Source of the DNA: Saccharomonospora xinjiangensis XJ-54
GTDB lineage: Bacteria; Actinomycetota; Actinomycetes; Mycobacteriales; Pseudonocardiaceae
Direction of reading: 5' to 3'
Assembly: GCF_000258175.1 (NCBI RefSeq)
Contig: NZ_JH636049.1
Span: 3,945,482-4,009,481, forward strand
DNA length: 64,000 bases
This document shows, in pieces, positions 1-64,000 of the stretch. The position numbers and the translations under genes were made by a program. Every line of letters starts with the position of its first letter. Position 1 is the first letter of the stretch. Under the pieces are notes generated by a model. The model had not been told where the DNA came from, made no database searches, and was given only the letters and a program-made list of their open reading frames with translations.

Positions 1-2
1 GC

Positions 3-1196
3 CCCGGGGTCGCCACCCGGACCGCCCTGGCAGCGCAGGGTTTCGCCGATCCACGTCCCGTCGGTGAGCCGGATCGAAGGCATCTGCGCCGGGTGCTGTC
101 CCGTGTGCAGGTCCTCCAACTCGATTCGGTCAACGTCGCCGTCCGCGCTCACTACGCGCCGCTGTTCTCCCGTCTCGGCGCGTACGACAGGGAACTCGTG
201 GACTCCGCTGCCTGGACACACAGCGCGCGCCGCCCCCGCATGCTCGTGGAGTGCTGGGCTCACGAGGCGAGCCTGGTGCCGGTGGAGGATTGGCCGCTCC
301 TGCATTCGGGAGCGAAGCCGCGAGGCTGGTGGCGGCACTACGGCCGGATCGCCGAATCCGAACCCGCTCTCATCGACGACGTGCTCGCCGTCGTGAAGGA
401 ACTGGGGCCGGTCGGTGCGGGCACCATCGAACGCGAACTGTCCGGGCCCGCGGCCAGGACACCGGGCTCGTGGTGGGAACGCTCGGACGTCAAGAAGGTC
501 TGCGAGTGGCTCTTCGGCATCGGGGAGCTGACCACGGGTGCCCGCAGGGGATTCGAGCGGCTGTACGACCTCAGCGAACGAGTGCTGCCGCCCGAGGTGT
601 TGCACCGCACGGTGGCCGCCGACGTCGCTGCGAGGGAACTCGTGGACCGCGCCGCGAGGGCGTACGGCATCGCCACCGAACCCGATCTGCGCGACTATTA
701 CCGGCTTTCACCCGAGGTGAGCAAGAGAGCCGTCGCCGAGCTCGTCGAGGAGGGAACCCTGGAACCGGTGCGTGTGGCCACGTGGCGGGCGCCCGCATAC
801 CGGCATGTCGCCGCCCGCGCACCGCGCACGGTGGAGGGCAGGGCGCTGCTGTGTCCTTTCGATCCGCTGGTGTGGGAGCGAAGCAGGACGGAACGGCTGT
901 TCGGCTTCCGGTACCGCATCGAGATCTACGTGCCGGAGGCCAAACGGGTGCACGGCTATTACGTCTTCCCGTTCCTCCTCGACGGGGCGCTGGTCGCGCG
1001 GGTCGATCTGAAGGCCGACCGCGCAGCGGGGATACTGCGGGTACAGGGCGCCTTCGCCGAGTCCGATGTGGACCTCGACAGGGTCGCGTCCGAGCTGGCG
1101 GGCGAACTCGGTGTCATGGCGTCGTGGCTCGGGCTCGATCGGGTCGTCGTCGGTGAACGCGGAGATCTGGCCCTCGACCTCCGTCGTGCGATCTGA
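3..1196 (+). CDS. YcaQ-like winged-helix DNA-binding protein (5' end missing)
   Basis: The frame is open from base 3 and continues upstream of the window, so the N-terminus is missing. The visible 397 residues include a conserved N-terminal 'VLSRVQVLQLDSVNVAVRAHY' type segment, an 'RPRMLVECWAHEASLVP' segment and an 'LLCPFDPLVWERSRTERLFGF' segment. These are typical of the HTH_42/YcaQ family, whose E. coli member unhooks DNA interstrand crosslinks as a glycosylase. The family is usually about 390-410 aa, so only a few residues are lost. A GTG or ATG inside the frame could be proposed as start (e.g. near 93), but the strong coding match before it argues against that. DNA-repair function is inferred from the family. 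The stop TGA is at 1194-1196. Confidence 0.85.
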   Translation, partial: PGVATRTALAAQGFADPRPVGEPDRRHLRRVLSRVQVLQLDSVNVAVRAHYAPLFSRLGAYDRELVDSAAWTHSARRPRMLVECWAHEASLVPVEDWPLLHSGAKPRGWWRHYGRIAESEPALIDDVLAVVKELGPVGAGTIERELSGPAARTPGSWWERSDVKKVCEWLFGIGELTTGARRGFERLYDLSERVLPPEVLHRTVAADVAARELVDRAARAYGIATEPDLRDYYRLSPEVSKRAVAELVEEGTLEPVRVATWRAPAYRHVAARAPRTVEGRALLCPFDPLVWERSRTERLFGFRYRIEIYVPEAKRVHGYYVFPFLLDGALVARVDLKADRAAGILRVQGAFAESDVDLDRVASELAGELGVMASWLGLDRVVVGERGDLALDLRRAI

Positions 1197-1250
1197 CGGG
1201 CGGCAGCTCGCACGACGGAAGCGATTGTGCCTCCGGCCATGCGCAGGAGG

Positions 1251-2102
1251 TCAGGCGCGCGTGACCACGACCCTTCCTGCGCCGCTGCGAGCGCGGACGG
1301 TCAACGCCGCGGCCTCCTGCGGTGGACTGTCCGACACGTCGAGGTCACTGTGGACACTGCCAGCGCCACTGGAGAGGTCGATCTCCGCCGTGACACCGGG
1401 CCGGATGCCGACGCGGATGTCCCCGGTGCCCGAGATCGCCTCGACGGCACCCGAGGTGGCCTCGCCGACGATGATCTCGCCACTGGTGGTGCGCACGAGG
1501 GCGGCGTCGGCGACCTCGCCCAGCCGGACCCGCGCGCTGCCGCCGTTGACGGTCGCAGGCCCCGACAAAGTCTCGATGTCGATCTCCCCGCTGCTCGTGC
1601 GCACGGTGGTGGTGCCCTCGGCCATGTCGAGGGTGACCGAACCGGAGCCGGTGTTGACGTCCGCCCCGCCACAGGCGCCGTGCACCGTCACACCGGCGAG
1701 CCGGGTGCGGGCGCGTACGTGGGAGGAGGCGGGAGCGCGGACGGTGACCGCGACCGGCGAACCCATGGGTGGGGGAGCTTTCGGGCCTCGTACCACGACA
1801 CGGTCGCCCACTTTCTCGATCCGCGTCTCCTGCACGGCGTCGGCCGGGGCGGCCAGTGGGCCACTCTGCCCGCCGAACATCTCACCGACCCAGTTCAGCA
1901 CCCCGGCCGCACCCTGAGCCCACGACGGTCCTGGCGCGTGCGCACGCCGTATCTCGACGGACACGCCCGGCTCGTCGGTGAGGCGGACCTCCACAGTGCC
2001 CGCTGTGAGGTCGAGGTCCAGCTCGACGGGCTCGTCTGCGTCGAAGGTCTGCGTGCGGACGACGTCGTTGCCGCCCTCTGACTGCTCGGTCACTCCGCTC
2101 AC
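1251..2102 (-). CDS. DUF4097 beta-helix-like protein
   Basis: This 283-aa protein is rich in short alternating beta repeats such as 'VRTSSGEIDIETLSGPATVNGGSARVRLGEV', in which motifs of the form T-x-S-G-x-I/V recur about every 20 residues. That is the signature of DUF4097/adhesin-like beta-solenoid proteins. No signal peptide or membrane segment is visible, so it is probably cytoplasmic. Its ATG overlaps the stop of the HicB-like gene by four bases (ATGA), so the two are translationally coupled. The function of DUF4097 proteins is unknown. The pairing with a small ribbon-helix-helix-type protein is common in actinomycetes and suggests one partner regulates the operon. Confidence 0.85.
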   Translation of the reverse strand: MSGVTEQSEGGNDVVRTQTFDADEPVELDLDLTAGTVEVRLTDEPGVSVEIRRAHAPGPSWAQGAAGVLNWVGEMFGGQSGPLAAPADAVQETRIEKVGDRVVVRGPKAPPPMGSPVAVTVRAPASSHVRARTRLAGVTVHGACGGADVNTGSGSVTLDMAEGTTTVRTSSGEIDIETLSGPATVNGGSARVRLGEVADAALVRTTSGEIIVGEATSGAVEAISGTGDIRVGIRPGVTAEIDLSSGAGSVHSDLDVSDSPPQEAAALTVRARSGAGRVVVTRA

Positions 2103-2638
2103 CCCCTGACCCAGCCGTGCAGGTGCGAGCCGCCGTGACCCCGGCCACCTCGCCCGTGGTGAGGAGGACCGAACGGGGAGCTGCCGTGCGGCTTGCCCTG
2201 GAGCGCGCCCTGCACCGCCTGTGCGACGAACGTGTTCAGTGACACTCCTTGCGCCGCCGCGGCCTGCTCCGCCTGGGTTTTGAGGTGCTCGAACAGGCGA
2301 AGCGTCATCCGGCTGATGTCTCCTGAGTCACCGGGCGGCGGCGGAGGCGGTGGCGGGGGAGGTGGTTGGGGTGCCTCCTGCGCCTGGCCCGCAGGGCTGC
2401 CGCCGGTGACGACCACGCGGACGTCCCGGCCGTCGAGCCGCACCTCCACCACGTGATCGGGAAGCTGGGCGGTGACCTCGGCTGCCAGGTCGGACAAGGC
2501 GTTCATCAGTGTCAGGCGGGCTGCGGGTTCCAGCGTGGCAGCGAGCACGGCCGCGGCGCGCTGGAGTTGCTCGTCGCCTGCACTGGCCGTGGTGGCAAGG
2601 CTCTCCCGCAACGTGGAAAGGTACGGATTCAGGTCCAT
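2099..2638 (-). CDS. HicB/Arc-like small regulator with polyproline linker
   Basis: A 179-aa protein starting 'MDLNPYLSTLRESLATTA'. An N-terminal helical region (about 1-75) is followed by a linker with an uninterrupted run of 11 prolines (about 94-104). The C-terminal part contains 'SRMTLRLFEHLKTQAEQAAAAQGVSLNTFVAQAVQGAL', which resembles the ribbon-helix-helix DNA-binding fold of HicB/Arc antitoxins (beta strand MTLRLF, two helices). The end is Gly/His-rich. No toxin partner of the HicA type lies beside it; the neighbour is the coupled DUF4097 gene. I chose ATG 2638 because a promoter-like pair lies just upstream and the longer frame, from 2881, runs back through the thyX promoter. It is probably a DNA-binding autoregulator; that role is inferred. 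Confidence 0.75.
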   Translation of the reverse strand: MDLNPYLSTLRESLATTASAGDEQLQRAAAVLAATLEPAARLTLMNALSDLAAEVTAQLPDHVVEVRLDGRDVRVVVTGGSPAGQAQEAPQPPPPPPPPPPPGDSGDISRMTLRLFEHLKTQAEQAAAAQGVSLNTFVAQAVQGALQGKPHGSSPFGPPHHGRGGRGHGGSHLHGWVRG

Positions 2639-2673
2639 GACACCATGGTGACACCATATGTGATGTCTTTCAA
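2639..2673 (-). promoter_or_regulatory. Promoter of the HicB-like/DUF4097 operon with a direct repeat
   Basis: Read on the minus strand, TTGAAA (2673-2668), a 17-nt spacer and CACCAT (2650-2645) sit six nt before ATG 2638, consistent with a leaderless transcript. The spacer and start region contain the direct repeat ATGGTGTCA twice (the second copy runs into the start codon). No Shine-Dalgarno sequence precedes the ATG. The repeat is a plausible autoregulatory operator for the ribbon-helix-helix protein. That assignment is inference. Confidence 0.35.
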
Positions 2674-2802
2674 GGGAGGCGAGGGCGTTGATGATGTCAC
2701 TGTGACTTCGTCGTGTCGGCTCCAAGACCGGGACGCGCCTCGCGGAGCCCACATCCGGCGGAAGTACGCTCGCGGGTGTCGAATACAAGGAGGGAGTCGG
2801 AC

Positions 2803-3555
2803 GTGGCGGAAACGGTGGCACCCAAGGTGCGGTTGATCGCGAAGACGGAGTTCTTCCCGCCTGAGGACGTGCCGTGGACAACCGACGCGGACGGAGGGCA
2901 GGCGCTCGCCGAGTTCGCGGGCCGTGCGTGCTACCAGTCGTGGTCGAAGCCGAACCCGAGGACCGCGACCAACGCGGGTTACCTCAACCACATCATCGAT
3001 GTCGGGCACCTCTCGGTGCTGGAACACGCGAGCGTGTCGTTCTACATCACCGGTATCTCGCGCTCGCTGACCCACGAGCTGATCCGGCACCGGCATTTCT
3101 CGTACTCGCAGCTGTCGCAGCGCTACGTTCCCGAGCGCGACGCGGCGTTCGTCGAGCCCGACGTCATCGCGAACGACCCCGAGCTGCACGAGAAGTTCCT
3201 CGCGGCGACACAGGCCAGCGTCGATGCCTACACCGAACTGCTCGCGGGGCTGGAGGAGAAGTTCGCCGACGCCCCCTCCGCGACTCTGCGGCGCAAGCAG
3301 GCGAGGCAGGCCGCCCGCGCTGTGCTGCCCAATGCGACCGAGACCCGAATCGTGGTCACCGGCAACTACCGGGCGTGGCGGCACTTCATCGCCATGCGGG
3401 CCACAGAGCAGGCCGACGTGGAGATCAGGGCCCTTGCCGTGGAATGCCTGCGGCAGTTGCAGAAGGCCGCCGAGAACGCCTTCGCCGACTTCACCATCTC
3501 GACACTGCCCGACGGCACCGAGGTGGCTTCGAGCCCGATGGTCGCCGAGGGCTGA
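2803..3555 (+). CDS. thyX: Flavin-dependent thymidylate synthase
   Basis: ThyX makes dTMP from dUMP using FAD and methylene-tetrahydrofolate. The 250-aa product has the diagnostic ThyX motif [14 protein letters not shown]95-H-R97 and, seven residues later, S105. This is the spacing and numbering of the M. tuberculosis enzyme, which has the same length. Start GTG 2803 is fixed by a strong ribosome binding site, AAGGAGGG at 2787-2794, eight nt upstream; the open frame extends further 5' but without coding character. It is followed after 16 nt by the ACT-domain gene and then a kinase and dapA. The order thyX-dapA-rnj-ftsK is conserved in actinobacteria. Confidence 0.96.
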
Positions 3556-3571
3556 GGGAGAGGATCGCACC

Positions 3572-4084
3572 GTGCGGAAGCTCGTCGTGGACGTCCGGCC
3601 GGGTGAGTACGTGGTCGCCAGGTGGGATACCGAGCGGGACGCGAGCATGGATACCGAGCGGGACGCGAGCATGGATACCGAGCGGGACGCGAGCATGGAT
3701 ACCGAGCGGGACGCGAGCGTTGATACAGCGCGGCACGGCAGGTCGGGTGGGGTCTCGCCCGACCTGGCCGCGTTGTTCGCCGCCGGCGCCGCGTTCGTGT
3801 CGGTCACGTGCAACGGCGGCGAGCTGTCCGTGGTGGGCCCTGTGGACATCGTGCCGGACGGTGCCGTCGCGGAGGCGGGCTGGCGGTTGCTCACGGTCGA
3901 AGGGCCGCTTGAGTTCACGCTGACGGGAATCATGGCCGCGCTGGCGGGGGAGCTGGCGGCGGCCGGAGTGTCGCTGTTCGCGGTGTCCACTTACGACACC
4001 GATCACGTGCTGGTGAAGGACGCCGATCTCACCCGTGCCGTTGCGGCGCTGCGGGAGGCGGGTCACGAGGTGCGCGGCACCTGA
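3572..4084 (+). CDS. ACT-domain protein with tandem-repeat insertion
   Basis: This 170-aa protein starts at GTG 3572, preceded by GGGAGAGGA (3556-3564). Residues 1-18 and about 60-170 resemble small stand-alone ACT-domain proteins (ACT_7 type). Visible features are 'GWRLLTVEGPLEFTLTGIMAALAGELAAAGVSLFAVSTYDTDHVLVKDADL', a beta-alpha-beta arrangement used in amino-acid-binding regulatory domains. Between these parts sits a hydrophilic insertion made of four copies of DTERDASM (residues 19-50). The family normally has no such insertion here. Ligand and partner are unknown. It lies directly downstream of thyX and probably shares its transcript. Confidence 0.8.
   Translation: MRKLVVDVRPGEYVVARWDTERDASMDTERDASMDTERDASMDTERDASVDTARHGRSGGVSPDLAALFAAGAAFVSVTCNGGELSVVGPVDIVPDGAVAEAGWRLLTVEGPLEFTLTGIMAALAGELAAAGVSLFAVSTYDTDHVLVKDADLTRAVAALREAGHEVRGT
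3626..3721 (+). repeat. 24-bp in-frame tandem repeat, four copies
   Basis: Four head-to-tail copies of a 24-bp unit beginning GATACCGAGCGGGACGCGAG, at 3626, 3650, 3674 and 3698. The first three are identical; the last differs only in its final codon (GTT for ATG). A decayed fifth copy (GATACAGCGCGG) follows. Each unit encodes DTERDASM, so gain or loss of copies keeps the reading frame. The near identity of the units points to recent expansion by slippage or unequal recombination. Confidence 0.95.
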
Positions 4085-4222
4085 GCTGTCTGCCCGCGCG
4101 GTTCGCGCCTGGTCCACCGCGAACTCGGGCGCACAGGGGGAACGTGTGTGCGGGACGGTCGGTCCTCCGATCGGGTGGTCTCCTCGCTACCATCTCTGCG
4201 CACGAGACGAGGGGGTTCGAGG

Positions 4223-8578
<4,356 letters not shown>

Positions 8579-8587
8579 CGAGCGGGC

Positions 8588-8728
8588 TCATTGGCTGCCG
8601 TCGCGGTGGCGGCAGGCCCGGGACCTGGCCCTGACGGTGGCCACCATGAGGGCCAGCAGGACCGTGAGGCCCTGGGTGAGCAGTGCCCTGCGGGCGCGGC
8701 GCTGTTCGGCACGAGTCGGACGGCTCAT
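8588..8728 (-). CDS. Small membrane protein, 46 aa, hypothetical
   Basis: A short frame on the minus strand beginning 'MSRPTRAEQRRARRALLTQG'. A basic N-terminus is followed by one hydrophobic stretch (about 19-31, LTVLLALMVATV) and a basic tail. It has a good ribosome binding site, AAGGGGGA, about five nt before ATG 8728. That and the protein-like layout (positive-inside charges, then a span) are the support. It lies alone between convergent rnj and the DMT transporter. I do not recognise the family; chance cannot be excluded. Confidence 0.5.
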   Translation of the reverse strand: MSRPTRAEQRRARRALLTQGLTVLLALMVATVRARSRACRHRDGSQ

Positions 8729-8889
8729 CCATCCCCCTTGTGTGTCGGCTCTTCTCGGATGTCACCCGCGCGAAAGACCGCAGCGCTCGGGGCAGTCTCG
8801 CGCGGGTGTCACCCATTTGGAAGGAGCTGGGCCGCTGTCGGTTCCCTCTCGCCCGATTTGTCCCGTGAGCCGGGTGCGGTCCTGCCCTG

Positions 8890-9906
8890 TCAGCGGGCCG
8901 TGCCGTGGTCCACGTGGTCGCCCACCGGAAGGGGTTCGGCCGCGGTGGTGGGCCCGCCCTGCGACGACGGCGCGGTGAGCTGCACCAGCAGCGCACCGCC
9001 GAGCAGCACACAGGCTCCCAGCACCTGAACCCAGACGAGGGATTCGTCGAGCAACACCCAGGCCAGGGTCGTGGCCACCAGCGGTTCGAGGAGGGCGAGC
9101 ACGCTCGCCGTCGAGGCGGGCAGATGGCGCAACGCCGTGATCCCCGCCAGGTACGCCAGCACGGTCGAGAACAAGGCGACGGCGACGAGCAACGTCCACA
9201 CCGGGGGCTGCCACGGCCCGATCTCGGCGGGGCCCGCAAGCGTCGAGGCGGGCCACGTCCACGGCGGGGCGACGGCGCACACGGCGACCGCGCCCACCAC
9301 CATGCCCCAGGTCACCATCCCGAGCGGGTGGTGACTGGCCACGCCGTGTTCGCCCAGCAGGAAGTACGCGGCCGAGCACACGGCAGCCGCGACACCCGCC
9401 GCGAGACCGAGCGCGTCGAGTGTCAGCCCCTCGTGCACGCGGGCGACCATCGCCAGGCCAAGCAGGGCCAGCCCGATCCCGGCCCACATCGGCCACGGCA
9501 GCCGCACCCTGCGCACGAAGCGCACCCACAGGGCCACCAGCACGGGCGAGGTGAACTCCAGCAGGATGGCGATGCCCACGGGAACGCGGGCGGCGGAGAG
9601 GAAGTAGAACAGCTGCACACCGGCGACGCCGAGCAGGCCGTAGCCGAGCAGCACGCGCCACTGGCCGCGCTTCACCTTCAGCAGGCTGGGCCTGATCAGT
9701 CCGACGCCGATGAGCAGGACGACGGCGGCGATGCCGATGCGGGCAGCGGCGACCTGCTCTGGTGACATCCCCGCCGTCATCGCGGGTTTGCCGAGGGCCC
9801 CCGAGCTGCCGAAACACAGCGAAGCCAGCACCAGCAGTACGATGCCGCGCGCTCGGCTCCGCGACGGCGTGCCCTGCTCCCGGGCTGCGGTACCGGACTC
9901 GCTCAC
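8890..9906 (-). CDS. EamA/DMT-family transporter
   Basis: A 338-aa integral membrane protein with about ten hydrophobic segments arranged as two EamA halves. The N-terminal half opens with 'GIVLLVLASLCFGSSGALGKPAM'; the second half contains 'WTLLVAVALFSTVLAYLAGITALRHLPASTASVLALLEPLVATTLAWVLLDE', the classic C-terminal EamA signature. It probably exports or imports small metabolites; the substrate cannot be read from sequence. I place the start at GTG 9906 because it overlaps the upstream acyltransferase stop (GTGA). GTG 9927 in the same frame would lengthen it by seven residues. Confidence 0.88.
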   Translation of the reverse strand: MSESGTAAREQGTPSRSRARGIVLLVLASLCFGSSGALGKPAMTAGMSPEQVAAARIGIAAVVLLIGVGLIRPSLLKVKRGQWRVLLGYGLLGVAGVQLFYFLSAARVPVGIAILLEFTSPVLVALWVRFVRRVRLPWPMWAGIGLALLGLAMVARVHEGLTLDALGLAAGVAAAVCSAAYFLLGEHGVASHHPLGMVTWGMVVGAVAVCAVAPPWTWPASTLAGPAEIGPWQPPVWTLLVAVALFSTVLAYLAGITALRHLPASTASVLALLEPLVATTLAWVLLDESLVWVQVLGACVLLGGALLVQLTAPSSQGGPTTAAEPLPVGDHVDHGTAR

Positions 9907-10724
9907 GGCCGCGCTCCCGGTCGCCACGGGCTGCGCCCGTCCGTGGGCCTCGTGGGATCGACGAACCTCGGAACATCAGGCTCGTCCGCACGCAGGGGAA
10001 CGAGCCCGTCGGTGATCGCGTGCATGATCGCGGCGTGCGCCTTGACGGCGTCCCCGGGACGTCCCGCCCGGAACGGCGAGAGGTCAACCGGCTCCCCGAA
10101 GTGCACGCGGAAGGTGGGCCGTCGTAGTGGTGCCGTGAGGCCGGACCTGGCGAGCGGGAGGATATCGGACAGCTTGGTCACCGTCTCGGTTCCCCAGTAG
10201 ACGGCCTCGTGCGCTCCCCACTGACTGATCGGGATCACCGGCACCCCTGCCGCGAGAGCCAACCTGGCCGCGCCCGTCTTGCCGCGCTCGGGCCACAGCC
10301 CCGGCTCGCGGCTAATGCGCCCTTCCGGATACACGATGAGCGGACCCGTCGCCAGGCGAAGGGCCTCCGCCGCCTGACCGAACTGCGCCACCGCCGACGA
10401 CGAACCCCGGTCCACCCGAAGATGTCCGCTCGCCCGCAGCGCGGGCCCGACAACCGGGGCGTCGAGCAGGCCACCGGCGAGCATGAACCGTGGCGCGAGG
10501 CCGAGGCGCCTGCACGCGGCCATCAGGACGAACGCGTCGAACACGCCGATGTGGTTGGCCGCCATGAGCAGGGGCTTCCCGCGAAGGGAACGGGGAACGC
10601 ATCCGGTGACGCGCAGCCGTCCCACCACGGAGACGAGCCCGTGATCGACGGCCAGCATCGTCCGCCACACGAGGGGGGCCTTGCCCCGTCCGGACGACCC
10701 TCGGTCGTGTTGAAGCGACACCAT
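9903..10724 (-). CDS. 1-acyl-sn-glycerol-3-phosphate acyltransferase family protein
   Basis: A 273-aa PlsC-like acyltransferase, probably acting at the membrane in phospholipid synthesis or remodelling. Motif I is NHIGVFD (the HX4D catalytic pair), motif II the Arg/Gly segment around LRVDRGSSSAV, and motif III YPEGRIS. The start ATG 10724 is supported only by a weak -10-like CATGCT (plus positions 10733-10738) eight nt upstream; there is no Shine-Dalgarno. Frames further upstream look non-coding. It is coupled to the DMT transporter downstream. A second PlsC paralogue lies at 51167-51928. Confidence 0.88.
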   Translation of the reverse strand: MVSLQHDRGSSGRGKAPLVWRTMLAVDHGLVSVVGRLRVTGCVPRSLRGKPLLMAANHIGVFDAFVLMAACRRLGLAPRFMLAGGLLDAPVVGPALRASGHLRVDRGSSSAVAQFGQAAEALRLATGPLIVYPEGRISREPGLWPERGKTGAARLALAAGVPVIPISQWGAHEAVYWGTETVTKLSDILPLARSGLTAPLRRPTFRVHFGEPVDLSPFRAGRPGDAVKAHAAIMHAITDGLVPLRADEPDVPRFVDPTRPTDGRSPWRPGARP

Positions 10725-10846
10725 GGGCGCAAAGCATGTCACGGCGGCCCGCACCCATGACACGGGGCGGGCGTGACGCTGATCAATATCACCTGTGGCC
10801 AGTGTGGCGCGCGGGGCGAACGAGGTGAAACGGCTACCGTAGGGGC

Positions 10847-13450
10847 ATGGCGAGCGGCTCGACGACACGGGGGCGCGGCACCGGGCGGACAGGCGCGGGG
10901 CGCGGAGCGCAACGCTCGGCGAAGGCGAAATCCGCGTCGGCTGCGAAGCCGGCGAGGTCACCGAAGTCGGCCACGCCGTCCGGCCGCACCACAGCGGCAC
11001 GCAGACCGCCCGCGAAACGGGCGAAGCGATCGGCGGGAGGAGCCCTCGGCAGGACACTGCGAGGGACGTGGACGCTCCTCGCCAGGGGAACCGGCGGTGT
11101 GGCCAGGACCGTCGGGCGCACGCGCGAACTCGATCCGGAGCACCGCAGGGACGGCCTCGCGCTCGGCCTCGTCGCTCTCGCGCTGGTGGCAGCCGTCGGC
11201 GTCGGCTGGGAAGCGGCGGGGCCGGTAGGGGAGGCCATCGCGGTCGGTACCCGCAGCGTGATCGGAGCCGCGGCCGTGGCATTGCCGGTGGCCCTGTTGC
11301 TGGCGGCGGTGGTGCTCATGCGCTCGCAGCCGCGTCCGGAGACCCGCCCGCGCATGGTGGTTGGAAGCCTGCTGGTGGGCCTCGCCGTGCTCGGGCTGCT
11401 GCATCTGATCAGCGGTAGGCCGCAGGAGCACGCGCAGCAGATGTACGCGGGCGGCTGGATCGGCTGGTTCTCCGGCGACCTGCTCGCCAGGGGCGTCACC
11501 GCGTGGATCGCCGTTCCCCTGCTGGTGCTCGTGCTGGCCTACGGCGTGCTGGTGTTCGCGGGAACGCCCGTCCGCCGCCTCCCCCAGCGGCTGCGCGAGT
11601 GGACGACCGAGTCTGCGGGGTCCACGGACGCGTCGGACGCGCTAGAACCGGGCGAGGGGGAGGACGGGGCGGACGAGCGGGCCCCGTCACGAACCAGGTC
11701 GCGGGGCGGCGACACTGCCGCTCCCGACGGCGACGCCGTCACCGGCGCCGACCCGGCCACCGCCCGCCTGCGCAGGCCGTCGCGAGGGCGAACGCCGAAA
11801 GCGGACGCGGACGACGCGCAGGCCACACTCGATCTCACCGCGCCGGAGGGGGAACAGGTCAGCGGCCCCGTGCCTGCTCCCTCGCCGGTCCGCAAGAAGG
11901 CGGCAGGGGCGATGGCGTCGTCACGACGGCAGGAACCCGCGCTGTCGGTCACCCGCACGGTCGAGGGCGACTACAACCTCCCCTCACTGGAACTGCTCAC
12001 ACTGGGAGACGCGCCGAAGGGGCACAGCCGCGCCAACGACGTGATGATCGAGGCAATCACCGGCGTGCTCGACCAGTTCAAGATCGACGCGCAGGTCACC
12101 GGCTTCACTCGTGGCCCGACGGTCACCCGGTACGAGGTGGAACTCGGCCCGGGCGTGAAGGTCGAGAAGATCACCGCGTTGACGAAGAACATCGCCTACG
12201 CGGTGGCCACCGAGAACGTGCGCCTCCTCGCGCCCATCCCCGGCAAGTCGGCTGTGGGTATCGAGGTGCCCAACACCGACCGCGAGATGGTGCGCCTCGG
12301 CGACGTGCTGCGCTCGCCGACGGCTGCCTCCGACGACCACCCGATGGTCATCGGCCTCGGCAAGGACATCGAGGGCAACTTCGTCACAGCCAACCTCACC
12401 AAGATGCCGCACCTGCTGGTGGCAGGCTCCACGGGCTCCGGCAAGTCGAGCTTCGTCAACTCGATGCTCGTCTCCCTGCTCTCCAGGGCGACGCCCGACG
12501 AGTGCCGCATGATCCTCATCGACCCGAAGATGGTCGAGCTCACCCCGTACGAGGGCATCCCGCACCTGATCACGCCCATCATCACGCAGCCGAAGAAGGC
12601 CGCAGCGGCGCTCGCCTGGCTCGTGGAGGAGATGGAGCAGCGTTACCAGGACATGCAGGCCAACCGCGTGCGGCACATCGACGACTTCAACCGCAAGGTG
12701 CGGAAAGGCGAGATCACCGCCCCGCCCGGCAGCGAGCGGGTCTACCGGCCGTACCCGTACATCATGGCGATCGTGGACGAGCTGGCCGACCTGATGATGA
12801 CCGCGCCGAGGGACGTCGAGGACGCCATCGTGCGGATCACGCAGAAGGCGAGGGCCGCCGGTATTCACCTCGTGCTGGCGACGCAGCGGCCGTCCGTGGA
12901 CGTGGTCACCGGTCTCATCAAGACCAACGTGCCGTCGCGGCTGGCGTTCGCGACGTCGTCGCTCACCGACTCCCGCGTCATCCTCGACCAGCCGGGCGCG
13001 GAGAAGCTGATCGGCATGGGCGACGCGCTCTACCTGCCGATGGGAGCGGGAAAACCCACCCGTGTGCAGGGGGCTTTCGTCAGCGACGAGGAGATCACCG
13101 CCGTCGTCGCCGCGACCAAGGAACAGGCGGAGCCGGACTACACCGAGGGTGTCACGGCGGCCAAGGCCGGTGAGAAGAAGGACATCGACCCCGACATCGG
13201 CGACGACCTCGACGTGCTGCTCCAGGCGGCCGAGCTGGTGGTCAGCTCCCAGTTCGGGTCAACCTCGATGCTGCAACGCAAGCTGAGAGTGGGATTCGCG
13301 AAAGCGGGCAGGCTGATGGACCTGCTGGAGACGAGGGGAGTGGTGGGTCCCTCGGAGGGTTCGAAGGCGCGGGAGGTGCTCGTGAAGCCCGACGACTTGC
13401 CGGGGGTGCTCGCCATGATCCGTGGTGACGACCCGCCGCAGGAGGAGTAG
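10847..13450 (+). CDS. ftsK: DNA translocase FtsK/SpoIIIE
   Basis: An 867-aa septal DNA pump that moves chromosome ends during division or sporulation. The first 90 residues are Ala/Arg/Ser-rich and basic. About four membrane spans follow between residues 100 and 240, then a charged linker (260-370), then the motor. Walker A is [15 protein letters not shown] (about residue 526), Walker B is [12 protein letters not shown], and the C-terminal gamma winged helix contains [29 protein letters not shown], which reads KOPS-type sites. ATG 10847 lies six nt after a -10 box TACCGT (10835-10840), implying a leaderless mRNA. menC begins five nt after its stop. Confidence 0.97.
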
Positions 13451-13455
13451 CCGCC

Positions 13456-14463
13456 GTGTCCGTGACCCACTCCGCCTTCGACCCACTGGCCACCGTCGAG
13501 GAGGTCCGCGTCTATGCCATCGCGATGCGGACGCGGTTCCGTGGCATCACCGTGCGGGAGGGCATGCTGCTGCGCGGGCCGACCGGGTGGGGAGAGTTCT
13601 GCCCGTTCGACGACTATCCCGACGCCGGTGCCGTGCCGTGGCTCGCGGCGGCCGTCGAGCAGTGCACGGGGCACTGGCCCGCTCCGGTGCGTGATCGCGT
13701 GCCGGTGAACTGCACTGTCCCCGCCGTCGCTCCCGACGTGGCTCACGAGATCGTCGCGCGGTCCGGATGCCGCACGGCGAAGGTCAAGGTCGCCGACCGG
13801 CCCGGCTCGCTCGCCGAGGACCAGGCCAGGGTCGAAGCCGTGCGCTCGGCGCTCGGGCCTGGTGGCGCGATCCGGGTTGACGCCAACGGTGCGTGGGACG
13901 TCGAGTCGGCTGTGCGCCACATCAGAGTGCTGGATCGCTCGGCAGGCGGCCTCGAATACGTGGAACAGCCCTGCCCCACCGTGCCCGAACTCGCGCAGGT
14001 GAGGCGGCGGGTGAACGTGCGCATCGCCGCCGACGAGTCGATCCGCAGGGCCGACGACCCCCTCAGGGTCGCCGTGGCCGAGGCCGCCGACGTCGCCGTG
14101 CTCAAGTGCCTGCCACTGGGCGGGGTGCATCGCGCTCTCCAGGTCGCCGAGGCGTGTGGCCTGCCCTGCGTCGTCTCGTCGGCGCTGGAGACAAGCGTGG
14201 GACTCGCGGCCGAGGTCGCTCTGGCCGCGGCGCTTCCCGAACTCCCGTTCGCGTGTGGCCTCGGCACACTGTCGTTGCTGGACGGCGACGTGGTTCCCGC
14301 GTCGGCGGCGTTGCGGCCCGTTGACGGGTTCGTGCCGGTGCCCGCCGCGAAGCCGGTGCCCGATCCCGCGCTCGTTGACGCCCACGCTCCCATCGACCCG
14401 GTCGAGGTGGCTCGCTGGCTGGCGCGCCTGGCGCGGGTCGGCGCGTTGCTTCAACGACGCTGA
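13456..14463 (+). CDS. menC: o-Succinylbenzoate synthase
   Basis: MenC dehydrates SHCHC to o-succinylbenzoate in menaquinone synthesis. The 335-aa protein shows the enolase-superfamily residues: KVK (K109, K111), metal ligands D142 (RVDANGAW), E170 (EYVEQPC) and D193 (IAADES), and the second-side lysine K217 (VLKCLPLGG). It begins at GTG 13456 only five nt after ftsK and is probably co-transcribed with it. No other menaquinone gene is in the window. Its last 13 bases overlap the 3' end of argA on the other strand. Confidence 0.93.
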   Translation: MSVTHSAFDPLATVEEVRVYAIAMRTRFRGITVREGMLLRGPTGWGEFCPFDDYPDAGAVPWLAAAVEQCTGHWPAPVRDRVPVNCTVPAVAPDVAHEIVARSGCRTAKVKVADRPGSLAEDQARVEAVRSALGPGGAIRVDANGAWDVESAVRHIRVLDRSAGGLEYVEQPCPTVPELAQVRRRVNVRIAADESIRRADDPLRVAVAEAADVAVLKCLPLGGVHRALQVAEACGLPCVVSSALETSVGLAAEVALAAALPELPFACGLGTLSLLDGDVVPASAALRPVDGFVPVPAAKPVPDPALVDAHAPIDPVEVARWLARLARVGALLQRR

Positions 14464-15020
14464 GTGTCGTGCGCGTCCTCGCCGCAGGGGCGGGCAGTGT
14501 CGGTGGTGTCGGTGGTGTCGGTGGTGAGGTGCAGCAGCATGCGCGTGTTGCCGAGCGTGTTGGGCTTCACGAACGGAAGATCGAGGAACTCGGCCACACC
14601 GGTGTCGGCCGAACGGCGCATCTCCGCGTAGACCTCAGCGGGCACGGGGGTGCCGGTGATCTCGGTGAACCCGTGCCTCGCGAAGAATTCGGTCTCGAAG
14701 GTGAGCACGAACAGCCGTCGCAGCCCCAGTTCGGCCGCGAGGTCGATGAGCCGTTCCACCAGAGCGTGCCCGATTCCCCTGCCCCGCACCGACCGGTCAA
14801 CCGTCACCGTGCGGATCTCGGCGAGGTCCTCCCACATCACGTGCAGCGCCCCGCACCCGACGACGGTGCCTTCGACCTCGGCCACCCAGAATTCCTGCAC
14901 GTCCTCGTAGAGGGTGATCAGATTTTTCTCCAGCAGCACCCGCCCCGCGTCGGAGTCAACCAACCGCTTGATTGCGCGCACATCGGCGATGCGGGCGCGC
15001 CGGATCAGGGGTGCTTGCAC
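14451..15020 (-). CDS. argA: Amino-acid N-acetyltransferase (N-acetylglutamate synthase, GNAT type)
   Basis: A single-domain GNAT enzyme of 189 aa resembling M. tuberculosis Rv2747, which acetylates glutamate or glutamine at the entry to arginine synthesis. The acetyl-CoA loop is VDRSVRGRGIGHALVERL. The family-specific 'RRARIADVRAIKRLVDS' start and 'FFARHGFTEI' are visible. GTG 15020 is preferred over TTG 15029 because a -10 box TAGCGT (plus 15029-15034) ends eight nt before it; TTG 15029 would fall inside that box. The tail encodes TTDTTDTTDT from a short DNA repeat (14498-14526). Its position beside ftsK and pgsA matches mycobacteria. Confidence 0.88.
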   Translation of the reverse strand: MQAPLIRRARIADVRAIKRLVDSDAGRVLLEKNLITLYEDVQEFWVAEVEGTVVGCGALHVMWEDLAEIRTVTVDRSVRGRGIGHALVERLIDLAAELGLRRLFVLTFETEFFARHGFTEITGTPVPAEVYAEMRRSADTGVAEFLDLPFVKPNTLGNTRMLLHLTTDTTDTTDTARPCGEDAHDTQRR

Positions 15021-15124
15021 AGACGTCAACGCTAGCGCGGGCGGAGAAGGGCAGGGACGGGGGTGCGGTCTCGGTGTGATCAGGGTGTGCTCGGACGCCG
15101 CCGGGTGCCGGTTACCCTGAACAG

Positions 15125-16567
15125 GTGTCTAGCGCCGAATCCTCGCCCCACCGCAGGGTCTCCCTCCTGACGCTCGGGTGTGCTCGCAACGAGGTCGATT
15201 CCGAGGAGCTCGCAGGTCGTCTCGTGGCCGGAGGATGGGAACTCAGCGACGACCCCGCCGCCAGCGACGTCGTCGTGGTGAACACCTGTGGCTTCGTCGA
15301 ACAGGCGAAGAAGGACTCGGTGGACACCCTGCTCGAGGCAGCGGACACGGGAGCGAAGGTCGTCGCCGTCGGGTGCATGGCCGAGCGGTACGGCAGGGAA
15401 CTCGCGCAGAACCTGCCGGAGGCCGAGGCCGTGCTCGGCTTCGACCACTATCCCCACCTGGCCGACCGGCTCGCCGACATCGCCGAGGGCAGGCGCGTCG
15501 AGTCGCACACACCGGCCGACCGCAGGACGCTGCTGCCGATCACCCCCGTCGAGCGGCAGGCCGCGGCGGAAGACGTGACGGTGCCGGGCCACGGGAGCTG
15601 GGGCCCGCGCGTCTTGCGGACCAGGCTCGACGATTCACCCGTCGCAGCGCTCAAGATCGCGTCGGGGTGTGACCGCCGCTGCTCGTTCTGCGCCATCCCG
15701 TCGTTCCGAGGTTCGTTCGTGTCACGCCATCCCGACGAGCTGGTCGCCGAGGCAGAGTGGCTCGCCTCCCAAGGCGTGCGGGAGCTGTTCCTCGTGAGCG
15801 AGAACTCGACGTCGTACGGCAAGGATCTCAGCCGTGACCTCGGGGGGACGCGGGCGCTGGAGCTGCTGCTGCCGAGGCTGGCCGCCGTCGAGGGCGTGGA
15901 ACGGGTGCGGGTTTCGTACCTCCAGCCCGCCGAGACCCGCCCCGATCTTGTCAAGGTCATCGCCACGACACCCGGTGTCGCCGACTACTTCGACCTGTCG
16001 TTCCAGCACTCCAGCGAGACGGTGCTGCGGCGCATGCGGCGGTTCGGCTCGACGGAGTCGTTCCTGGCACTGATCGAGCAGATCCGGTCCTACGCGCCGG
16101 AGGCGGGTATCCGTACCAACGTCATCGTCGGGTTTCCCGGTGAGACGGAGGAGGATCTGGCCGAGCTGGAACGGTTCCTCACCGAGGCACGGCTCGACGC
16201 GGTGGGTGTCTTCGGGTACTCCGACGAGGACGGCACCGAGGCCGAGACGTTCGACGGCAAGCTGGACCCCTCCGAGGTCACCGAGCGCGTCGGCAGGGTG
16301 TCGGCGCTGGTCGAGGAACTCACCGCGCAGCGGGCCGAGGACAGGATCGGTTCGGTGGTTGACGTGCTCGTCGAGTCGGTGGAGGAGGAGATCGTGGGCA
16401 GGGCGGCGCACCAGGCTCCCGAGGTGGACGGCGAGTGCGTCGTGCTCGGCGACCTCGACTGCGAGGCCGGCCAGCTGATCCGTTGCGAGGTCGTGGACAG
16501 CGCGGGTGTCGATCTGGTCGTGCGGCCCGCAGGGGCGGCGGCCGGTGCCCCGGACTCCACGACGTGA
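15125..16567 (+). CDS. rimO: Ribosomal protein S12 methylthiotransferase
   Basis: RimO adds a methylthio group to an aspartate of ribosomal protein S12. The 480-aa product has the three parts expected of the family. The N-terminal UPF0004 domain carries cluster cysteines ([28 protein letters not shown]). The radical-SAM motif is GCDRRCSFC (about 180-188). The C-terminal TRAM-like domain includes [22 protein letters not shown]. The start GTG 15125 lies six nt after TACCCT (15113-15118), so the mRNA is leaderless. The stop overlaps the GTG of pgsA. RimO rather than MiaB is inferred from the [15 protein letters not shown] and [15 protein letters not shown] segments. Confidence 0.93.
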
Positions 16568-17250
16568 CAGACGTGAGCGACGTGAGCACGGGCGGGGCAG
16601 GCGGGCAGGAAGCGGCACGGGGGCGAGGTTCGGGCAGCGCCGCACCGGATACGGTGCCGACGCTCAACGTGGCCAACGTGCTCACCGTGTTGCGCCTCGT
16701 GCTCGTTCCCGTGTTCGTCGTGACGCTGTTCGCAGGCGAGGTGTCCGGCGACGACGGCTCGGCCGCCCTCGCTGCATCGCCGTGGCGGTATGTCGCGACG
16801 GGCGTGTTCGCGCTCGCGGCTCTGACCGACCGGCTCGACGGGTGGGTGGCGCGCCGCTACGACCTGGTGACCAATTTCGGCAAGATCGTCGATCCCATCG
16901 CCGACAAGGCTTTGATCGGGGCCGCACTGCTGGGTTTGAGCGTGCTCGGTGAGCTGCCGTGGTGGTTCACCGGCGCGATCCTCGGCAGGGAGATCGCCGT
17001 CACGGGGCTGCGGTTCTGGGTGCTCCGGCACGGCGTCATCCCCGCGAGCAAGGGCGGCAAGGCGAAGACGTTGGCCCAGGTCGCGGCCATCGGCGTGGTG
17101 CTGCTCCCGCTTCCCGTGGAGGCCGATCCCGCCGAGTGGGTTCTGCTGGGTGTCGCCCTCGTCCTCACCGTCGGCACCGGCGTTGACTATCTCGTGAGGG
17201 CGTTGCGCCTGAGGGCGGTCGCCCGTCAGGGGCCCGTGGAGGTGGAGTGA
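16564..17250 (+). CDS. pgsA: CDP-diacylglycerol-glycerol-3-phosphate 3-phosphatidyltransferase
   Basis: A 228-aa integral membrane enzyme that makes phosphatidylglycerol phosphate. The CDP-alcohol phosphotransferase motif is complete: [26 protein letters not shown], that is DxxDG, AR, G, D, D in the correct spacing. Several hydrophobic spans follow. The first 35 residues are Gly/Ala/Ser-rich and probably disordered. GTG 16564 overlaps the rimO stop (GTGA); GTG 16573 is an alternative. It is the second of three overlapping genes rimO-pgsA-cinA, and M. tuberculosis pgsA3 has the same neighbours. Confidence 0.93.
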
Positions 17251-17741
17251 GCGCGCAGGACGGCCCCGCCCGCGCCGACGAGCACGCCGGGTGGCTGGTG
17301 GCCGAGCTGACCCGCCTGCGGCAGACGGTGGCCACGGCCGAGTCACTCACGGCGGGGCTGGTGTGCGCGACGATCACGCGCGTACCGGGGGCGAGCGCGG
17401 TGCTCCGTGGTGGACTCGTGGTCTACGCCACCGATCTCAAGCACAGCCTCGCGGGCGTGGACAGCCGCCTTCTCGCCGAGCACGGCGCCGTGCATCCCGA
17501 GGTCGCGGCGCAGCTTGCCGAGGGGGCTCTTCATCGGTGCGGCGCGGACTGGGGTCTCGGCCTCACTGGCGTCGCGGGGCCGGAACCCCAGGACGGTGCC
17601 GAGCCCGGCACCGTGTACGTGGCGCTGGCCGGACCCGGTGTGCGGGTGGTGCGGACCTTGCACCTGCCGGGCGGCAGGGAAGAGGTGCGAGCGGGATCGG
17701 TGACGTGTGCTCTCGCGCTGCTCCGGGAACACATGCGGTAA
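17247..17741 (+). CDS. CinA C-terminal-domain protein (nicotinamide-nucleotide amidase type)
   Basis: A 164-aa protein equal to the C-terminal CinA/PncC domain, without the N-terminal molybdopterin-binding half of full-length CinA. Motifs seen are TAESLTAGLVCATITRVPGAS, GLVVYATDLK and GLTGVAGPEPQDGAEPGTVYVAL. Family members deamidate nicotinamide mononucleotide to the acid form, recycling pyridine nucleotide. GTG 17247 overlaps the pgsA stop (GTGA). Its location directly before clgR is conserved in actinobacteria. Confidence 0.92.
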   Translation: MSAQDGPARADEHAGWLVAELTRLRQTVATAESLTAGLVCATITRVPGASAVLRGGLVVYATDLKHSLAGVDSRLLAEHGAVHPEVAAQLAEGALHRCGADWGLGLTGVAGPEPQDGAEPGTVYVALAGPGVRVVRTLHLPGGREEVRAGSVTCALALLREHMR

Positions 17742-17747
17742 CTATCT

Positions 17748-17766
17748 CGTTCGCTGTGGGCGGACG
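17748..17766 (+). promoter_or_regulatory. Candidate ClgR operator upstream of clgR
   Basis: CGTTCGC, five nt, GCGGACG forms an inverted repeat with one mismatch and fits the published Streptomyces ClgR pattern (GTTCGC, five nt, GCG). It lies 71 nt upstream of ATG 17837, just past the cinA stop. Autoregulation of clgR is known in related genera; binding here is inference. A second GTTCGCGG follows at 17765-17772. Confidence 0.5.
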
Positions 17767-17836
17767 TTCGCGGTGTATGCCTGCGTTTCGTCGCACTGGC
17801 TCGGTACCGTGGACGTAGTTGGAAGGGAGGCGCGTG

Positions 17837-18304
17837 ATGACCGTGCTGTTGCGTGAGGCGATCGGTGATCGGCTCCGTCATGCCCGCACCACCAAGCGCC
17901 GGACGCTGCGCGACATCTCCCGCGCCGCCAAGGTGAGCCTTGGGTACCTGTCCGAGGTCGAGCGAGGGCAGAAGGAGGCGTCCAGTGAGCTGCTCGCCTC
18001 GATCTGCGAGGCGCTCGAACTCCCGCTGAGCGAACTGCTGCGCAATGTCGCCGCCGACGTCTCGGCGCTCGACAGGGTCGATGCGGCAGTGGAGCCCACC
18101 GCCGGCGAACTCGCCGCCGTGAGGGATGCGGAGGGCCGCGAGGAGCGGGCAAGCGAGGACAGGGTGAAGGCAGGCGAACGCGGTTTCGAAGGCGGCCGTC
18201 TTGTCTCGGGCCGCAAGGGCAACGAGCTGGCGGACCTCCGCCTCTCGCCGGCGCTGCGGACCACGATCCACGCACCCAAGGCGAAGGCTGTGCTGGCCGC
18301 GTGA
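17837..18304 (+). CDS. clgR: XRE-family stress regulator ClgR
   Basis: ClgR activates clp protease genes and, in mycobacteria, the psp envelope-stress genes. The 155-aa protein has an N-terminal helix-turn-helix: [56 protein letters not shown] (about 5-60). An acidic and basic middle part and a conserved C-terminal segment follow. It ends ...KAVLAA; a two-alanine C-terminus is the ClpP degron of Streptomyces ClgR. ATG 17837 has GGAAGGGAGG at 17821-17830, six nt upstream. It sits between cinA and pspA, as Rv2745c does. Confidence 0.93.
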
Positions 18305-18311
18305 GTGGGGC

Positions 18312-18341
18312 CCGTTCGGTGACGGCCACGTCACCGAACGG
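18312..18341 (+). terminator. Hairpin terminator after clgR
   Basis: A perfect 12-bp inverted repeat, CCGTTCGGTGAC / GTCACCGAACGG, with a six-nt loop, begins eight nt after the clgR stop. There is no long T-run, which is usual for actinomycete terminators. It separates clgR from pspA, so pspA probably has its own promoter. About 200 nt without a gene follow; within them GGAAC (18414), 17 nt, GTGTC (18436) resembles an ECF-sigma promoter, weakly supported. Confidence 0.7.
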
Positions 18342-18545
18342 CTTCAGCACGGTCAGGGGTATCCCTGAATTCACCGGGGTCGCCTGGAACGGCGGCGTCC
18401 GACCTGACACGATGGAACTCACACACGGGGATCACGTGTCCGGGGAGCGGGCGGCGCGCGTCGCGCCGGGGCGCCGACGCCGACCGGGCAGCGCGGCTCC
18501 CGCGACTGTGTGCAACTGTGGGACGCGAGAAAGCAGGCGGAGGAG

Positions 18546-19394
18546 ATGGCCAACCCTTTCGTGAAGTTCTGGAAGTACCTGATGGCGGCGTTCTCGTCCA
18601 AGGTTGACGAGCATGCCGATCCGAAGGTGCAGATCCAGCAGGCCATCGAGGAGGCACAGCGGAACCACCAGGCCCTGTCCCAGCAGGCCGCCTCGGTGAT
18701 CGGTAACCAGCGGCAGCTGGAGATGAAGCTCAACCGGCAGCTCGGAGAGGTCGAGAAGCTGCAGGCCTCCACTCGCCAGGCGCTGACGCTCGCCGACGAG
18801 GCAAGGGCGAAGGGCGACGAGAAGAAGGCTCAGGAGTTCGAGACCGCCGCTGAGGGCTTCGCCGCGCAGCTCGTGACGGCCGAGCAGGCCATCGAGGACC
18901 TGAAGACGCTGCACGACCAGGCGTTGCAGGCGGCCGAACAGGCGAAGCAGGCCGTCGAGCGCAACGCCAGCATGCTCCAGCAGAAGCTGGCCGAGCGCAC
19001 GAAGCTGCTGTCTCAGCTTGAGCAGGCCAAGATGCAGGAGCAGGTGTCGGCCTCGCTCACCCAGATGACCGAACTCGCGGCGCCGGGCAACACGCCGTCG
19101 CTCGACGAGATCCGCGACAAGATCGAGAAGCGGTACACCACGGCGCTCGGGTCCGCGGAGCTCGCTCAGAACTCCGTGCAGGGCAGGATGCTGGAGGTGC
19201 AGCACTCCACGACGCAGCTCGCGGGTCACAACCGGCTCGAACAGATCAGGGCGTCGATGAAGGGCGAATCGGTCGCGCAGGTGACCGGCGGCGAGTCCGC
19301 GGGCAGCGGTGCTCAGGCGTCCTCGGCCACCTCGGATGTCCAGCGTGAGATCCAGGCCAGGGTCGAGGCGGAGCGGCAGAAGAACCAGGCGTGA
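18546..19394 (+). CDS. pspA: Phage shock protein A (PspA/35-kDa antigen family)
   Basis: A 282-aa ESCRT-III-related membrane-stress protein. It begins [20 protein letters not shown], the amphipathic membrane-binding helix. Residues 30-220 are a long heptad-type coiled coil rich in Ala, Gln and Glu. The segments [27 protein letters not shown] and [15 protein letters not shown] match Rv2744c closely. The start ATG 18546 overlaps a purine-rich GGAGGAG; an upstream GTG at 18510 would add 12 residues not found in the family. It is followed by the pspM-like membrane gene, mirroring mycobacteria. Confidence 0.95.
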
Positions 19395-19422
19395 CCGGAG
19401 CAGCATCCATGCGGGGGTGACC

Positions 19423-20346
19423 GTGGCGGGCGGACAGAACGAGCGCTTCGGGAAGTTCGACAAGCACGTGCAGCGTCTGCCCGACTACGCACAGCGCGCG
19501 GGCCGGGTGATGCGCGCGTACGCCGAGAGCAAGGCCGAGCGGCAGTCCGGTGCGACGGCCGCCGGCGACGGGTCACCCTCACGCCAGGTCGGGGCCGCCG
19601 TTCCTCCTGTGGTCGCCGAGGTCCGCGACAAGTGGGTTCGCTGGAACGATCCGGCGGCCAAACACGAACGTCGCAAACGGCGCACCTCCCGTGCCCTGAC
19701 GCTGTGGATCATCCTGTCGCTGCTGTCGGTGCTGTACGCGGTGGTCGGCTACGCGGGCATCACAGGGGGAATCGGCGGGTGGCAGGGCGCGTTCAGCGGG
19801 CTGGTGGGAACGGTGATCTTCACTGTTTTCGGCGTGCGTTCGGGGATACGCCTCTACCGGCTGAGCAGGACGACGGTGGTGCCGGCCCCGAGACCGCCCG
19901 TGCTACCGCGTACCGGGTCGGCGGCCCGGCAACCCATGGAGCGGCTGGCACGCAGCGAGGCATCACTGACGGACCTGCTCGCGCAGCTGTCCGCTTCCGC
20001 TGATCATGGGACCGCGCCCGTGCCAGCGTTGTCGGTGGAACAGACCCGGGCCACCGCTGCGGAGGCGGCCACGGCGCTGCGGGCACTCGCCGCGCGGATC
20101 GAGTCGGTCGAGCGGGCGAAGATGTCCGCTCCGGCGGGGGAACAACCCGCGCTCGACACGGCGATCGCGAGTCTGCGAGCGCAGCTCGACGACGGCGTCG
20201 AGGAGTACGGCGCCCTCGTCGCCGCGGCGGGAAGAGCCGTCGCCGCCTCCAGCGGAGGCGTCTCCCAGGCGAAGGACGCGCTCACCGACGCCACCGACCG
20301 CCTCGCTGGCCTGGCGTCGGCTCTGCGTGATCTGTCGTCGCGATGA
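19423..20346 (+). CDS. PspM-like membrane protein
   Basis: A 307-aa protein that begins GGQNERFGKFDKHVQRLPDYAQRAGRV after a short leader. Two adjacent membrane spans (about 90-145; ALTLWIILSLLSVLYAVVGY and the stretch ending VGTVIFTVFGV) are followed by a long Ala/Arg-rich helical cytoplasmic part. Position and layout match M. tuberculosis Rv2743c (PspM), which binds PspA and the membrane. GTG 19423 is chosen because GGGGGTGA (19413-19420) lies upstream at a fitting distance; GTG 19417 is possible. The gene begins 28 nt after pspA, so they are one operon. Confidence 0.8.
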   Translation: MAGGQNERFGKFDKHVQRLPDYAQRAGRVMRAYAESKAERQSGATAAGDGSPSRQVGAAVPPVVAEVRDKWVRWNDPAAKHERRKRRTSRALTLWIILSLLSVLYAVVGYAGITGGIGGWQGAFSGLVGTVIFTVFGVRSGIRLYRLSRTTVVPAPRPPVLPRTGSAARQPMERLARSEASLTDLLAQLSASADHGTAPVPALSVEQTRATAAEAATALRALAARIESVERAKMSAPAGEQPALDTAIASLRAQLDDGVEEYGALVAAAGRAVAASSGGVSQAKDALTDATDRLAGLASALRDLSSR

Positions 20347-20433
20347 CGGCGTCGGCTGCAGTGCTGTCCGGTTGACCGGCTGTCGCGCCGGGTAGGTACT
20401 ACGCGCCAGACTCTGTCAGGAAAGGACAGCGGC

Positions 20434-21813
20434 GTGAACCTGTTCCTGTTCGACGACGACACGGTCCCGCTTCCTCCCGTCACCACCAGCCAGGCCGTTC
20501 AGCGTGTGTTGTCGGTGTTCGACGCGCTCGCTCGTGGCCTCGGTCCCGCTCCTCCGGTGCGGTTGAGGTGCAGGGAGGACGTCCTCATGGACGCCAAGGC
20601 CGTGGACGAGCGGGTCAGGGCAGGGGAGCGGATGTCGTTGGTGGGCATCCTCGTCGCCGCACCGGAGGTGCCCGTGGTCGCGGAGAGGCTGGCGCAGGCA
20701 GGCGCGGTCGTCGCGGGGCACACGGTTCCTGGCGCGCCGTCGCCGGGCAGTGAGGTGCGGCTGGAGACGCTCAGCAAGCTCGACGCGCTGCTGGTGACCG
20801 AGCCACCGGCTTCCTGCCGTGGCGTGGTGGGTTTCGTGCCGACGCGGGGATTGCTGCCTGCGAGCGGCTCAGGAATCACCACGGTGCTGGCGCGGGACGC
20901 GGCGGTCGCCCAGCGGGTCGCTGCCGCGGTCACGGGCCCCGATCCGCGGACGACCTCGGCGGGGTTCAGCAGACACTGGCCCGACTCGGTACGGCTGAGT
21001 GCCGGTGAGCACCCGCGTATCGCGGTGCCGGATCGCGCGTTCCTCGCCGAGCTGGGCAGGGTGGAGGCGGCAAGGCTTGCCGCGACGGCCGACACGCTGA
21101 GCGTGGCGGGGGCAACGACGCACGAGGTGGAGCTTCACGGCGCGGGCGGGCTGTGCCGCAAGCGCGCCGCGGTCGCGCTCGGCGACCATGAAGCGCTCCT
21201 GTTGCCGCTCGGCACGGGTCTGTGCTCGCTCACCCGCCTCGCCACCCGGCTCGACACCGCCGCCGTCCTTCTCCCCACCCGCGACGGGGGAGGTGTGGGT
21301 CTGCTGGCCAAGCCCTTCGACGACCAGGTCGTCCTCGACCTCGCGGGGCTGCTCACCGGGTCGCAGGCTTCAACGCCGTACCCGGATGTGGGGGTGCGGC
21401 TCATCGCCTTCGGCTCGTATCTGCGGGGGCAGCCTCGTGCGGCCGATCTGGAACGCGTGGGCGCGCGGTTCACCGGCTTCGCGACCACGTCACGCCACTA
21501 CCGCCTGCTGCTGATCGAGCACGACCCACCGGAGGCCGGTGTGGTGCCCGCGAACCGGCCGTCGGAGGGAGGGCCGCTGGTGGGCGAGGAGTGGCTGCTG
21601 TCGCCCGCTGCTCTCGGGGAGTTCGTCGCGCGTCTGCCTTCGCCGATGCGCCTCGGCACCGTGGAGCTGGCCGACGGGACGAGCGCGCCCGCGATCCTGT
21701 GCGATCCCTCGGTGGCCGAGCGGAGTGTTGATCTCACCGCCTGGGAGTGCTGGCGTGCCTACCTGCGCCACCTCAGCGCGGTACGACCCGTCGCCGCGCG
21801 AGCCGGGAGTTGA
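20434..21813 (+). CDS. Degenerate amidase / allophanate-hydrolase-like protein
   Basis: A 459-aa protein. Residues about 315-455 match the C-terminal domain of allophanate hydrolase (AtzF/DUR1): [57 protein letters not shown], and a [12 protein letters not shown] end. The N-terminal half keeps scattered amidase-signature scaffold ([45 protein letters not shown]). It lacks the Lys in VKDN and the whole Gly/Ser-rich GGSSGGS block of the Lys-Ser-Ser triad, so amide hydrolysis is unlikely. GTG 20434 has AGGAAAGGA upstream. Its 3' end overlaps pyrD on the other strand by 41 nt. Function is unknown. Confidence 0.75.
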
Positions 21814-22837
21814 TCCGCCGCACCACGCCGGGGCCGTGCAGGGCGAAGGCGCTGTAGAGCTGGAGCAGGCTCGCGCCCGCGTCGAGCATCCGGAGCGCGT
21901 CGTCGGGCCCGCCGATCCCCCCGACGCCGATGATCGGCAGCGTGTCGCCTGCCTGATCGTGCACGAAACGCACGACCTCCACCGAACGCGCGGCGAGCGG
22001 CCGCCCGGAAAGGCCGCCCTGTTCGGAGACGAACCGTGCGTCCTCAGGCGCGAGGCCGTCCCTGGACAGGGTGGTGTTGGTGGCGATCACGCCGGCGACC
22101 TCGTGTTCGAGGCAGACGTCGAGGAGTTCGGCGATCGCGTCGAAGGTGAGGTCGGGGGCCACCTTGACCAGCAGCGGAACCGGGCCGCGCCCGCTCGCCG
22201 CCGCGAGGTCGCGCGAGGTACGGGACAGTTCGGCCAGTAGTTCGGTGAGCGCACCGCGGTCCTGGAGCGAGCGCAACCCTGGCGTGTTCGGGGAGCTGAC
22301 GTTGACCGCGACGTAGTCGGCGTGCGGGTAGAGGGTCACCAGCGATTCCCGGTAGTCGGAGATCGCGTTCTCGACAGGGGTGACCTTGGACTTGCCGATG
22401 CTGATGCCGATCGGCACGTCGGGGGTTCCCGTGGTGGCGAGCCGCCGGGCGAGCGCGGCCGCACCGGCGTTGTTGAAACCCATGCGGTTGAGCACGGCGT
22501 CACTGGCTTCGAGTGTGAACAGCCTCGGTTTGGGGTTTCCCGGCTGTGCGTGGCGCGTGACGGTGCCCACCTCGACGAACCCGAATCCGAGCGCGGACCA
22601 GGCGTTCAGCGCGCGACCGTCCTTGTCCATGCCCGCGGCCAGTCCCAACCGGTTCGGAAAACGGATGCCGAACACGGTGCACGGGTCGTCGATCCGGTAG
22701 TACCGGCGCAGCGCGGTGGTGAGTGGACCGGCCGCGCTCATCCTGGCCAGCACGCGCACCGTGCGCTCGTGCACGGTTTCGGCGTCCAGCCGGTTGAGGC
22801 GATACAGGGTGGGGCGGACGATCCTGTCGAAAAGCAC
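21773..22837 (-). CDS. pyrD: Dihydroorotate dehydrogenase (quinone), class 2
   Basis: PyrD oxidises dihydroorotate to orotate at the membrane, passing electrons to quinone. The 354-aa length and N-terminal helix ([27 protein letters not shown]) are those of class 2. FMN-binding and active-site motifs are [28 protein letters not shown] (catalytic Ser), [16 protein letters not shown] and [12 protein letters not shown]. It is preceded on the same strand by a leader with a peptide ORF and hairpins, so it is probably attenuated. Its 3' end overlaps the amidase-like gene tail to tail. Confidence 0.96.
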
Positions 22838-22911
22838 GGCACCCAGTATCCGTCATGGGGGCCGGTGTTCCCGCCGCAGGTGGGCGGCCGGAGGAGCGGG
22901 CCGATGACCGC

Positions 22912-23121
22912 GGGGAGAAAGGAAGAAGCCCCCGGTGCGACTCCCGACCGTCGTCAGCCGTTCGGGCCCGGGGCGGACCTGTTCCCGGGAGCACTGGGGG
23001 CCGGTGGCTGCCTGGTATTCACCGGCAGACACACGTGTCAACTGGGTGGCCCGTGTGTGCTGTCAGCGGACAGCCACCTCACGAGTCCTGTAGCTATTCA
23101 CCGTTGGACCACCTCCTTTCC
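22912..23121 (-). promoter_or_regulatory. pyrD leader: peptide ORF, competing hairpins and terminator-like stem
   Basis: Read on the minus strand in the 351-nt gap between nei2 and pyrD. A strong AAAGGAGGTGG (23119-23109) precedes a 12-codon ORF (23101-23063). Its last codons can form GCTGTC-CGCT-GACAGC (a local hairpin over the stop codon) or pair GGTGGCTG with CAGCCACC further downstream. Between them lies an ACACACG/CGTGTGT stem. A GC-rich stem (CCCCGG with CCGGGG, inner CCCGA with TCGGG; 22973-22930) followed by CTTCTTCCTTTCT looks like a terminator about 95 nt before pyrD. Ribosome position on the peptide would choose between structures. Regulation is inferred; the signal is unknown. Confidence 0.6.
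23063..23101 (-). CDS. Leader peptide of pyrD, 12 aa
   Basis: GTG 23101 to TGA 23063 encodes MNSYRTREVAVR. The ribosome binding site is nearly a perfect match to the 16S tail, unusually strong for this genome and for such a short frame, which supports translation. The end of the ORF is itself half of an RNA hairpin. I recall similar short ORFs ending TREVAVR in other actinomycete leaders, but I cannot confirm which genes they precede. Confidence 0.6.
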   Translation of the reverse strand: MNSYRTREVAVR

Positions 23122-23188
23122 CGTGTACCAGCCACGCTAGGCGAGTCGCGGCCGAGGCGGCAACGAATTTTCCCGCCGGCGACCGGCG

Positions 23189-23989
23189 TCACGCCGGTGC
23201 GGGACCCGGCTGGCAACGGGGGCAGAACCACGTCGGCCGCGCTCTCGTTCCCACTCCCTGATCGGCGATGCGAACTCTCCCGCCGCACCGCAGACACCCG
23301 TGGCGGGTCCGTTCGTACACCCAGCTGCGGCGGCCCCGGACGTCCATGCCGGTGGTGGTGCGCCGCGAGCGGTGGGCGTTGGCCGACAGCAGCCGCCTGG
23401 CGATTTTCACGGTGCGTTCGGCGTCCACCTCGGCAACCGGCGTCCACGGTGAGACGCCGAGCAGGAAGCAGATCTCGGTCTTGTAGACGTTGCCGATGCC
23501 CGCCATCACCCGCTGGTCCAGCAGCGCCTCACCGATCTCGGCGTCCGGCCGCTGACGCAGTCTTTCGACCGCGGTGGCCGCGTGACCGGGCCCCCACTCC
23601 GGGTCGAGGAGGTCGGGACCGAGGTGGCCGACGAACCGTGACTCCTGCTCCGTGGGCACGACGGCGAGGTCGTGCACGCGGAAGCCGACCACCTCGGCGC
23701 TTCGGTTGCCGAGGATCACGCGTGCGTGATGGCCGGGTGAGGACCACCGCTGTCCCGGTGTGAAGACCCGCCACGAGCCGTCCATCTTCAGATGGCTGTG
23801 CAGGCTCGTACCGTCGGAGAACCGCAGGAACAGATGTTTGCCGACGGTGCGGACGGCCACCACGTCGAGTCCGGTGAGATCGAGCGTGGCGAGTGCGGGG
23901 TGCCGGAAGTCGGTGCGGGTGAGGGTGCGGCCGACCAGCGCGGCACGAAGCCGCTCGCCGGTGTGAAGGACGGTGTCACCCTCGGGCAC
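23189..23989 (-). CDS. nei2: DNA glycosylase / AP lyase, Fpg-Nei family
   Basis: A 266-aa base-excision-repair enzyme. After the initiator the protein reads PEGDTVLHTGERLRAALVG; Pro2-Glu3 are the catalytic residues of Nei-type (endonuclease VIII) enzymes. The beta-clamp lysine lies in HSHLKMDGSW, the helix-two-turn-helix includes GEALLDQRVMAGIGNVYKTEI, and the zinc finger is CLRC...CPRC at the C-terminus. GTG 23989 is fixed by the need for the free N-terminal proline; the longer frame to 24055 is not credible. It follows the parA-like gene by seven nt and is probably co-transcribed. Confidence 0.93.
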   Translation of the reverse strand: MPEGDTVLHTGERLRAALVGRTLTRTDFRHPALATLDLTGLDVVAVRTVGKHLFLRFSDGTSLHSHLKMDGSWRVFTPGQRWSSPGHHARVILGNRSAEVVGFRVHDLAVVPTEQESRFVGHLGPDLLDPEWGPGHAATAVERLRQRPDAEIGEALLDQRVMAGIGNVYKTEICFLLGVSPWTPVAEVDAERTVKIARRLLSANAHRSRRTTTGMDVRGRRSWVYERTRHGCLRCGGRVRIADQGVGTRARPTWFCPRCQPGPAPA

Positions 23990-23996
23990 GGTCTGC

Positions 23997-24926
23997 TCAG
24001 CCCGTCTCGCGCCCTGCGTACGGACGGCCAGGGGGCAGGCGGCGGGGAGGGCCACCGCGAGGCGGTGCAGGCGGTGGCGGTGCAGGTGACGGAGGAGATG
24101 GCGGTGCGGTACCGGATTCGTCGTCGCCGAGCCTGTGCCGCCCCGCGCGATTGGAACGCAGGATCTTGGCCAGCACCATGTTGAACGTCAGTGCGATTTC
24201 CTGTGCGGCGGGCGAGTTCCACTCGTGGATGGGCGAGCAGGCGCCCTGAGCCTGCTGGACCACGAGCCGGTCGGGGATCGCGGTCGGCATCACGAGCCTG
24301 CCGAACGACTCCCGCAGTTCCTGGACGCGGTACTCATGCTCGTATGACCGGCTGCGGAGCCGGTTGACCACGACACCGGCGGGTCGCAGCCTCGGGTTGT
24401 GCTCGGCGCGGATGCTGTCGATGGCCTCCAGTGCTCGCTGCGCGCCGGCCACCGCGTACATGGTGGGTTCGGTGACGAGCAGAGCGCTGTCGGCAGCGAT
24501 CAGCGCCGACCGCGTGAGCCTGCCGAGAGACGGTGGGCAGTCGAGGACGACGAGTTCGTAGGGCTCACCCCGCGGGTACCGGTGCAGCTCGTCGAGCGCG
24601 AGGGCGAGGTTGTCCATGCGGTGGGCGTGCGGGCCAGGTTCGTTGAGCAGTTCCAGCTCCTCCGAACCGACGAGCACATCGACGAGATCGCTCCAGCCAC
24701 TCGCCGCGATCGCTTTCGTCAGCACTCCGAGCCGGGGAGCCTCCAGCACGTCCGCGAGCGTGGCATCGGTGAGTGGCGGATCGAGTGTCGCGGTGGCGTT
24801 GCCCTGCGGGTCGAGGTCCGCCACCAGCGTCCGGGTTCCTCTGCGGAGCGCTGCCGAGGCGACACCGAGAGCGACCGTCGTCTTGCCGACGCCACCCTTG
24901 AGGCTCAGTACGGCGACCGTGTGCAC
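23997..24926 (-). CDS. ParA/MinD-family ATPase
   Basis: A 309-aa deviant-Walker ATPase with SLKGGVGKTTVALG (Walker A, about 8-21), VADLDPQGNAT (A') and LVVLDCPPSLGRLTRSAL (Walker B). The last 50 residues are Pro/Gly-rich and disordered. No ParB or parS-like partner is adjacent, so it is an orphan whose cargo is unknown. GTG 24926 lies seven nt after a -10 box TACGCT (plus AGCGTA 24934-24939), so the mRNA is leaderless. It is divergent from the methyltransferase and upstream of nei2. Confidence 0.9.
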   Translation of the reverse strand: MHTVAVLSLKGGVGKTTVALGVASAALRRGTRTLVADLDPQGNATATLDPPLTDATLADVLEAPRLGVLTKAIAASGWSDLVDVLVGSEELELLNEPGPHAHRMDNLALALDELHRYPRGEPYELVVLDCPPSLGRLTRSALIAADSALLVTEPTMYAVAGAQRALEAIDSIRAEHNPRLRPAGVVVNRLRSRSYEHEYRVQELRESFGRLVMPTAIPDRLVVQQAQGACSPIHEWNSPAAQEIALTFNMVLAKILRSNRAGRHRLGDDESGTAPPSPPSPAPPPPAPPRGGPPRRLPPGRPYAGRETG

Positions 24927-24994
24927 GCTTGCGAGCGTAGCCGGGGACGGTCACCGTGAGAACGCGCGAGGTGTCCCAACTACTCTTGGGGGCC

Positions 24995-25747
24995 ATGCGA
25001 GCGGAGACTTCGGCCGGGCACGGGTCGGCAGCGGTGCGGAAGGTGTTGGAGGCCGAGGTTCGCGCCGCGCGGGCCAGGGGCTCCGAGGAACCTGTTGTGG
25101 TGGACGTCGGCGGCGGCAGCGGGGTCTGGGCGGTGCCGTTCGCGGCTTCGGGCTGCCGGGTGACAGTGGTGGAACCGAATCTCGACGCGCTCGCGACGCT
25201 CCAGCGGCGTGCGGCGGAGGACGGTGTCTCCGACCGGATCACGGTGGTGGCCGACGACTCGGAAGCATTGGCACAGCATGTGCGGCCCGGGTCTGCCGAC
25301 CTTGTGCTCGCGCATTCGCTGCTGGAGGTAGTTGACGATCCACGGCGGACCATGGCGGCCATCGTCGAGGCCGTGGCGGGTGGAGGTGCGGTGTCGGTAC
25401 TGGTGGCGAACCGGCACGCCGCCGTGCTGCACAGGGCGTTGACGGGAAGGCTGGCCGAGGCGAGGGAACTGCTGTCCGAGCCCGGCGGTGTGTGCGGCGA
25501 CACGGAGACGGTTCAGCGCAGGTACGACGCCGACACACTGACCGAACTCCTGGTGGAGGCCGGTCTTTCGGTGGAGCAGGTGCAGGGTGACGGCGTCGTC
25601 GCGGAGGTTGTCTCCCCGCAGGGAACGCGGACAGACACGGCCGCATGGGAGCGGGAGCTCGCGGAGTTCGAGGCGCTTGCCGGGGTCACCAGGCCCCTGC
25701 GGGACATCGCCACCCGGCTGCACGCATTGGCGCGCAAACCGTCCTGA
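24995..25747 (+). CDS. Class I SAM-dependent methyltransferase
   Basis: A 250-aa Rossmann methyltransferase. Motif I is VVVDVGGGSGVWAVPFA, motif II acidic residue VTVVEPN, then ITVVADDSEAL and DLVLAHSLLEVVDDP. The tail has QRRYDADTLTELLVEAGL, resembling SmtA/CmoM-type enzymes; the substrate is unknown. ATG 24995 is chosen because TACTCT (24981-24986) ends eight nt before it, fitting a leaderless mRNA. A GTG at 24956 would start upstream of that promoter. It is followed after 52 nt by dinB. Confidence 0.88.
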   Translation: MRAETSAGHGSAAVRKVLEAEVRAARARGSEEPVVVDVGGGSGVWAVPFAASGCRVTVVEPNLDALATLQRRAAEDGVSDRITVVADDSEALAQHVRPGSADLVLAHSLLEVVDDPRRTMAAIVEAVAGGGAVSVLVANRHAAVLHRALTGRLAEARELLSEPGGVCGDTETVQRRYDADTLTELLVEAGLSVEQVQGDGVVAEVVSPQGTRTDTAAWERELAEFEALAGVTRPLRDIATRLHALARKPS

Positions 25748-25799
25748 CACCCGAGGGCACGACGAAAACGTCGGTGCCGCGACGTAGGCTCGGCCCGTC

Positions 25800-27047
25800 A
25801 TGGGACGGAACACGGCACTGCCCGAGGGATTCGAACGGTTCCGGGTCACCGGCTCGGCGGGGCCCGACGACACCGGTTGCCACGTGCTGCACATCGACAT
25901 GGACGCGTTCTTCGCCGCCGTCGAGCTGCGGACAAGGCCGGAGCTGGCCGACCGTCCCGTCGTGGTCGCCGGCGCGGGTCCCCGTTCGGTGGTGCTGTCG
26001 GCGAACTACCCAGCCCGGCGGTTCGGTGTCTCCTCGGCAATGCCGGTGGCGGCGGCACGCAAGTTGTGCCCGCACGCGGTGTATCTGCCGCCGACCCGCG
26101 GCCTCTACGGCGAGGTGTCGCGGGGCGTCATGGCCATCTTCGGTGAGTACACACCCCTGGTGGAGCCGTTGAGTCTCGACGAGGCGTTTCTCGACGTCCG
26201 GGGTGCGCTGCGCAGGCTGGGGGCCACACCCTCGGAGATCGGCAGGCGGATCAGAGCCAGGGTGGAGGCCGAGCACGGAGTCACCTGTTCCGTCGGCGTG
26301 GCCGGGGTGAAGTTCGTGGCGAAGCTGGCCTCGGGCATAGCGAAGCCGGACGGCATGGTGGTGGTTCCCGTGTCGGAGACGACGGCGTTCCTGCGGCCAC
26401 TGCCGGTGTCGGCGCTGTGGGGTGTCGGGCCGAAAAGCGCGGAGGTGTTGCGGGGACACGGCCTGCGGACAATCGCCGACATCGCGGCAACGCCGCTCGA
26501 TCGTCTGCGCCGCTGGGTGGGCGTGGCGTCGGCCGAGCACCTGCACGCGCTGGCGCACGGCCGCGACGAGCGGGCCGTTGTGCCCGACACGGAGGAGAAG
26601 TCCCTCGGCGCGGAGCGCACGTTCGACACCGATCTTGCCGACCGTTACGAGCAGGAGCGGCAGCTGCTTCACCTCGCGGAGAAGGTGGCCTCGACACTGC
26701 GTGGCCGGGGCCTGCGGGGCAGAACCGTGTCGATCAAGGTGCGGTTCTCGGATTTCCGCACCATCACCAGGGCGAGGACGCTTCCGTCGGCCACCGACGT
26801 GGCCAGAACCGTTCACGCCACAGCGGTTGCCCTGCTCGCCGAGACAGGGACCACTGCCGCCGTGCGCTTGCTCGGCGTTCGTGTCGAAGGGCTCGCCGGA
26901 TCAGGTGACGCCGAGCAGCTCAGCCTCGACGATGCCTTTCCCAGATCGCGTTGGCGGGACGCCGAGATCGCGGCCGACGTCGCACGGTCGAAGTTCGGGG
27001 CCGCCGCCGTGCGCCCCGCGTCTCTGATCGAGCGTGACGCGCAGTGA
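25800..27047 (+). CDS. dinB: DNA polymerase IV (Y family)
   Basis: A 415-aa translesion polymerase. Catalytic motifs are HIDMDAFFAAVELR (first Asp), PLSLDEAFLDV (Asp-Glu pair) and VAGVKFVAKLASGIAKPDGMVVV. A helix-hairpin-helix (SALWGVGPKSAEVLRGHGL) and a little-finger domain follow. The C-terminus lacks a clear QLxLF clamp-binding motif; EQLSLDDAF near residue 375 (AEQLSLDD) may serve. TAGGCT (25785-25790) ends nine nt before ATG 25800, suggesting a leaderless or very short leader. No SOS box was recognised. Confidence 0.94.
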   Translation: MGRNTALPEGFERFRVTGSAGPDDTGCHVLHIDMDAFFAAVELRTRPELADRPVVVAGAGPRSVVLSANYPARRFGVSSAMPVAAARKLCPHAVYLPPTRGLYGEVSRGVMAIFGEYTPLVEPLSLDEAFLDVRGALRRLGATPSEIGRRIRARVEAEHGVTCSVGVAGVKFVAKLASGIAKPDGMVVVPVSETTAFLRPLPVSALWGVGPKSAEVLRGHGLRTIADIAATPLDRLRRWVGVASAEHLHALAHGRDERAVVPDTEEKSLGAERTFDTDLADRYEQERQLLHLAEKVASTLRGRGLRGRTVSIKVRFSDFRTITRARTLPSATDVARTVHATAVALLAETGTTAAVRLLGVRVEGLAGSGDAEQLSLDDAFPRSRWRDAEIAADVARSKFGAAAVRPASLIERDAQ

Positions 27048-27165
27048 GCGCGAACCCGGTGAGCTGCCCCGAACAGCGGTGTTTCGCCGCAGCCGACGGC
27101 GTGGAGAAGGGCTGATGGTGGACGCTCTGGGCCGTTCGTGGTCAAAAGCGCGGCGCTTGGGGGGA

Positions 27166-27230
27166 GATCGGGTAGTCCTGCGAGCGCGCGACTCGTATCC
27201 TGGTGTTGACACCCCGATCGGGGGTAGTCC
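27166..27230 (+). promoter_or_regulatory. Promoter region of the DUF3040 gene with a direct repeat
   Basis: In the 254-nt gap after dinB, GATCGGGTAGTCC (27166-27178) and GATCGGGGGTAGTCC (27216-27230) repeat about 50 bp apart. Between them are a -10-like TATCCT (27196-27201) and a -35-like TTGACA (27206-27211). The second repeat includes the perfect 12-bp palindrome CCCCGATCGGGG (27212-27223). The repeats may be regulator sites for the downstream gene; no factor is known to me. Confidence 0.35.
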
Positions 27231-27301
27231 GGATCGACGTCCATGCGCGGTTCCGGTGCCCGCAAGGGGTCGCCAGACAACGCTGTGCCGGAGGAGGAAA
27301 G

Positions 27302-27712
27302 ATGCCACTCTCCGAGCATGAGCAGCGGCTGCTCGATCAGATCGAGCGCGAGCTCTATGCCGAGGACCCCAAGTTCGCTTCCGCCGTGCGCGGAACAAAG
27401 ATGCGCCGTCCCACACGCCGTCGTCGGCTACAGGGCGCGGCGCTGTTCGTCGTCGGTGTCGCCATGCTCGTGCTCGGTGTGGCAGGGTCCGCGCCGTTCC
27501 TCCGCATCGCCGAGGTCCCGTGGGTGAGTGTGCTCGGGTTCCTCGTGATGTTCGGTGGTGTGCTCATGGCCGTGACCGCCATTGGAGCGTCGGGTGAGGC
27601 CGACGAGTCCCCTGGGCGGCAGGGCGGGAAGGGTCGAAGCGGATCGTCGGCCAAGAACAGCTTTACCCAGCGCATGGAGGATCGTTTCCGGCAGCGCTTC
27701 GAGGACCGCTGA
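27302..27712 (+). CDS. DUF3040 membrane protein
   Basis: A 136-aa protein that begins MPLSEHEQRLLDQIERELYAEDPKFAS, the diagnostic opening of DUF3040. Two membrane spans follow (about 42-62 and 73-92), then a Gly/Ser-rich basic tail ending FTQRMEDRFRQRFEDR. ATG 27302 is fixed by GGAGGAGGAAAG directly upstream. DUF3040 proteins are restricted to actinobacteria and their function is unknown; they lie near the dcw region in several genera. It converges on the transglutaminase gene. Confidence 0.92.
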   Translation: MPLSEHEQRLLDQIERELYAEDPKFASAVRGTKMRRPTRRRRLQGAALFVVGVAMLVLGVAGSAPFLRIAEVPWVSVLGFLVMFGGVLMAVTAIGASGEADESPGRQGGKGRSGSSAKNSFTQRMEDRFRQRFEDR

Positions 27713-27717
27713 CAGCG

Positions 27718-27769
27718 CCGTTCGGTCGTGCCGCGTCAACGTGAGCGTGTTCGCCGCACGACCGAACGG
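27718..27769. terminator. Bidirectional hairpin between DUF3040 and the transglutaminase gene
   Basis: A perfect 14-bp inverted repeat, CCGTTCGGTCGTGC (27718-27731) and GCACGACCGAACGG (27756-27769), with a 24-nt loop. It starts five nt after the DUF3040 stop and includes the last codons of the converging transglutaminase gene, so it can serve both strands. Confidence 0.7.
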
Positions 27770-30300
27770 GGCAGCAGCCGTCCCTTCCAGGACAGCGGCT
27801 CCGCCCTGTCGAGCGCGCCGAGCACCCCGAGGAAAGCCCGAGCGAACCCGGCGGCATCCCGGTCGCTCCTCTCACGCGCCGATCCGTACCATGACTGCTC
27901 CATCATGGTCACGAGCACGCGGAGATCCTGCTTACCTCGATCGTCCAGCCGGTGCTTCCTGGCGATCTTCTGTGCGGCCAGCCGCACTGTGTCGCTGCTG
28001 GTGATGTCCAGGTTCCGGTCGCCACATTCCTGCCGGAGTTCGCGCCATGCCGCATCGGCGGCGGCCACGTCGCTGCCGTGTTCCACAATGTTGAGCCTGC
28101 GGTGACGCTGCGCCTGCCTTACGACGGCAGGCGCCAGTAGCAGTCCCGCGCAAACCAGCAACGCGAGCGCCACGGCCCAGTGCACCCACCACCCGAGTAG
28201 TACGGCGGCGAGCGAGCCGAGACCGGCGGCCTCGAGGGGCAGCCACGCCGCCCGGCCCGCCGGTGTCGTGCTTCCTGAGGGGCGACTCCTGCGCGCGGAG
28301 ACGACCGCGAATACCGCCACGGTGACCGCTGCCGCCGCGAGGATCGCGGCGATCAGCAGGAGCCAGGTGTCACGGTCGGAGAGCGAGCCGTCCTGCGGCT
28401 GCTGTGCGGCCACGTCGCCCGGTTTCTGCTGGTCCCGCGTCGGTTCCGACTGGTCGGGCGAGTCGTTCGGCCGGGTGCTCGGCACCTCGTCGCCGTTCGC
28501 GGTGTCACCGCCCTGGTCCGGCTCCTCTGTGAGGTAGGGCGGCAGGTAGCCACGACCGTCGGCGAGGGGTGTCGGATCGAAACCGACCCAGCCGTGCTCG
28601 CCGAAATAGACTTCCACCCAGGCGTGTGCGTCCCGAGAGGTGATGGTCCGAACGTCGCCGTCTGGGGTTCCGCCGGTGAATCCGATGGCGACCCGTGCGG
28701 GAATGTCGAGCGAGCGCAACATCACCGCCATGGCCGAGGCGTACTGTTCGCAGTAGCCCCGCTTGCCCTGAAGGACGAAGTCGGCCAGCGCGTCGCCGTC
28801 CGCCGCGGGTGCGGTCCTCGTGTCGTAGACGAATCCGTTCTCGACGTCGAAGTACTCCCAGATCGCGTGCACCTTGTCGAAGGTCGTCTCGGATGACGCC
28901 GCCAGCCTTTCCGCGAGGCGGGCGACCCTCTGATCGACGTAAGAAACCTGGGTGTAGACGTCGTCGATCTCGGTGGGATCCGGTTCGACGCCGCGGAGGT
29001 CCGCCTTCGTCGGTTCCGTCAGCGCGGCGGTCTCCACGTAGGGGCCCGGGGTCTGCCTGCGCTCGCGGAACACCGAGCCGCTGGTGCGGTCGTAGTACCA
29101 GCCCTCGGACACCCCTTCCAGCGCACGAGGGGAGCCGTAGACGGGAAGCCACACGTCGTTCCAGTGCACCGGCTCGATGGTGATCCGGCGGTCGGGCGCA
29201 GACCCGTCGTCGCCGTGGCCGGACGGCAGCGGGCCGTTCGCGGGGACACCGGCGGGAATGGGTCCTTCGGCGAGTCCCCACCCCTCGTTGGGCCGGTAGG
29301 TGTCCAGCGTGAAGGCGCGCAGCAGCCTCGGTTCGTCGAGCCCGCTGACGCGGAAGAGCGGCACGTCCTCACCCTGGTCGAGCATCCCGCGCAGCGAGGT
29401 GAACGGGTTGACGCCGAGACCGCCGAGCACGATCCGCTCGCCCTTGCTTCCGGGGAGGCTGCCCTCGGTGCCGATTCCGGTGATCGCCGTTCCCGTGACG
29501 AGGCCGGCTGCGAGCGCGCCCGCCACCACGGCCACCGGCGTGGGGCGTGCGGCTGCGGGCACACCGCCCGAGAGTGCCGGCCTGTTCCGCCACCGGTTGT
29601 GGCGGTGGCTGCCGTCCACCGCGAGCAGGATCGCGAAGGCCGTGGCGCCGAGAACGAACGTCCACCACGGCAGCAGGTTGTCGGCGAGCGCGGAGGGCAC
29701 GGCGTAGACGCATAGCAGGACCAGGCCGGCGGCGGCTGGTGCGGTGGCAGCCACGACGAGAGTGTCCACCACGATCGCGACGAGACCGATGGCGATCGTG
29801 GCCAGGCACAGGATGGGAGCGGTGGCCTCCACCGGAGGGACACCGGTTCGGATGGTTCCGAACGCGGCGGTCAGCACCTCGTCGAGTTCGGCGAAGGCGG
29901 CTGGACCCGGGATGATCGCCAGGATGCCGCTGTTCGTGAAGGAACCGGTGATCAGGAACAGCAGGACGACGGCCTGGCCCAGCCCGACGAGCGGTGTGGG
30001 AACCCGCAGGGCACGGAGGGCGAGCCCGGTGAACGCCACGAGCAGTGCGGCAACGGCGACGAAGGCCAGCCAAACGCCGCCTCGGACGACGCCGGTGAGA
30101 GAGGTGGCGGCGCTGATGGTCGCGAACATCGCCGCGGCCGGGGCCACCAGCGTGCTCGCGGCAGGCGGCGTCCTTGGCCCGGGGTCCGGCTTCCGGCGGG
30201 CGTGGCGAGGTGCCGAGGGCGCTGCGGCCTGCGAGGCCGCCGAGGCCGCCGAGGACATCGTGGGCGGAGAAGGAGGAGAGGACGGAGAAGACGCTGTCAC
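27736..30300 (-). CDS. Membrane transglutaminase-like protein (TgpA family)
   Basis: An 854-aa protein. After a Ser/Pro/Ala-rich start come six or more membrane spans (about 60-270), a large extracellular part, a transglutaminase core, another span and a cytoplasmic DUF4129-like C-terminus. The papain-like triad is visible in GKRGYCEQYASAMAVML (Cys), RDAHAWVEVYF (His) and WVGFDPTP (Asp). GTG 30300 overlaps the stop of the DUF58 gene (GTGA). MoxR-DUF58-TgpA is a conserved set believed to work together at the envelope; the substrate is unknown. Confidence 0.92.
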   Translation of the reverse strand: MTASSPSSPPSPPTMSSAASAASQAAAPSAPRHARRKPDPGPRTPPAASTLVAPAAAMFATISAATSLTGVVRGGVWLAFVAVAALLVAFTGLALRALRVPTPLVGLGQAVVLLFLITGSFTNSGILAIIPGPAAFAELDEVLTAAFGTIRTGVPPVEATAPILCLATIAIGLVAIVVDTLVVAATAPAAAGLVLLCVYAVPSALADNLLPWWTFVLGATAFAILLAVDGSHRHNRWRNRPALSGGVPAAARPTPVAVVAGALAAGLVTGTAITGIGTEGSLPGSKGERIVLGGLGVNPFTSLRGMLDQGEDVPLFRVSGLDEPRLLRAFTLDTYRPNEGWGLAEGPIPAGVPANGPLPSGHGDDGSAPDRRITIEPVHWNDVWLPVYGSPRALEGVSEGWYYDRTSGSVFRERRQTPGPYVETAALTEPTKADLRGVEPDPTEIDDVYTQVSYVDQRVARLAERLAASSETTFDKVHAIWEYFDVENGFVYDTRTAPAADGDALADFVLQGKRGYCEQYASAMAVMLRSLDIPARVAIGFTGGTPDGDVRTITSRDAHAWVEVYFGEHGWVGFDPTPLADGRGYLPPYLTEEPDQGGDTANGDEVPSTRPNDSPDQSEPTRDQQKPGDVAAQQPQDGSLSDRDTWLLLIAAILAAAAVTVAVFAVVSARRSRPSGSTTPAGRAAWLPLEAAGLGSLAAVLLGWWVHWAVALALLVCAGLLLAPAVVRQAQRHRRLNIVEHGSDVAAADAAWRELRQECGDRNLDITSSDTVRLAAQKIARKHRLDDRGKQDLRVLVTMMEQSWYGSARERSDRDAAGFARAFLGVLGALDRAEPLSWKGRLLPRSVVRRTRSR

Positions 30301-31568
30301 GAGCCACCGCCGATCAAAGACGCTCCCGGCGCCGTCGTCCGGCACAACTCCGTCCACACCTCCGGCACCGACCGGCCTCCCTTCACCACGACGACGCCCC
30401 ACCCCGCAGCACGCAGCAGCGCGGCGGTGTCGGCGACGGCGAGGTCACCATCGCCCGTCCCTTCGGCCGAGGCCCAGGCCGTGGTGTCGAGCAACACGGC
30501 GTAGCTGCGCGTGCCACGGGCGCGGTGGCGGGTCAGCTCGTGGATCGACTCGGTTCCCACGGTGCCGAGCACCGCGATCAGTTCCTGGCCCTGTCCGGGG
30601 TCGGAGCCCAGCACGATGTCGCGTTCGTGCGCAGGCTGCACGGCGGCCAACGCGTCGAGCACGGCCCCGGCGTGCCCCGGCCCCGCCTGTTCCGGTGTGC
30701 CGGCGAGGAGCCTGCCGTGCTCGGTGACCAGCCGCACCCGCTGTCCCGTCCTGTTCAGGTGGACGCACACGCTGGCGGCGAACTCGACAGCCCACTCGAG
30801 GCTGGAATGCATTCCGGAACCACGGTGGGCCGACGCCCTGTGATCGAGGAGCACGGTGGTGCCGCCGTGCCACGGGCGCTCCTCGACACGCACCATGATC
30901 TCGTCGCGCCGGGCGGTGGAGCGCCAGTGCACCTTGCGCAGGTCGTCACCCCGGCGATACTGGCGTACGACGACGTCCGTCTCGCCCTGGCCCGCGTGCA
31001 GGCGGATGCTGCTGTCGTCGCCCGAGCCGAGTCCCGCGCCCCTCGGCAGGCCCCACAGCGTCGTGACGCGCGGGACCACGATCAGCCGCGAGTGGGCCAC
31101 GAGGTCGCGCTCGAACTCGCACAGCCCGAACGGATCGGTGATCGTGGCCCGGAGCGGCCCGATCCGGTGGACTCCACGGAGCGTGGGTTGCAGCGTGTAG
31201 CGCAACGGCACGGGACGCTGGTGCGGAAGGCGTTCCACGACGAAGCGGGGGCGCGCTCCCAGCGTGTAGGGCAGGCCGTCCTCCAGCAGTACCTCGCCGG
31301 CGGGCATGCGCCCGGTACGCCAGATGTCGAGTCGCACCTCGCCGTGCCCGCCGACGGGAATACGTTCGGTCGGCAGTGAACGGGACGCGGAGATCGTCAT
31401 GCGGGAGGCCGAGACCAGCAGCACCACGCAGAGGGGGAGAGCGAGCACGAACACCGCGACCCTGAGCAGGTCGCGCTCGTTGAGGACGACGGCACACACT
31501 CCCGCGGCGATGCCGGCGGCGAGCAGGCACCGGCCCCGGGTGGTGAGGCCGGACAACGAGCGGAACAC
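30297..31568 (-). CDS. DUF58 domain protein
   Basis: A 423-aa protein with two N-terminal membrane spans (about 12-55) and a C-terminal von Willebrand-like DUF58 region. KVHWRSTARRDEIMVRVEERPW is the conserved core, and VLLDHRASAH may provide part of a metal site. GTG 31568 begins five nt after the moxR stop with no clear ribosome binding site, so translation is probably coupled. Such proteins are partners or clients of MoxR ATPases. Confidence 0.9.
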   Translation of the reverse strand: MFRSLSGLTTRGRCLLAAGIAAGVCAVVLNERDLLRVAVFVLALPLCVVLLVSASRMTISASRSLPTERIPVGGHGEVRLDIWRTGRMPAGEVLLEDGLPYTLGARPRFVVERLPHQRPVPLRYTLQPTLRGVHRIGPLRATITDPFGLCEFERDLVAHSRLIVVPRVTTLWGLPRGAGLGSGDDSSIRLHAGQGETDVVVRQYRRGDDLRKVHWRSTARRDEIMVRVEERPWHGGTTVLLDHRASAHRGSGMHSSLEWAVEFAASVCVHLNRTGQRVRLVTEHGRLLAGTPEQAGPGHAGAVLDALAAVQPAHERDIVLGSDPGQGQELIAVLGTVGTESIHELTRHRARGTRSYAVLLDTTAWASAEGTGDGDLAVADTAALLRAAGWGVVVVKGGRSVPEVWTELCRTTAPGASLIGGGS

Positions 31569-31573
31569 GGGCG

Positions 31574-32707
31574 TTACCTGTGCCGGGCGCCGTGTGGGAC
31601 CGGCACGCGCGCCAGAACGGCACGCACCACGTCCGTGGCCGACCGGCGGGCCGCGTGGGCCTCCGTGGTCAACACCAGCCGGTGTGCCAGGACGGGGACG
31701 GCCACGGCGTGCAGGTCGTCGGGTACGACGAACTCGCGGCCGGAGAGCGCGGCCTGCGCTCTCGCCGCGCGAACGAGTTGCAGTGTCGCCCTCGGGGACG
31801 CGCCGAGCCGCACCTCGGGCAGTTGCCGCGTCGCGGCCGCGAGTTCGACGGCGTACTGCTTGACCTCGGCGGCCACGTGCAGTGTGCGCACTTTGTCCAC
31901 CAGCCGCTGCACGGTGGTGCCGTCGGAGACGGGCCGGAGTTGCCTCAGCGGGTCCGCCCCCGCATGCTCGTCAACCATCGCGAGCTCGGCCGCCACGTCC
32001 GGATAGCCGATCGACACTCTGGCGGTGAAGCGATCTCGCTGGGCCTCCGGCAGCGCGTAGGTGCCCTCCATCTCGACGGGGTTCTGAGTGGCGATCACCA
32101 TGAACGGCCTGCCGAGCTCGTACGTGGTCGCGTCAACGGTGACCTGGCGCTCTTCCATGCACTCCAGCAGCGCCGACTGCGTTTTAGGCGAAGCCCGGTT
32201 GATCTCGTCGCCCACGACGATGTTGGCGAACACCGGGCCGGGACGGAACTCGAAGTCCGATCGCTGGCGGTTGAAGATCGAGACTCCAGTGACGTCGCTC
32301 GGCAGCAGGTCGGGGGTGAACTGCACTCGGCTCACCGTGCAGTCGATGGAGCGCGCGAGTGCCTTGGCGAGCGAGGTCTTACCGACGCCGGGCACGTCCT
32401 CCACGAGGAGGTGGCCCTCGGCGAGGAGGGTCACCAGCGCGATGCGGACCACCTCGGGCTTGCCGACGAGTACGCGCTCGACGTTAGCCGCGATGCGCCG
32501 GGCCGTGTCGTGCAGCTGGTCGAGACCGATCGGCATGCCGGACGCCGCACCGTGTTCGGCGCGGTCGGCGCGGTCGGCGCGGTCGGCATGGTCGGCATGG
32601 TCACCGCCGGATGACCCGTCGGACGGGTAGCGCGCCTCGGTGGCGGAATGACCGTCACCCGCAGGGGCGGGGGCGGACACAGCGGTGGACTGTCCTCTCG
32701 ACGTCAC
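31574..32707 (-). CDS. MoxR-family AAA ATPase
   Basis: A 377-aa chaperone-like ATPase. Walker A is EDVPGVGKTSLAKAL, Walker B VVGDEINRASPKTQSALLECMEE, sensor 1 VIATQNPVE, followed by the MoxR lid domain. The first 57 residues are a disordered tail containing the degenerate run DHADHADRADRADRAEHG, coded by near-identical short DNA repeats (32555-32610). GTG 32707 is preceded by AGGAGG four nt upstream. It heads the MoxR-DUF58-transglutaminase operon and is divergent from the ESX-accessory cluster. Confidence 0.93.
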   Translation of the reverse strand: MTSRGQSTAVSAPAPAGDGHSATEARYPSDGSSGGDHADHADRADRADRAEHGAASGMPIGLDQLHDTARRIAANVERVLVGKPEVVRIALVTLLAEGHLLVEDVPGVGKTSLAKALARSIDCTVSRVQFTPDLLPSDVTGVSIFNRQRSDFEFRPGPVFANIVVGDEINRASPKTQSALLECMEERQVTVDATTYELGRPFMVIATQNPVEMEGTYALPEAQRDRFTARVSIGYPDVAAELAMVDEHAGADPLRQLRPVSDGTTVQRLVDKVRTLHVAAEVKQYAVELAAATRQLPEVRLGASPRATLQLVRAARAQAALSGREFVVPDDLHAVAVPVLAHRLVLTTEAHAARRSATDVVRAVLARVPVPHGARHR

Positions 32708-32784
32708 ACGACCTCCTGGTACGAAAAGCCCTCACGGCGGTTCGAACGTCCGGTTGGGACCCTCGTCGCCCCTGCGAGCCGTCC

Positions 32785-32801
32785 TGACACGCAGTGTGTC
32801 A
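32785..32801. promoter_or_regulatory. Inverted repeat upstream of moxR
   Basis: TGACAC, five nt, GTGTCA lies 78 nt upstream of the moxR start. On the minus strand it overlaps TTGACA, a consensus -35 hexamer, so it could be the operator of the moxR promoter. No -10 was firmly placed. Confidence 0.35.
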
Positions 32802-32919
32802 AACGGTCGCCGATCCGGTGCCCCGGCCTGTCGATCACTCTCCGGATCACTGTCGCTGGGGTGCGCAGCATCTCACAGGAAAGTATTGCCCCTTTCAGGT
32901 GAGTTCGGGCGACAGACCT

Positions 32920-32970
32920 TGGCGGAGGTTCGAACTCGCCTACGCTACGGCAGCGTAGTCGGCCGACTAC
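32920..32970 (+). promoter_or_regulatory. Promoter and stacked palindromes before the ESX-accessory cluster
   Basis: TTGGCG (32920-32925), 15 nt, TACGCT (32941-32946) reads as a promoter. Three palindromes overlap it: GTTCGAAC in the spacer, CTACGCT/AGCGTAG around and after the -10 (32940-32958), and the perfect 16-bp GTAGTCGGCCGACTAC (32955-32970) at and after the start point. A dimeric repressor is likely; its identity is unknown. Confidence 0.5.
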
Positions 32971-32986
32971 CGAGAGAGGTGCGGTG

Positions 32987-33334
32987 ATGACCGAAGCCGA
33001 CGTGCGCATCCCGTCCGACGGTTTCGCCGTCGATCCCGAGCTTGCCGCCGACACCTTCGCCAGGCTGAGCGAGGTGCAGGACACGGTGGGGCAGCTGGCG
33101 CGCAGGGCCGCAGTGCTGGGCCGCACCGTGCCGCTCGGTGACGGCTACGCCAGGGAGATCGGCGAATTCATGGCTACCTACGGCATCGCGGACACCGGCT
33201 CGGCCGTCGAGTCGCTGACGCGCTTCGGGCAGGAGATCGAGAACCTCAAGCAGCGCATCGACACGGCGTTGCGCCGCTACGACGACCAGGACCGCACCGC
33301 GTCCCGCGGAGTGGACTGCGTGGGCGGAGGCTGA
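32987..33334 (+). CDS. Small ESX-type helical protein with a C-terminal YxxxD motif
   Basis: A 115-aa, mostly helical protein (MTEADVRIPSDGFAVDPELAADTFARL...). It has no WXG motif. Near the C-terminus it has ALRRYDDQDRT, that is YxxxD, the secretion signal carried by one partner of each type VII substrate pair. The size and the pair of long helices fit a PE/WXG100-like protein. GAGAGAGG lies upstream of ATG 32987 (GTG 32984 is adjacent). It heads a four-gene cluster ending in EspG. Secretion is inferred. Confidence 0.7.
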   Translation: MTEADVRIPSDGFAVDPELAADTFARLSEVQDTVGQLARRAAVLGRTVPLGDGYAREIGEFMATYGIADTGSAVESLTRFGQEIENLKQRIDTALRRYDDQDRTASRGVDCVGGG

Positions 33335-33341
33335 CGCCCCT

Positions 33342-33929
33342 GTGCGCGTGCTCGGAGGTCGGTCGGCACCGGTCGCTGTCGGGACGTCGCTCGTGACCGT
33401 GTTGACCGTGTTGACTGCGTTGATCGCGGGCTGCGACACGCTCGACAGCGGTCTCGGGATGTCGGTGAACGCGGGCGGAACAGGGCCCGCGCGGTCGGTC
33501 CCCGGTGCTTCCACCGGGGCGACCGGGGGAGGGATCGATGTGGACCCATGTGCCCTCCTCGGGGCGGGGGATCGGTCGTCGGCAGGGCTTACGTCGCCGG
33601 GGGAGCACATCACGGTCGCCGGGTCTCCAGCCTGCGACTACGTGCAACCGGGGTCGTTCGGGCTCACGGTGACCGTGGACAGCCGCACGGACCTGGAAGA
33701 GGTGCGGGACCGCGCGCCGGGAGCCGAGGCCGTGCGAGTGGGTTCCGCGCACGCGCTGCTCGTCGCCGACCGTGACGCCGACGACGGCGTGTGCTCGGTG
33801 TCGGTGTCCGTGGGTAGCGGGGACGGCACCGTCCACATCGACGTGACCAACGCCGACTTCCACGACACGACATTGGCCTGTACCCGCGCCACCACAGTGG
33901 CCGAGTTGATCGAGCCGGAGCTGACATGA
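33342..33929 (+). CDS. DUF3558-like lipoprotein
   Basis: A 195-aa secreted lipoprotein. A signal peptide (about 1-29) ends in the lipobox LIAGC, so the mature protein is anchored through that cysteine. The body has GIDVDPCALL, SPACDYV, GVCSVSVSV and ACTRATTVAELI. This four-cysteine pattern and length are those of DUF3558, a family enriched in Pseudonocardiaceae and often found near type VII genes. GTG 33342 is seven nt after the previous stop. Function is unknown. Confidence 0.8.
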   Translation: MRVLGGRSAPVAVGTSLVTVLTVLTALIAGCDTLDSGLGMSVNAGGTGPARSVPGASTGATGGGIDVDPCALLGAGDRSSAGLTSPGEHITVAGSPACDYVQPGSFGLTVTVDSRTDLEEVRDRAPGAEAVRVGSAHALLVADRDADDGVCSVSVSVGSGDGTVHIDVTNADFHDTTLACTRATTVAELIEPELT

Positions 33930-34543
33930 CCGAGAGACCAGCCGCTGACCGCCGCTACGAGTCGTACAGCCACGAGCAGATGTACACCGAGGTCGGCCAC
34001 GGCAACGATCCGGCGGAAGCGGGAGAAATCAGTCGCGAGTGGACCGAACTCGCGCGGGGGTTGCGGGAGGCCGGGGACACCCTCGCGGAGCTGTCGGGGC
34101 GAAGCGAGAGCGCATGGCAGGGTGGTGCGGCGGAGGCACTGCGAGCAATGGTGCGCGATGCGGCCGAGTGGTCGCAGCGGGCGGCCGAGACGTCGGAGAC
34201 CGTTGGCAACGCCGTGGCGGGGCAGGCGGAGGCGGCGGCGAGGGCGAGGGCGGAGATGCCGGAACCGGTGCCCTACGACCCCGCTGAGATGATCCGCCAG
34301 GTCGTCACCAGCGGTGATGTGTGGCAGCTCGTGGGACTCTCCGATGCGATGGCGGCTCGCAGGGACGAGGCCGAGCAGGCCAGGCAACGCGCGGTGGACG
34401 TGATGTACGCGCGCGACACCGCGCTCGGTGAGGCTGTTCCCGGAACGCGGTTCCCCGGGCCGCCGTCGTTGACCGGTCCCGGGCGGGACGCGGGCGGCGG
34501 CGATGGTCCCGCCTCGATGACCGGAAGGGCGGGGCCGGTGTGA
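33926..34543 (+). CDS. PPE/WXG-like type VII substrate candidate
   Basis: A 205-aa helical protein. ESAWQGGAAEALRAM gives a WxG turn between two long helices, as in WXG100 and PPE proteins. A third helix rich in Ala and Arg and a Pro/Gly tail (about 175-205) follow. ATG 33926 overlaps the stop of the lipoprotein gene, and its own stop overlaps the EspG start, so translation is coupled. It is a plausible client for the EspG chaperone encoded next. Confidence 0.75.
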   Translation: MTERPAADRRYESYSHEQMYTEVGHGNDPAEAGEISREWTELARGLREAGDTLAELSGRSESAWQGGAAEALRAMVRDAAEWSQRAAETSETVGNAVAGQAEAAARARAEMPEPVPYDPAEMIRQVVTSGDVWQLVGLSDAMAARRDEAEQARQRAVDVMYARDTALGEAVPGTRFPGPPSLTGPGRDAGGGDGPASMTGRAGPV

Positions 34544-35301
34544 TCAGGGTGTCGGCGTCCGCGTTCGACGTCCTGTGGTCCGATCTTGGCCACACGCATT
34601 CCCCCCGGCCGTTGGCAGTGCACAGCGTGGGGCGGACAGGACAGGAGCGCGCCGGAATCCGCGCCGAGGTGTACGCCAACCTCGCCGAACGGGGTCTCGT
34701 GCGGGGTGGGGACGTCGATCCGGAGCTGTGCCGTCGCCTCGACGTGCTCGCCGGGGCGACACTCACCGTGGAATGCGAGGCACTGCTCGATCTCGCCGAT
34801 GCCGAGCCGCTGCGGGCCGTCGCGGCGGCAGCGGGCGAGCGTGGCGTGCTCGCCGTTCAACCTCGCCGCACGATCGCCCTCACGGCCATCCGCGGTGCTG
34901 AGGTGTTCGGCGCGGCGGTGAGTGTCCTGCCGGACTTCGCCGCGGGCCCCGGCATGGGGGTGAGCCTGCCGTCCTCGGCGCTCGCCACGGTCGCCGACGC
35001 CGCGGTGGAACATTCGCAGACCCGCCGTGCCAGGGTGTTCGAGCAGCAGTCGAGGGAGGTGCTCGCCGTTCAGTCCCGCCCTGTGCTCGCAGCCGGTCAG
35101 TTGTCCGTTCGCCTGCGGTGCGAGGCGAGGTTGCGGCGCGTCGGTGGTGTCAGCTGGTTCGTCACGGACGAAGGCGGCTACCTCGGCACCGTCGCGGAGG
35201 GCAGGGCGAGCGAGCCGTGGCTGAGTCTCGTGCCTGCCGATCCGGCACGGATCGCCGGGCGGCTGGCTGACCTCGTCGAGGAAGCAGGTTCCTGCGCCTG
35301 A
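34540..35301 (+). CDS. espG: EspG-family type VII secretion chaperone
   Basis: A 253-aa protein resembling ESX EspG chaperones, which bind PPE proteins in the cytoplasm. Supporting features are the opening VSASAFDVLWSDLGHTHSPRPLAVHS, the early 'AEVYANLAERGLV' segment, a central beta-rich region and a C-terminal helical ADPARIAGRLADLVEEA. GTG 34540 overlaps the preceding stop (GTGA). No EccB/C/D/E or mycosin gene lies in the window. Family assignment is by eye. Confidence 0.78.
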   Translation: MIRVSASAFDVLWSDLGHTHSPRPLAVHSVGRTGQERAGIRAEVYANLAERGLVRGGDVDPELCRRLDVLAGATLTVECEALLDLADAEPLRAVAAAAGERGVLAVQPRRTIALTAIRGAEVFGAAVSVLPDFAAGPGMGVSLPSSALATVADAAVEHSQTRRARVFEQQSREVLAVQSRPVLAAGQLSVRLRCEARLRRVGGVSWFVTDEGGYLGTVAEGRASEPWLSLVPADPARIAGRLADLVEEAGSCA

Positions 35302-35565
35302 GTCGCGGCCTGCCGCTCTCGCTCGCAGCCTGCCGTGCGGGCCCCGGGCAAGCGGGTCCGCGCGGGTTCACGGTGCGGACGAAACCCGTTCCCCACACCG
35401 CCCCACCATCCCGCCGCGAACGCGTGCCCGCCGGTCTCGTGACGTCGAGGCGTACCGATCCGGTGTCACTCGGCGTGGCGATGCCCCCGGAGGGCCCCAC
35501 CGCTGTCCGGTGTCTCTGACCTGCGAAAACGCAGACGATCATCGGCTGGTCGCCGCGTTTTGCCG
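35302..35565. other. Gene-free stretch before mraZ
   Basis: 264 nt between espG and the mraZ promoter. No coding frame has a convincing start or codon pattern. The only structure noted is the inverted repeat AAAACGC (35526-35532) / GCGTTTT (35555-35561), which could be a weak terminator or operator next to the promoter. Confidence 0.5.
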
Positions 35566-35607
35566 TTGACTGTGGTGCAAAGTGGGGTACGGTGGTGGCC
35601 AGTGGGG
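35566..35607 (+). promoter_or_regulatory. mraZ promoter with four 10-bp-spaced MraZ boxes
   Basis: TTGACT (35566-35571), 16 nt, TACGGT (35588-35593) is the promoter. Overlapping it are four GTGGKG boxes starting at 35572, 35582, 35592 and 35602, exactly 10 bp apart. MraZ is known to bind TGGGN-type direct repeats with this period upstream of its own gene. The boxes cover the spacer, the -10 and the start point, so binding should repress the dcw operon. Confidence 0.85.
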
Positions 35608-35680
35608 CGGAAGGGATGCTCCGTGGCCGATCTCGACGGACCCCGGGTCCTGGCGCTGGTCGGTAGGGAGGTGGAGGCCG

Positions 35681-36112
35681 GTGTTCCTCGGCACCCACAC
35701 TCCGAAGCTGGACGACAAGGGGCGGCTCACGCTGCCTGCGAAGTTCCGCGACGCGCTGGCAGGTGGGCTGATGATCACCAAGGGACAGGATCACTGCCTC
35801 TATGTCTTCCCGCGTGCCGAGTTCGAGCAGCTTGCCCGCAAGGTCGCGGAGGCTCCGTTCACCAACGAGTCGGTGCGGGCCTACCAGCGGTACCTCTTCG
35901 CGGGAACTGACGAGCAACGTCCTGACGGTCAGGGTCGTATCGCCATCGCTCCCGAACTCCGTCGTTACGCGGGACTGACCAAGCAGTGCGTGGTCATCGG
36001 CGCGATCACGCGGCTGGAGATCTGGGACGCCGGAGCCTGGGACACCTACCTGGAGGAGCACGAGGACAGTTACGCGAAGGCGCAGGAGGAGATCCTGCCC
36101 GGCATGTTCTGA
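35681..36112 (+). CDS. mraZ: Transcriptional regulator MraZ
   Basis: A 143-aa protein, the usual length, made of two SpoVT/AbrB-like repeats: [23 protein letters not shown] and the second half [27 protein letters not shown]. MraZ represses its own dcw operon and acts as an RsmH antagonist. GTG 35681 is fixed by family length and by GGGAGG nine nt upstream; the frame opening at 35582 lies across the operator. It is the first gene of the cluster. Confidence 0.96.
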
Positions 36113-36217
36113 CCGGATGGCGTGAGGCTGCGGCCCTGGTGCAACTTCCCCGGTATCAGGTCCGCAACCTGACGGCATCCGGTTCGTCTTTTCTGTGGGA
36201 CGGAGGCGTCCGAAGAC
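36112..36217 (+). ncRNA. Structured leader between mraZ and rsmH (mraW RNA-like)
   Basis: Starting at the mraZ stop codon, ACCGGATG (36112-36119) pairs with CATCCGGT (36176-36183), enclosing CAGGT-ccgca-ACCTG. A second unit, GTCTT (36186) with AAGAC (36213), encloses GGACG-gagg-CGTCC. This position and two-stem layout fit the mraW RNA motif described upstream of rsmH/mraW in actinobacteria; I have not checked it against the covariance model. The rsmH ribosome binding site lies ten nt after it. Confidence 0.55.
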
Positions 36218-36239
36218 AACCGACGACGAGAGGGGTGTC

Positions 36240-37253
36240 GTGAGCGACAGCGGCGAATCCGGCAGACCCGCCGGGTCCGGCGAACCCGAAGGCACCGTGC
36301 CGGACGCCACGCACCTTCCTGTGCTGGTTGACCGGGTGCTGGAACTGTTCGAGCCCGCGGTGGCAGGGCGTGATGCCGTCCTGATCGACGCCACGCTCGG
36401 GCTCGGAGGTCACACCGACGCGCTGCTCACGGCGTTTCCCCGGCTCAGGGTGATCGGTCTTGACCGCGATCCCGGTGCGTTGGAGCGTTCGCGGCAGCGA
36501 CTCGCTGGCTACGGCGATCGGGTCCGCTTCGTGCACACCGTGTACCACCGCATTCCGGAAGTCCTCGCAGACGCCGGGTTGGACTCGGTTGAGGGTGTGC
36601 TCATGGATCTCGGGGTCTCGTCCATGCAGCTCGATCTCGACGAGCGTGGTTTCGCGTACGCGCGCGACGCTCCACTGGACATGCGGATGGACCCGACCAC
36701 AGGGCCGACGGCGGCCGATGTGCTCAACACGTACTCGCTCGACGACCTGACCCGGATTCTGCGTGACTACGGCGAGGAGAAGTTTGCCCGTCGCATCGCG
36801 AAGACCGTGGTGGCTCAGCGGCAACGAAGCCCGTTCGAGACCAGTGAGGCGCTCGTGCGGTTGCTGTACGACGCGGTTCCCGCGCCGAGCCGCCGCACCG
36901 GAGGACACCCGGCCAAACGCACGTTCCAGGCTTTGCGTATCGAAGTCAACGGCGAGCTCGACATCCTGCGCGAGGCGGTACCCGCCGCGATCGCGGCGCT
37001 GGGCGAGGGCGGACGCATCGTCGTGGAGTCGTACCACTCCCTTGAGGACCGCATCGTCAAGCAGGCGCTGGCGACAGCGGCGACGTCGCGCACGCCCGAA
37101 GGACTTCCGGTCGAACTTCCCGGCCACGGCCCGCAGCTGCGGTTACTCACGCGGGGAGCCGAGAAGGCGGACGAGGCCGAGATCCGGAGAAATCCGCGTG
37201 CGGCCTCGGTCCGGTTGCGTGCGGCCGAGAAGAGAGGAGCAGACGAGACATGA
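36240..37253 (+). CDS. rsmH: 16S rRNA (cytosine-1402-N4)-methyltransferase
   Basis: RsmH (MraW), 337 aa, methylates C1402 of 16S rRNA. The SAM site is [20 protein letters not shown], then IGLDRDP. Family motifs [33 protein letters not shown] and [16 protein letters not shown] are intact. GTG 36240 follows GAGAGGGG; the first 30 residues are a Gly/Ser/Pro-rich actinobacterial extension. Its stop overlaps the ftsL-like start (ATGA). Confidence 0.96.
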
Positions 37254-37840
37254 CCGTGCCGACACGAAGCCGGGCCGCCTCGCAGCCCCGCTCCTCGGCG
37301 CCCACCGAGGCGCCCTCGCCGTCAACCGGCGGCCCTTCCCGGCGCGGAACCGCCCCGAATCCGAACGGCGGGCGAAGTCCCGCTGCCCAGCGGGCGTACG
37401 CCCGTCGTGCCGAACGAACCGGCACGGCACGGGGAACGCGAGGCAAGGCGACGGCCGCTCGCCTCGGACTGCAGAACTGGCCCCGCTCGCGAGCGACTTT
37501 CGTCATCGTCCTGATGGCACTCATGCTTTGCGGGGTCGCCACATCGCTGTGGCTGTCCACGCAGGCCATCGCCGACTCCTACCGGCTCGATCAGCTGAAG
37601 GAGCGCAACGCGCAGCTCGCTGAGCGTGCCGAGCAGCTGCGCAGGGAAGTCGGTCAGTTGCAGTCGCCGTCCTCGCTCGCGGAACGCGCCGAAGCGCTCG
37701 GCATGGTTCCAGGGGGTAACCCGGCGCGCCTTGTCGTGAAAGAAGACGGCTCTATCACGGTGGTCGGCGAGCCGGTGGAGGCGGCGAAGCCGCGAACCGC
37801 CACCGGGCCGGGCGCGGAGGGCACCGGCGAGGCGCCGTAG
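37250..37840 (+). CDS. ftsL: FtsL-like septum protein
   Basis: A 196-aa bitopic membrane protein at the position of ftsL. A long basic, Pro/Ser-rich cytoplasmic part (1-80) precedes one span ([20 protein letters not shown], about 84-103). A short periplasmic coiled coil ([29 protein letters not shown]) with the [15 protein letters not shown] motif common to FtsL/DivIC proteins follows. ATG 37250 overlaps the rsmH stop. It is expected to act with FtsQ/DivIC and FtsI in septation. Confidence 0.88.
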
Positions 37841-37872
37841 GACGCAGGGAACGTGGTGAGGGGAGAGCGGTG

Positions 37873-39786
37873 ATGCAGGGGCAGCGGGGCACGCGGCGAA
37901 CCGGGTCGGGCGGTGGGCCACACCGGACGTACTCGGTCCGAGCCCGCAGAAGTCGCTCGGCCACCACGGTGCGGGACAACCGCAATCGGTTCGTGGCAGG
38001 GCGTATCGTGCTGACGCTGGTACTGGTGGCTGCGGGCCTGAAGCTGGTGCACATCCAGGCCTTCGAGGCATCGGCTCTGTCCGAACGCGCGGAGCGCCAG
38101 CGCACGACGATCATCGACATCCCTGCCGAGCGTGGGTCCATCGTGGACCGAAACGGTGCCGAACTGGCCTTCAGCGTCGAGACCCGCAAGCTGTGGGTGA
38201 ACCTGCGGCAGATGCGAAAGGACTGGGCCGAGTACGCGCGCGAGCATCCGGGGTCGGGCAAGGACTTCGAGACGCGAGCCGCCGAGATCGCCGATCACAT
38301 CGCCCGGCAGGTGCCGCATCTCGTCACCGAACAGGACCTCCTCGACGACTTCCACAAGGACGGCAGTTTCACCTACCTCGTTGACGACGTCGAGCCCTCG
38401 GTGGCCGAGAAGATCAGCAAGCGATTTCCGGAGATCGGGTACGAGAAGCGCGCCAAGCGGGTGTATCCCGGCGAGGAGGTCGCCGCGAACATCGTGGGGT
38501 ACGCCAACTGGCGCACGGACAGCCCCGAGGTGTCGGAGCACAACCTGCACGGCCTTTCCGGGCTCGAGTCCTACCGCGACGCCGACCTCGTCGGCACGCC
38601 GGGAAGGCAGATCGTCGATACCGCGCAGGGTGCCGACGTCGTCATCCCGGGGACAGAGCGGGACATGCAGGCCGCCACACCGGGTTCGGACCTCGAACTC
38701 ACCATCGACTCCGACGTGCAGTACGAACTCCAGCGCAGCCTCGCCGCCTATGTGGACAAGGTGAAGGCCAAGGGCGGCAGTGCCGTGATCCTCGACGCGC
38801 GGACGGCCGAGGTGTACGCGCTGGCCAACCACAAGACGTTCGACCCGAACGAACCACCGTCGTCGCCGGACGCGATGGGCAACCCCGCGGTTTCGACCCC
38901 GTTCGAGCCAGGGTCCGTCGCGAAGATCATCACTGCTGTGGCAGCGATCGAGTCGGGCACGGCGACGCCGGAGAGGGAACTCTCCGTGCCCGGCTCCATG
39001 CGGGTGGCCGACCACACGGTGCACGACGCCTGGTCCCACGGCACGCAGAACTTCACGGTCACCGGAATCTTCGGGAAGTCGTCCAACGTGGGCACGTTGC
39101 TGCTGGCCGACGAGATCGGGCCCGACCGGTTCCTTGCGACGCTGACGAAGTTCGGCGCGGGCCGGCGCACAGGCATCGGGCTGCCGGGGGAGAGTCCAGG
39201 CTACGTGCCGCCGCGCGAGAAGTGGTCGGGCACGACGTACGGCAACCTCCCGATCGGTCAAGGGTTGTCGATGACGGTGGTGCAGATGACGAGCATGTAC
39301 CAGGCCATCGCCAACGGAGGGGTGCGCGTCGAACCCCGAGTCGTGAAGGCGAAGGTCACGCCGGACGGACGAAGGATCCCCGAGCCCGCACCGGACAGCG
39401 TCAGGGTGACGGATCCGAAGACGGCCGACACGGTGAAGAATATGCTGCGTTCGACGATGCAAGGTGGTGAGTACGCCTACAGCGGCACCGCACCGGAAGC
39501 CGCGCTGGAGGGGTACCAGATCTCGGGCAAGACGGGTACAGGGCAGCAGGTCGATCCTCGCACCGGTGGGTACAGCGACCGGCTGCACAACATCACGTTC
39601 GCAGGCATCCTCCCCGCAGAGGAGCCGAGGTTCGTGGTCGGGATCTGGCTGGACGCTCCCGACACGACGATTCCCGGCGGGAGTTCGGCAGGCGCGTTGT
39701 TCTCCGAGATCGCGTCGTACCTCGCGCAGCGATACAACATCCCGGTCTCCGGCGATCCGGGCCAGAGGGTGAGGCTGGTGCGGTGA
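37873..39786 (+). CDS. ftsI: Peptidoglycan transpeptidase FtsI (class B PBP)
   Basis: A 637-aa septal penicillin-binding protein. A basic N-terminus and one span (about 44-62) precede the dimerisation domain (AERGSIVDRNGAELAFS). The transpeptidase domain has SVAK (catalytic S348), SSN and KTGTG. ATG 37873 has GGGAGAG upstream; GTG 37870 is adjacent. In most actinobacteria murE follows at once; here the next genes are an ABC exporter on the other strand, so the cluster ends here. Confidence 0.96.
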   Translation: MQGQRGTRRTGSGGGPHRTYSVRARRSRSATTVRDNRNRFVAGRIVLTLVLVAAGLKLVHIQAFEASALSERAERQRTTIIDIPAERGSIVDRNGAELAFSVETRKLWVNLRQMRKDWAEYAREHPGSGKDFETRAAEIADHIARQVPHLVTEQDLLDDFHKDGSFTYLVDDVEPSVAEKISKRFPEIGYEKRAKRVYPGEEVAANIVGYANWRTDSPEVSEHNLHGLSGLESYRDADLVGTPGRQIVDTAQGADVVIPGTERDMQAATPGSDLELTIDSDVQYELQRSLAAYVDKVKAKGGSAVILDARTAEVYALANHKTFDPNEPPSSPDAMGNPAVSTPFEPGSVAKIITAVAAIESGTATPERELSVPGSMRVADHTVHDAWSHGTQNFTVTGIFGKSSNVGTLLLADEIGPDRFLATLTKFGAGRRTGIGLPGESPGYVPPREKWSGTTYGNLPIGQGLSMTVVQMTSMYQAIANGGVRVEPRVVKAKVTPDGRRIPEPAPDSVRVTDPKTADTVKNMLRSTMQGGEYAYSGTAPEAALEGYQISGKTGTGQQVDPRTGGYSDRLHNITFAGILPAEEPRFVVGIWLDAPDTTIPGGSSAGALFSEIASYLAQRYNIPVSGDPGQRVRLVR

Positions 39787-39816
39787 TGCGGCTGCCGCCT
39801 CACCCTCCGGCGCCGG

Positions 39817-40665
39817 TCACAGCCCGGCGTTGCGGAACCGCCGGATCGAGAGCGGAACGAAGATCACGAGCAGCAGCACGCACCAGCCCACCGTCGCGAC
39901 GACGGGATGCCGCAGCGGCCATACCGCGTCCTCGGCCAGCGGCAGTCCCGGATTGCCGAACAGTTCCCGGCAGGCCGCTGTGGCTGCGCTGACGGGATTC
40001 CAGTCGGCGATCACCTGAAGCACGGACGGCATACCGTCGGTGGGAACGAAGACGTTGGAGATCATGGTGATCGGCATGATGAGTGGTCCGATGCGGGCCG
40101 CGGTCTCCTCGTTTTTCGCGAGCGCACCCAGATAGACGCCGAGCCAGCACACGGAGTAGTGCAGGAGCAGTACGACACCGAATCCGGCGAGGGTCGCACC
40201 GAGGCCGTTGTGTGCTCGCCAGCCGAAGAGCAGGCCGCAGAGAGCCATGACGGCCAGCCCGCCCGCGCCGGTCACGAGGTCGGCGGCCGTCTGTCCGAAC
40301 GGGACGGCGGAACGGGCCATGGGCATGGAGCGGAAGCGGTCCATGACGCCGAGGCCATTGTCCTTGGCGATGACCGTCAGCGAACCCATCACCGCGAACA
40401 CCGAAGTCATGACGAACAATCCCGGCATGAGGTACTCGCGGTAGTTGCCACCGCCGGGAATGGGGATGGCGCTTCCGAAGACGTAGCCGAACAGCACCAC
40501 CGAGACGATCGGGAACGCGAACGTGGCGACGATCTGGCCGGGCTGGTGTTTCAGCTTGAGCAGGTTGCGCGCGAGGATCGTCATGCCGTCGGAGAGACCG
40601 GCACGCAGGGAGTTCCCGGCCTGCGTGGGCGCGCCGGACGCGGGATTCGTGGTCGTGGTCGTCAC
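39817..40665 (-). CDS. ABC-2 type exporter permease (DrrB-like)
   Basis: A 282-aa membrane protein with six spans, of the daunorubicin-resistance DrrB type. It opens with GMTILARNLLKLKHQPGQIVATFAFPIVSVVLFGYVFG. The ABC-2 signature lies near YREYLMPGLFVMTSVFAVMGS, and 'NVFVPTDGMPSVLQVIADWNPVSAATAACRELFG' is typical of the C-terminal half. It overlaps the ATPase gene by four nt. The substrate is probably a hydrophobic compound; which one is unknown. Confidence 0.92.
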   Translation of the reverse strand: MTTTTTNPASGAPTQAGNSLRAGLSDGMTILARNLLKLKHQPGQIVATFAFPIVSVVLFGYVFGSAIPIPGGGNYREYLMPGLFVMTSVFAVMGSLTVIAKDNGLGVMDRFRSMPMARSAVPFGQTAADLVTGAGGLAVMALCGLLFGWRAHNGLGATLAGFGVVLLLHYSVCWLGVYLGALAKNEETAARIGPLIMPITMISNVFVPTDGMPSVLQVIADWNPVSAATAACRELFGNPGLPLAEDAVWPLRHPVVATVGWCVLLLVIFVPLSIRRFRNAGL

Positions 40666-41642
40666 CGGTTCGCCTCCTGGTGCTCGGTGCCAGGCTTCCC
40701 CGTCAGGGTCAAGAAGACCTCGTCCAGCGTGGGTTTGCGGATTCCGACGTCCACGGCTTTCACCCCGGCCTGGTCGAGGTGCCTGACCACGTCGGGAAGG
40801 GTGACGTCGTCGGTGGCGACGGGAACCGATACGAGGGTGAGTTCGGTGTCGATGTCGGGCGGGGCCGGTGAGCCGGTGAGCGTGGTGAGCACGTCGGCCG
40901 CGTGTGCCAGCTCGGCGGCATCGGCCACGACCACGTCGAGGCGGCCACCGATGCGTGCCTTGAGCTCGCGCGGGGTGCCGGACGCGATCACCTTGCCGTG
41001 GTCGATGACCGCGATGTTGGCGGCGAGCTGGTCGGCTTCGTCGAGGTACTGCGTGGTCAGCACCACGGTGGTGCCCTCGGCGACCAGCTCCCGCACCGTC
41101 GCCCAGATCTCGTTGCGGCTGCGCGGGTCCAAGCCCGTGGTCGGTTCGTCGAGGAACAACACCGACGGCGAGACGATCAGGCTGGAGATGAGATCGAGGC
41201 GCCTGCGCATCCCGCCCGAGTAGGTGCGGACGAGACGATCACCGGCGTGGGCGAGGTCGAACCGTTCGAGCAACTCGTCGGCGCGTGCCTTGGCGCGGGC
41301 CGACCCGAGCCGGAAGAGCCTGCCGAAGATGCGCAGGTTCTCGCGTCCGGTGAGCTGCTCGTCGAGTGCCGCGTGCTGCCCCGCCAACCCGATCCTGGCA
41401 CGAACGGCGGCCGGTTCGCGCACGACGTCGTGACCCGCCACCATGACCGACCCGCTGTCCGGCCGGGTGAGCGTGGTGAGTACGCGGACGGTGGTGCTCT
41501 TGCCCGCGCCGTTGGGGCCGAGAAGTCCGTAGACGGTGCCTTGGGGCACGCTCAGGTCCAGCCCGGCCAGAGCCTGGGTGTCCCCGAATCTCTTGTGCAC
41601 GCCCTCGGCGACGACGATGGCGTCGCCGGTTGCTGCTGACAT
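40662..41642 (-). CDS. ABC exporter ATPase (DrrA-like)
   Basis: A 326-aa ATP-binding subunit. Walker A is LLGPNGAGKSTTVRVL, the Q-loop GLAGQHAALDEQLTGRENL, signature YSGGMRRRLDL, Walker B VLFLDEPTTGLDPRSRNEIW, and an H-switch follows. The C-terminal DUF4162 region (LTLVSVPV...KPTLDEVFLTLTG) is typical of DrrA. It is divergent from the TetR gene across a 98-nt region with repeated TGTACGCA, so it is probably TetR-controlled and drug-inducible. Confidence 0.95.
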   Translation of the reverse strand: MSAATGDAIVVAEGVHKRFGDTQALAGLDLSVPQGTVYGLLGPNGAGKSTTVRVLTTLTRPDSGSVMVAGHDVVREPAAVRARIGLAGQHAALDEQLTGRENLRIFGRLFRLGSARAKARADELLERFDLAHAGDRLVRTYSGGMRRRLDLISSLIVSPSVLFLDEPTTGLDPRSRNEIWATVRELVAEGTTVVLTTQYLDEADQLAANIAVIDHGKVIASGTPRELKARIGGRLDVVVADAAELAHAADVLTTLTGSPAPPDIDTELTLVSVPVATDDVTLPDVVRHLDQAGVKAVDVGIRKPTLDEVFLTLTGKPGTEHQEANR

Positions 41643-41667
41643 GGAAATCCCCCTGAACTGGGTGCGT

Positions 41668-41707
41668 TGTACGCAGTTAAACTAGCCAACCGAGTACGGT
41701 GTACGCA
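41668..41707. promoter_or_regulatory. Candidate TetR operators between the exporter and its regulator
   Basis: TGTACGCA occurs as a direct repeat at 41668-41675 and 41700-41707. The first copy is also part of GCGT-TGT-ACGC. On the minus strand TTGCGT (41708-41703), 18 nt, TAGTTT reads as a promoter for the exporter genes, with one repeat at each end. Divergent control by the TetR product is inferred. Confidence 0.5.
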
Positions 41708-41740
41708 ACACGGTTTTCGCGAGAGGTGATCTGACGAGCC

Positions 41741-42487
41741 ATGGAAACGAACGACGAGTCCGTCCTGCGATCCCGGCTCCGGTTGTGGACGACTCCTCCG
41801 AAACCGGCACGAGGGCCCGCTCCGTCCTACACCAGGGAGCAGATCGCGGACGCGGCCATCGCGATCGCCGACAATGACGGGCTCGACGCGGTCACCATGC
41901 GCAGGGTCGCCACCGAATTGGGCACCGGCGCCATGAGTCTCTACCGCTACGTGGAGAACAAGGACGCGCTCGTGGAACTCGTCGCGGACCGGATGTACGC
42001 CCGCCACGAATGGCCCGAACCCACGGGTGAGTGGCGTCAGGACCTGTGGGCCTTCGCTCACGCCCAGCGGCGGGCGTTACTCGCCCATCCGTGGCTGCTG
42101 CGGGTGTGGGGGATCGGGCCGACCATGGGGCCGAACGTGCTCCGGCACTTCGAGCGGTCGCTGTCGTTGGTGGACGGTCTCGGGCTCGACATCGACGAGA
42201 TGGTGGAGACCGTGATGTTGATCAGCACCTGGACCAGCGGCTTCGTCCGCCAGGAGTTCGACCTCGTGGAATTCCTCCGCTCGGAACCGGAGGAGGTACT
42301 CGAACGCGAACTCGGCGCGTATGTGAAGCGGATCGCCGACAGCGGCGAGTATCCCTACTTCGCTCGGTTCGTGTACGAGGCGCTGACTCCGCGGATCGAC
42401 GCGGAGACGCGGTTCGGCAGAGCCCTCGACCGGATCCTCGCCGGTATCGAGGCCACCCTGCCGCAACAGGGGGAGGCGGGGGAGTGA
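41741..42487 (+). CDS. TetR-family repressor
   Basis: A 248-aa regulator. The N-terminal helix-turn-helix is YTREQIADAAIAIADNDGLDAVTMRRVATELGTGAMSLYRYVENKDALVELVADRMY (about 28-84). The ligand-binding half is of the TetR_C_1 type (AHAQRRALLAHPWLLRVWG...). It has a short Pro-rich N-terminal tail. GAGAGGTGAT lies upstream of ATG 41741. Divergent from a DrrAB-type exporter, it probably represses it until the substrate binds. Confidence 0.93.
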   Translation: METNDESVLRSRLRLWTTPPKPARGPAPSYTREQIADAAIAIADNDGLDAVTMRRVATELGTGAMSLYRYVENKDALVELVADRMYARHEWPEPTGEWRQDLWAFAHAQRRALLAHPWLLRVWGIGPTMGPNVLRHFERSLSLVDGLGLDIDEMVETVMLISTWTSGFVRQEFDLVEFLRSEPEEVLERELGAYVKRIADSGEYPYFARFVYEALTPRIDAETRFGRALDRILAGIEATLPQQGEAGE

Positions 42488-42488
42488 G

Positions 42489-42523
42489 CGACCGGCCGGG
42501 GACACAAGGCCCGCGGCCGGTCG
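42489..42523. terminator. Hairpin between convergent tetR and fadD15
   Basis: CGACCGGCC (42489-42497) and GGCCGGTCG (42515-42523) form a perfect nine-bp stem exactly in the 41-nt gap between the two converging stop codons. Confidence 0.7.
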
Positions 42524-42528
42524 GATTC

Positions 42529-44325
<1,797 letters not shown>

Positions 44326-44435
44326 GTGAACCTCCGTGTTCCGCAGATGTTACTCGGCGGTCAACTTAACTCCTGACGAACGGTTTGGCTATGCCCTCCG
44401 ACTGTGGTTTCCACACGCCGTGCGATTCTGCAACC

Positions 44436-44846
44436 GTGGCAGTCAACGAGAACGCGCCCGCTCTGGACATCATCGACGAGACCTTCATCGCGGTGCCCCC
44501 GAGCACGATCGCGTCGGCGTTCGCGGACCCACGATCGTGGCCTCTGTACTGGCCCGATCTCGTGCTCGAAGTCTACACCGACCGTGGCGACCAGGGGTTG
44601 CGCTGGACGGTGCGCGGAGCACTGGTCGGCACGATGGAGGTGTGGCTGGAACCCGTGTTCGACGGCACGATCCTGCACTACTTCCTGCGGGCCGACCTCG
44701 CGGGTGAGCGGCCTTCTCCTTCCAGACTGCGGCGTGAAGCCGACCGGAGGGCCAGAGCCGCGAAGGCCATCGCGCTCAACCTGAAGGACGTCCTTGAGGA
44801 CGGGAGGGCGCCTGGCGTGGCACCGGCCGTGCACGAAGGGCACTAG
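44436..44846 (+). CDS. SRPBCC/polyketide-cyclase-like protein
   Basis: A 136-aa START/SRPBCC-fold protein: ALDIIDETFIAVPPSTIASAFADPRSWPLYWPDL is the lipid-pocket opening strand-helix, ending in a long helix. Members bind hydrophobic ligands. GTG 44436 is chosen over ATG 44385 because a -10-like GATTCT (44424-44429) ends six nt before it, fitting a leaderless mRNA. It starts a run of six tightly packed plus-strand genes and corresponds in position to Rv2186c. Confidence 0.8.
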   Translation: MAVNENAPALDIIDETFIAVPPSTIASAFADPRSWPLYWPDLVLEVYTDRGDQGLRWTVRGALVGTMEVWLEPVFDGTILHYFLRADLAGERPSPSRLRREADRRARAAKAIALNLKDVLEDGRAPGVAPAVHEGH

Positions 44847-44847
44847 T

Positions 44848-45645
44848 GTGTCGCCCGTGCGGGTACATGTCGTTTCCGACGTGCACGGCAACGCCGAGGC
44901 GCTGGCGAGGGCGGGCGAGGGAGCCGATGCGCTGATCGTGCTCGGTGACCTGCTGGACTTCATCGACTATCACGATCACGGCAGTGGGATCTTCGGCCGT
45001 CTCTTCGGCGCGGACAACGTCAGTGCCTTCGCCAGGCTGCGCAGGGAGGGAACCCGCTCCGAGATCGGCGCTTTCGTGCGGTCGTTGTGGGCGAGCCTCG
45101 ACGATCCGGCGGCCGCCGTGGACGAGGCGGTGCGCGAGCAGTACGCCGAGCTCTTCCCCGCGATGACCGCGCCCACCTACGCCATCCCCGGCAACGTTGA
45201 CGCGCCCGCGCTGTGGCCCGAGTACGCCGCCGAGGGCCTGCACCTCGTGGACGGCCTCGTGACGGAGATCGGGGGGCTGCGGTTCGGGTTCGTCGGCGGC
45301 TCCCTCCTGCCGGACGGCGCGGTGCCGACGTCGAACGCGGTCTGGCGGCCCCACCTGCTGTCCAGGGTGGAGTTCGACGACCGGGTCGCGCGGCTGCGCG
45401 ACATCGACGTGTTGTGCAGCCACATCCCACCCTCGGTTCCGGAGCTGATTTTCGACGTGGTGTCGCGCCGGTTGGAGGCCGGATCGCGGTCGCTGCTCGA
45501 CCTCGTCAGGTCGGAGCAGCCGAGGTGGTCGCTGTTCGGGCACGTCCACCAGCCACTGTCGAAAGGGGCGAGAGTCGGCCGCACCGAATGCCGCAACGTC
45601 GGCCACTTCCAGCGGACGGCCACCCCGTACGTGCTGCGCTGGTGA
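44848..45645 (+). CDS. Calcineurin-like metallophosphoesterase
   Basis: A 265-aa phosphoesterase. Metal-binding motifs are VVSDVHGNAEAL (DxH), LIVLGDLLDF (GD), PTYAIPGNVD (GNxD in place of GNHE), CSHIPPS and FGHVHQPL (GHxH). GAAGGG (44835-44840) precedes GTG 44848 by seven nt; GTG 44857 is an alternative. The substrate is unknown. It lies one nt after the SRPBCC gene. Confidence 0.88.
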   Translation: MSPVRVHVVSDVHGNAEALARAGEGADALIVLGDLLDFIDYHDHGSGIFGRLFGADNVSAFARLRREGTRSEIGAFVRSLWASLDDPAAAVDEAVREQYAELFPAMTAPTYAIPGNVDAPALWPEYAAEGLHLVDGLVTEIGGLRFGFVGGSLLPDGAVPTSNAVWRPHLLSRVEFDDRVARLRDIDVLCSHIPPSVPELIFDVVSRRLEAGSRSLLDLVRSEQPRWSLFGHVHQPLSKGARVGRTECRNVGHFQRTATPYVLRW

Positions 45646-45678
45646 ACCACCTGTCACGGGCCGCTACGCTCTAGCCTC

Positions 45679-46122
45679 ATGGCGGAGCAGTCCACGCAGT
45701 CCATCGAGATCGAGGCCGCCCCGGCCGCCATCATGGCGGTCATCGCCGACCTTCCGGCGTATCCGGAGTGGGCGAAAGCCGTGCGCGAGACCGAGGTTCT
45801 CGCCACGGACGACGAGGGGAGAGCCGCCGAGGTCCGGTTCACCCTCGACTCGGGTCCGGTCAAGGACGTCTACACCCTGGCCTACGACTGGGCCGACGAC
45901 GGCCTCTCGGTGAGCTGGCACCTGGTGAAGGGGCAGATGCAGAAGGCCCAGCGGGGTCGCTACCTGCTGGAGCCCGTCGGGTCCGAGCGAACGCGCGTGA
46001 CCTACACGCTGTCGGTGGAGCTGGCACTGCCCATGATCGGCCTGTTGCGCCGCAAGGCCGAAAAAATGATCATGGACACGGCGCTGCGGGAACTCAAGCG
46101 CCGGGTGGAGGGCCGGGGCTGA
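45679..46122 (+). CDS. SRPBCC family protein (Rv2185c-like)
   Basis: A 147-aa START-fold protein starting MAEQSTQSIEIEAAPAAIMAVIADLPAYPEWAKAVRETEVL, close to mycobacterial Rv2185c (TB16.3). It has a typical beta sheet and a C-terminal helix (IMDTALRELKRRVEG). TACGCT (45665-45670) ends eight nt before ATG 45679, so it has its own leaderless promoter. The arsA-like gene begins two nt after its stop. It is a second SRPBCC protein within 1.3 kb of the first, perhaps with a different lipid ligand. Confidence 0.9.
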   Translation: MAEQSTQSIEIEAAPAAIMAVIADLPAYPEWAKAVRETEVLATDDEGRAAEVRFTLDSGPVKDVYTLAYDWADDGLSVSWHLVKGQMQKAQRGRYLLEPVGSERTRVTYTLSVELALPMIGLLRRKAEKMIMDTALRELKRRVEGRG

Positions 46123-46123
46123 C

Positions 46124-47257
46124 GTGCGGGTTCTGCTGTTCACCGGGAAGGGCGGCGTCGGCAAGACCACGCTCGCCGCCGCCACCGGAGCGTGTCTCGC
46201 CCGACGTGGCCGCAAGACCCTCGTGGTCTCCACCGACCCGGCCCATTCGCTCGCCGACGCCGTCGGCAGCCCCCTCGGGGACGAGCCATCCGAAGTGGGC
46301 AGCTTCCTGTACGGCGCGCAGATCGACGCGAGGACACTCGTCGATGACACGTGGGAGACGCTGCGCCACGAACTCACCACGGCGCTGTCGGGCCTTGGGC
46401 TCGACGCGCTCGACGCGGAGGAACTCACCGTGCTGCCCGGCGTGGACGAGCTGCTCTCGCTCGGGCAGGTGCGGCGGCTCGCTGACGAAGGGCCGTGGGA
46501 GAACATCGTCGTGGATTGCGGGCCCACGGCGGAGACACTGCGGTTGCTCGCGCTGCCCGAAGCCGTCGCCGGATATCTCAGGCGGTTGCCGGCGTGGAGG
46601 TCCGTGACCAGGGTGGCCCGCTCGGTGGATCGCTTCGCGGCTCACGTCGAGTCGCTGCGGGCGTTACTCACCGACCACGAGACCACCACGGTCCGCCTCG
46701 TGCTCACGCCCGAGCGCGTCGTCGCGGCCGAGACCCGGCGCACACTCACAGCACTGGCCCTGCGGGGGATCGCGGTGGACGGCGTGGTGGTCAACCGGCT
46801 GATGCCCTCGCCGGGATGGTGGCGCGGAGCGGCCGCCTCGTGGCTTCGTACCCGGCGAGCACAGCAGGAGCAGGTGATCGAGGAACTTCGGGATGGCGGG
46901 CTCACCGGCCGGACACTGCGGACGGTCGAGCACCGCGCGGTCGAACCCGTCGGAATGGAGGCCCTGCTGGAGATCGCGGACGAACTCTACGGAAAGGCCA
47001 GTCCGCTGGTCGGTGACGTAGGAGCCGCGCCACTGCTGGAGACAGTCGAGGCGGAGAGCGGGGTGTACTTGCGGATCGTGCTGCCGCTGGCGAAGGACTC
47101 CACCGTGCGGCTCGCACGGGTGGACGACGATCTCGCCGTCACGGTGGACGGCTTCCGCAGGCTCGTCGCGCTCCCGGAGTCGTTGCGTCCCTACACCCTC
47201 ACCGGCGCGGAGTCCGACGCCCGTGGACTGCTGGTGCACCTGGAGAGTCCGTTATGA
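46124..47257 (+). CDS. ArsA/Get3-like ATPase (Rv2184c-like)
   Basis: A 377-aa P-loop ATPase. It begins MRVLLFTGKGGVGKTTLAAATG (deviant Walker A) with STDPAHSLADAVGSPLGDEP (switch motif) and NIVVDCGPTAETLRLLALPEA. A single ArsA unit, it lacks the arsenite-binding cysteines and no arsenical-pump gene is near. It is more likely a Get3-like targeting or lipid-trafficking factor, in keeping with adjacent SRPBCC genes. GTG 46124 is two nt after the previous stop and its own stop overlaps the next ATG. Confidence 0.9.
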   Translation: MRVLLFTGKGGVGKTTLAAATGACLARRGRKTLVVSTDPAHSLADAVGSPLGDEPSEVGSFLYGAQIDARTLVDDTWETLRHELTTALSGLGLDALDAEELTVLPGVDELLSLGQVRRLADEGPWENIVVDCGPTAETLRLLALPEAVAGYLRRLPAWRSVTRVARSVDRFAAHVESLRALLTDHETTTVRLVLTPERVVAAETRRTLTALALRGIAVDGVVVNRLMPSPGWWRGAAASWLRTRRAQQEQVIEELRDGGLTGRTLRTVEHRAVEPVGMEALLEIADELYGKASPLVGDVGAAPLLETVEAESGVYLRIVLPLAKDSTVRLARVDDDLAVTVDGFRRLVALPESLRPYTLTGAESDARGLLVHLESPL

Positions 47258-47721
47258 CGACCACCGGCGACCATTCCGAGCGAGCGGACGGCGCCAGGCT
47301 CGCCGACGAGATCCGGTTGCTCGTGGATCTGGTGGTGGAGCGGGCAAGGCCGTGGCTGGACGGTGTCGCCGCGGCAGGCCACGGCGGAACCCGCCCGGAT
47401 TCCGCCGCACCGCGACAGGAAGCGGGGGAGGACACCGGGTGCGGTGGGCGCGACCGGTGCCCGCTGTGCCTTGTGGTGGCTCTCTGCCGAGGCGAGCGGG
47501 TGGACGTCGCGGCCAGGGTCCTTGAACAGGTGACCCAGGTGCTCGCGTTGCTGCGAGCCGTGCTCGCCGACCGGTGGGAGCCCGAGGACGGCCTCCACAT
47601 GCCGGGGTTCCGCCCTCCGCAGAGGAACACCGAGCCCGCGCAACGCCGAGCCAGGCGGGTTCAGCACGTCACGGTGCGTCCCAGTGACCAGTGGGAGCCC
47701 GATGCTCACGATCGGGGTTGA
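47254..47721 (+). CDS. Conserved hypothetical with a CxxC pair (Rv2183c position)
   Basis: A 155-aa soluble protein with helical ends. The middle contains TGCGGRDRCPLCLVVALCRGE, that is C-x5-C-x2-C plus a further cysteine, a possible metal site. The tail is basic. ATG 47254 overlaps the arsA-like stop (ATGA), and its 3' end overlaps the ROK kinase by 20 nt. The same small gene follows the ArsA-like ATPase in mycobacteria, so the two probably act together. Function is unknown. Confidence 0.8.
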   Translation: MTTTGDHSERADGARLADEIRLLVDLVVERARPWLDGVAAAGHGGTRPDSAAPRQEAGEDTGCGGRDRCPLCLVVALCRGERVDVAARVLEQVTQVLALLRAVLADRWEPEDGLHMPGFRPPQRNTEPAQRRARRVQHVTVRPSDQWEPDAHDRG

Positions 47722-48643
47722 CGTCGGCGGCACCAGCGTGCGCGCCGGTGTCGTCGATGAAGCCGGTTGTGTCGTGGACTTCTCCAGGGTGGCGACGCCG
47801 GGTGCCGAGGACGCCCTTGAAGACGCGATCGCCACGGTGGTCGCCGAACTGCGTGGCCGCCACGTGGTGGATGCCGTCGGGCTCGCCGTGGCCGGGTTCG
47901 TCCGGCCCGATCGGCGGTCGGTGCTGTTCGCGCCGCATCTGCCGTGGCGGGCCGCGCCCGTGGCCGACCGCATGGCGACGCGCCTCAGCCTTCCCGTGAC
48001 GCTGGAACACGATGCCAACGCCGCTGCGGTCGGTGAACACCGGTTCGGTGCGGCGCGGGGCGCGAATGTCGCGCTGCTGCTCGCGATCGGCACCGGAATC
48101 GGTGCGGGGCTGCTGCTCGGCGGAGAGATCTTCCGGGGCTCGCACGGGGTCGCTCCTGAACTGGGGCACCTCCGAGTCGTGCCGGACGGCAGGCCCTGCC
48201 CCTGTGGAAGGCACGGCTGCTGGGAAAGGTATTGCAGCGGGACCGCGCTCGCGGCCACGGCTGTCGAGCTGCTGGCCCGGCATCCTTCTCGCTCCACCGT
48301 GCTGAGGCGCGACCTCGCCGACCCCGCGGTCGTCAGCGGGCGCCGTGTCGCCCATGCCGCGCGTGAGGGCGACCCCGTGGCGCTGGAGGCGTTCGCCGAG
48401 CTGGCGCGATGGCTCGGCGAGGGACTGGCGATCGTCGCCGACGTCTACGATCCCGAGGTCATCGTCCTCGCAGGCGGGGTGGCGGAATCGGCGCCGTTGT
48501 TCGCGGACGAGGCGAGAGACCACTACGCCAGGGTGCTCACCGGCGCCGGTCATCGCCCGCTCGCCCGCATCCGCACGTCCCAGCTCGGCGACGCGACGGC
48601 GATCGTCGGGGCGGCCACTCTCGCCCGCGAGCGGAAGTCCTGA
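47702..48643 (+). CDS. ROK-family glucokinase
   Basis: A 313-aa sugar kinase. ATP motif IGVDVGGTSVRAGVVD, sugar-binding EHDANAAAVGEHRFGAARG, and the ROK zinc site CPCGRHGCWERYCSG are intact. There is no N-terminal DNA-binding domain, so it is a kinase and not a repressor. Glucose is the likeliest substrate; other hexoses are possible. ATG 47702 has GGGAG upstream; an earlier GTG (47684) lies in the overlapping gene. It ends the six-gene run. Confidence 0.92.
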   Translation: MLTIGVDVGGTSVRAGVVDEAGCVVDFSRVATPGAEDALEDAIATVVAELRGRHVVDAVGLAVAGFVRPDRRSVLFAPHLPWRAAPVADRMATRLSLPVTLEHDANAAAVGEHRFGAARGANVALLLAIGTGIGAGLLLGGEIFRGSHGVAPELGHLRVVPDGRPCPCGRHGCWERYCSGTALAATAVELLARHPSRSTVLRRDLADPAVVSGRRVAHAAREGDPVALEAFAELARWLGEGLAIVADVYDPEVIVLAGGVAESAPLFADEARDHYARVLTGAGHRPLARIRTSQLGDATAIVGAATLARERKS

Positions 48644-48706
48644 ACCCGTCCCGTGTCGCCGAGTTCAGCGGGCTGACGGGCTTCCACTTGACGTTACGCT
48701 GGGCGG

Positions 48707-49600
48707 ATGCTGGTGGGTGAGAGCGAGGGTTTCGTCCAGTGTTCCTGCGGGCGGCAGCACTGGGGGCCGCACGGAGCGGCGGGGCTGCTCCTGACCGACC
48801 CTCGGCGCGGAGTGCTCCTGCAACACAGGGCGGGCTGGACGCACCACGGCAGCACGTGGGCCCTGCCGGGCGGCGCTGTGCTGCCGGGGGAGACTCCTGC
48901 CGAGGCCGCGACGAGGGAGACCGAGGAGGAGACCACCGTTGCTCCCGAGGCTGTCCGGGTTCTGTCGTCCTCGGTCGAGGACCACGGCACCTGGCGCTAC
49001 ACCACCGTGCTGGCCGCCGTGCGCCACGAGGTGGAGCCACGCATCGCGAACACGGAGAGCACGGCGCTGCACTGGGTGCGGCCGGACGAGGTGGAGACGT
49101 ACGAACTGCACCGGGATTTCGCCGCGGCCTGGCCCGCGTTGCGGCGCCAGCTCGGCAGGCAACTCGTACTCGTCGTGGACGCGGCGAACGTCGTCGGTGC
49201 CAGGCCGGACGGCTGGTGGCACGACAGGGCAGGCGCCACCGAACGGTTGAGGGACCGGCTGGCCGTTCTCGCGGGAAGGGGAGTCGGCGCGACCAGCGTG
49301 GGCCTCGACCACGGTGTGCGGTGGTTCTGGTGGCCACGGATCGTGCTGGTGACCGAGGGAAGGGCGCGCGGTGTCGGGGCGCTGGAGGACGTCGAGGTCG
49401 TCGCGGCGCCCGGCGACGGTGACGACACCGTGGTGGAGACGGTGGCCCGGCTACGCGCGAGTGGCTCGCGTGACCACGTCGTCGTGGCCACGGCTGACCG
49501 CGATCTGCGCGGGCGCGTCGGTGAACTCGGCTCCACGCTGCTGGGTCCTGCCGAACTGTGGAGAATCCTCGACCGGACAGCACCCGTGGGGCAGTGGTAG
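48707..49600 (+). CDS. NUDIX hydrolase fused to a NYN/PIN-like domain
   Basis: A 297-aa two-domain protein. Residues 1-145 are NUDIX, with the box GGAVLPGETPAEAATRETEEET (the usual final Gly is Thr) and an N-terminal CSCGRQHWG. Residues 150-297 start RQLVLVVDAANVVGARPDGWWHDRAGATERL and contain VVVATADRDLRGRVGELG, a NYN/PIN-type RNase pattern with spaced acidic residues. Both active sites look preserved. TACGCT (48695-48700) ends six nt before ATG 48707 (leaderless). It is probably a house-cleaning or RNA-processing enzyme; the substrate is unknown. Confidence 0.8.
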   Translation: MLVGESEGFVQCSCGRQHWGPHGAAGLLLTDPRRGVLLQHRAGWTHHGSTWALPGGAVLPGETPAEAATRETEEETTVAPEAVRVLSSSVEDHGTWRYTTVLAAVRHEVEPRIANTESTALHWVRPDEVETYELHRDFAAAWPALRRQLGRQLVLVVDAANVVGARPDGWWHDRAGATERLRDRLAVLAGRGVGATSVGLDHGVRWFWWPRIVLVTEGRARGVGALEDVEVVAAPGDGDDTVVETVARLRASGSRDHVVVATADRDLRGRVGELGSTLLGPAELWRILDRTAPVGQW

Positions 49601-49608
49601 CTCCCGAG

Positions 49609-49641
49609 AGCTCCCGGGGATTTCCGACGACTCCGGGAGCT
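49609..49641. terminator. Hairpin between convergent NUDIX-NYN gene and the membrane protein gene
   Basis: AGCTCCCGG (49609-49617) and CCGGGAGCT (49633-49641) form a nine-bp stem inside the 51-nt gap, followed by TTCT on the plus strand. Confidence 0.65.
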
Positions 49642-49651
49642 TCTGGAGGGC

Positions 49652-50194
49652 TCAGACCTGCGCCCCGTTGGTGGGGTCGGCGCCGTCGGGCGGTCCCTGC
49701 TTGACGCGCAGCAACGCGAGCGCGATGCCGGTGGCGAGGCAGAGCATGCCCAGCGGCAGTGAGATCGACTCGGCCAGCCCGATCACGTCTGGAGCGACGA
49801 GCAGCAGTAGTCCGACCACGAAGAACAGCAGCACCACGATCGCCCCTTTGCGGGGACGCGGCAGCGGCGGCGGTTCCGGTGGGACGAAGTGCTCGTCGTC
49901 GTCATCCGGACCGGCCGCTGTCCGATCGTCGCCGAGCATGGTCTCGTCCCAGCCCGTCGGCGAATCGCGCCAGCCGGTGCCGGGCGGTGCGGGGGAGTCC
50001 TGGTCGCGAGCGGATCGCAGACGCGTCCTGCCCTGCCTGCCGTCCTCGTCGTCTTCGGCGTCAACAAGAAGGTCGTCGCGATCGTCGTGATCGTCGCCGT
50101 CGGCGCCGAACCCCTCGGCCCGCAGATCGGCCACGATTCTGGCGAACGTGGCGTCCACGTCCTCGGGCCCTTCCGCTCCTGACGCTCTGTTCAT
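49652..50194 (-). CDS. Acidic membrane protein, hypothetical
   Basis: A 180-aa protein. EDVDATFARIVADLRAEGFG at the N-terminus is a recognisable conserved segment. A long Asp-rich disordered region (30-105) and a Pro-rich stretch (PPEPPPLPRPRKG) follow, then two spans (about 118-165: AIVVLLFFVVGLLLLVAPDVI and SLPLGMLCLATGIALALL). I do not know the function. Its ATG overlaps the stop of the hydrolase gene (ATGA), so both are one transcript. Confidence 0.8.
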   Translation of the reverse strand: MNRASGAEGPEDVDATFARIVADLRAEGFGADGDDHDDRDDLLVDAEDDEDGRQGRTRLRSARDQDSPAPPGTGWRDSPTGWDETMLGDDRTAAGPDDDDEHFVPPEPPPLPRPRKGAIVVLLFFVVGLLLLVAPDVIGLAESISLPLGMLCLATGIALALLRVKQGPPDGADPTNGAQV

Positions 50195-50952
50195 CGGGCA
50201 CCAACCTGTCTGACGGACTCGACGAACTCCACACTGCTCCGGAAGAGCAACGGTGCGTCGTTGTCGAGTGTGGCGACGTGGTAGCTGTTGTGGAGCACTA
50301 CCTCGCGCAGGTCCCCGCTACGCACATTCGCGGCCACAACGGCGGCGTTGACGGGTTCCACGACGTGGTCGATGGCGGAATGGGCGAGCAGCAGAGGCTG
50401 GGTGACGCTCGGCAGGTCTCGCCTTGTCAGCCGCCACAGTCTCGACAGGCTCGCCAGCGCCCGCACCGGGGTGCGGTCGTAGGCGAGTTCGACGACACCG
50501 GGGCGGGCGATGTCGCCTGCCAGCCCCTTCGCCGACGGCAGCACATCGGCGAGCAGGGTGGCGAGTTTGGCGTCGAGTCTTCGGGTCAGGACGGAGGGGT
50601 TGACCAGCACGAGTCCGCTGATCGCGTCGCCGAGGTCCTCGGCGAGGCGCAACGCGAGCGTCCCGCCCATCGAAAGGCCGAAGACGAACACGCGAGGGCA
50701 TCGCCGCGACAACTCCGCGAACTCCCGCCTCAGGCAGGCGTACCAGTCCGGCCAGCGGGTGCGGTTGCAGTCCTGCCACGTGGTGCCGTGGCCCGGTAAC
50801 AGCGGGCACCGCACCGTGTACCCGGCCTCCGCCAGGTGCTCGCCCCAGGGGCGCATGGTGGCAGGCGTGCTTGTGAAGCCGTGACACAGCAGCACGCCGA
50901 CCTCGGAGGAGGTGTCGTGGACAAAGGGTTCAGCGCCGGCGAGAACGGGCAT
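50191..50952 (-). CDS. Alpha/beta hydrolase (carboxylesterase/monoacylglycerol-lipase type)
   Basis: A 253-aa serine hydrolase. The nucleophile elbow is FGLSMGG, the acid AHSAIDHVV and the histidine NSYHVATLD; the oxyanion-loop segment is LLCHGFTSTP. It resembles bacterial carboxylesterase Est30 and lysophospholipases. It has no signal peptide. ATG 50952 follows GGAGG. It stands between lipid-related genes and diverges from the PlsC-like gene, so a lipid substrate is plausible but not shown. Confidence 0.9.
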   Translation of the reverse strand: MPVLAGAEPFVHDTSSEVGVLLCHGFTSTPATMRPWGEHLAEAGYTVRCPLLPGHGTTWQDCNRTRWPDWYACLRREFAELSRRCPRVFVFGLSMGGTLALRLAEDLGDAISGLVLVNPSVLTRRLDAKLATLLADVLPSAKGLAGDIARPGVVELAYDRTPVRALASLSRLWRLTRRDLPSVTQPLLLAHSAIDHVVEPVNAAVVAANVRSGDLREVVLHNSYHVATLDNDAPLLFRSSVEFVESVRQVGAR

Positions 50953-51166
50953 GCCCGGTGATCCTCCCTCGAAGCCGCATCACCCTATGTTCGCACGAGC
51001 CGGGGCAGGTGAACCCGGTCCATGTGGAACCTGTGATCTCGCCGGTGACGCTGGTGTGAGGTCCGTCGCGGTGCGGTATTCATGACAGTGGCCGAGTTGT
51101 GCCCCGATGCCGCCGGTTCGTACGCTGTTTCGTCGGCATTGAACCCTCCGGGAGGAACGAGACGCA

Positions 51167-51928
51167 GTGCTGTATTGGCTGATGAAGTATGTGCTGCTGG
51201 GTCCGTTCCTGCGGCTGCTCTGGCCGACGAGGGTGACGGGGATCGAGAACATTCCCGCCGAGGGCGGTGCCATCCTCGCCAGCAACCACCTTGCTGTCGC
51301 TGACTCCTTCTTCATGCCCAACCGCGTCCCGCGCAGGGTGACCTTCCCCGCCAAACAGGAGTACTTCACCGAGCCAGGGGTCAAGGGCAAGCTCAAGAAG
51401 TGGTTCTTCACCGGAGCGGGGCAGTTCCCCATCGACCGCTCCGGCGGCACGGCCGCGCAGGCGGCGATCGACACCGCTGTCCGGCTCTTGAGGGAGGGCC
51501 ACCTGCTCGGCATCTACCCCGAGGGCACGCGCTCGCCGGACGGGCGTCTCTACAAGGGCAAGACCGGCGTGGCGAGGATCGCGCTGGAGGCCAGGGTGCC
51601 GGTCATCCCCGTGGCGATGGTGGGCACGGAGAAGGTCAATCCCATCGGTTCGAAGATGTGGTGGCCGAGGAGGCTGGAGATCCATTTCGGCGAGCCGCTG
51701 GACTTCTCCCGTTACGAGGGTCTCGCCGGCGACCGGTTCGTCGAGCGCTCCATCACCGACGAGATCATGTACGCGCTCATGGAGCTGTCCGGCCAGGAGT
51801 ACGTGGACATCTACGCGGCGAAGGCCAAGGAACTCATCGCGGCAGAGAAGGCGGGGTTGCGTCCGGCCGTTCCGGCACAGGCCGAAGCTCGCGACGTGGC
51901 ACGGCTTCCCGAGTCGAAGGCCGGTTGA
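51167..51928 (+). CDS. PlsC-like 1-acylglycerol-3-phosphate acyltransferase (Rv2182c-like)
   Basis: A 253-aa acyltransferase. Motifs are SNHLAVADSF (HX4D), GAGQFPIDRSGG, IYPEGTRSPDG and VPVIPVAMVG. An N-terminal hydrophobic segment (LYWLMKYVLLGPFLRLLW) anchors it to the membrane. GTG 51167 has GGGAGG upstream. It is the counterpart of Rv2182c by position, and the second PlsC paralogue in the window (the first at 9903-10724). Confidence 0.93.
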   Translation: MLYWLMKYVLLGPFLRLLWPTRVTGIENIPAEGGAILASNHLAVADSFFMPNRVPRRVTFPAKQEYFTEPGVKGKLKKWFFTGAGQFPIDRSGGTAAQAAIDTAVRLLREGHLLGIYPEGTRSPDGRLYKGKTGVARIALEARVPVIPVAMVGTEKVNPIGSKMWWPRRLEIHFGEPLDFSRYEGLAGDRFVERSITDEIMYALMELSGQEYVDIYAAKAKELIAAEKAGLRPAVPAQAEARDVARLPESKAG

Positions 51929-51971
51929 CCGGGCGCGAGCCGTCGTACGGCGGTCGAGTACCGTGCCCGGC

Positions 51972-52487
51972 GTGCGGTTCTTCTACGACACCGAATTCAT
52001 CGAGGACGGCAAGACCATCGAACTCGTGTCGATCGGTGTCGTTGACGAGTCGGGACGCGAGTTCTACGCGGTGTCCACCGAGTTCGACGAGGGCAAGGCC
52101 GGGCCGTGGGTCCGGGAACATGTGCTGACCAAGCTCCCCTCACCCGGCGATCGAGCGTGGCGAAGCCGCGAGCGGATCCGCGCCGATCTTCTCGACTTCC
52201 TCGGACGCCCACGCGACGGCATCGAGTTGTGGGCCTGGTACGCCGCCTACGACCACGTGGCGCTGGCGCAGCTGTGGGGACCGATGCCATCGCTTCCCCG
52301 GCAACTGCCCCGGTTCACCCGCGACCTGCGCCAGCGCTGGGACGACGTCGGGCGGCCGAAACTGCCGTCACCGCCCGACGACGCCCATGACGCGCTCGCC
52401 GACGCCCGCCACAACCTCCGGCGATGGCGGGTCATCGAGCAGGCTCGCCAGGAACTCACCCGCCTGCGGGGTTTCCCGGTGGCCTGA
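51972..52487 (+). CDS. DEDDh 3'-5' exoribonuclease (Rv2179c-like)
   Basis: A 171-aa RNase T/D-type exonuclease. Catalytic acidic residues are in FFYDTEFIEDG (Asp, Glu), WAWYAAYDHVAL (Asp) and PDDAHDALADARHNL (His, Asp). M. tuberculosis Rv2179c has this sequence pattern and trims RNA 3' overhangs. GTG 51972 is preferred over GTG 51963 because the -10 box TACCGT (51959-51964) includes the earlier codon and ends seven nt before the later one. It converges on aroG nine nt away. Confidence 0.92.
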   Translation: MRFFYDTEFIEDGKTIELVSIGVVDESGREFYAVSTEFDEGKAGPWVREHVLTKLPSPGDRAWRSRERIRADLLDFLGRPRDGIELWAWYAAYDHVALAQLWGPMPSLPRQLPRFTRDLRQRWDDVGRPKLPSPPDDAHDALADARHNLRRWRVIEQARQELTRLRGFPVA

Positions 52488-52496
52488 TCGGCGGCG

Positions 52497-53633
52497 TCAC
52501 CGGTTCTCGCGCAGCCGCCTTCGGGCTCGCACGGCCGCCGCGAGCTCGTCGAGCAAGCTCGCCGTGGTGGTCCAGTCAAGGCAGGCGTCGGTGATACTAC
52601 GCCCGTAGTCCAGCTCGTCCCGCCTTCCGAGCGTGAGGTCCTGGCGCCCCGCTTCCAGGAAGCTCTCCATCATCAGTCCCACGATGCCGGGTTCTCCCCC
52701 AGCGATCCGTCCGGCGAGTTCGGTGACGACGGCGGCCTGGCGCACGTGGTCCTTGCGGCTGTTGCCGTGGCTCGCGTCCACCACAAGCCGCTCCGGCAGG
52801 CCTGCCGCGCGGAGCCGGGTGAGCGTGTCCGCCACGGTTCGCTCATCGTGGTTCGGGCCCGCCGAACCGCCGCGGAGGATGACATGACAGTCCGGGTTGC
52901 CGGTCGTGGTCACCAGCGCGGCGAGCCCGTCGGCGTTGATGCCGGGGAACACGTGACCTGCCGAGGCAGCCCGCACGGCGTCCACCGCGACCTGCACGTC
53001 ACCCTCGGTGGAGTTCTTGATGCCCACGGGCATGGACAGCGCGCTGCACAACTGCCGGTGCACCTGGCTGGCCGCCGTCCTGGCGCCGATCGATCCCCAG
53101 GTGACGATGTCCGCGATGTACTGAGGGGTGATCGGGTCGAGGAACTCGCAGCCGACGGGCAACCCGAGCGCGGAGATGTCCAGCAGGAGTTGCCGAGCCA
53201 GTCGCAGTCCCTTGTTGACGGCGTAGGTGCCGTCGAGGTCGGGGTCGTTGATCAGGCCCTTCCAGCCCAGCGTGGTCCTCGGCTTCTCGAAGTAGACCCG
53301 CATGACGACGCACACCTCGTCGCGGACTCGCTCCGCGTGCTCGGACAGCAGACGGGCGTAGTGGAGCGCGGCTCCGGGATCGTGCACCGAGCACGGACCG
53401 ACCACCACGAGCAGGCGATCGTCGCGACCTTCGAGGATGTCCACGGTGTCGCGCCTGCCGAGGGTGACGGTCTTCGCCACTCCGGGATCGATGGGGTGTT
53501 CGGCGCGCAGGAGTGCGGGCGAGAGCAGCGGACTGACCCGCACCGTGCGCCGGTTGTCCAGTGCGGTCAGCGGATCGATGTCCTGCGTCTCATCGGTGGG
53601 GCCGTGAGTGGAGGAGGTGGCGTTGTTCGGCAT
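52497..53633 (-). CDS. aroG: 3-deoxy-D-arabino-heptulosonate 7-phosphate synthase, class I
   Basis: The first enzyme of the shikimate pathway, 378 aa. It is a class I (E. coli AroF/G/H-like) type: LVVVGPCSVHDP, RVYFEKPRTTLGWKGLINDP, GCEFLDPITPQYIADIVTWGSIGARTAASQVHR, and KNSTEGD are intact. M. tuberculosis uses a class II enzyme (Rv2178c) at about this map position, so the gene has been replaced or differs. A leader peptide rich in Phe, Tyr and Trp codons lies upstream, so attenuation by aromatic supply is expected. Feedback specificity cannot be read. Confidence 0.94.
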   Translation of the reverse strand: MPNNATSSTHGPTDETQDIDPLTALDNRRTVRVSPLLSPALLRAEHPIDPGVAKTVTLGRRDTVDILEGRDDRLLVVVGPCSVHDPGAALHYARLLSEHAERVRDEVCVVMRVYFEKPRTTLGWKGLINDPDLDGTYAVNKGLRLARQLLLDISALGLPVGCEFLDPITPQYIADIVTWGSIGARTAASQVHRQLCSALSMPVGIKNSTEGDVQVAVDAVRAASAGHVFPGINADGLAALVTTTGNPDCHVILRGGSAGPNHDERTVADTLTRLRAAGLPERLVVDASHGNSRKDHVRQAAVVTELAGRIAGGEPGIVGLMMESFLEAGRQDLTLGRRDELDYGRSITDACLDWTTTASLLDELAAAVRARRRLRENR

Positions 53634-53682
53634 CGGGGCTTCCTTTCCGCAAGCCGCCTCGCCGTGTCGTGATGCGCCACTG

Positions 53683-53802
53683 CCGAGCCGGCTTGTCGTC
53701 CGGCTCGGAGGTGTTGACGGTCAGCGCGCGGTCTCGCCGACCGGCCCACCCCGGGCCGGCCTGCTAAACCAGAAATAGAAGCGCTGCACGGGTCCGAGCC
53801 TA
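53683..53802 (-). promoter_or_regulatory. Aromatic attenuator before the DAHP synthase gene
   Basis: On the minus strand TAGGCT (53802-53797) is a -10 box seven nt before the leader-peptide GTG. After the aromatic codons come CCGGCCC-ggggt-GGGCCGG (53759-53741) and CCGAGCCGG/CCGGCTCGG (53708-53683). They share the CCGGC core, so alternative pairing is possible. No T-run follows, so the mechanism may be Rho-type or translational. Confidence 0.65.
53721..53789 (-). CDS. Aromatic leader peptide (FYFWF), 22 aa
   Basis: GTG 53789 to TGA 53721. The peptide opens MQRFYFWF: Phe, Tyr, Phe, Trp, Phe in succession, all three end products of the pathway whose first enzyme is encoded 88 nt downstream. 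Hairpin sequence begins within the ORF just past these codons. Ribosome stalling for any charged aromatic tRNA would alter RNA folding. Leaderless start (-10 box seven nt upstream). Similar leaders are known in corynebacteria and streptomycetes. Confidence 0.85.
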   Translation of the reverse strand: MQRFYFWFSRPARGGPVGETAR

Positions 53803-53882
53803 ACAGGCCCTGCACCGATCAAGAGTGACGAGGGCTACGCTGGCGGCGACGATGTGACGCAGAACAACTGAAAGGCGCAGAT

Positions 53883-54908
53883 ATGCGAGTCGGTGTGCTG
53901 ACCGGCGGCGGCGACTGCCCTGGGCTGAACGCGGTGATCCGTGCGGTCGTCCTCAAGGGCGTCGAGGTCCACGGTTGGGAGATCTTCGGGTTCAGGGAAG
54001 GCTGGCGAGGACCCCTCACGGGCAAGGGTGACTGGCTGTCCCGTGACGACGTCGAGGGCATCATCACCCGTGGCGGCACGATCCTCGGCTCCTCGCGCAC
54101 CAACCCGTACAAGGAGGAGGGCGGGGCGGCCACGATCAAGCGCGTACTCGCCGAGAAGGGCATCGACGCGCTTGTGGCCATCGGCGGCGAGGACACCCTC
54201 GGTGTGGCCGCCAGGCTGAACGAGGAGGGTGTGAAGGTCGTCGGGGTGCCGAAGACCATCGACAACGATCTCGGTGCCACCGACTACACGTTCGGTTTCG
54301 ATACGGCCGTCCACATCGCCACCGAGGCCATCGACCGGCTCCACACCACGGCAGAGTCCCACCACAGGGCCCTTGTGGTCGAGGTGATGGGCAGGCACGC
54401 TGGCTGGATCGCCCTGCACTCGGGTCTCGCGGGCGCGGCGAGCGTGATTCTCGTGCCCGAGCGGCCGTTCTCCGTGGACAAGGTCGTCGAATGGGTCCAG
54501 CGGCGGTTCGAGCGCGAGTACGCGCCGATCATCGTGGTGGCCGAGGGCGCCCTCCCGGAGGGCGGGGCGGAGGTTCTCCAGAGCGGGGAGAAGGACGCGT
54601 TCGGGCACGTGCGGCTCGGTGGTGTCGGCACGTGGCTCGCCGACGAGATCGCCGCGCGCACCGGCAAGGAGTCGCGTGCCGTGGTGCTGGGCCACACGCA
54701 GCGCGGCGGCACTCCGACGGCGTACGACCGCGTTCTCGCCACCCGGTTCGGGCTGCATGCCGTTGACGCCGTCGCCGACGGCGACTTCGGGGTGATGGTG
54801 GCGCTGCGGGGCACCGATATCGCCCGGGTGAAGCTCGCGGAGGCCACGGCGGAACTGAAGACGGTGCCGCCGGAGCGTTACGCGGAGGCGGAGGTCTTCT
54901 TCGGCTGA
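53883..54908 (+). CDS. pfkA: 6-Phosphofructokinase, possibly pyrophosphate-dependent
   Basis: A 341-aa PfkA-family enzyme. GGGDCPGLN, PKTIDNDLGATDYTFGFDTA, MGRHAGWIA and VVAEGALPEGG are conserved. Residues that set the phosphate donor are D104 (GGEDT) and K124 (PKTIDND), numbering identical to E. coli. ATP enzymes carry Gly104; Asp104 with Lys124 is the PPi type, as in Amycolatopsis methanolica. M. tuberculosis PfkA has GGEGT as I recall. TACGCT (53836-53841) and an AAAGGCG ribosome site precede ATG 53883. It may work reversibly in glycolysis or gluconeogenesis. Confidence 0.93.
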   Translation: MRVGVLTGGGDCPGLNAVIRAVVLKGVEVHGWEIFGFREGWRGPLTGKGDWLSRDDVEGIITRGGTILGSSRTNPYKEEGGAATIKRVLAEKGIDALVAIGGEDTLGVAARLNEEGVKVVGVPKTIDNDLGATDYTFGFDTAVHIATEAIDRLHTTAESHHRALVVEVMGRHAGWIALHSGLAGAASVILVPERPFSVDKVVEWVQRRFEREYAPIIVVAEGALPEGGAEVLQSGEKDAFGHVRLGGVGTWLADEIAARTGKESRAVVLGHTQRGGTPTAYDRVLATRFGLHAVDAVADGDFGVMVALRGTDIARVKLAEATAELKTVPPERYAEAEVFFG

Positions 54909-54932
54909 CCGTCCTAGCAGGAGCCCGACGAC

Positions 54933-54959
54933 GAGGCCGCCGATCCGTTCGGCGGCCTC
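54933..54959 (+). terminator. Terminator after pfkA
   Basis: A perfect nine-bp stem, GAGGCCGCC / GGCGGCCTC, with a nine-nt loop, lies 25 nt after the pfkA stop. There is no T-run. Confidence 0.75.
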
Positions 54960-55082
54960 GCCGCGTCTGCGGTACTCCGTGCTCACGCACGATCACAACA
55001 AGCTCATCTCGGGGTCGGGCTACCGGGTGAAAGCACTCCATGATCGCGGTACCTTCCGGACACTCAGCGATGGAGGTGTGTC

Positions 55083-56591
55083 ATGGCACAGTCCGTGAGG
55101 AGCGGGTCCACGAGCTCGTCGCCCGGTACGGCGGCTCCGCGCAGACACTGGATCGGGATGGCACTGGGGCCGGTGTTGGCGGTCGCGGTCTTCCTGCTCC
55201 TTCCCGACAGCCTGTCGAGCCAGGGCAAGGCCACGGCCGCCGTCGCGGTGCTCATGGCGGTCTGGTGGGTCACGGAGGCCCTGCCGCTGGCGGCCACGGC
55301 CCTGCTGCCGATGGTGCTGTTCCCGTTCTTCGGGGTGAGCGACATCAGCGACGCCGCCGCGCCGTACGCGAACGACATCATCTTTCTCTTCATGGGCGGG
55401 TTCATGATCGCGCTCGCGATGCAGAAGTGGAATCTCCACAAGCGCATCGCGCTGCGAACGGTGCTCGCCGTCGGGACGAAACCGGTGCTGCTCGTCGCCG
55501 GGTTCATGATCGCCACAGCGTTCATCAGCATGTGGGTGAGCAACACCGCCACCGCCGTGATGATGATGCCCATCGGGCTGTCGGTGCTCGGGCTCGTCTC
55601 GCAGCTCGGTGACGGCAAGGGCGACCCGAACTTCGCCACGGCCCTCATGCTCGGCATCGCCTACGCGGCGTCCATCGGCTCGCTGGCCACGATCATCGGT
55701 ACCCCGCCGAACACGCTGCTGGTCGGCTATCTGGAGGAGAACTTCGACATCACGATCTCGTTCGGCGAGTGGATGCTCTTCGGCCTGCCCGTCGCCGTGG
55801 TGTTCCTCGCTGTAGCGTGGTTCGTGCTGACCAGGGTGTTCCGGCCGAGGCTGACCTCGCTGCCCGGTGGCCGCGAACTCATCAGGGGGCAGCTGACCGA
55901 ACTCGGGCCGATGAGCAGGGGCGAATGGAACGCGCTTGCCGTGTTCGTGCTGGCCGCGCTGTCGTGGATCGTCATCCCGACGCTCGCCGACATTGATGCG
56001 GTAGCGAACGCGATCCCGTGGATCGCCAACATCTCGGACGCGGGCATCGCCATCGCGGCGGCCGTGGTGCTGTTCGCGCTGCCGGTCAACAAGGCCGAGG
56101 GCGTTCGCACGCTCGACTGGGAGACGGCGAAGGACCTGCCGTGGGGGATCCTTCTGCTGTTCGGTGGAGGCTTGAGCCTGTCGAAGCACTTCACCGACAC
56201 GGGACTGTCCAGGTGGATCGGCGAGCGGGTCGGCGCGCTCGACGCGCTGCCGGTGATCGCGCTGGCCGCCGTGGTGGCGCTGCTCGTGTTGCTGCTCACG
56301 GAACTGACCAGTAACACCGCGACGGCGGCGGCGTTCCTGCCGATCCTCGGCGGGGTCGCCGTGGGGCTCGGCTACGGGCCGATGGTGCTGGTCGTTCCCG
56401 CCGCCCTGGCCGCGACCTGCGCGTTCATGTTGCCCGTCGCGACACCGCCGAACGCCATCGTGTTCGGCACGGGTCAGGTCACGATCGGGCAGATGATCAA
56501 GGGCGGCGTGTGGCTCAACGCGATCGCGCTCGTCATCATCACCATCGCCGCCTACACGCTCGGCGGGTGGGTTCTCGGGCTGGCTTACTGA
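55083..56591 (+). CDS. DASS/SLC13-family dicarboxylate:sodium symporter
   Basis: A 502-aa carrier with 11-12 membrane spans. The two family hairpins are present: WVSNTATAVMMMPIG (SNT motif 1) and LTELTSNTATAAAFLPI (SNT motif 2), plus TPPNTLLVGY and ATPPNAIVFGTGQV. These bind sodium and a C4-dicarboxylate such as succinate or malate. GGAGGTG lies just before ATG 55083. It is flanked by strong terminators, so it is a single-gene unit among glycolytic genes. Confidence 0.93.
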   Translation: MAQSVRSGSTSSSPGTAAPRRHWIGMALGPVLAVAVFLLLPDSLSSQGKATAAVAVLMAVWWVTEALPLAATALLPMVLFPFFGVSDISDAAAPYANDIIFLFMGGFMIALAMQKWNLHKRIALRTVLAVGTKPVLLVAGFMIATAFISMWVSNTATAVMMMPIGLSVLGLVSQLGDGKGDPNFATALMLGIAYAASIGSLATIIGTPPNTLLVGYLEENFDITISFGEWMLFGLPVAVVFLAVAWFVLTRVFRPRLTSLPGGRELIRGQLTELGPMSRGEWNALAVFVLAALSWIVIPTLADIDAVANAIPWIANISDAGIAIAAAVVLFALPVNKAEGVRTLDWETAKDLPWGILLLFGGGLSLSKHFTDTGLSRWIGERVGALDALPVIALAAVVALLVLLLTELTSNTATAAAFLPILGGVAVGLGYGPMVLVVPAALAATCAFMLPVATPPNAIVFGTGQVTIGQMIKGGVWLNAIALVIITIAAYTLGGWVLGLAY

Positions 56592-56600
56592 CCTGACCTG

Positions 56601-56642
56601 CCGGTCGAGGCGGAGCCTTTCGCTTTCGCCTCGACCGGTTTT
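56601..56642 (+). terminator. Strong intrinsic terminator after the dicarboxylate transporter
   Basis: A perfect 12-bp stem, CCGGTCGAGGCG (56601-56612) / CGCCTCGACCGG (56627-56638), is followed at once by TTTT (56639-56642). It is one of the few canonical intrinsic terminators in the window. Confidence 0.9.
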
Positions 56643-56690
56643 CGGGATCGGTACAGACGTACCCGCCCGTAGCGGCTACGCTGTTCGAGT

Positions 56691-58115
56691 GTGAGTAGAC
56701 GAGCGAAAATCGTATGCACTCTCGGCCCGGCCACGGCGACGGCGGATAAGATCCGGGCGCTCGTCGATGCGGGGATGGACGTGGCGAGGATGAATTTCAG
56801 CCACGGCAGCCACGGCGATCACAAGCAGGTCTACGACCTCATCAGAGCGGCCTCGGCCGAGTCGGGTCGAGCCGTGGGCATCCTCGCCGATCTCCAGGGA
56901 CCGAAGATCCGGTTGGGCACGTTCGCGGGTGGTCCCGTGGAGTGGCGCACGGGAGACATCGTGCGCATCACGGTGGAGGACGTCGCAGGCACGCACGATC
57001 GTGTTTCCACCACCTACAGCGGCCTCGCCAGGGACGCGAAAGAGGGGGACCGCCTGCTCGTTGACGACGGCAAGGTCGGCCTCGTCGTGCAGCGCGTCGA
57101 AGGTCCCGACGTGGTCTGCGAGGTCACTGAGGGCGGCCCGGTCAGCAACAACAAGGGCGTGTCCCTCCCCGGTATGGACGTCTCGGTGCCCGCGCTTTCC
57201 GAGAAGGACATCGAGGACCTCGAGTTCGCCATGGAACTCGGGGTCGATTTCGTCGCTCTGTCCTTCGTCCGCTCGCCTGCCGACATCGACCTCGTGCACC
57301 AGGTGATGGACCGCGCGGGCAAGGGCAGGGTCCCTGTGATCGCCAAGCTGGAGAAGCCCGAGGCGGTCTACAACCTGGAAGCCATCGTGCTCGCCTTCGA
57401 CGGCCTGATGGTCGCGCGTGGTGACCTCGGCGTCGAACTGCCCCTCGAACAGGTGCCGCTGGTGCAGAAGCGCGCCATCCAGATCGCCAGGGAGAACGCG
57501 AAACCGGTCATCGTCGCCACGCAGATGCTCGACTCGATGATCAGCAGCTCGCGCCCGACGCGTGCGGAGGCGTCCGATGTCGCCAACGCGGTGCTCGACG
57601 GCACCGACGCGGTGATGCTCTCCGGAGAGACGAGCGTCGGCCGGTACCCGATCGAGACCGTGAAGACCATGGGCCGGATCGTGGAGGCAGTCGAGGCGGA
57701 CATGCCTGCCGTGCCGCCGCTCAGCCACGTGCCGCGTACCAAGCGGGGCGTGATTTCCTACGCCGCCCGTGACATCGGTGAGCGGCTCAACGCGAAGGCA
57801 CTCGTCGCGTTCACCCAGTCGGGCGACACGGTTCGAAGGCTCGCCCGCCTGCACACGCGGTTGCCGCTGCTGGCGTTCACCCCGCTGGAGAGCGTGCGCA
57901 GGCAGCTGGCCATGACGTGGGGAACCACGGCGCGGCTGGTCTCGCAGGTCGATTCCACCGACCGCATGATCGAGCAGGTTGATCACGCGATGCTGGAGAC
58001 CGGCCGGTATCAGCCCGGGGACCTCGTCGTGATCGTCGCGGGATCGCCGCCGGGGACCGTCGGCTCCACCAACCTGATCCGCGTGCACCGCCTCGGTGAG
58101 GACGACCTCTCCTGA
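56691..58115 (+). CDS. pyk: Pyruvate kinase
   Basis: A 474-aa glycolytic enzyme that makes ATP and pyruvate from PEP. It begins SRRAKIVCTLGPAT; MDVARMNFSHG, ILADLQGPKIRLG, the active-site IAKLEKPEAV (catalytic lysine), MVARGDLGVELP and PVIVATQMLDSMISS are all intact. GTG 56691 follows a -10 box TACGCT (56677-56682) by eight nt: leaderless. The C-terminal domain ends in a normal allosteric region. Confidence 0.97.
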   Translation: MSRRAKIVCTLGPATATADKIRALVDAGMDVARMNFSHGSHGDHKQVYDLIRAASAESGRAVGILADLQGPKIRLGTFAGGPVEWRTGDIVRITVEDVAGTHDRVSTTYSGLARDAKEGDRLLVDDGKVGLVVQRVEGPDVVCEVTEGGPVSNNKGVSLPGMDVSVPALSEKDIEDLEFAMELGVDFVALSFVRSPADIDLVHQVMDRAGKGRVPVIAKLEKPEAVYNLEAIVLAFDGLMVARGDLGVELPLEQVPLVQKRAIQIARENAKPVIVATQMLDSMISSSRPTRAEASDVANAVLDGTDAVMLSGETSVGRYPIETVKTMGRIVEAVEADMPAVPPLSHVPRTKRGVISYAARDIGERLNAKALVAFTQSGDTVRRLARLHTRLPLLAFTPLESVRRQLAMTWGTTARLVSQVDSTDRMIEQVDHAMLETGRYQPGDLVVIVAGSPPGTVGSTNLIRVHRLGEDDLS

Positions 58116-58157
58116 CTCGTGACGGGATGGCGAAGCCGACGGTGTTGAATCGCGCTT

Positions 58158-59063
58158 ATGACTGAGCTGGCGAAGCAGGCGGCGTCCGGATTGGACGCCG
58201 AAGGTGGTCATGGCGGACAGCGTGTGCTGGACAGGCTGGTCGGCCTGCTCGATCTCGAACGGATCGAGGAGAACATCTACCGGGGCGTGAGCCCGCCGCA
58301 CTCGCCGACCAGGGTTTTCGGCGGGCAGGTTGCGGGTCAGGCGCTGGTGGCCGCGGGACGTACGGTGCCGAGCGAGCGCGGCGTGCATTCGCTGCACGCC
58401 TACTTTATCCGGCCCGGCGACCCGAAGGCGCCGATCATCTACGAGGTGGACCGGATCAGGGACGGCCGGTCGTTCACCACCCGGCGCGTCGTCGCGATCC
58501 AGCACGGCAAGGCGATCTTCTCGCTGTCCGCGTCGTTCCAGGCGGCCGAGTCCGGTGTGGAACACGCGGAGCGGATGCCGGACGTGCCGGACCCTGAGTC
58601 ACTGCCGACGCTGCTGGAGCGCGCGGCCGGGTACGAGGACTCACTCGGGCTGCGATCACAGCCGAGGCCGATGGACGTCCGCTACGTCAACGACCCGCCT
58701 TGGGTGACACGGGAGACGGGCGAGCGGCCCGCCCGCAACCAGGTGTGGATGCGCGCCGACGGCACCTTGCCCGACGACCGGTTGCTGCACGTCTGCGTGC
58801 TGACCTACGCCTCCGACATGACGTTGCTGGATTCCACGCTCGCGCGGCACGGGGTGTACTGGAGCCTGGACCGCGTGCTCGGCGCGAGTCTCGACCACGC
58901 ACTGTGGTTCCATCGCCCCTTCCGCGCCGACGAGTGGTTTCTGTACGACAGCGCCTCTCCCACGGCGTCGAACGCTCGTGCGCTCGCGACAGGGCAGTTG
59001 TTCGCCCGCGACGGCACACACATCGCGACCGTCGTGCAGGAGGGACTGATCCGCGTGCTGTGA
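58158..59063 (+). CDS. tesB: Acyl-CoA thioesterase II
   Basis: A 301-aa double-hotdog thioesterase of the TesB type. The family markers are RVFGGQVAGQALVAAG, VHSLHAYFIRPGD, RDGRSFTTRRVVAIQHGKAIFSLSASFQ and, in the second half, LTYASDMTLLDS and LDHALWFHRPFRADEWFLYD. It releases free fatty acids from acyl-CoA. ATG 58158 lies 42 nt after pyk; the first 30 residues are Ala/Gly-rich. No partner gene is evident. Confidence 0.95.
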   Translation: MTELAKQAASGLDAEGGHGGQRVLDRLVGLLDLERIEENIYRGVSPPHSPTRVFGGQVAGQALVAAGRTVPSERGVHSLHAYFIRPGDPKAPIIYEVDRIRDGRSFTTRRVVAIQHGKAIFSLSASFQAAESGVEHAERMPDVPDPESLPTLLERAAGYEDSLGLRSQPRPMDVRYVNDPPWVTRETGERPARNQVWMRADGTLPDDRLLHVCVLTYASDMTLLDSTLARHGVYWSLDRVLGASLDHALWFHRPFRADEWFLYDSASPTASNARALATGQLFARDGTHIATVVQEGLIRVL

Positions 59064-59086
59064 CGCGGTTCTCGCGGGAAGAGCTC

Positions 59087-59455
59087 TCAGGACAGGAAGA
59101 ACGCCGCGCGTTCACGCAACCGGTGACGTGTCGCGCTCCTGGTTCTTCTCGATGCCGAGGGTTCGTCGGGCACGAGTGCCACCTGCGCGGCGAGGTAGGC
59201 ACGGCACGGCAGCGGGCCTCGCTTGCGGGCGAACGGCCTGCGCCTGCCGTGGCAGAGGGTGCAGTGTCCACTCTCGTCGGGCCGGTGCTCCGCCAGTACC
59301 GTGCGCAGCGCACCCGCGAGCAACGCCACGCTGAGGTTGTCGAGTTCGTCGCGGATTCCGGGGGATGTGGTGTGGACGGAGTGTGTGATCTCGTCGAGTT
59401 TACGATGCACGCTCTCCTGCAAGGGAGTGACGATGAGATCGCGCCCGGCCACCAC
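59087..59455 (-). CDS. Hypothetical protein divergent from the XRE regulator, with a CxxC pair
   Basis: A 122-aa protein. Its core reads VHRKLDEITHSVHTTSPGIRDELDNLSVALLAGALRTVLAEHRPDESGHCTLCHGRRRPFARKRGPLPCRAY: helices followed by a CxxC...C treble-clef-like knuckle. Basic residues are dense at the end. GTG 59455 (or 59452) has GGGAGA five nt upstream. Similar small proteins lie beside XRE/DUF397 pairs in many actinomycetes, as I recall. Function is unknown; nucleic-acid or metal binding is possible. Confidence 0.65.
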   Translation of the reverse strand: MVAGRDLIVTPLQESVHRKLDEITHSVHTTSPGIRDELDNLSVALLAGALRTVLAEHRPDESGHCTLCHGRRRPFARKRGPLPCRAYLAAQVALVPDEPSASRRTRSATRHRLRERAAFFLS

Positions 59456-59648
59456 TCTGCTCTCCCGATGATTCGTGTTTCTACGGAACGGTCGTCGATC
59501 GTCCGCGAAGCATGAGCGAGCATACAACCCCCTCATGCAATTTGCAGTCCATCGATCGGGGATTCCTCCCTTACGGTCCGTTGCCGCGAGTCCGATGTGT
59601 CGCGAGCCCTGGTTAGATGTGCGCGAACAAACGAACCGGAGGTGCGTC

Positions 59649-60500
59649 ATGACCCGAGGGCACGGCCCGACCGTACGGCGTCGCCGACTGGCCGGCGAGT
59701 TGCGGCGGCTCCGGGAGAACGCCGCGCTCACCATCGACGAGGTCAGCGAGAAGCTGGAGTGTTCCGCTTCCAAGATCAGCCGGATCGAGACGGGACACGT
59801 TGGTGTCACGCCCCGTGACGTGCGCGACATGCTTGAGCTGTACGGCGTCAGGGGAGACGATCAGGAAGCACTGGTGCAACTGGCGAGGGAGGCCCGCAAA
59901 CGCGGCTGGTGGCACGCCTACAACGAGGTCTTCACCGGCGCGTTCGTCGGCCTGGAGGCCGATGCCAGCTCTCTCAAGGCGTTCCAGGCGTTGCTGGTGC
60001 CGGGCCTGCTCCAGACGGAGCGGTACGCGCACGCGGTGATCAGGGCGATGCGCCCCGACGCGGAGGACGCCGAGATCGAACGCAGGGTGGCGGCGAGGAT
60101 GGCGCGGCAGCGGCTGCTGCGCGACCCGAACCCTCCCGAGTTCTGGGCGGTGATCGACGAGGCGGTTCTGCACAGGGTGGTGGGCAGCCCCGAGGTGATG
60201 GCCGAACAATTCACTCAACTGTGTGATTTCGCGAGGCTTCCCCATGTGACTGTCCAGGTTGTTCCTTTCGAATCCGGTGCTCATCCCGGCATGGAAGGAC
60301 CCTTTCTGATCCTGGGTTTTCCCGAGCGCGCGGACCCCGATGTGGTTTATGTGGACAGCACAAGTAGTGGCCTCTATCTGGAATTGGATGCCGACGTGCG
60401 CCGGTACACGTTGATGTTCGATCATTTGCGGGCCGCCGCGCTCAAACCGGACGACTCGGTCGAGGCCATCGCCGGTGCGGCGCGACGGTTCGCCAAGTGA
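59649..60500 (+). CDS. XRE regulator with DUF5753 (WhiJ-like)
   Basis: A 283-aa regulator. An N-terminal helix-turn-helix (LAGELRRLRENAALTIDEVSEKLECSASKISRIETG, about 14-48) is followed by the DUF5753 domain (FQALLVPGLLQTERYAHAVIRAM, WAVIDEAVLHRVVG, VQVVPFESGAHPGMEGPFLIL, DVVYVDS). GGAGGTG precedes ATG 59649. The downstream DUF397 gene is its usual partner; such pairs act like antitoxin-toxin or modulators of differentiation in Streptomyces. Confidence 0.93.
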   Translation: MTRGHGPTVRRRRLAGELRRLRENAALTIDEVSEKLECSASKISRIETGHVGVTPRDVRDMLELYGVRGDDQEALVQLAREARKRGWWHAYNEVFTGAFVGLEADASSLKAFQALLVPGLLQTERYAHAVIRAMRPDAEDAEIERRVAARMARQRLLRDPNPPEFWAVIDEAVLHRVVGSPEVMAEQFTQLCDFARLPHVTVQVVPFESGAHPGMEGPFLILGFPERADPDVVYVDSTSSGLYLELDADVRRYTLMFDHLRAAALKPDDSVEAIAGAARRFAK

Positions 60501-60536
60501 CAACGAACTCCATCCGGAGCTGACGAAGGAGAAGTG

Positions 60537-60746
60537 ATGGTGGCCGACACCGACCTGGCCAGGCTCGAATGGCGCAAGAGCAGCTTCAGCGGCGGCGGCA
60601 ACGACTGCGTCGAGGTCGCCTTCACGGACGGCGGCGCCGCCGTGCGTGACTCGAAGAATCCCGGCGGCGGTGCGCTGACGCTGTCCGGCAGGCAATGGGA
60701 TGCCTTCCTGTCCGCCGCTCGAGCCGGTGAACTCGATCTGAGCTGA
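60537..60746 (+). CDS. DUF397 protein
   Basis: A 69-aa protein with the standard DUF397 pattern: LEWRKSSFSGGGNDCVEVA, VRDSKNPGGGALTLSGRQWDAFLSAAR. It pairs with the upstream XRE/DUF5753 gene (36-nt gap). GAAGGAGAA precedes ATG 60537; GTG 60534 is adjacent. It is thought to bind and modulate its XRE partner. Confidence 0.95.
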   Translation: MVADTDLARLEWRKSSFSGGGNDCVEVAFTDGGAAVRDSKNPGGGALTLSGRQWDAFLSAARAGELDLS

Positions 60747-60753
60747 GGTCGCT

Positions 60754-60801
60754 CACTCGGCCCCTTACCCACCAGGAGACGGCAGGGTAAGGGGCCGAGT
60801 G
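60754..60801 (+). terminator. Long perfect hairpin after DUF397
   Basis: A perfect 17-bp inverted repeat, CACTCGGCCCCTTACCC / GGGTAAGGGGCCGAGTG, with a 14-nt loop, begins eight nt after the DUF397 stop. It is the longest perfect stem in the window and a likely terminator. Confidence 0.85.
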
Positions 60802-60894
60802 CGTCGTGGGCGACGTGATCGACCGATGCCTGTGGCCTGACCTTCGCAGCAGTGTTCGTGGTGCAACGAAACGACACAAGGGGTGCAAACCACG

Positions 60895-61146
60895 ATGATG
60901 GGTTCGAACTTGACCTTTGACTCGACGTGGGCGGAGATCAGCTACCGGGAGGAGTCGCTGCGCCGGAGCAGGGCACCGAGGACGTGGCGGAAGGGCACTG
61001 TCAGCCGGGCGGACGAGGCCGCTTCGGTGACCGGTCGTCGCCCGGCCGCCGACGAGTCCGCCACCACGGAACTGCGCGGGCCGGAGCGTGATCGGCGGGC
61101 CGGCACGGCCCAGGACGCGGAGAACGACCTGCCGATCGCTTGCTGA
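60895..61146 (+). CDS. Small basic hypothetical ORF before the LuxR-type regulator
   Basis: An 83-aa frame (MMGSNLTFDSTWAEISYREE...) in the 430-nt gap between the DUF397 terminator and the regulator. AAGGGG lies 11-12 nt before ATG 60895. Composition is Arg/Ala/Glu-rich and probably disordered. It ends 30 nt before the regulator start. I recognise no family; it may be a spurious frame in GC-rich DNA. Confidence 0.4.
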   Translation: MMGSNLTFDSTWAEISYREESLRRSRAPRTWRKGTVSRADEAASVTGRRPAADESATTELRGPERDRRAGTAQDAENDLPIAC

Positions 61147-61176
61147 TAACACGTCCGGGTGATGGTGGGGTGGACA

Positions 61177-64000
61177 ATGGCACTCGTGCCTCGACTGGGT
61201 CTGACACTGCCGCTGGTAGGTCGCGTTGAGCAGCTGCACCGGTTGCGTGAAGCGCTCACCGACATCGAGAAAGGGCGTGGGCGGGGCGTGCTCCTCGCGG
61301 GTGACGCCGGGGTGGGCAAGACGCGCCTGCTCTCCGAGATCACGGCCGACGCCGCAGAGCGAGGGCATCTCGTCCTTACCGGCCGTTGCCTTGACCTGCA
61401 CGAGGGCGGGCTGCCGTACCTGCCGTTCACCGAGGCACTCGGCTCACTCGCCGCGTCCGGCGATCCGGACGTGTCGAGCGCCGTCGCGGCGAGGAGCGCG
61501 CTGTCCACCCTGATCCCTCAGATGCCGTCCGTTCCGAGTGGCAGGGAGGCGCTGGTGAGGGCGGCGGCGTCCGAACAGGACGTCCGCAGGGTCAGGACCG
61601 AACACGACCTCGGCCAGTTGCGGCTGTTCGACGCCGTGCTGGGAGTGCTGAGCGATCTGGCGCGGCACCGCCCTGTGGTGCTGGTCGTGGAGGACATCCA
61701 CTGGGCCGACGGTGCGACCCGCGACCTGCTGTCGTTCCTCGTCGGCCGACTCGGGGGGCAGCGGCTGCTCGTGGTCGCCAGTTACCGTGCCGAGGAGGTG
61801 CACCGGCGGCACCCGCTGCGGCCGCTGCTGGCGGAGCTGGCACGGTCGGCGGCCGTCGAGCGGTTGGACGTCCCGCCGATGACCGACGACGAGACCAGGG
61901 CGTTTCTGACGGCGCTCGCGGACCGGCCACTACCGCCCGATGCCCTCGACCGGCTTGTGCGCCGCTGCGAGGGCAACCCCTTCTTCGCCGAGGAGATGCT
62001 GGCCGCGGGAGCGTCGGCCGACGACGTGCCGGACGGCCTCGCCGACGTGCTGCTGACGCGACTGGAACGTCTGTCGCAGGAAACCCGGCGGGTGCTGCGC
62101 GCCGTGTCAGTGGCGAGCGCGGACGTGGCGGACACGGCCGTCGCCGAGGTGGCAGGCATCGGGGCGATCGACGTGGAGGAGGCACTGAGGGAGGCCGTCC
62201 ATCACCACGTCCTCGTGGTCGATCATGGGCATTACCGGTTCCGGCACGCGCTGCTGCGGGAGGCCGTGTACCACGACTTGTTGCCGGGCGAGCGGTCCCG
62301 CATGCACGCCGCGTACGCGGCCCGCATCGGCGGATTGCCGCCGCACCGGGGTCGCGATGCGCGGCTGGCCTACCACAGTCTGCGCAGCCGCGATCTGCCG
62401 ACGGCGCTGACCGCGCTGGTGCGCGCGGCGGACGAGGCGGAAGAGCTCGGCGCTCCCGGCTCGGCGCTGCGGCACGTGGAGCAGGCGCTGGAGATCTGGG
62501 ACGCGGTGCGGCCCGAGCAGAGACCGGGGGACTGCGACGAGATCACGTTGCTGCTGTCGGCCTCGGAGCTGGCCGCGAGGGCAGGGGAACCCGAGCGTGC
62601 CATCGCGTTCGCCCGTGAAGGGGTGCGCCGCGTGGACGGGAGCCCCACCGCGCGGCAGGCGGCGATCTGGCGCAGGCTCGCCGAGGCACTGATGACGTTG
62701 GAGGGCACCTACCACGAGGCCGTCGAGGCCATCGACAAGGCGTGGGACCTGGTCGCCGACGGCGAGCCGAGCAGGGAGCAAGCCTGGGTGCTCGCGACGC
62801 GCGCCCAGGTGTTGCGCGGGGTCGGCCGCCTCGACGACGCCGAGCGCAGCGCACGGATGGCGGCCGAGGCGGCGAAGGCGGCAGGCGCCGACGCCCCGCA
62901 CGCGGCGGCACTCACCATCCAGGGCGTGATCGCCGACATCAGGGGCGACATCGAGGTCGCGCGACGACTCCTGTGCCAGGCCGAACGGGAGGCGCAGGCC
63001 GCGGACGCCCTCGATGTCGAACTCCGCGCCGGGTACTACCGGGCGCTCAGTCACGACGACCGTGGCGAGCTGGACGAGGCCCTTCGCGGGTACCGCCACA
63101 CGGCGGAGCGGGCTTCCGAGTCGGGGCTCACCTGGTCGCCGCTCGGCATTTCAGCGCGGACCCGGCTGCTGGCCCTGCGGTACACCACGGGGGACTGGCC
63201 GGACGACACCGAGCAGGACCGGCCGGAGAGCGGGGTCTCCGACCTCGTCACCGCCATCCTCCAATCGACGTGGATGCACCTGTCGGTGGCCCGTGGCCGG
63301 TTCGAGGACGCGGATCGCCTGCTGGAGCTGCTCCACCCGAGGGATGCCGACCAGCGTGGAGTCGATCTGTGGGTCGTGACGGCGGCGGCAGCGGGTGGCG
63401 CGGAACTGGCGTACTGGCGCGGGGACTATCGCAAGGCGGTCGATGCGGTGATCGAGGGCATGGACCGGGTGGAACGGATGCTGCCCGACGGGCTCGTCGG
63501 AATCCGCATCGGGGCACTCGGCGTCGAGGCCGCTGCCGCGTGGGCGGCGGATGACCGCCGCAGGGGTGGCGTCGAGAGTGCGACGGCCGCTGCCGAAGCC
63601 GGCACCGGAATCCTCGACCGTGTCCGGAGCACCCTCGACAACGGCGTGCCGAGGGGCGGGACGGTCGGCCCGGAGGCGCGGGCGTGGTTCGCGAGAGCCC
63701 TCGCCGCGGCGAGTGGTCTCGAAGGCCACGCCGACCCCGCGCTGTGGGAGCAGGCGGTGGCGGAGTTCGGTTTCGGCGCCGTCTACGAGCAGGCGCTGTG
63801 CCGTCGCCAGCTCGCGGAGGCGTGGCTGAACGCGGGCGAACACGACCGTGCGGCGACGGCACTGACCGAGACCCACCGGGTCGCGTCGCGGCTTGGTGCG
63901 CGCCCGCTCAAAGAGGCCGTCGAGGACCTCGCCAGGCGGGCCCGCGTCTCGCTGCCGGGTGCCCGGCCCCGGCGGGACGCCGTCAACCCGCTCACCCCAA
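61177..64000 (+). CDS. Large AAA/STAND ATPase regulator, LuxR type (3' end missing)
   Basis: The frame is open from ATG 61177 to the window end, 941 codons visible. Residues about 12-180 hold the ATPase: LVGREQL-like LVGRVEQLHRL, Walker A LAGDAGVGKTRLL and Walker B VLVVEDIHWADGATRD. RRCEGNPFFAEEML and the winged-helix RVLRAVSVASADVADTAVAEVAG segments follow, then a long TPR-like helical array to about 925. The last visible residues, AVNPLTP, are where the LuxR helix-turn-helix (LTPREREVL...) normally starts, so that domain lies just outside. It is a LAL-type activator; the inducer is unknown. Confidence 0.9.
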   Translation, partial: MALVPRLGLTLPLVGRVEQLHRLREALTDIEKGRGRGVLLAGDAGVGKTRLLSEITADAAERGHLVLTGRCLDLHEGGLPYLPFTEALGSLAASGDPDVSSAVAARSALSTLIPQMPSVPSGREALVRAAASEQDVRRVRTEHDLGQLRLFDAVLGVLSDLARHRPVVLVVEDIHWADGATRDLLSFLVGRLGGQRLLVVASYRAEEVHRRHPLRPLLAELARSAAVERLDVPPMTDDETRAFLTALADRPLPPDALDRLVRRCEGNPFFAEEMLAAGASADDVPDGLADVLLTRLERLSQETRRVLRAVSVASADVADTAVAEVAGIGAIDVEEALREAVHHHVLVVDHGHYRFRHALLREAVYHDLLPGERSRMHAAYAARIGGLPPHRGRDARLAYHSLRSRDLPTALTALVRAADEAEELGAPGSALRHVEQALEIWDAVRPEQRPGDCDEITLLLSASELAARAGEPERAIAFAREGVRRVDGSPTARQAAIWRRLAEALMTLEGTYHEAVEAIDKAWDLVADGEPSREQAWVLATRAQVLRGVGRLDDAERSARMAAEAAKAAGADAPHAAALTIQGVIADIRGDIEVARRLLCQAEREAQAADALDVELRAGYYRALSHDDRGELDEALRGYRHTAERASESGLTWSPLGISARTRLLALRYTTGDWPDDTEQDRPESGVSDLVTAILQSTWMHLSVARGRFEDADRLLELLHPRDADQRGVDLWVVTAAAAGGAELAYWRGDYRKAVDAVIEGMDRVERMLPDGLVGIRIGALGVEAAAAWAADDRRRGGVESATAAAEAGTGILDRVRSTLDNGVPRGGTVGPEARAWFARALAAASGLEGHADPALWEQAVAEFGFGAVYEQALCRRQLAEAWLNAGEHDRAATALTETHRVASRLGARPLKEAVEDLARRARVSLPGARPRRDAVNPLTP

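Follow-up and report, generated by a model that had tools for sequence, protein, structure and literature searches.

The window, by which we mean the whole 64-kb stretch of Saccharomonospora xinjiangensis XJ-54 DNA analysed here, carries on its minus strand a pyrD gene for dihydroorotate dehydrogenase (21773..22837; Pfam PF01180, E 1.6e-77). On the same strand, before pyrD and separate from it, lies an RNA element (22920..23126) that cmscan matched over its full length (model positions 1 to 184 of 184) to the Rfam family RF02471, Ms_IGR-5, with 86.5 bits (E 9.4e-18) against an Rfam cut-off of 45 bits. This was the sole family found by cmscan in the window. The sequence preceding pyrD represents a catalogued small RNA, for which Rfam gives the label "Actinobacteria sRNA" and nothing more. 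Read along the minus strand, the locus comprises an A-tract, the hexamer TTGCCG, an 18-nt spacer, the hexamer TAGCGT, the predicted RNA 5' end, a Shine-Dalgarno sequence, a short open reading frame (ORF) and a hairpin over its stop codon, and then a long-range helix, a GC-rich stem, a U-rich tail and finally pyrD. An earlier, sequence-only reading had described a short ORF with a strong ribosome binding site, competing pairings and a terminator-like stem. All of these are present, and they are conserved far beyond close relatives. That reading had missed a pseudoknot, a 17-nt complement to the 16S rRNA tail, a promoter box and the membership of a catalogued RNA family. Beyond what the Rfam entry holds, the open frame of 12 to 15 codons, the 16S-tail complement, a covarying helix (P2) and the covarying pseudoknot are new.

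RF02471 had matches in 79 of 100 family genomes, 192 of 296 class genomes and 40 of 198 phylum genomes; 25 of these 40 lay outside the class, 5 of them above the Rfam cut-off. A pattern scan of named genomes returned at least 120 stretches, and the 80 matches listed include Nocardioides, Micromonospora, Frankia, Cellulomonas, Rhodococcus and Amycolatopsis. A distant search for the family yielded no phage match and one short match in a plasmid collection, from Nocardia farcinica, with 27% covered. When 33 genomes without a family match were searched by pattern, one divergent candidate emerged (genome G363, locus L174), which has a long Shine-Dalgarno sequence and GTGAGGTG and is without GGAC. 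Another genome, G085, holds two RF02471 matches, one of them in locus L074. For comparative analysis, 140 loci of the class were combined with that of the window (141 loci, 75 genera, 25 families); of the 25 loci found beyond the class, 20 served as outgroups. This gave 161 elements, all retrieved through the family model, so that their resemblance to it is partly by construction.

The RNA is predicted to have its own promoter, with TAGCGT (23134..23139, minus strand) as the -10 box. All 141 loci have the pattern TANNNT at a fixed place, 21 to 24 nt upstream of the Shine-Dalgarno core, versus 0 to 1 of 138 to 141 loci in seven control windows; outside the class, the strict pattern was seen in 8 of 20 loci only. 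Sequence and column profile point to TTGCCG (23158..23163, minus strand), 18 nt from the -10 box, as a putative -35 element. Upstream of it lies an A-tract (23168..23171, minus strand), which we take to be UP-element-like; an AA pair is found there in 130 of 141 loci, compared to 7 of 140 in a control window. The 5' end of the RNA is predicted near 23126.

The ribosome binding site, AAAGGAGGTGG (23119-23109, minus strand), is part of a 17-nt segment (23105..23121, minus strand) that is complementary to the 3' tail of 16S rRNA if G-U pairs are allowed and that includes the Shine-Dalgarno sequence. Measured in all cases against the 16S tail of the window genome and not that of each species, the complement spans 16 to 20 nt in 160 of 161 elements and 12 nt in the remaining one. 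At the position facing a uridine of the 16S tail, the 141 loci have G in 130 cases, A in 10 and T in 1. The sequence TGGATCACCTCCTTTCT occurs once in the window genome, at the end of the 16S gene. The 14-mer AAAGGAGGTGRTCC is found exactly twice in the genome, at the RNA element and on the antisense strand of 16S, and one further genomic site matches it with one mismatch. We also considered a pairing of the Shine-Dalgarno GGUCC with GGAC in the ORF as a conserved structure and rejected it: 89.6% of positions were paired, the mean after re-dealing was likewise 89.6, and 352 of 1000 re-dealings reached the observed value. This pairing can be drawn in many sequences, without covariation.

The ORF runs from GTG to CGC TGA (23101-23063, minus strand) and comprises 12 codons for the peptide VNSYRTREVAVR. 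All 161 elements have an open frame here (134 of 12 codons, 13 of 13, 13 of 14 and 1 of 15); within the class sample, it was called by script in 131 of 141 loci and the other ten were read by eye. Freedom from stops is in part given by the definition of an ORF, the actual content of the result being that an open frame follows from a correctly spaced start every time, and over this stretch a stop triplet interrupts the other two frames in 126 and 149 of the 161 elements. The start codons are TTG (70), ATG (50), GTG (30), CTG (5), ATT (3), ATC (2) and ACG (1), and the stops are TAG (138), TGA (19) and TAA (4). ATG, GTG or TTG accounts for 150 of the 161 starts, and the assignment in the 11 others is our own reading. 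No in-frame ATG, GTG or TTG is available in L014, L161, L163, L164 and L168, where ATT, ATC, CTG or ACG stands at the place of the start, and the same situation is seen in L156, L158, L159, L169, L170 and L172. Insertions and deletions within the frame amount to three bases in the class (134 frames of 12 and 7 of 13 codons), and the spacing between the Shine-Dalgarno sequence and the frame varies there by single bases. Codons 2 to 4 have a G+C content of 32% versus 71% in the flanks, as would be expected of an easily opened start region.

Conservation within the frame is concentrated on GAG GTG, which is without synonymous change in 131 of 131 ORFs and present as GAGGTG in 141 of 141 class and 20 of 20 outgroup loci. 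Codons 2 to 4 are not conserved, codon -1 specifies Arg, Ser, Gly or His, and in outgroups the Thr-Arg ahead of Glu-Val is replaced by Pro-Arg or Thr-Leu. Since GAG GTG is invariant and the other residues vary, the RNA and the act of reading it seem to be kept under selection rather than the peptide. The codon table of the 131 ORFs revealed no run of one amino acid and no control codons for a target pathway; the guess of the sequence-only reading that the peptide is no amino-acid sensor fits these data, residues varying wherever the RNA is free to vary. The mini-ORF is probably translated in S. xinjiangensis XJ-54. Ribosome-protected reads on MS_IGR-5 were reported in Mycobacterium abscessus and M. 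smegmatis in the accessible part of PMC4974804, which also cautions that many non-coding RNAs carry such reads without clear evidence of translation. The published reads fit translation of Ms_IGR-5 and do not prove it.

Expression of the RNA itself is documented in the accessible parts of several papers: RNA-seq supports Ms_IGR-5 in Streptomyces lividans, where it is listed as SLIV_16488 (PMC8079986), in S. avermitilis it is among 139 sRNA transcription units whose start and end have been mapped (PMC8780764), and in M. smegmatis the transcript ncMSMEG15794c overlaps it (PMC10454040). The accessible part of PMC3828370 does not mention IGR-5. A small ORF in the 5' untranslated region of Rv0813c, described in the accessible part of PMC11133741, was considered and proved to be another ORF than that of Ms_IGR-5. 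In the open-access library searched, by name and by idea, no paper turned up with a description of the ORF, P2 or pseudoknot of Ms_IGR-5.

Helix P2 connects the ORF with the 3' part of the RNA. Its 5' strand, GGUGGCUG (23071..23078, minus strand), lies in codons 8 to 11, and its 3' strand, CAGCCACC (23003..23010, minus strand), at the foot of the terminator, where it pairs with GGUGNNNGN of the ORF. The long-range pair GGTGGCTG/CAGCCACC (23078-23071 with 23010-23003, minus strand) had already been noticed in the sequence-only reading, and comparison bears it out, because it covaries. Among the 141 loci, 96.5% of cells were paired, versus a mean of 92.0 and a maximum of 93.3 after re-dealing of the 3' strands, so that 0 of 1000 re-dealings reached the observed value, in a measure that used an anchor blind to the ORF and shuffles that ignore the tree. 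With one locus per genus (75 loci) the value was 95.3 (mean 90.3, maximum 91.9), and in the five non-anchor columns it was 93.6 (mean 85.6, maximum 87.9). Sliding the strand dropped pairing to 28 to 62%. A poorer, partly mis-anchored alignment of 139 loci gave a smaller excess, 90.9 against a mean of 86.7 and a maximum of 88.4. In single outgroup sequences P2 seldom exceeded what shuffling gives, with 2 of 20 below 5%. The 5' stem of the Rfam model scarcely covaries (94.0 versus a mean of 93.7 and a maximum of 94.1, reached by 7 of 1000), a small excess that we do not count as absence.

A local hairpin over the stop codon (23059..23074, minus strand) competes with P2. Its arms, GCUGUC (23074-23069) and GACAGC (23064-23059), share GCUG with P2, and the two structures are mutually exclusive. 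Of the 141 loci, 110 allow a stop-codon hairpin with at least 5 Watson-Crick pairs, compared to 49.6 expected after shuffling of the 3' side. For the element in the window, the lowest-energy fold includes P2, and imposing the local hairpin raises the energy by 4 kcal/mol (-101.3 versus -105.3). Taken alone, this element folds with an energy only mildly out of the ordinary (z -1.76; 7 of 200 shuffles did as well), and the structural case therefore rests on comparison. A GAAUNCC-like motif lies unpaired between the stop hairpin and the 3' strand of P2 (23011-23020 in the window), and it recurs in the class and in outgroups.

Downstream of P2, sequence and comparison identify a GC-rich, terminator-like stem, P4 (22928..23001, minus strand), whose arms at 23001-22991 and 22938-22928 enclose a further hairpin, P4a (22967..22989, minus strand), with a GUCC loop. 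P4 is followed by TTCTTCCTTTCT, and the U-rich tail after it (22916..22927, minus strand) has an average of 4.1 U per 12 nt in the 141 loci, against a background of 1.7. A YCAUNUCC-like motif was observed 3' of P4 in class loci and in L161 to L168, even where another GC-rich hairpin ends the stretch.

The P4a loop also takes part in a pseudoknot with the ORF, in which GGACU of codons 5 and 6 (23084..23088, minus strand) pairs with GGUCC in the loop (22975..22979, minus strand), the core being GGAC with GUCC. Because the anchors fix GGA and UCC, two columns are informative; over these, with shuffles that ignore the tree, 139 loci scored 84.2 versus a mean of 68.6 and a maximum of 76.6 (L045 and L120, which have no loop, were left out). 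AUCC accompanies GGAU in 5 of the 6 loci with GGAU, in two families, and A is found at that position in 2 of the 133 loci with GGAC. A fifth pair can form in 70% and a sixth in 37% of class loci. Outside the class, six pairs are found in the P4a loop in 11 of 20 loci, with all four outer pairs (C-G, G-C, U-A and A-U) represented, and one outgroup locus has a swapped core, UCGACC/GGUCGA. In the other nine outgroup loci, the script placed the best hexamer elsewhere or found it with fewer pairs.

The sequence-only reading had taken the element for a leader-peptide attenuator of pyrD. The competing hairpins that it invoked are present, and the order of RNA, terminator-like stem and pyrD on one strand is found here and in five other loci. 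However, 135 of the 141 loci, which extend 1.5 to 3 kb beyond the element and in some cases less, have no pyrD downstream, and the six loci with a same-strand downstream pyrD belong to four genera of one family. What is conserved outside close relatives is the RNA, not its link to pyrD. Moreover, in L049 another ORF, presumably acetyltransferase-like, separates the RNA from pyrD. In the five adjacent copies, no ribosome binding site was seen before the GTG of pyrD, and in three of the five (that of the window, L034 and L055) a -10-like GATACT stands 7 nt before it. In the window, GATACT lies at 22845-22850 and the GTG at 22837 on the minus strand. GATACT at this distance, without a ribosome binding site, suggests a separate promoter for pyrD, and the window pyrD may be transcribed leaderless from it. 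We thus regard attenuation of pyrD as highly improbable. With neighbours labelled by homology to eight query proteins, no other gene took the place of pyrD: none is constant across the 141 loci, and a consistently linked same-strand target, as an attenuator would have, was not found among them. A convergent neighbour labelled as pdxH-like (PF01243) or nitrobindin-like (PF08768) is present in 63 of 141 loci. In 45 of the 141, from 11 families, no more than 510 nt separate the ORF stop from the end of such a gene, and there is therefore little room for a target gene.

The explanation that we favour, and hold to be probable, is that RF02471 is a free-standing small RNA, with its own -10 box and a frame of 12 to 15 codons, that likely works as a ribosome-gated switch. 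It draws together what comparison of sequences establishes, namely that the element belongs to RF02471, carries a promoter box, an open frame, a 16S-tail complement, P2 and the pseudoknot, and has no constant neighbour. Pairing with the 16S tail would capture a ribosome and ensure strong loading. The nascent RNA would first form the local hairpin over the stop codon; once finished, it would close via P2 and the pseudoknot, tying the frame to its own 3' end. The closed form would be present while no ribosome is on the frame, and a ribosome reading to the stop codon would open both P2 and the local hairpin. The selected trait would be the act of translation and not the peptide. Since no gene follows reliably, the output most likely concerns how stable the RNA is or what it does in trans, and not expression of the next gene.

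The main rival is a ribosome trap, in which the RNA would hold small subunits or initiation complexes via the whole single-stranded 16S tail and would lower or buffer the free ribosomes, helped by mostly weak start codons and by a pseudoknot immediately in front of the ribosome as it initiates. The length of the 16S-tail complement (17 nt here, 16 to 20 nt in nearly all elements) and the restriction of the exact 14-mer to this site and the 16S antisense strand speak for it, as do the non-ATG starts in 111 of 161 elements and the position of GGAC, whose first letter is base 14 in the 12-codon frame, close to where the front edge of an initiating ribosome lies. We nevertheless consider it unlikely, a conserved open frame that leads to a fixed stop codon being unneeded by a pure trap. 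A related notion, possible and put forward tentatively, is a phylum-wide ribosome-capture RNA that would seize the whole 16S tail, hold the subunit at the pseudoknot-locked mini-ORF and sense or buffer the supply of initiating ribosomes. That the frame encodes an acting peptide of 12 to 15 residues with its own target, making this a dual-function RNA, would agree with a frame open in every element and with the invariant Glu-Val; residues that vary where the RNA is free to (codons 2 to 4, codon -1 and the outgroup changes of Thr-Arg) and a GAG GTG that is never replaced by synonymous codons, which points to the RNA, make this improbable. The RNA could also be purely structural and the frame a by-product of its conserved sequence, given that pairing or RNA sequence holds GAGGTG, GGAC and the two strands of P2 fixed. 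The start and the open codons 2 to 4, however, lie outside those strands and yet stay in frame in all 161 elements despite varying spacing and length, and we give this last possibility very little credence.

A ribosome-gated switch would share traits with several known systems. In infC, the gene for IF3, an AUU start codon is used; strong ribosome binding and the unusual start codons of some Ms_IGR-5 members are alike, as an analogy only, and unlike in infC no protein gene follows the start. SgrS is a dual-function sRNA. Like SgrS-type RNAs, which the accessible part of PMC11133741 names, Ms_IGR-5 combines a free-standing RNA with a short ORF, but its peptide is not conserved as such. The ilvB1 attenuator of M. 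tuberculosis, in so far as the accessible part of PMC13236596 describes it, resembles Ms_IGR-5 in its short ORF, competing hairpins and terminator-like stem. It differs from Ms_IGR-5, which has neither a constant downstream gene nor sensor codons and whose ORF has its pairing partner in the loop of the completed terminator hairpin; the fold would therefore close after the stem has formed. The Rfam entry itself concerns the same RNA, as the full-length match over the cut-off indicates. It lists an sRNA without an ORF, and its structure line, in our reading, shows no pairs for the 3' strand of P2 or for the pseudoknot loop and has the Shine-Dalgarno sequence paired with codons 10 and 11.

RF02471 is among the widest small-RNA families of actinobacteria, and the papers that we found treat it as an sRNA only. 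Its case warns against naming leaders after their neighbours. With its ORF, 16S-tail complement, P2 and pseudoknot, the family becomes testable as an attenuator-like RNA that lacks a target gene. Should ribosomes gate it, RF02471 may report on translation initiation across the phylum that contains the main antibiotic producers.
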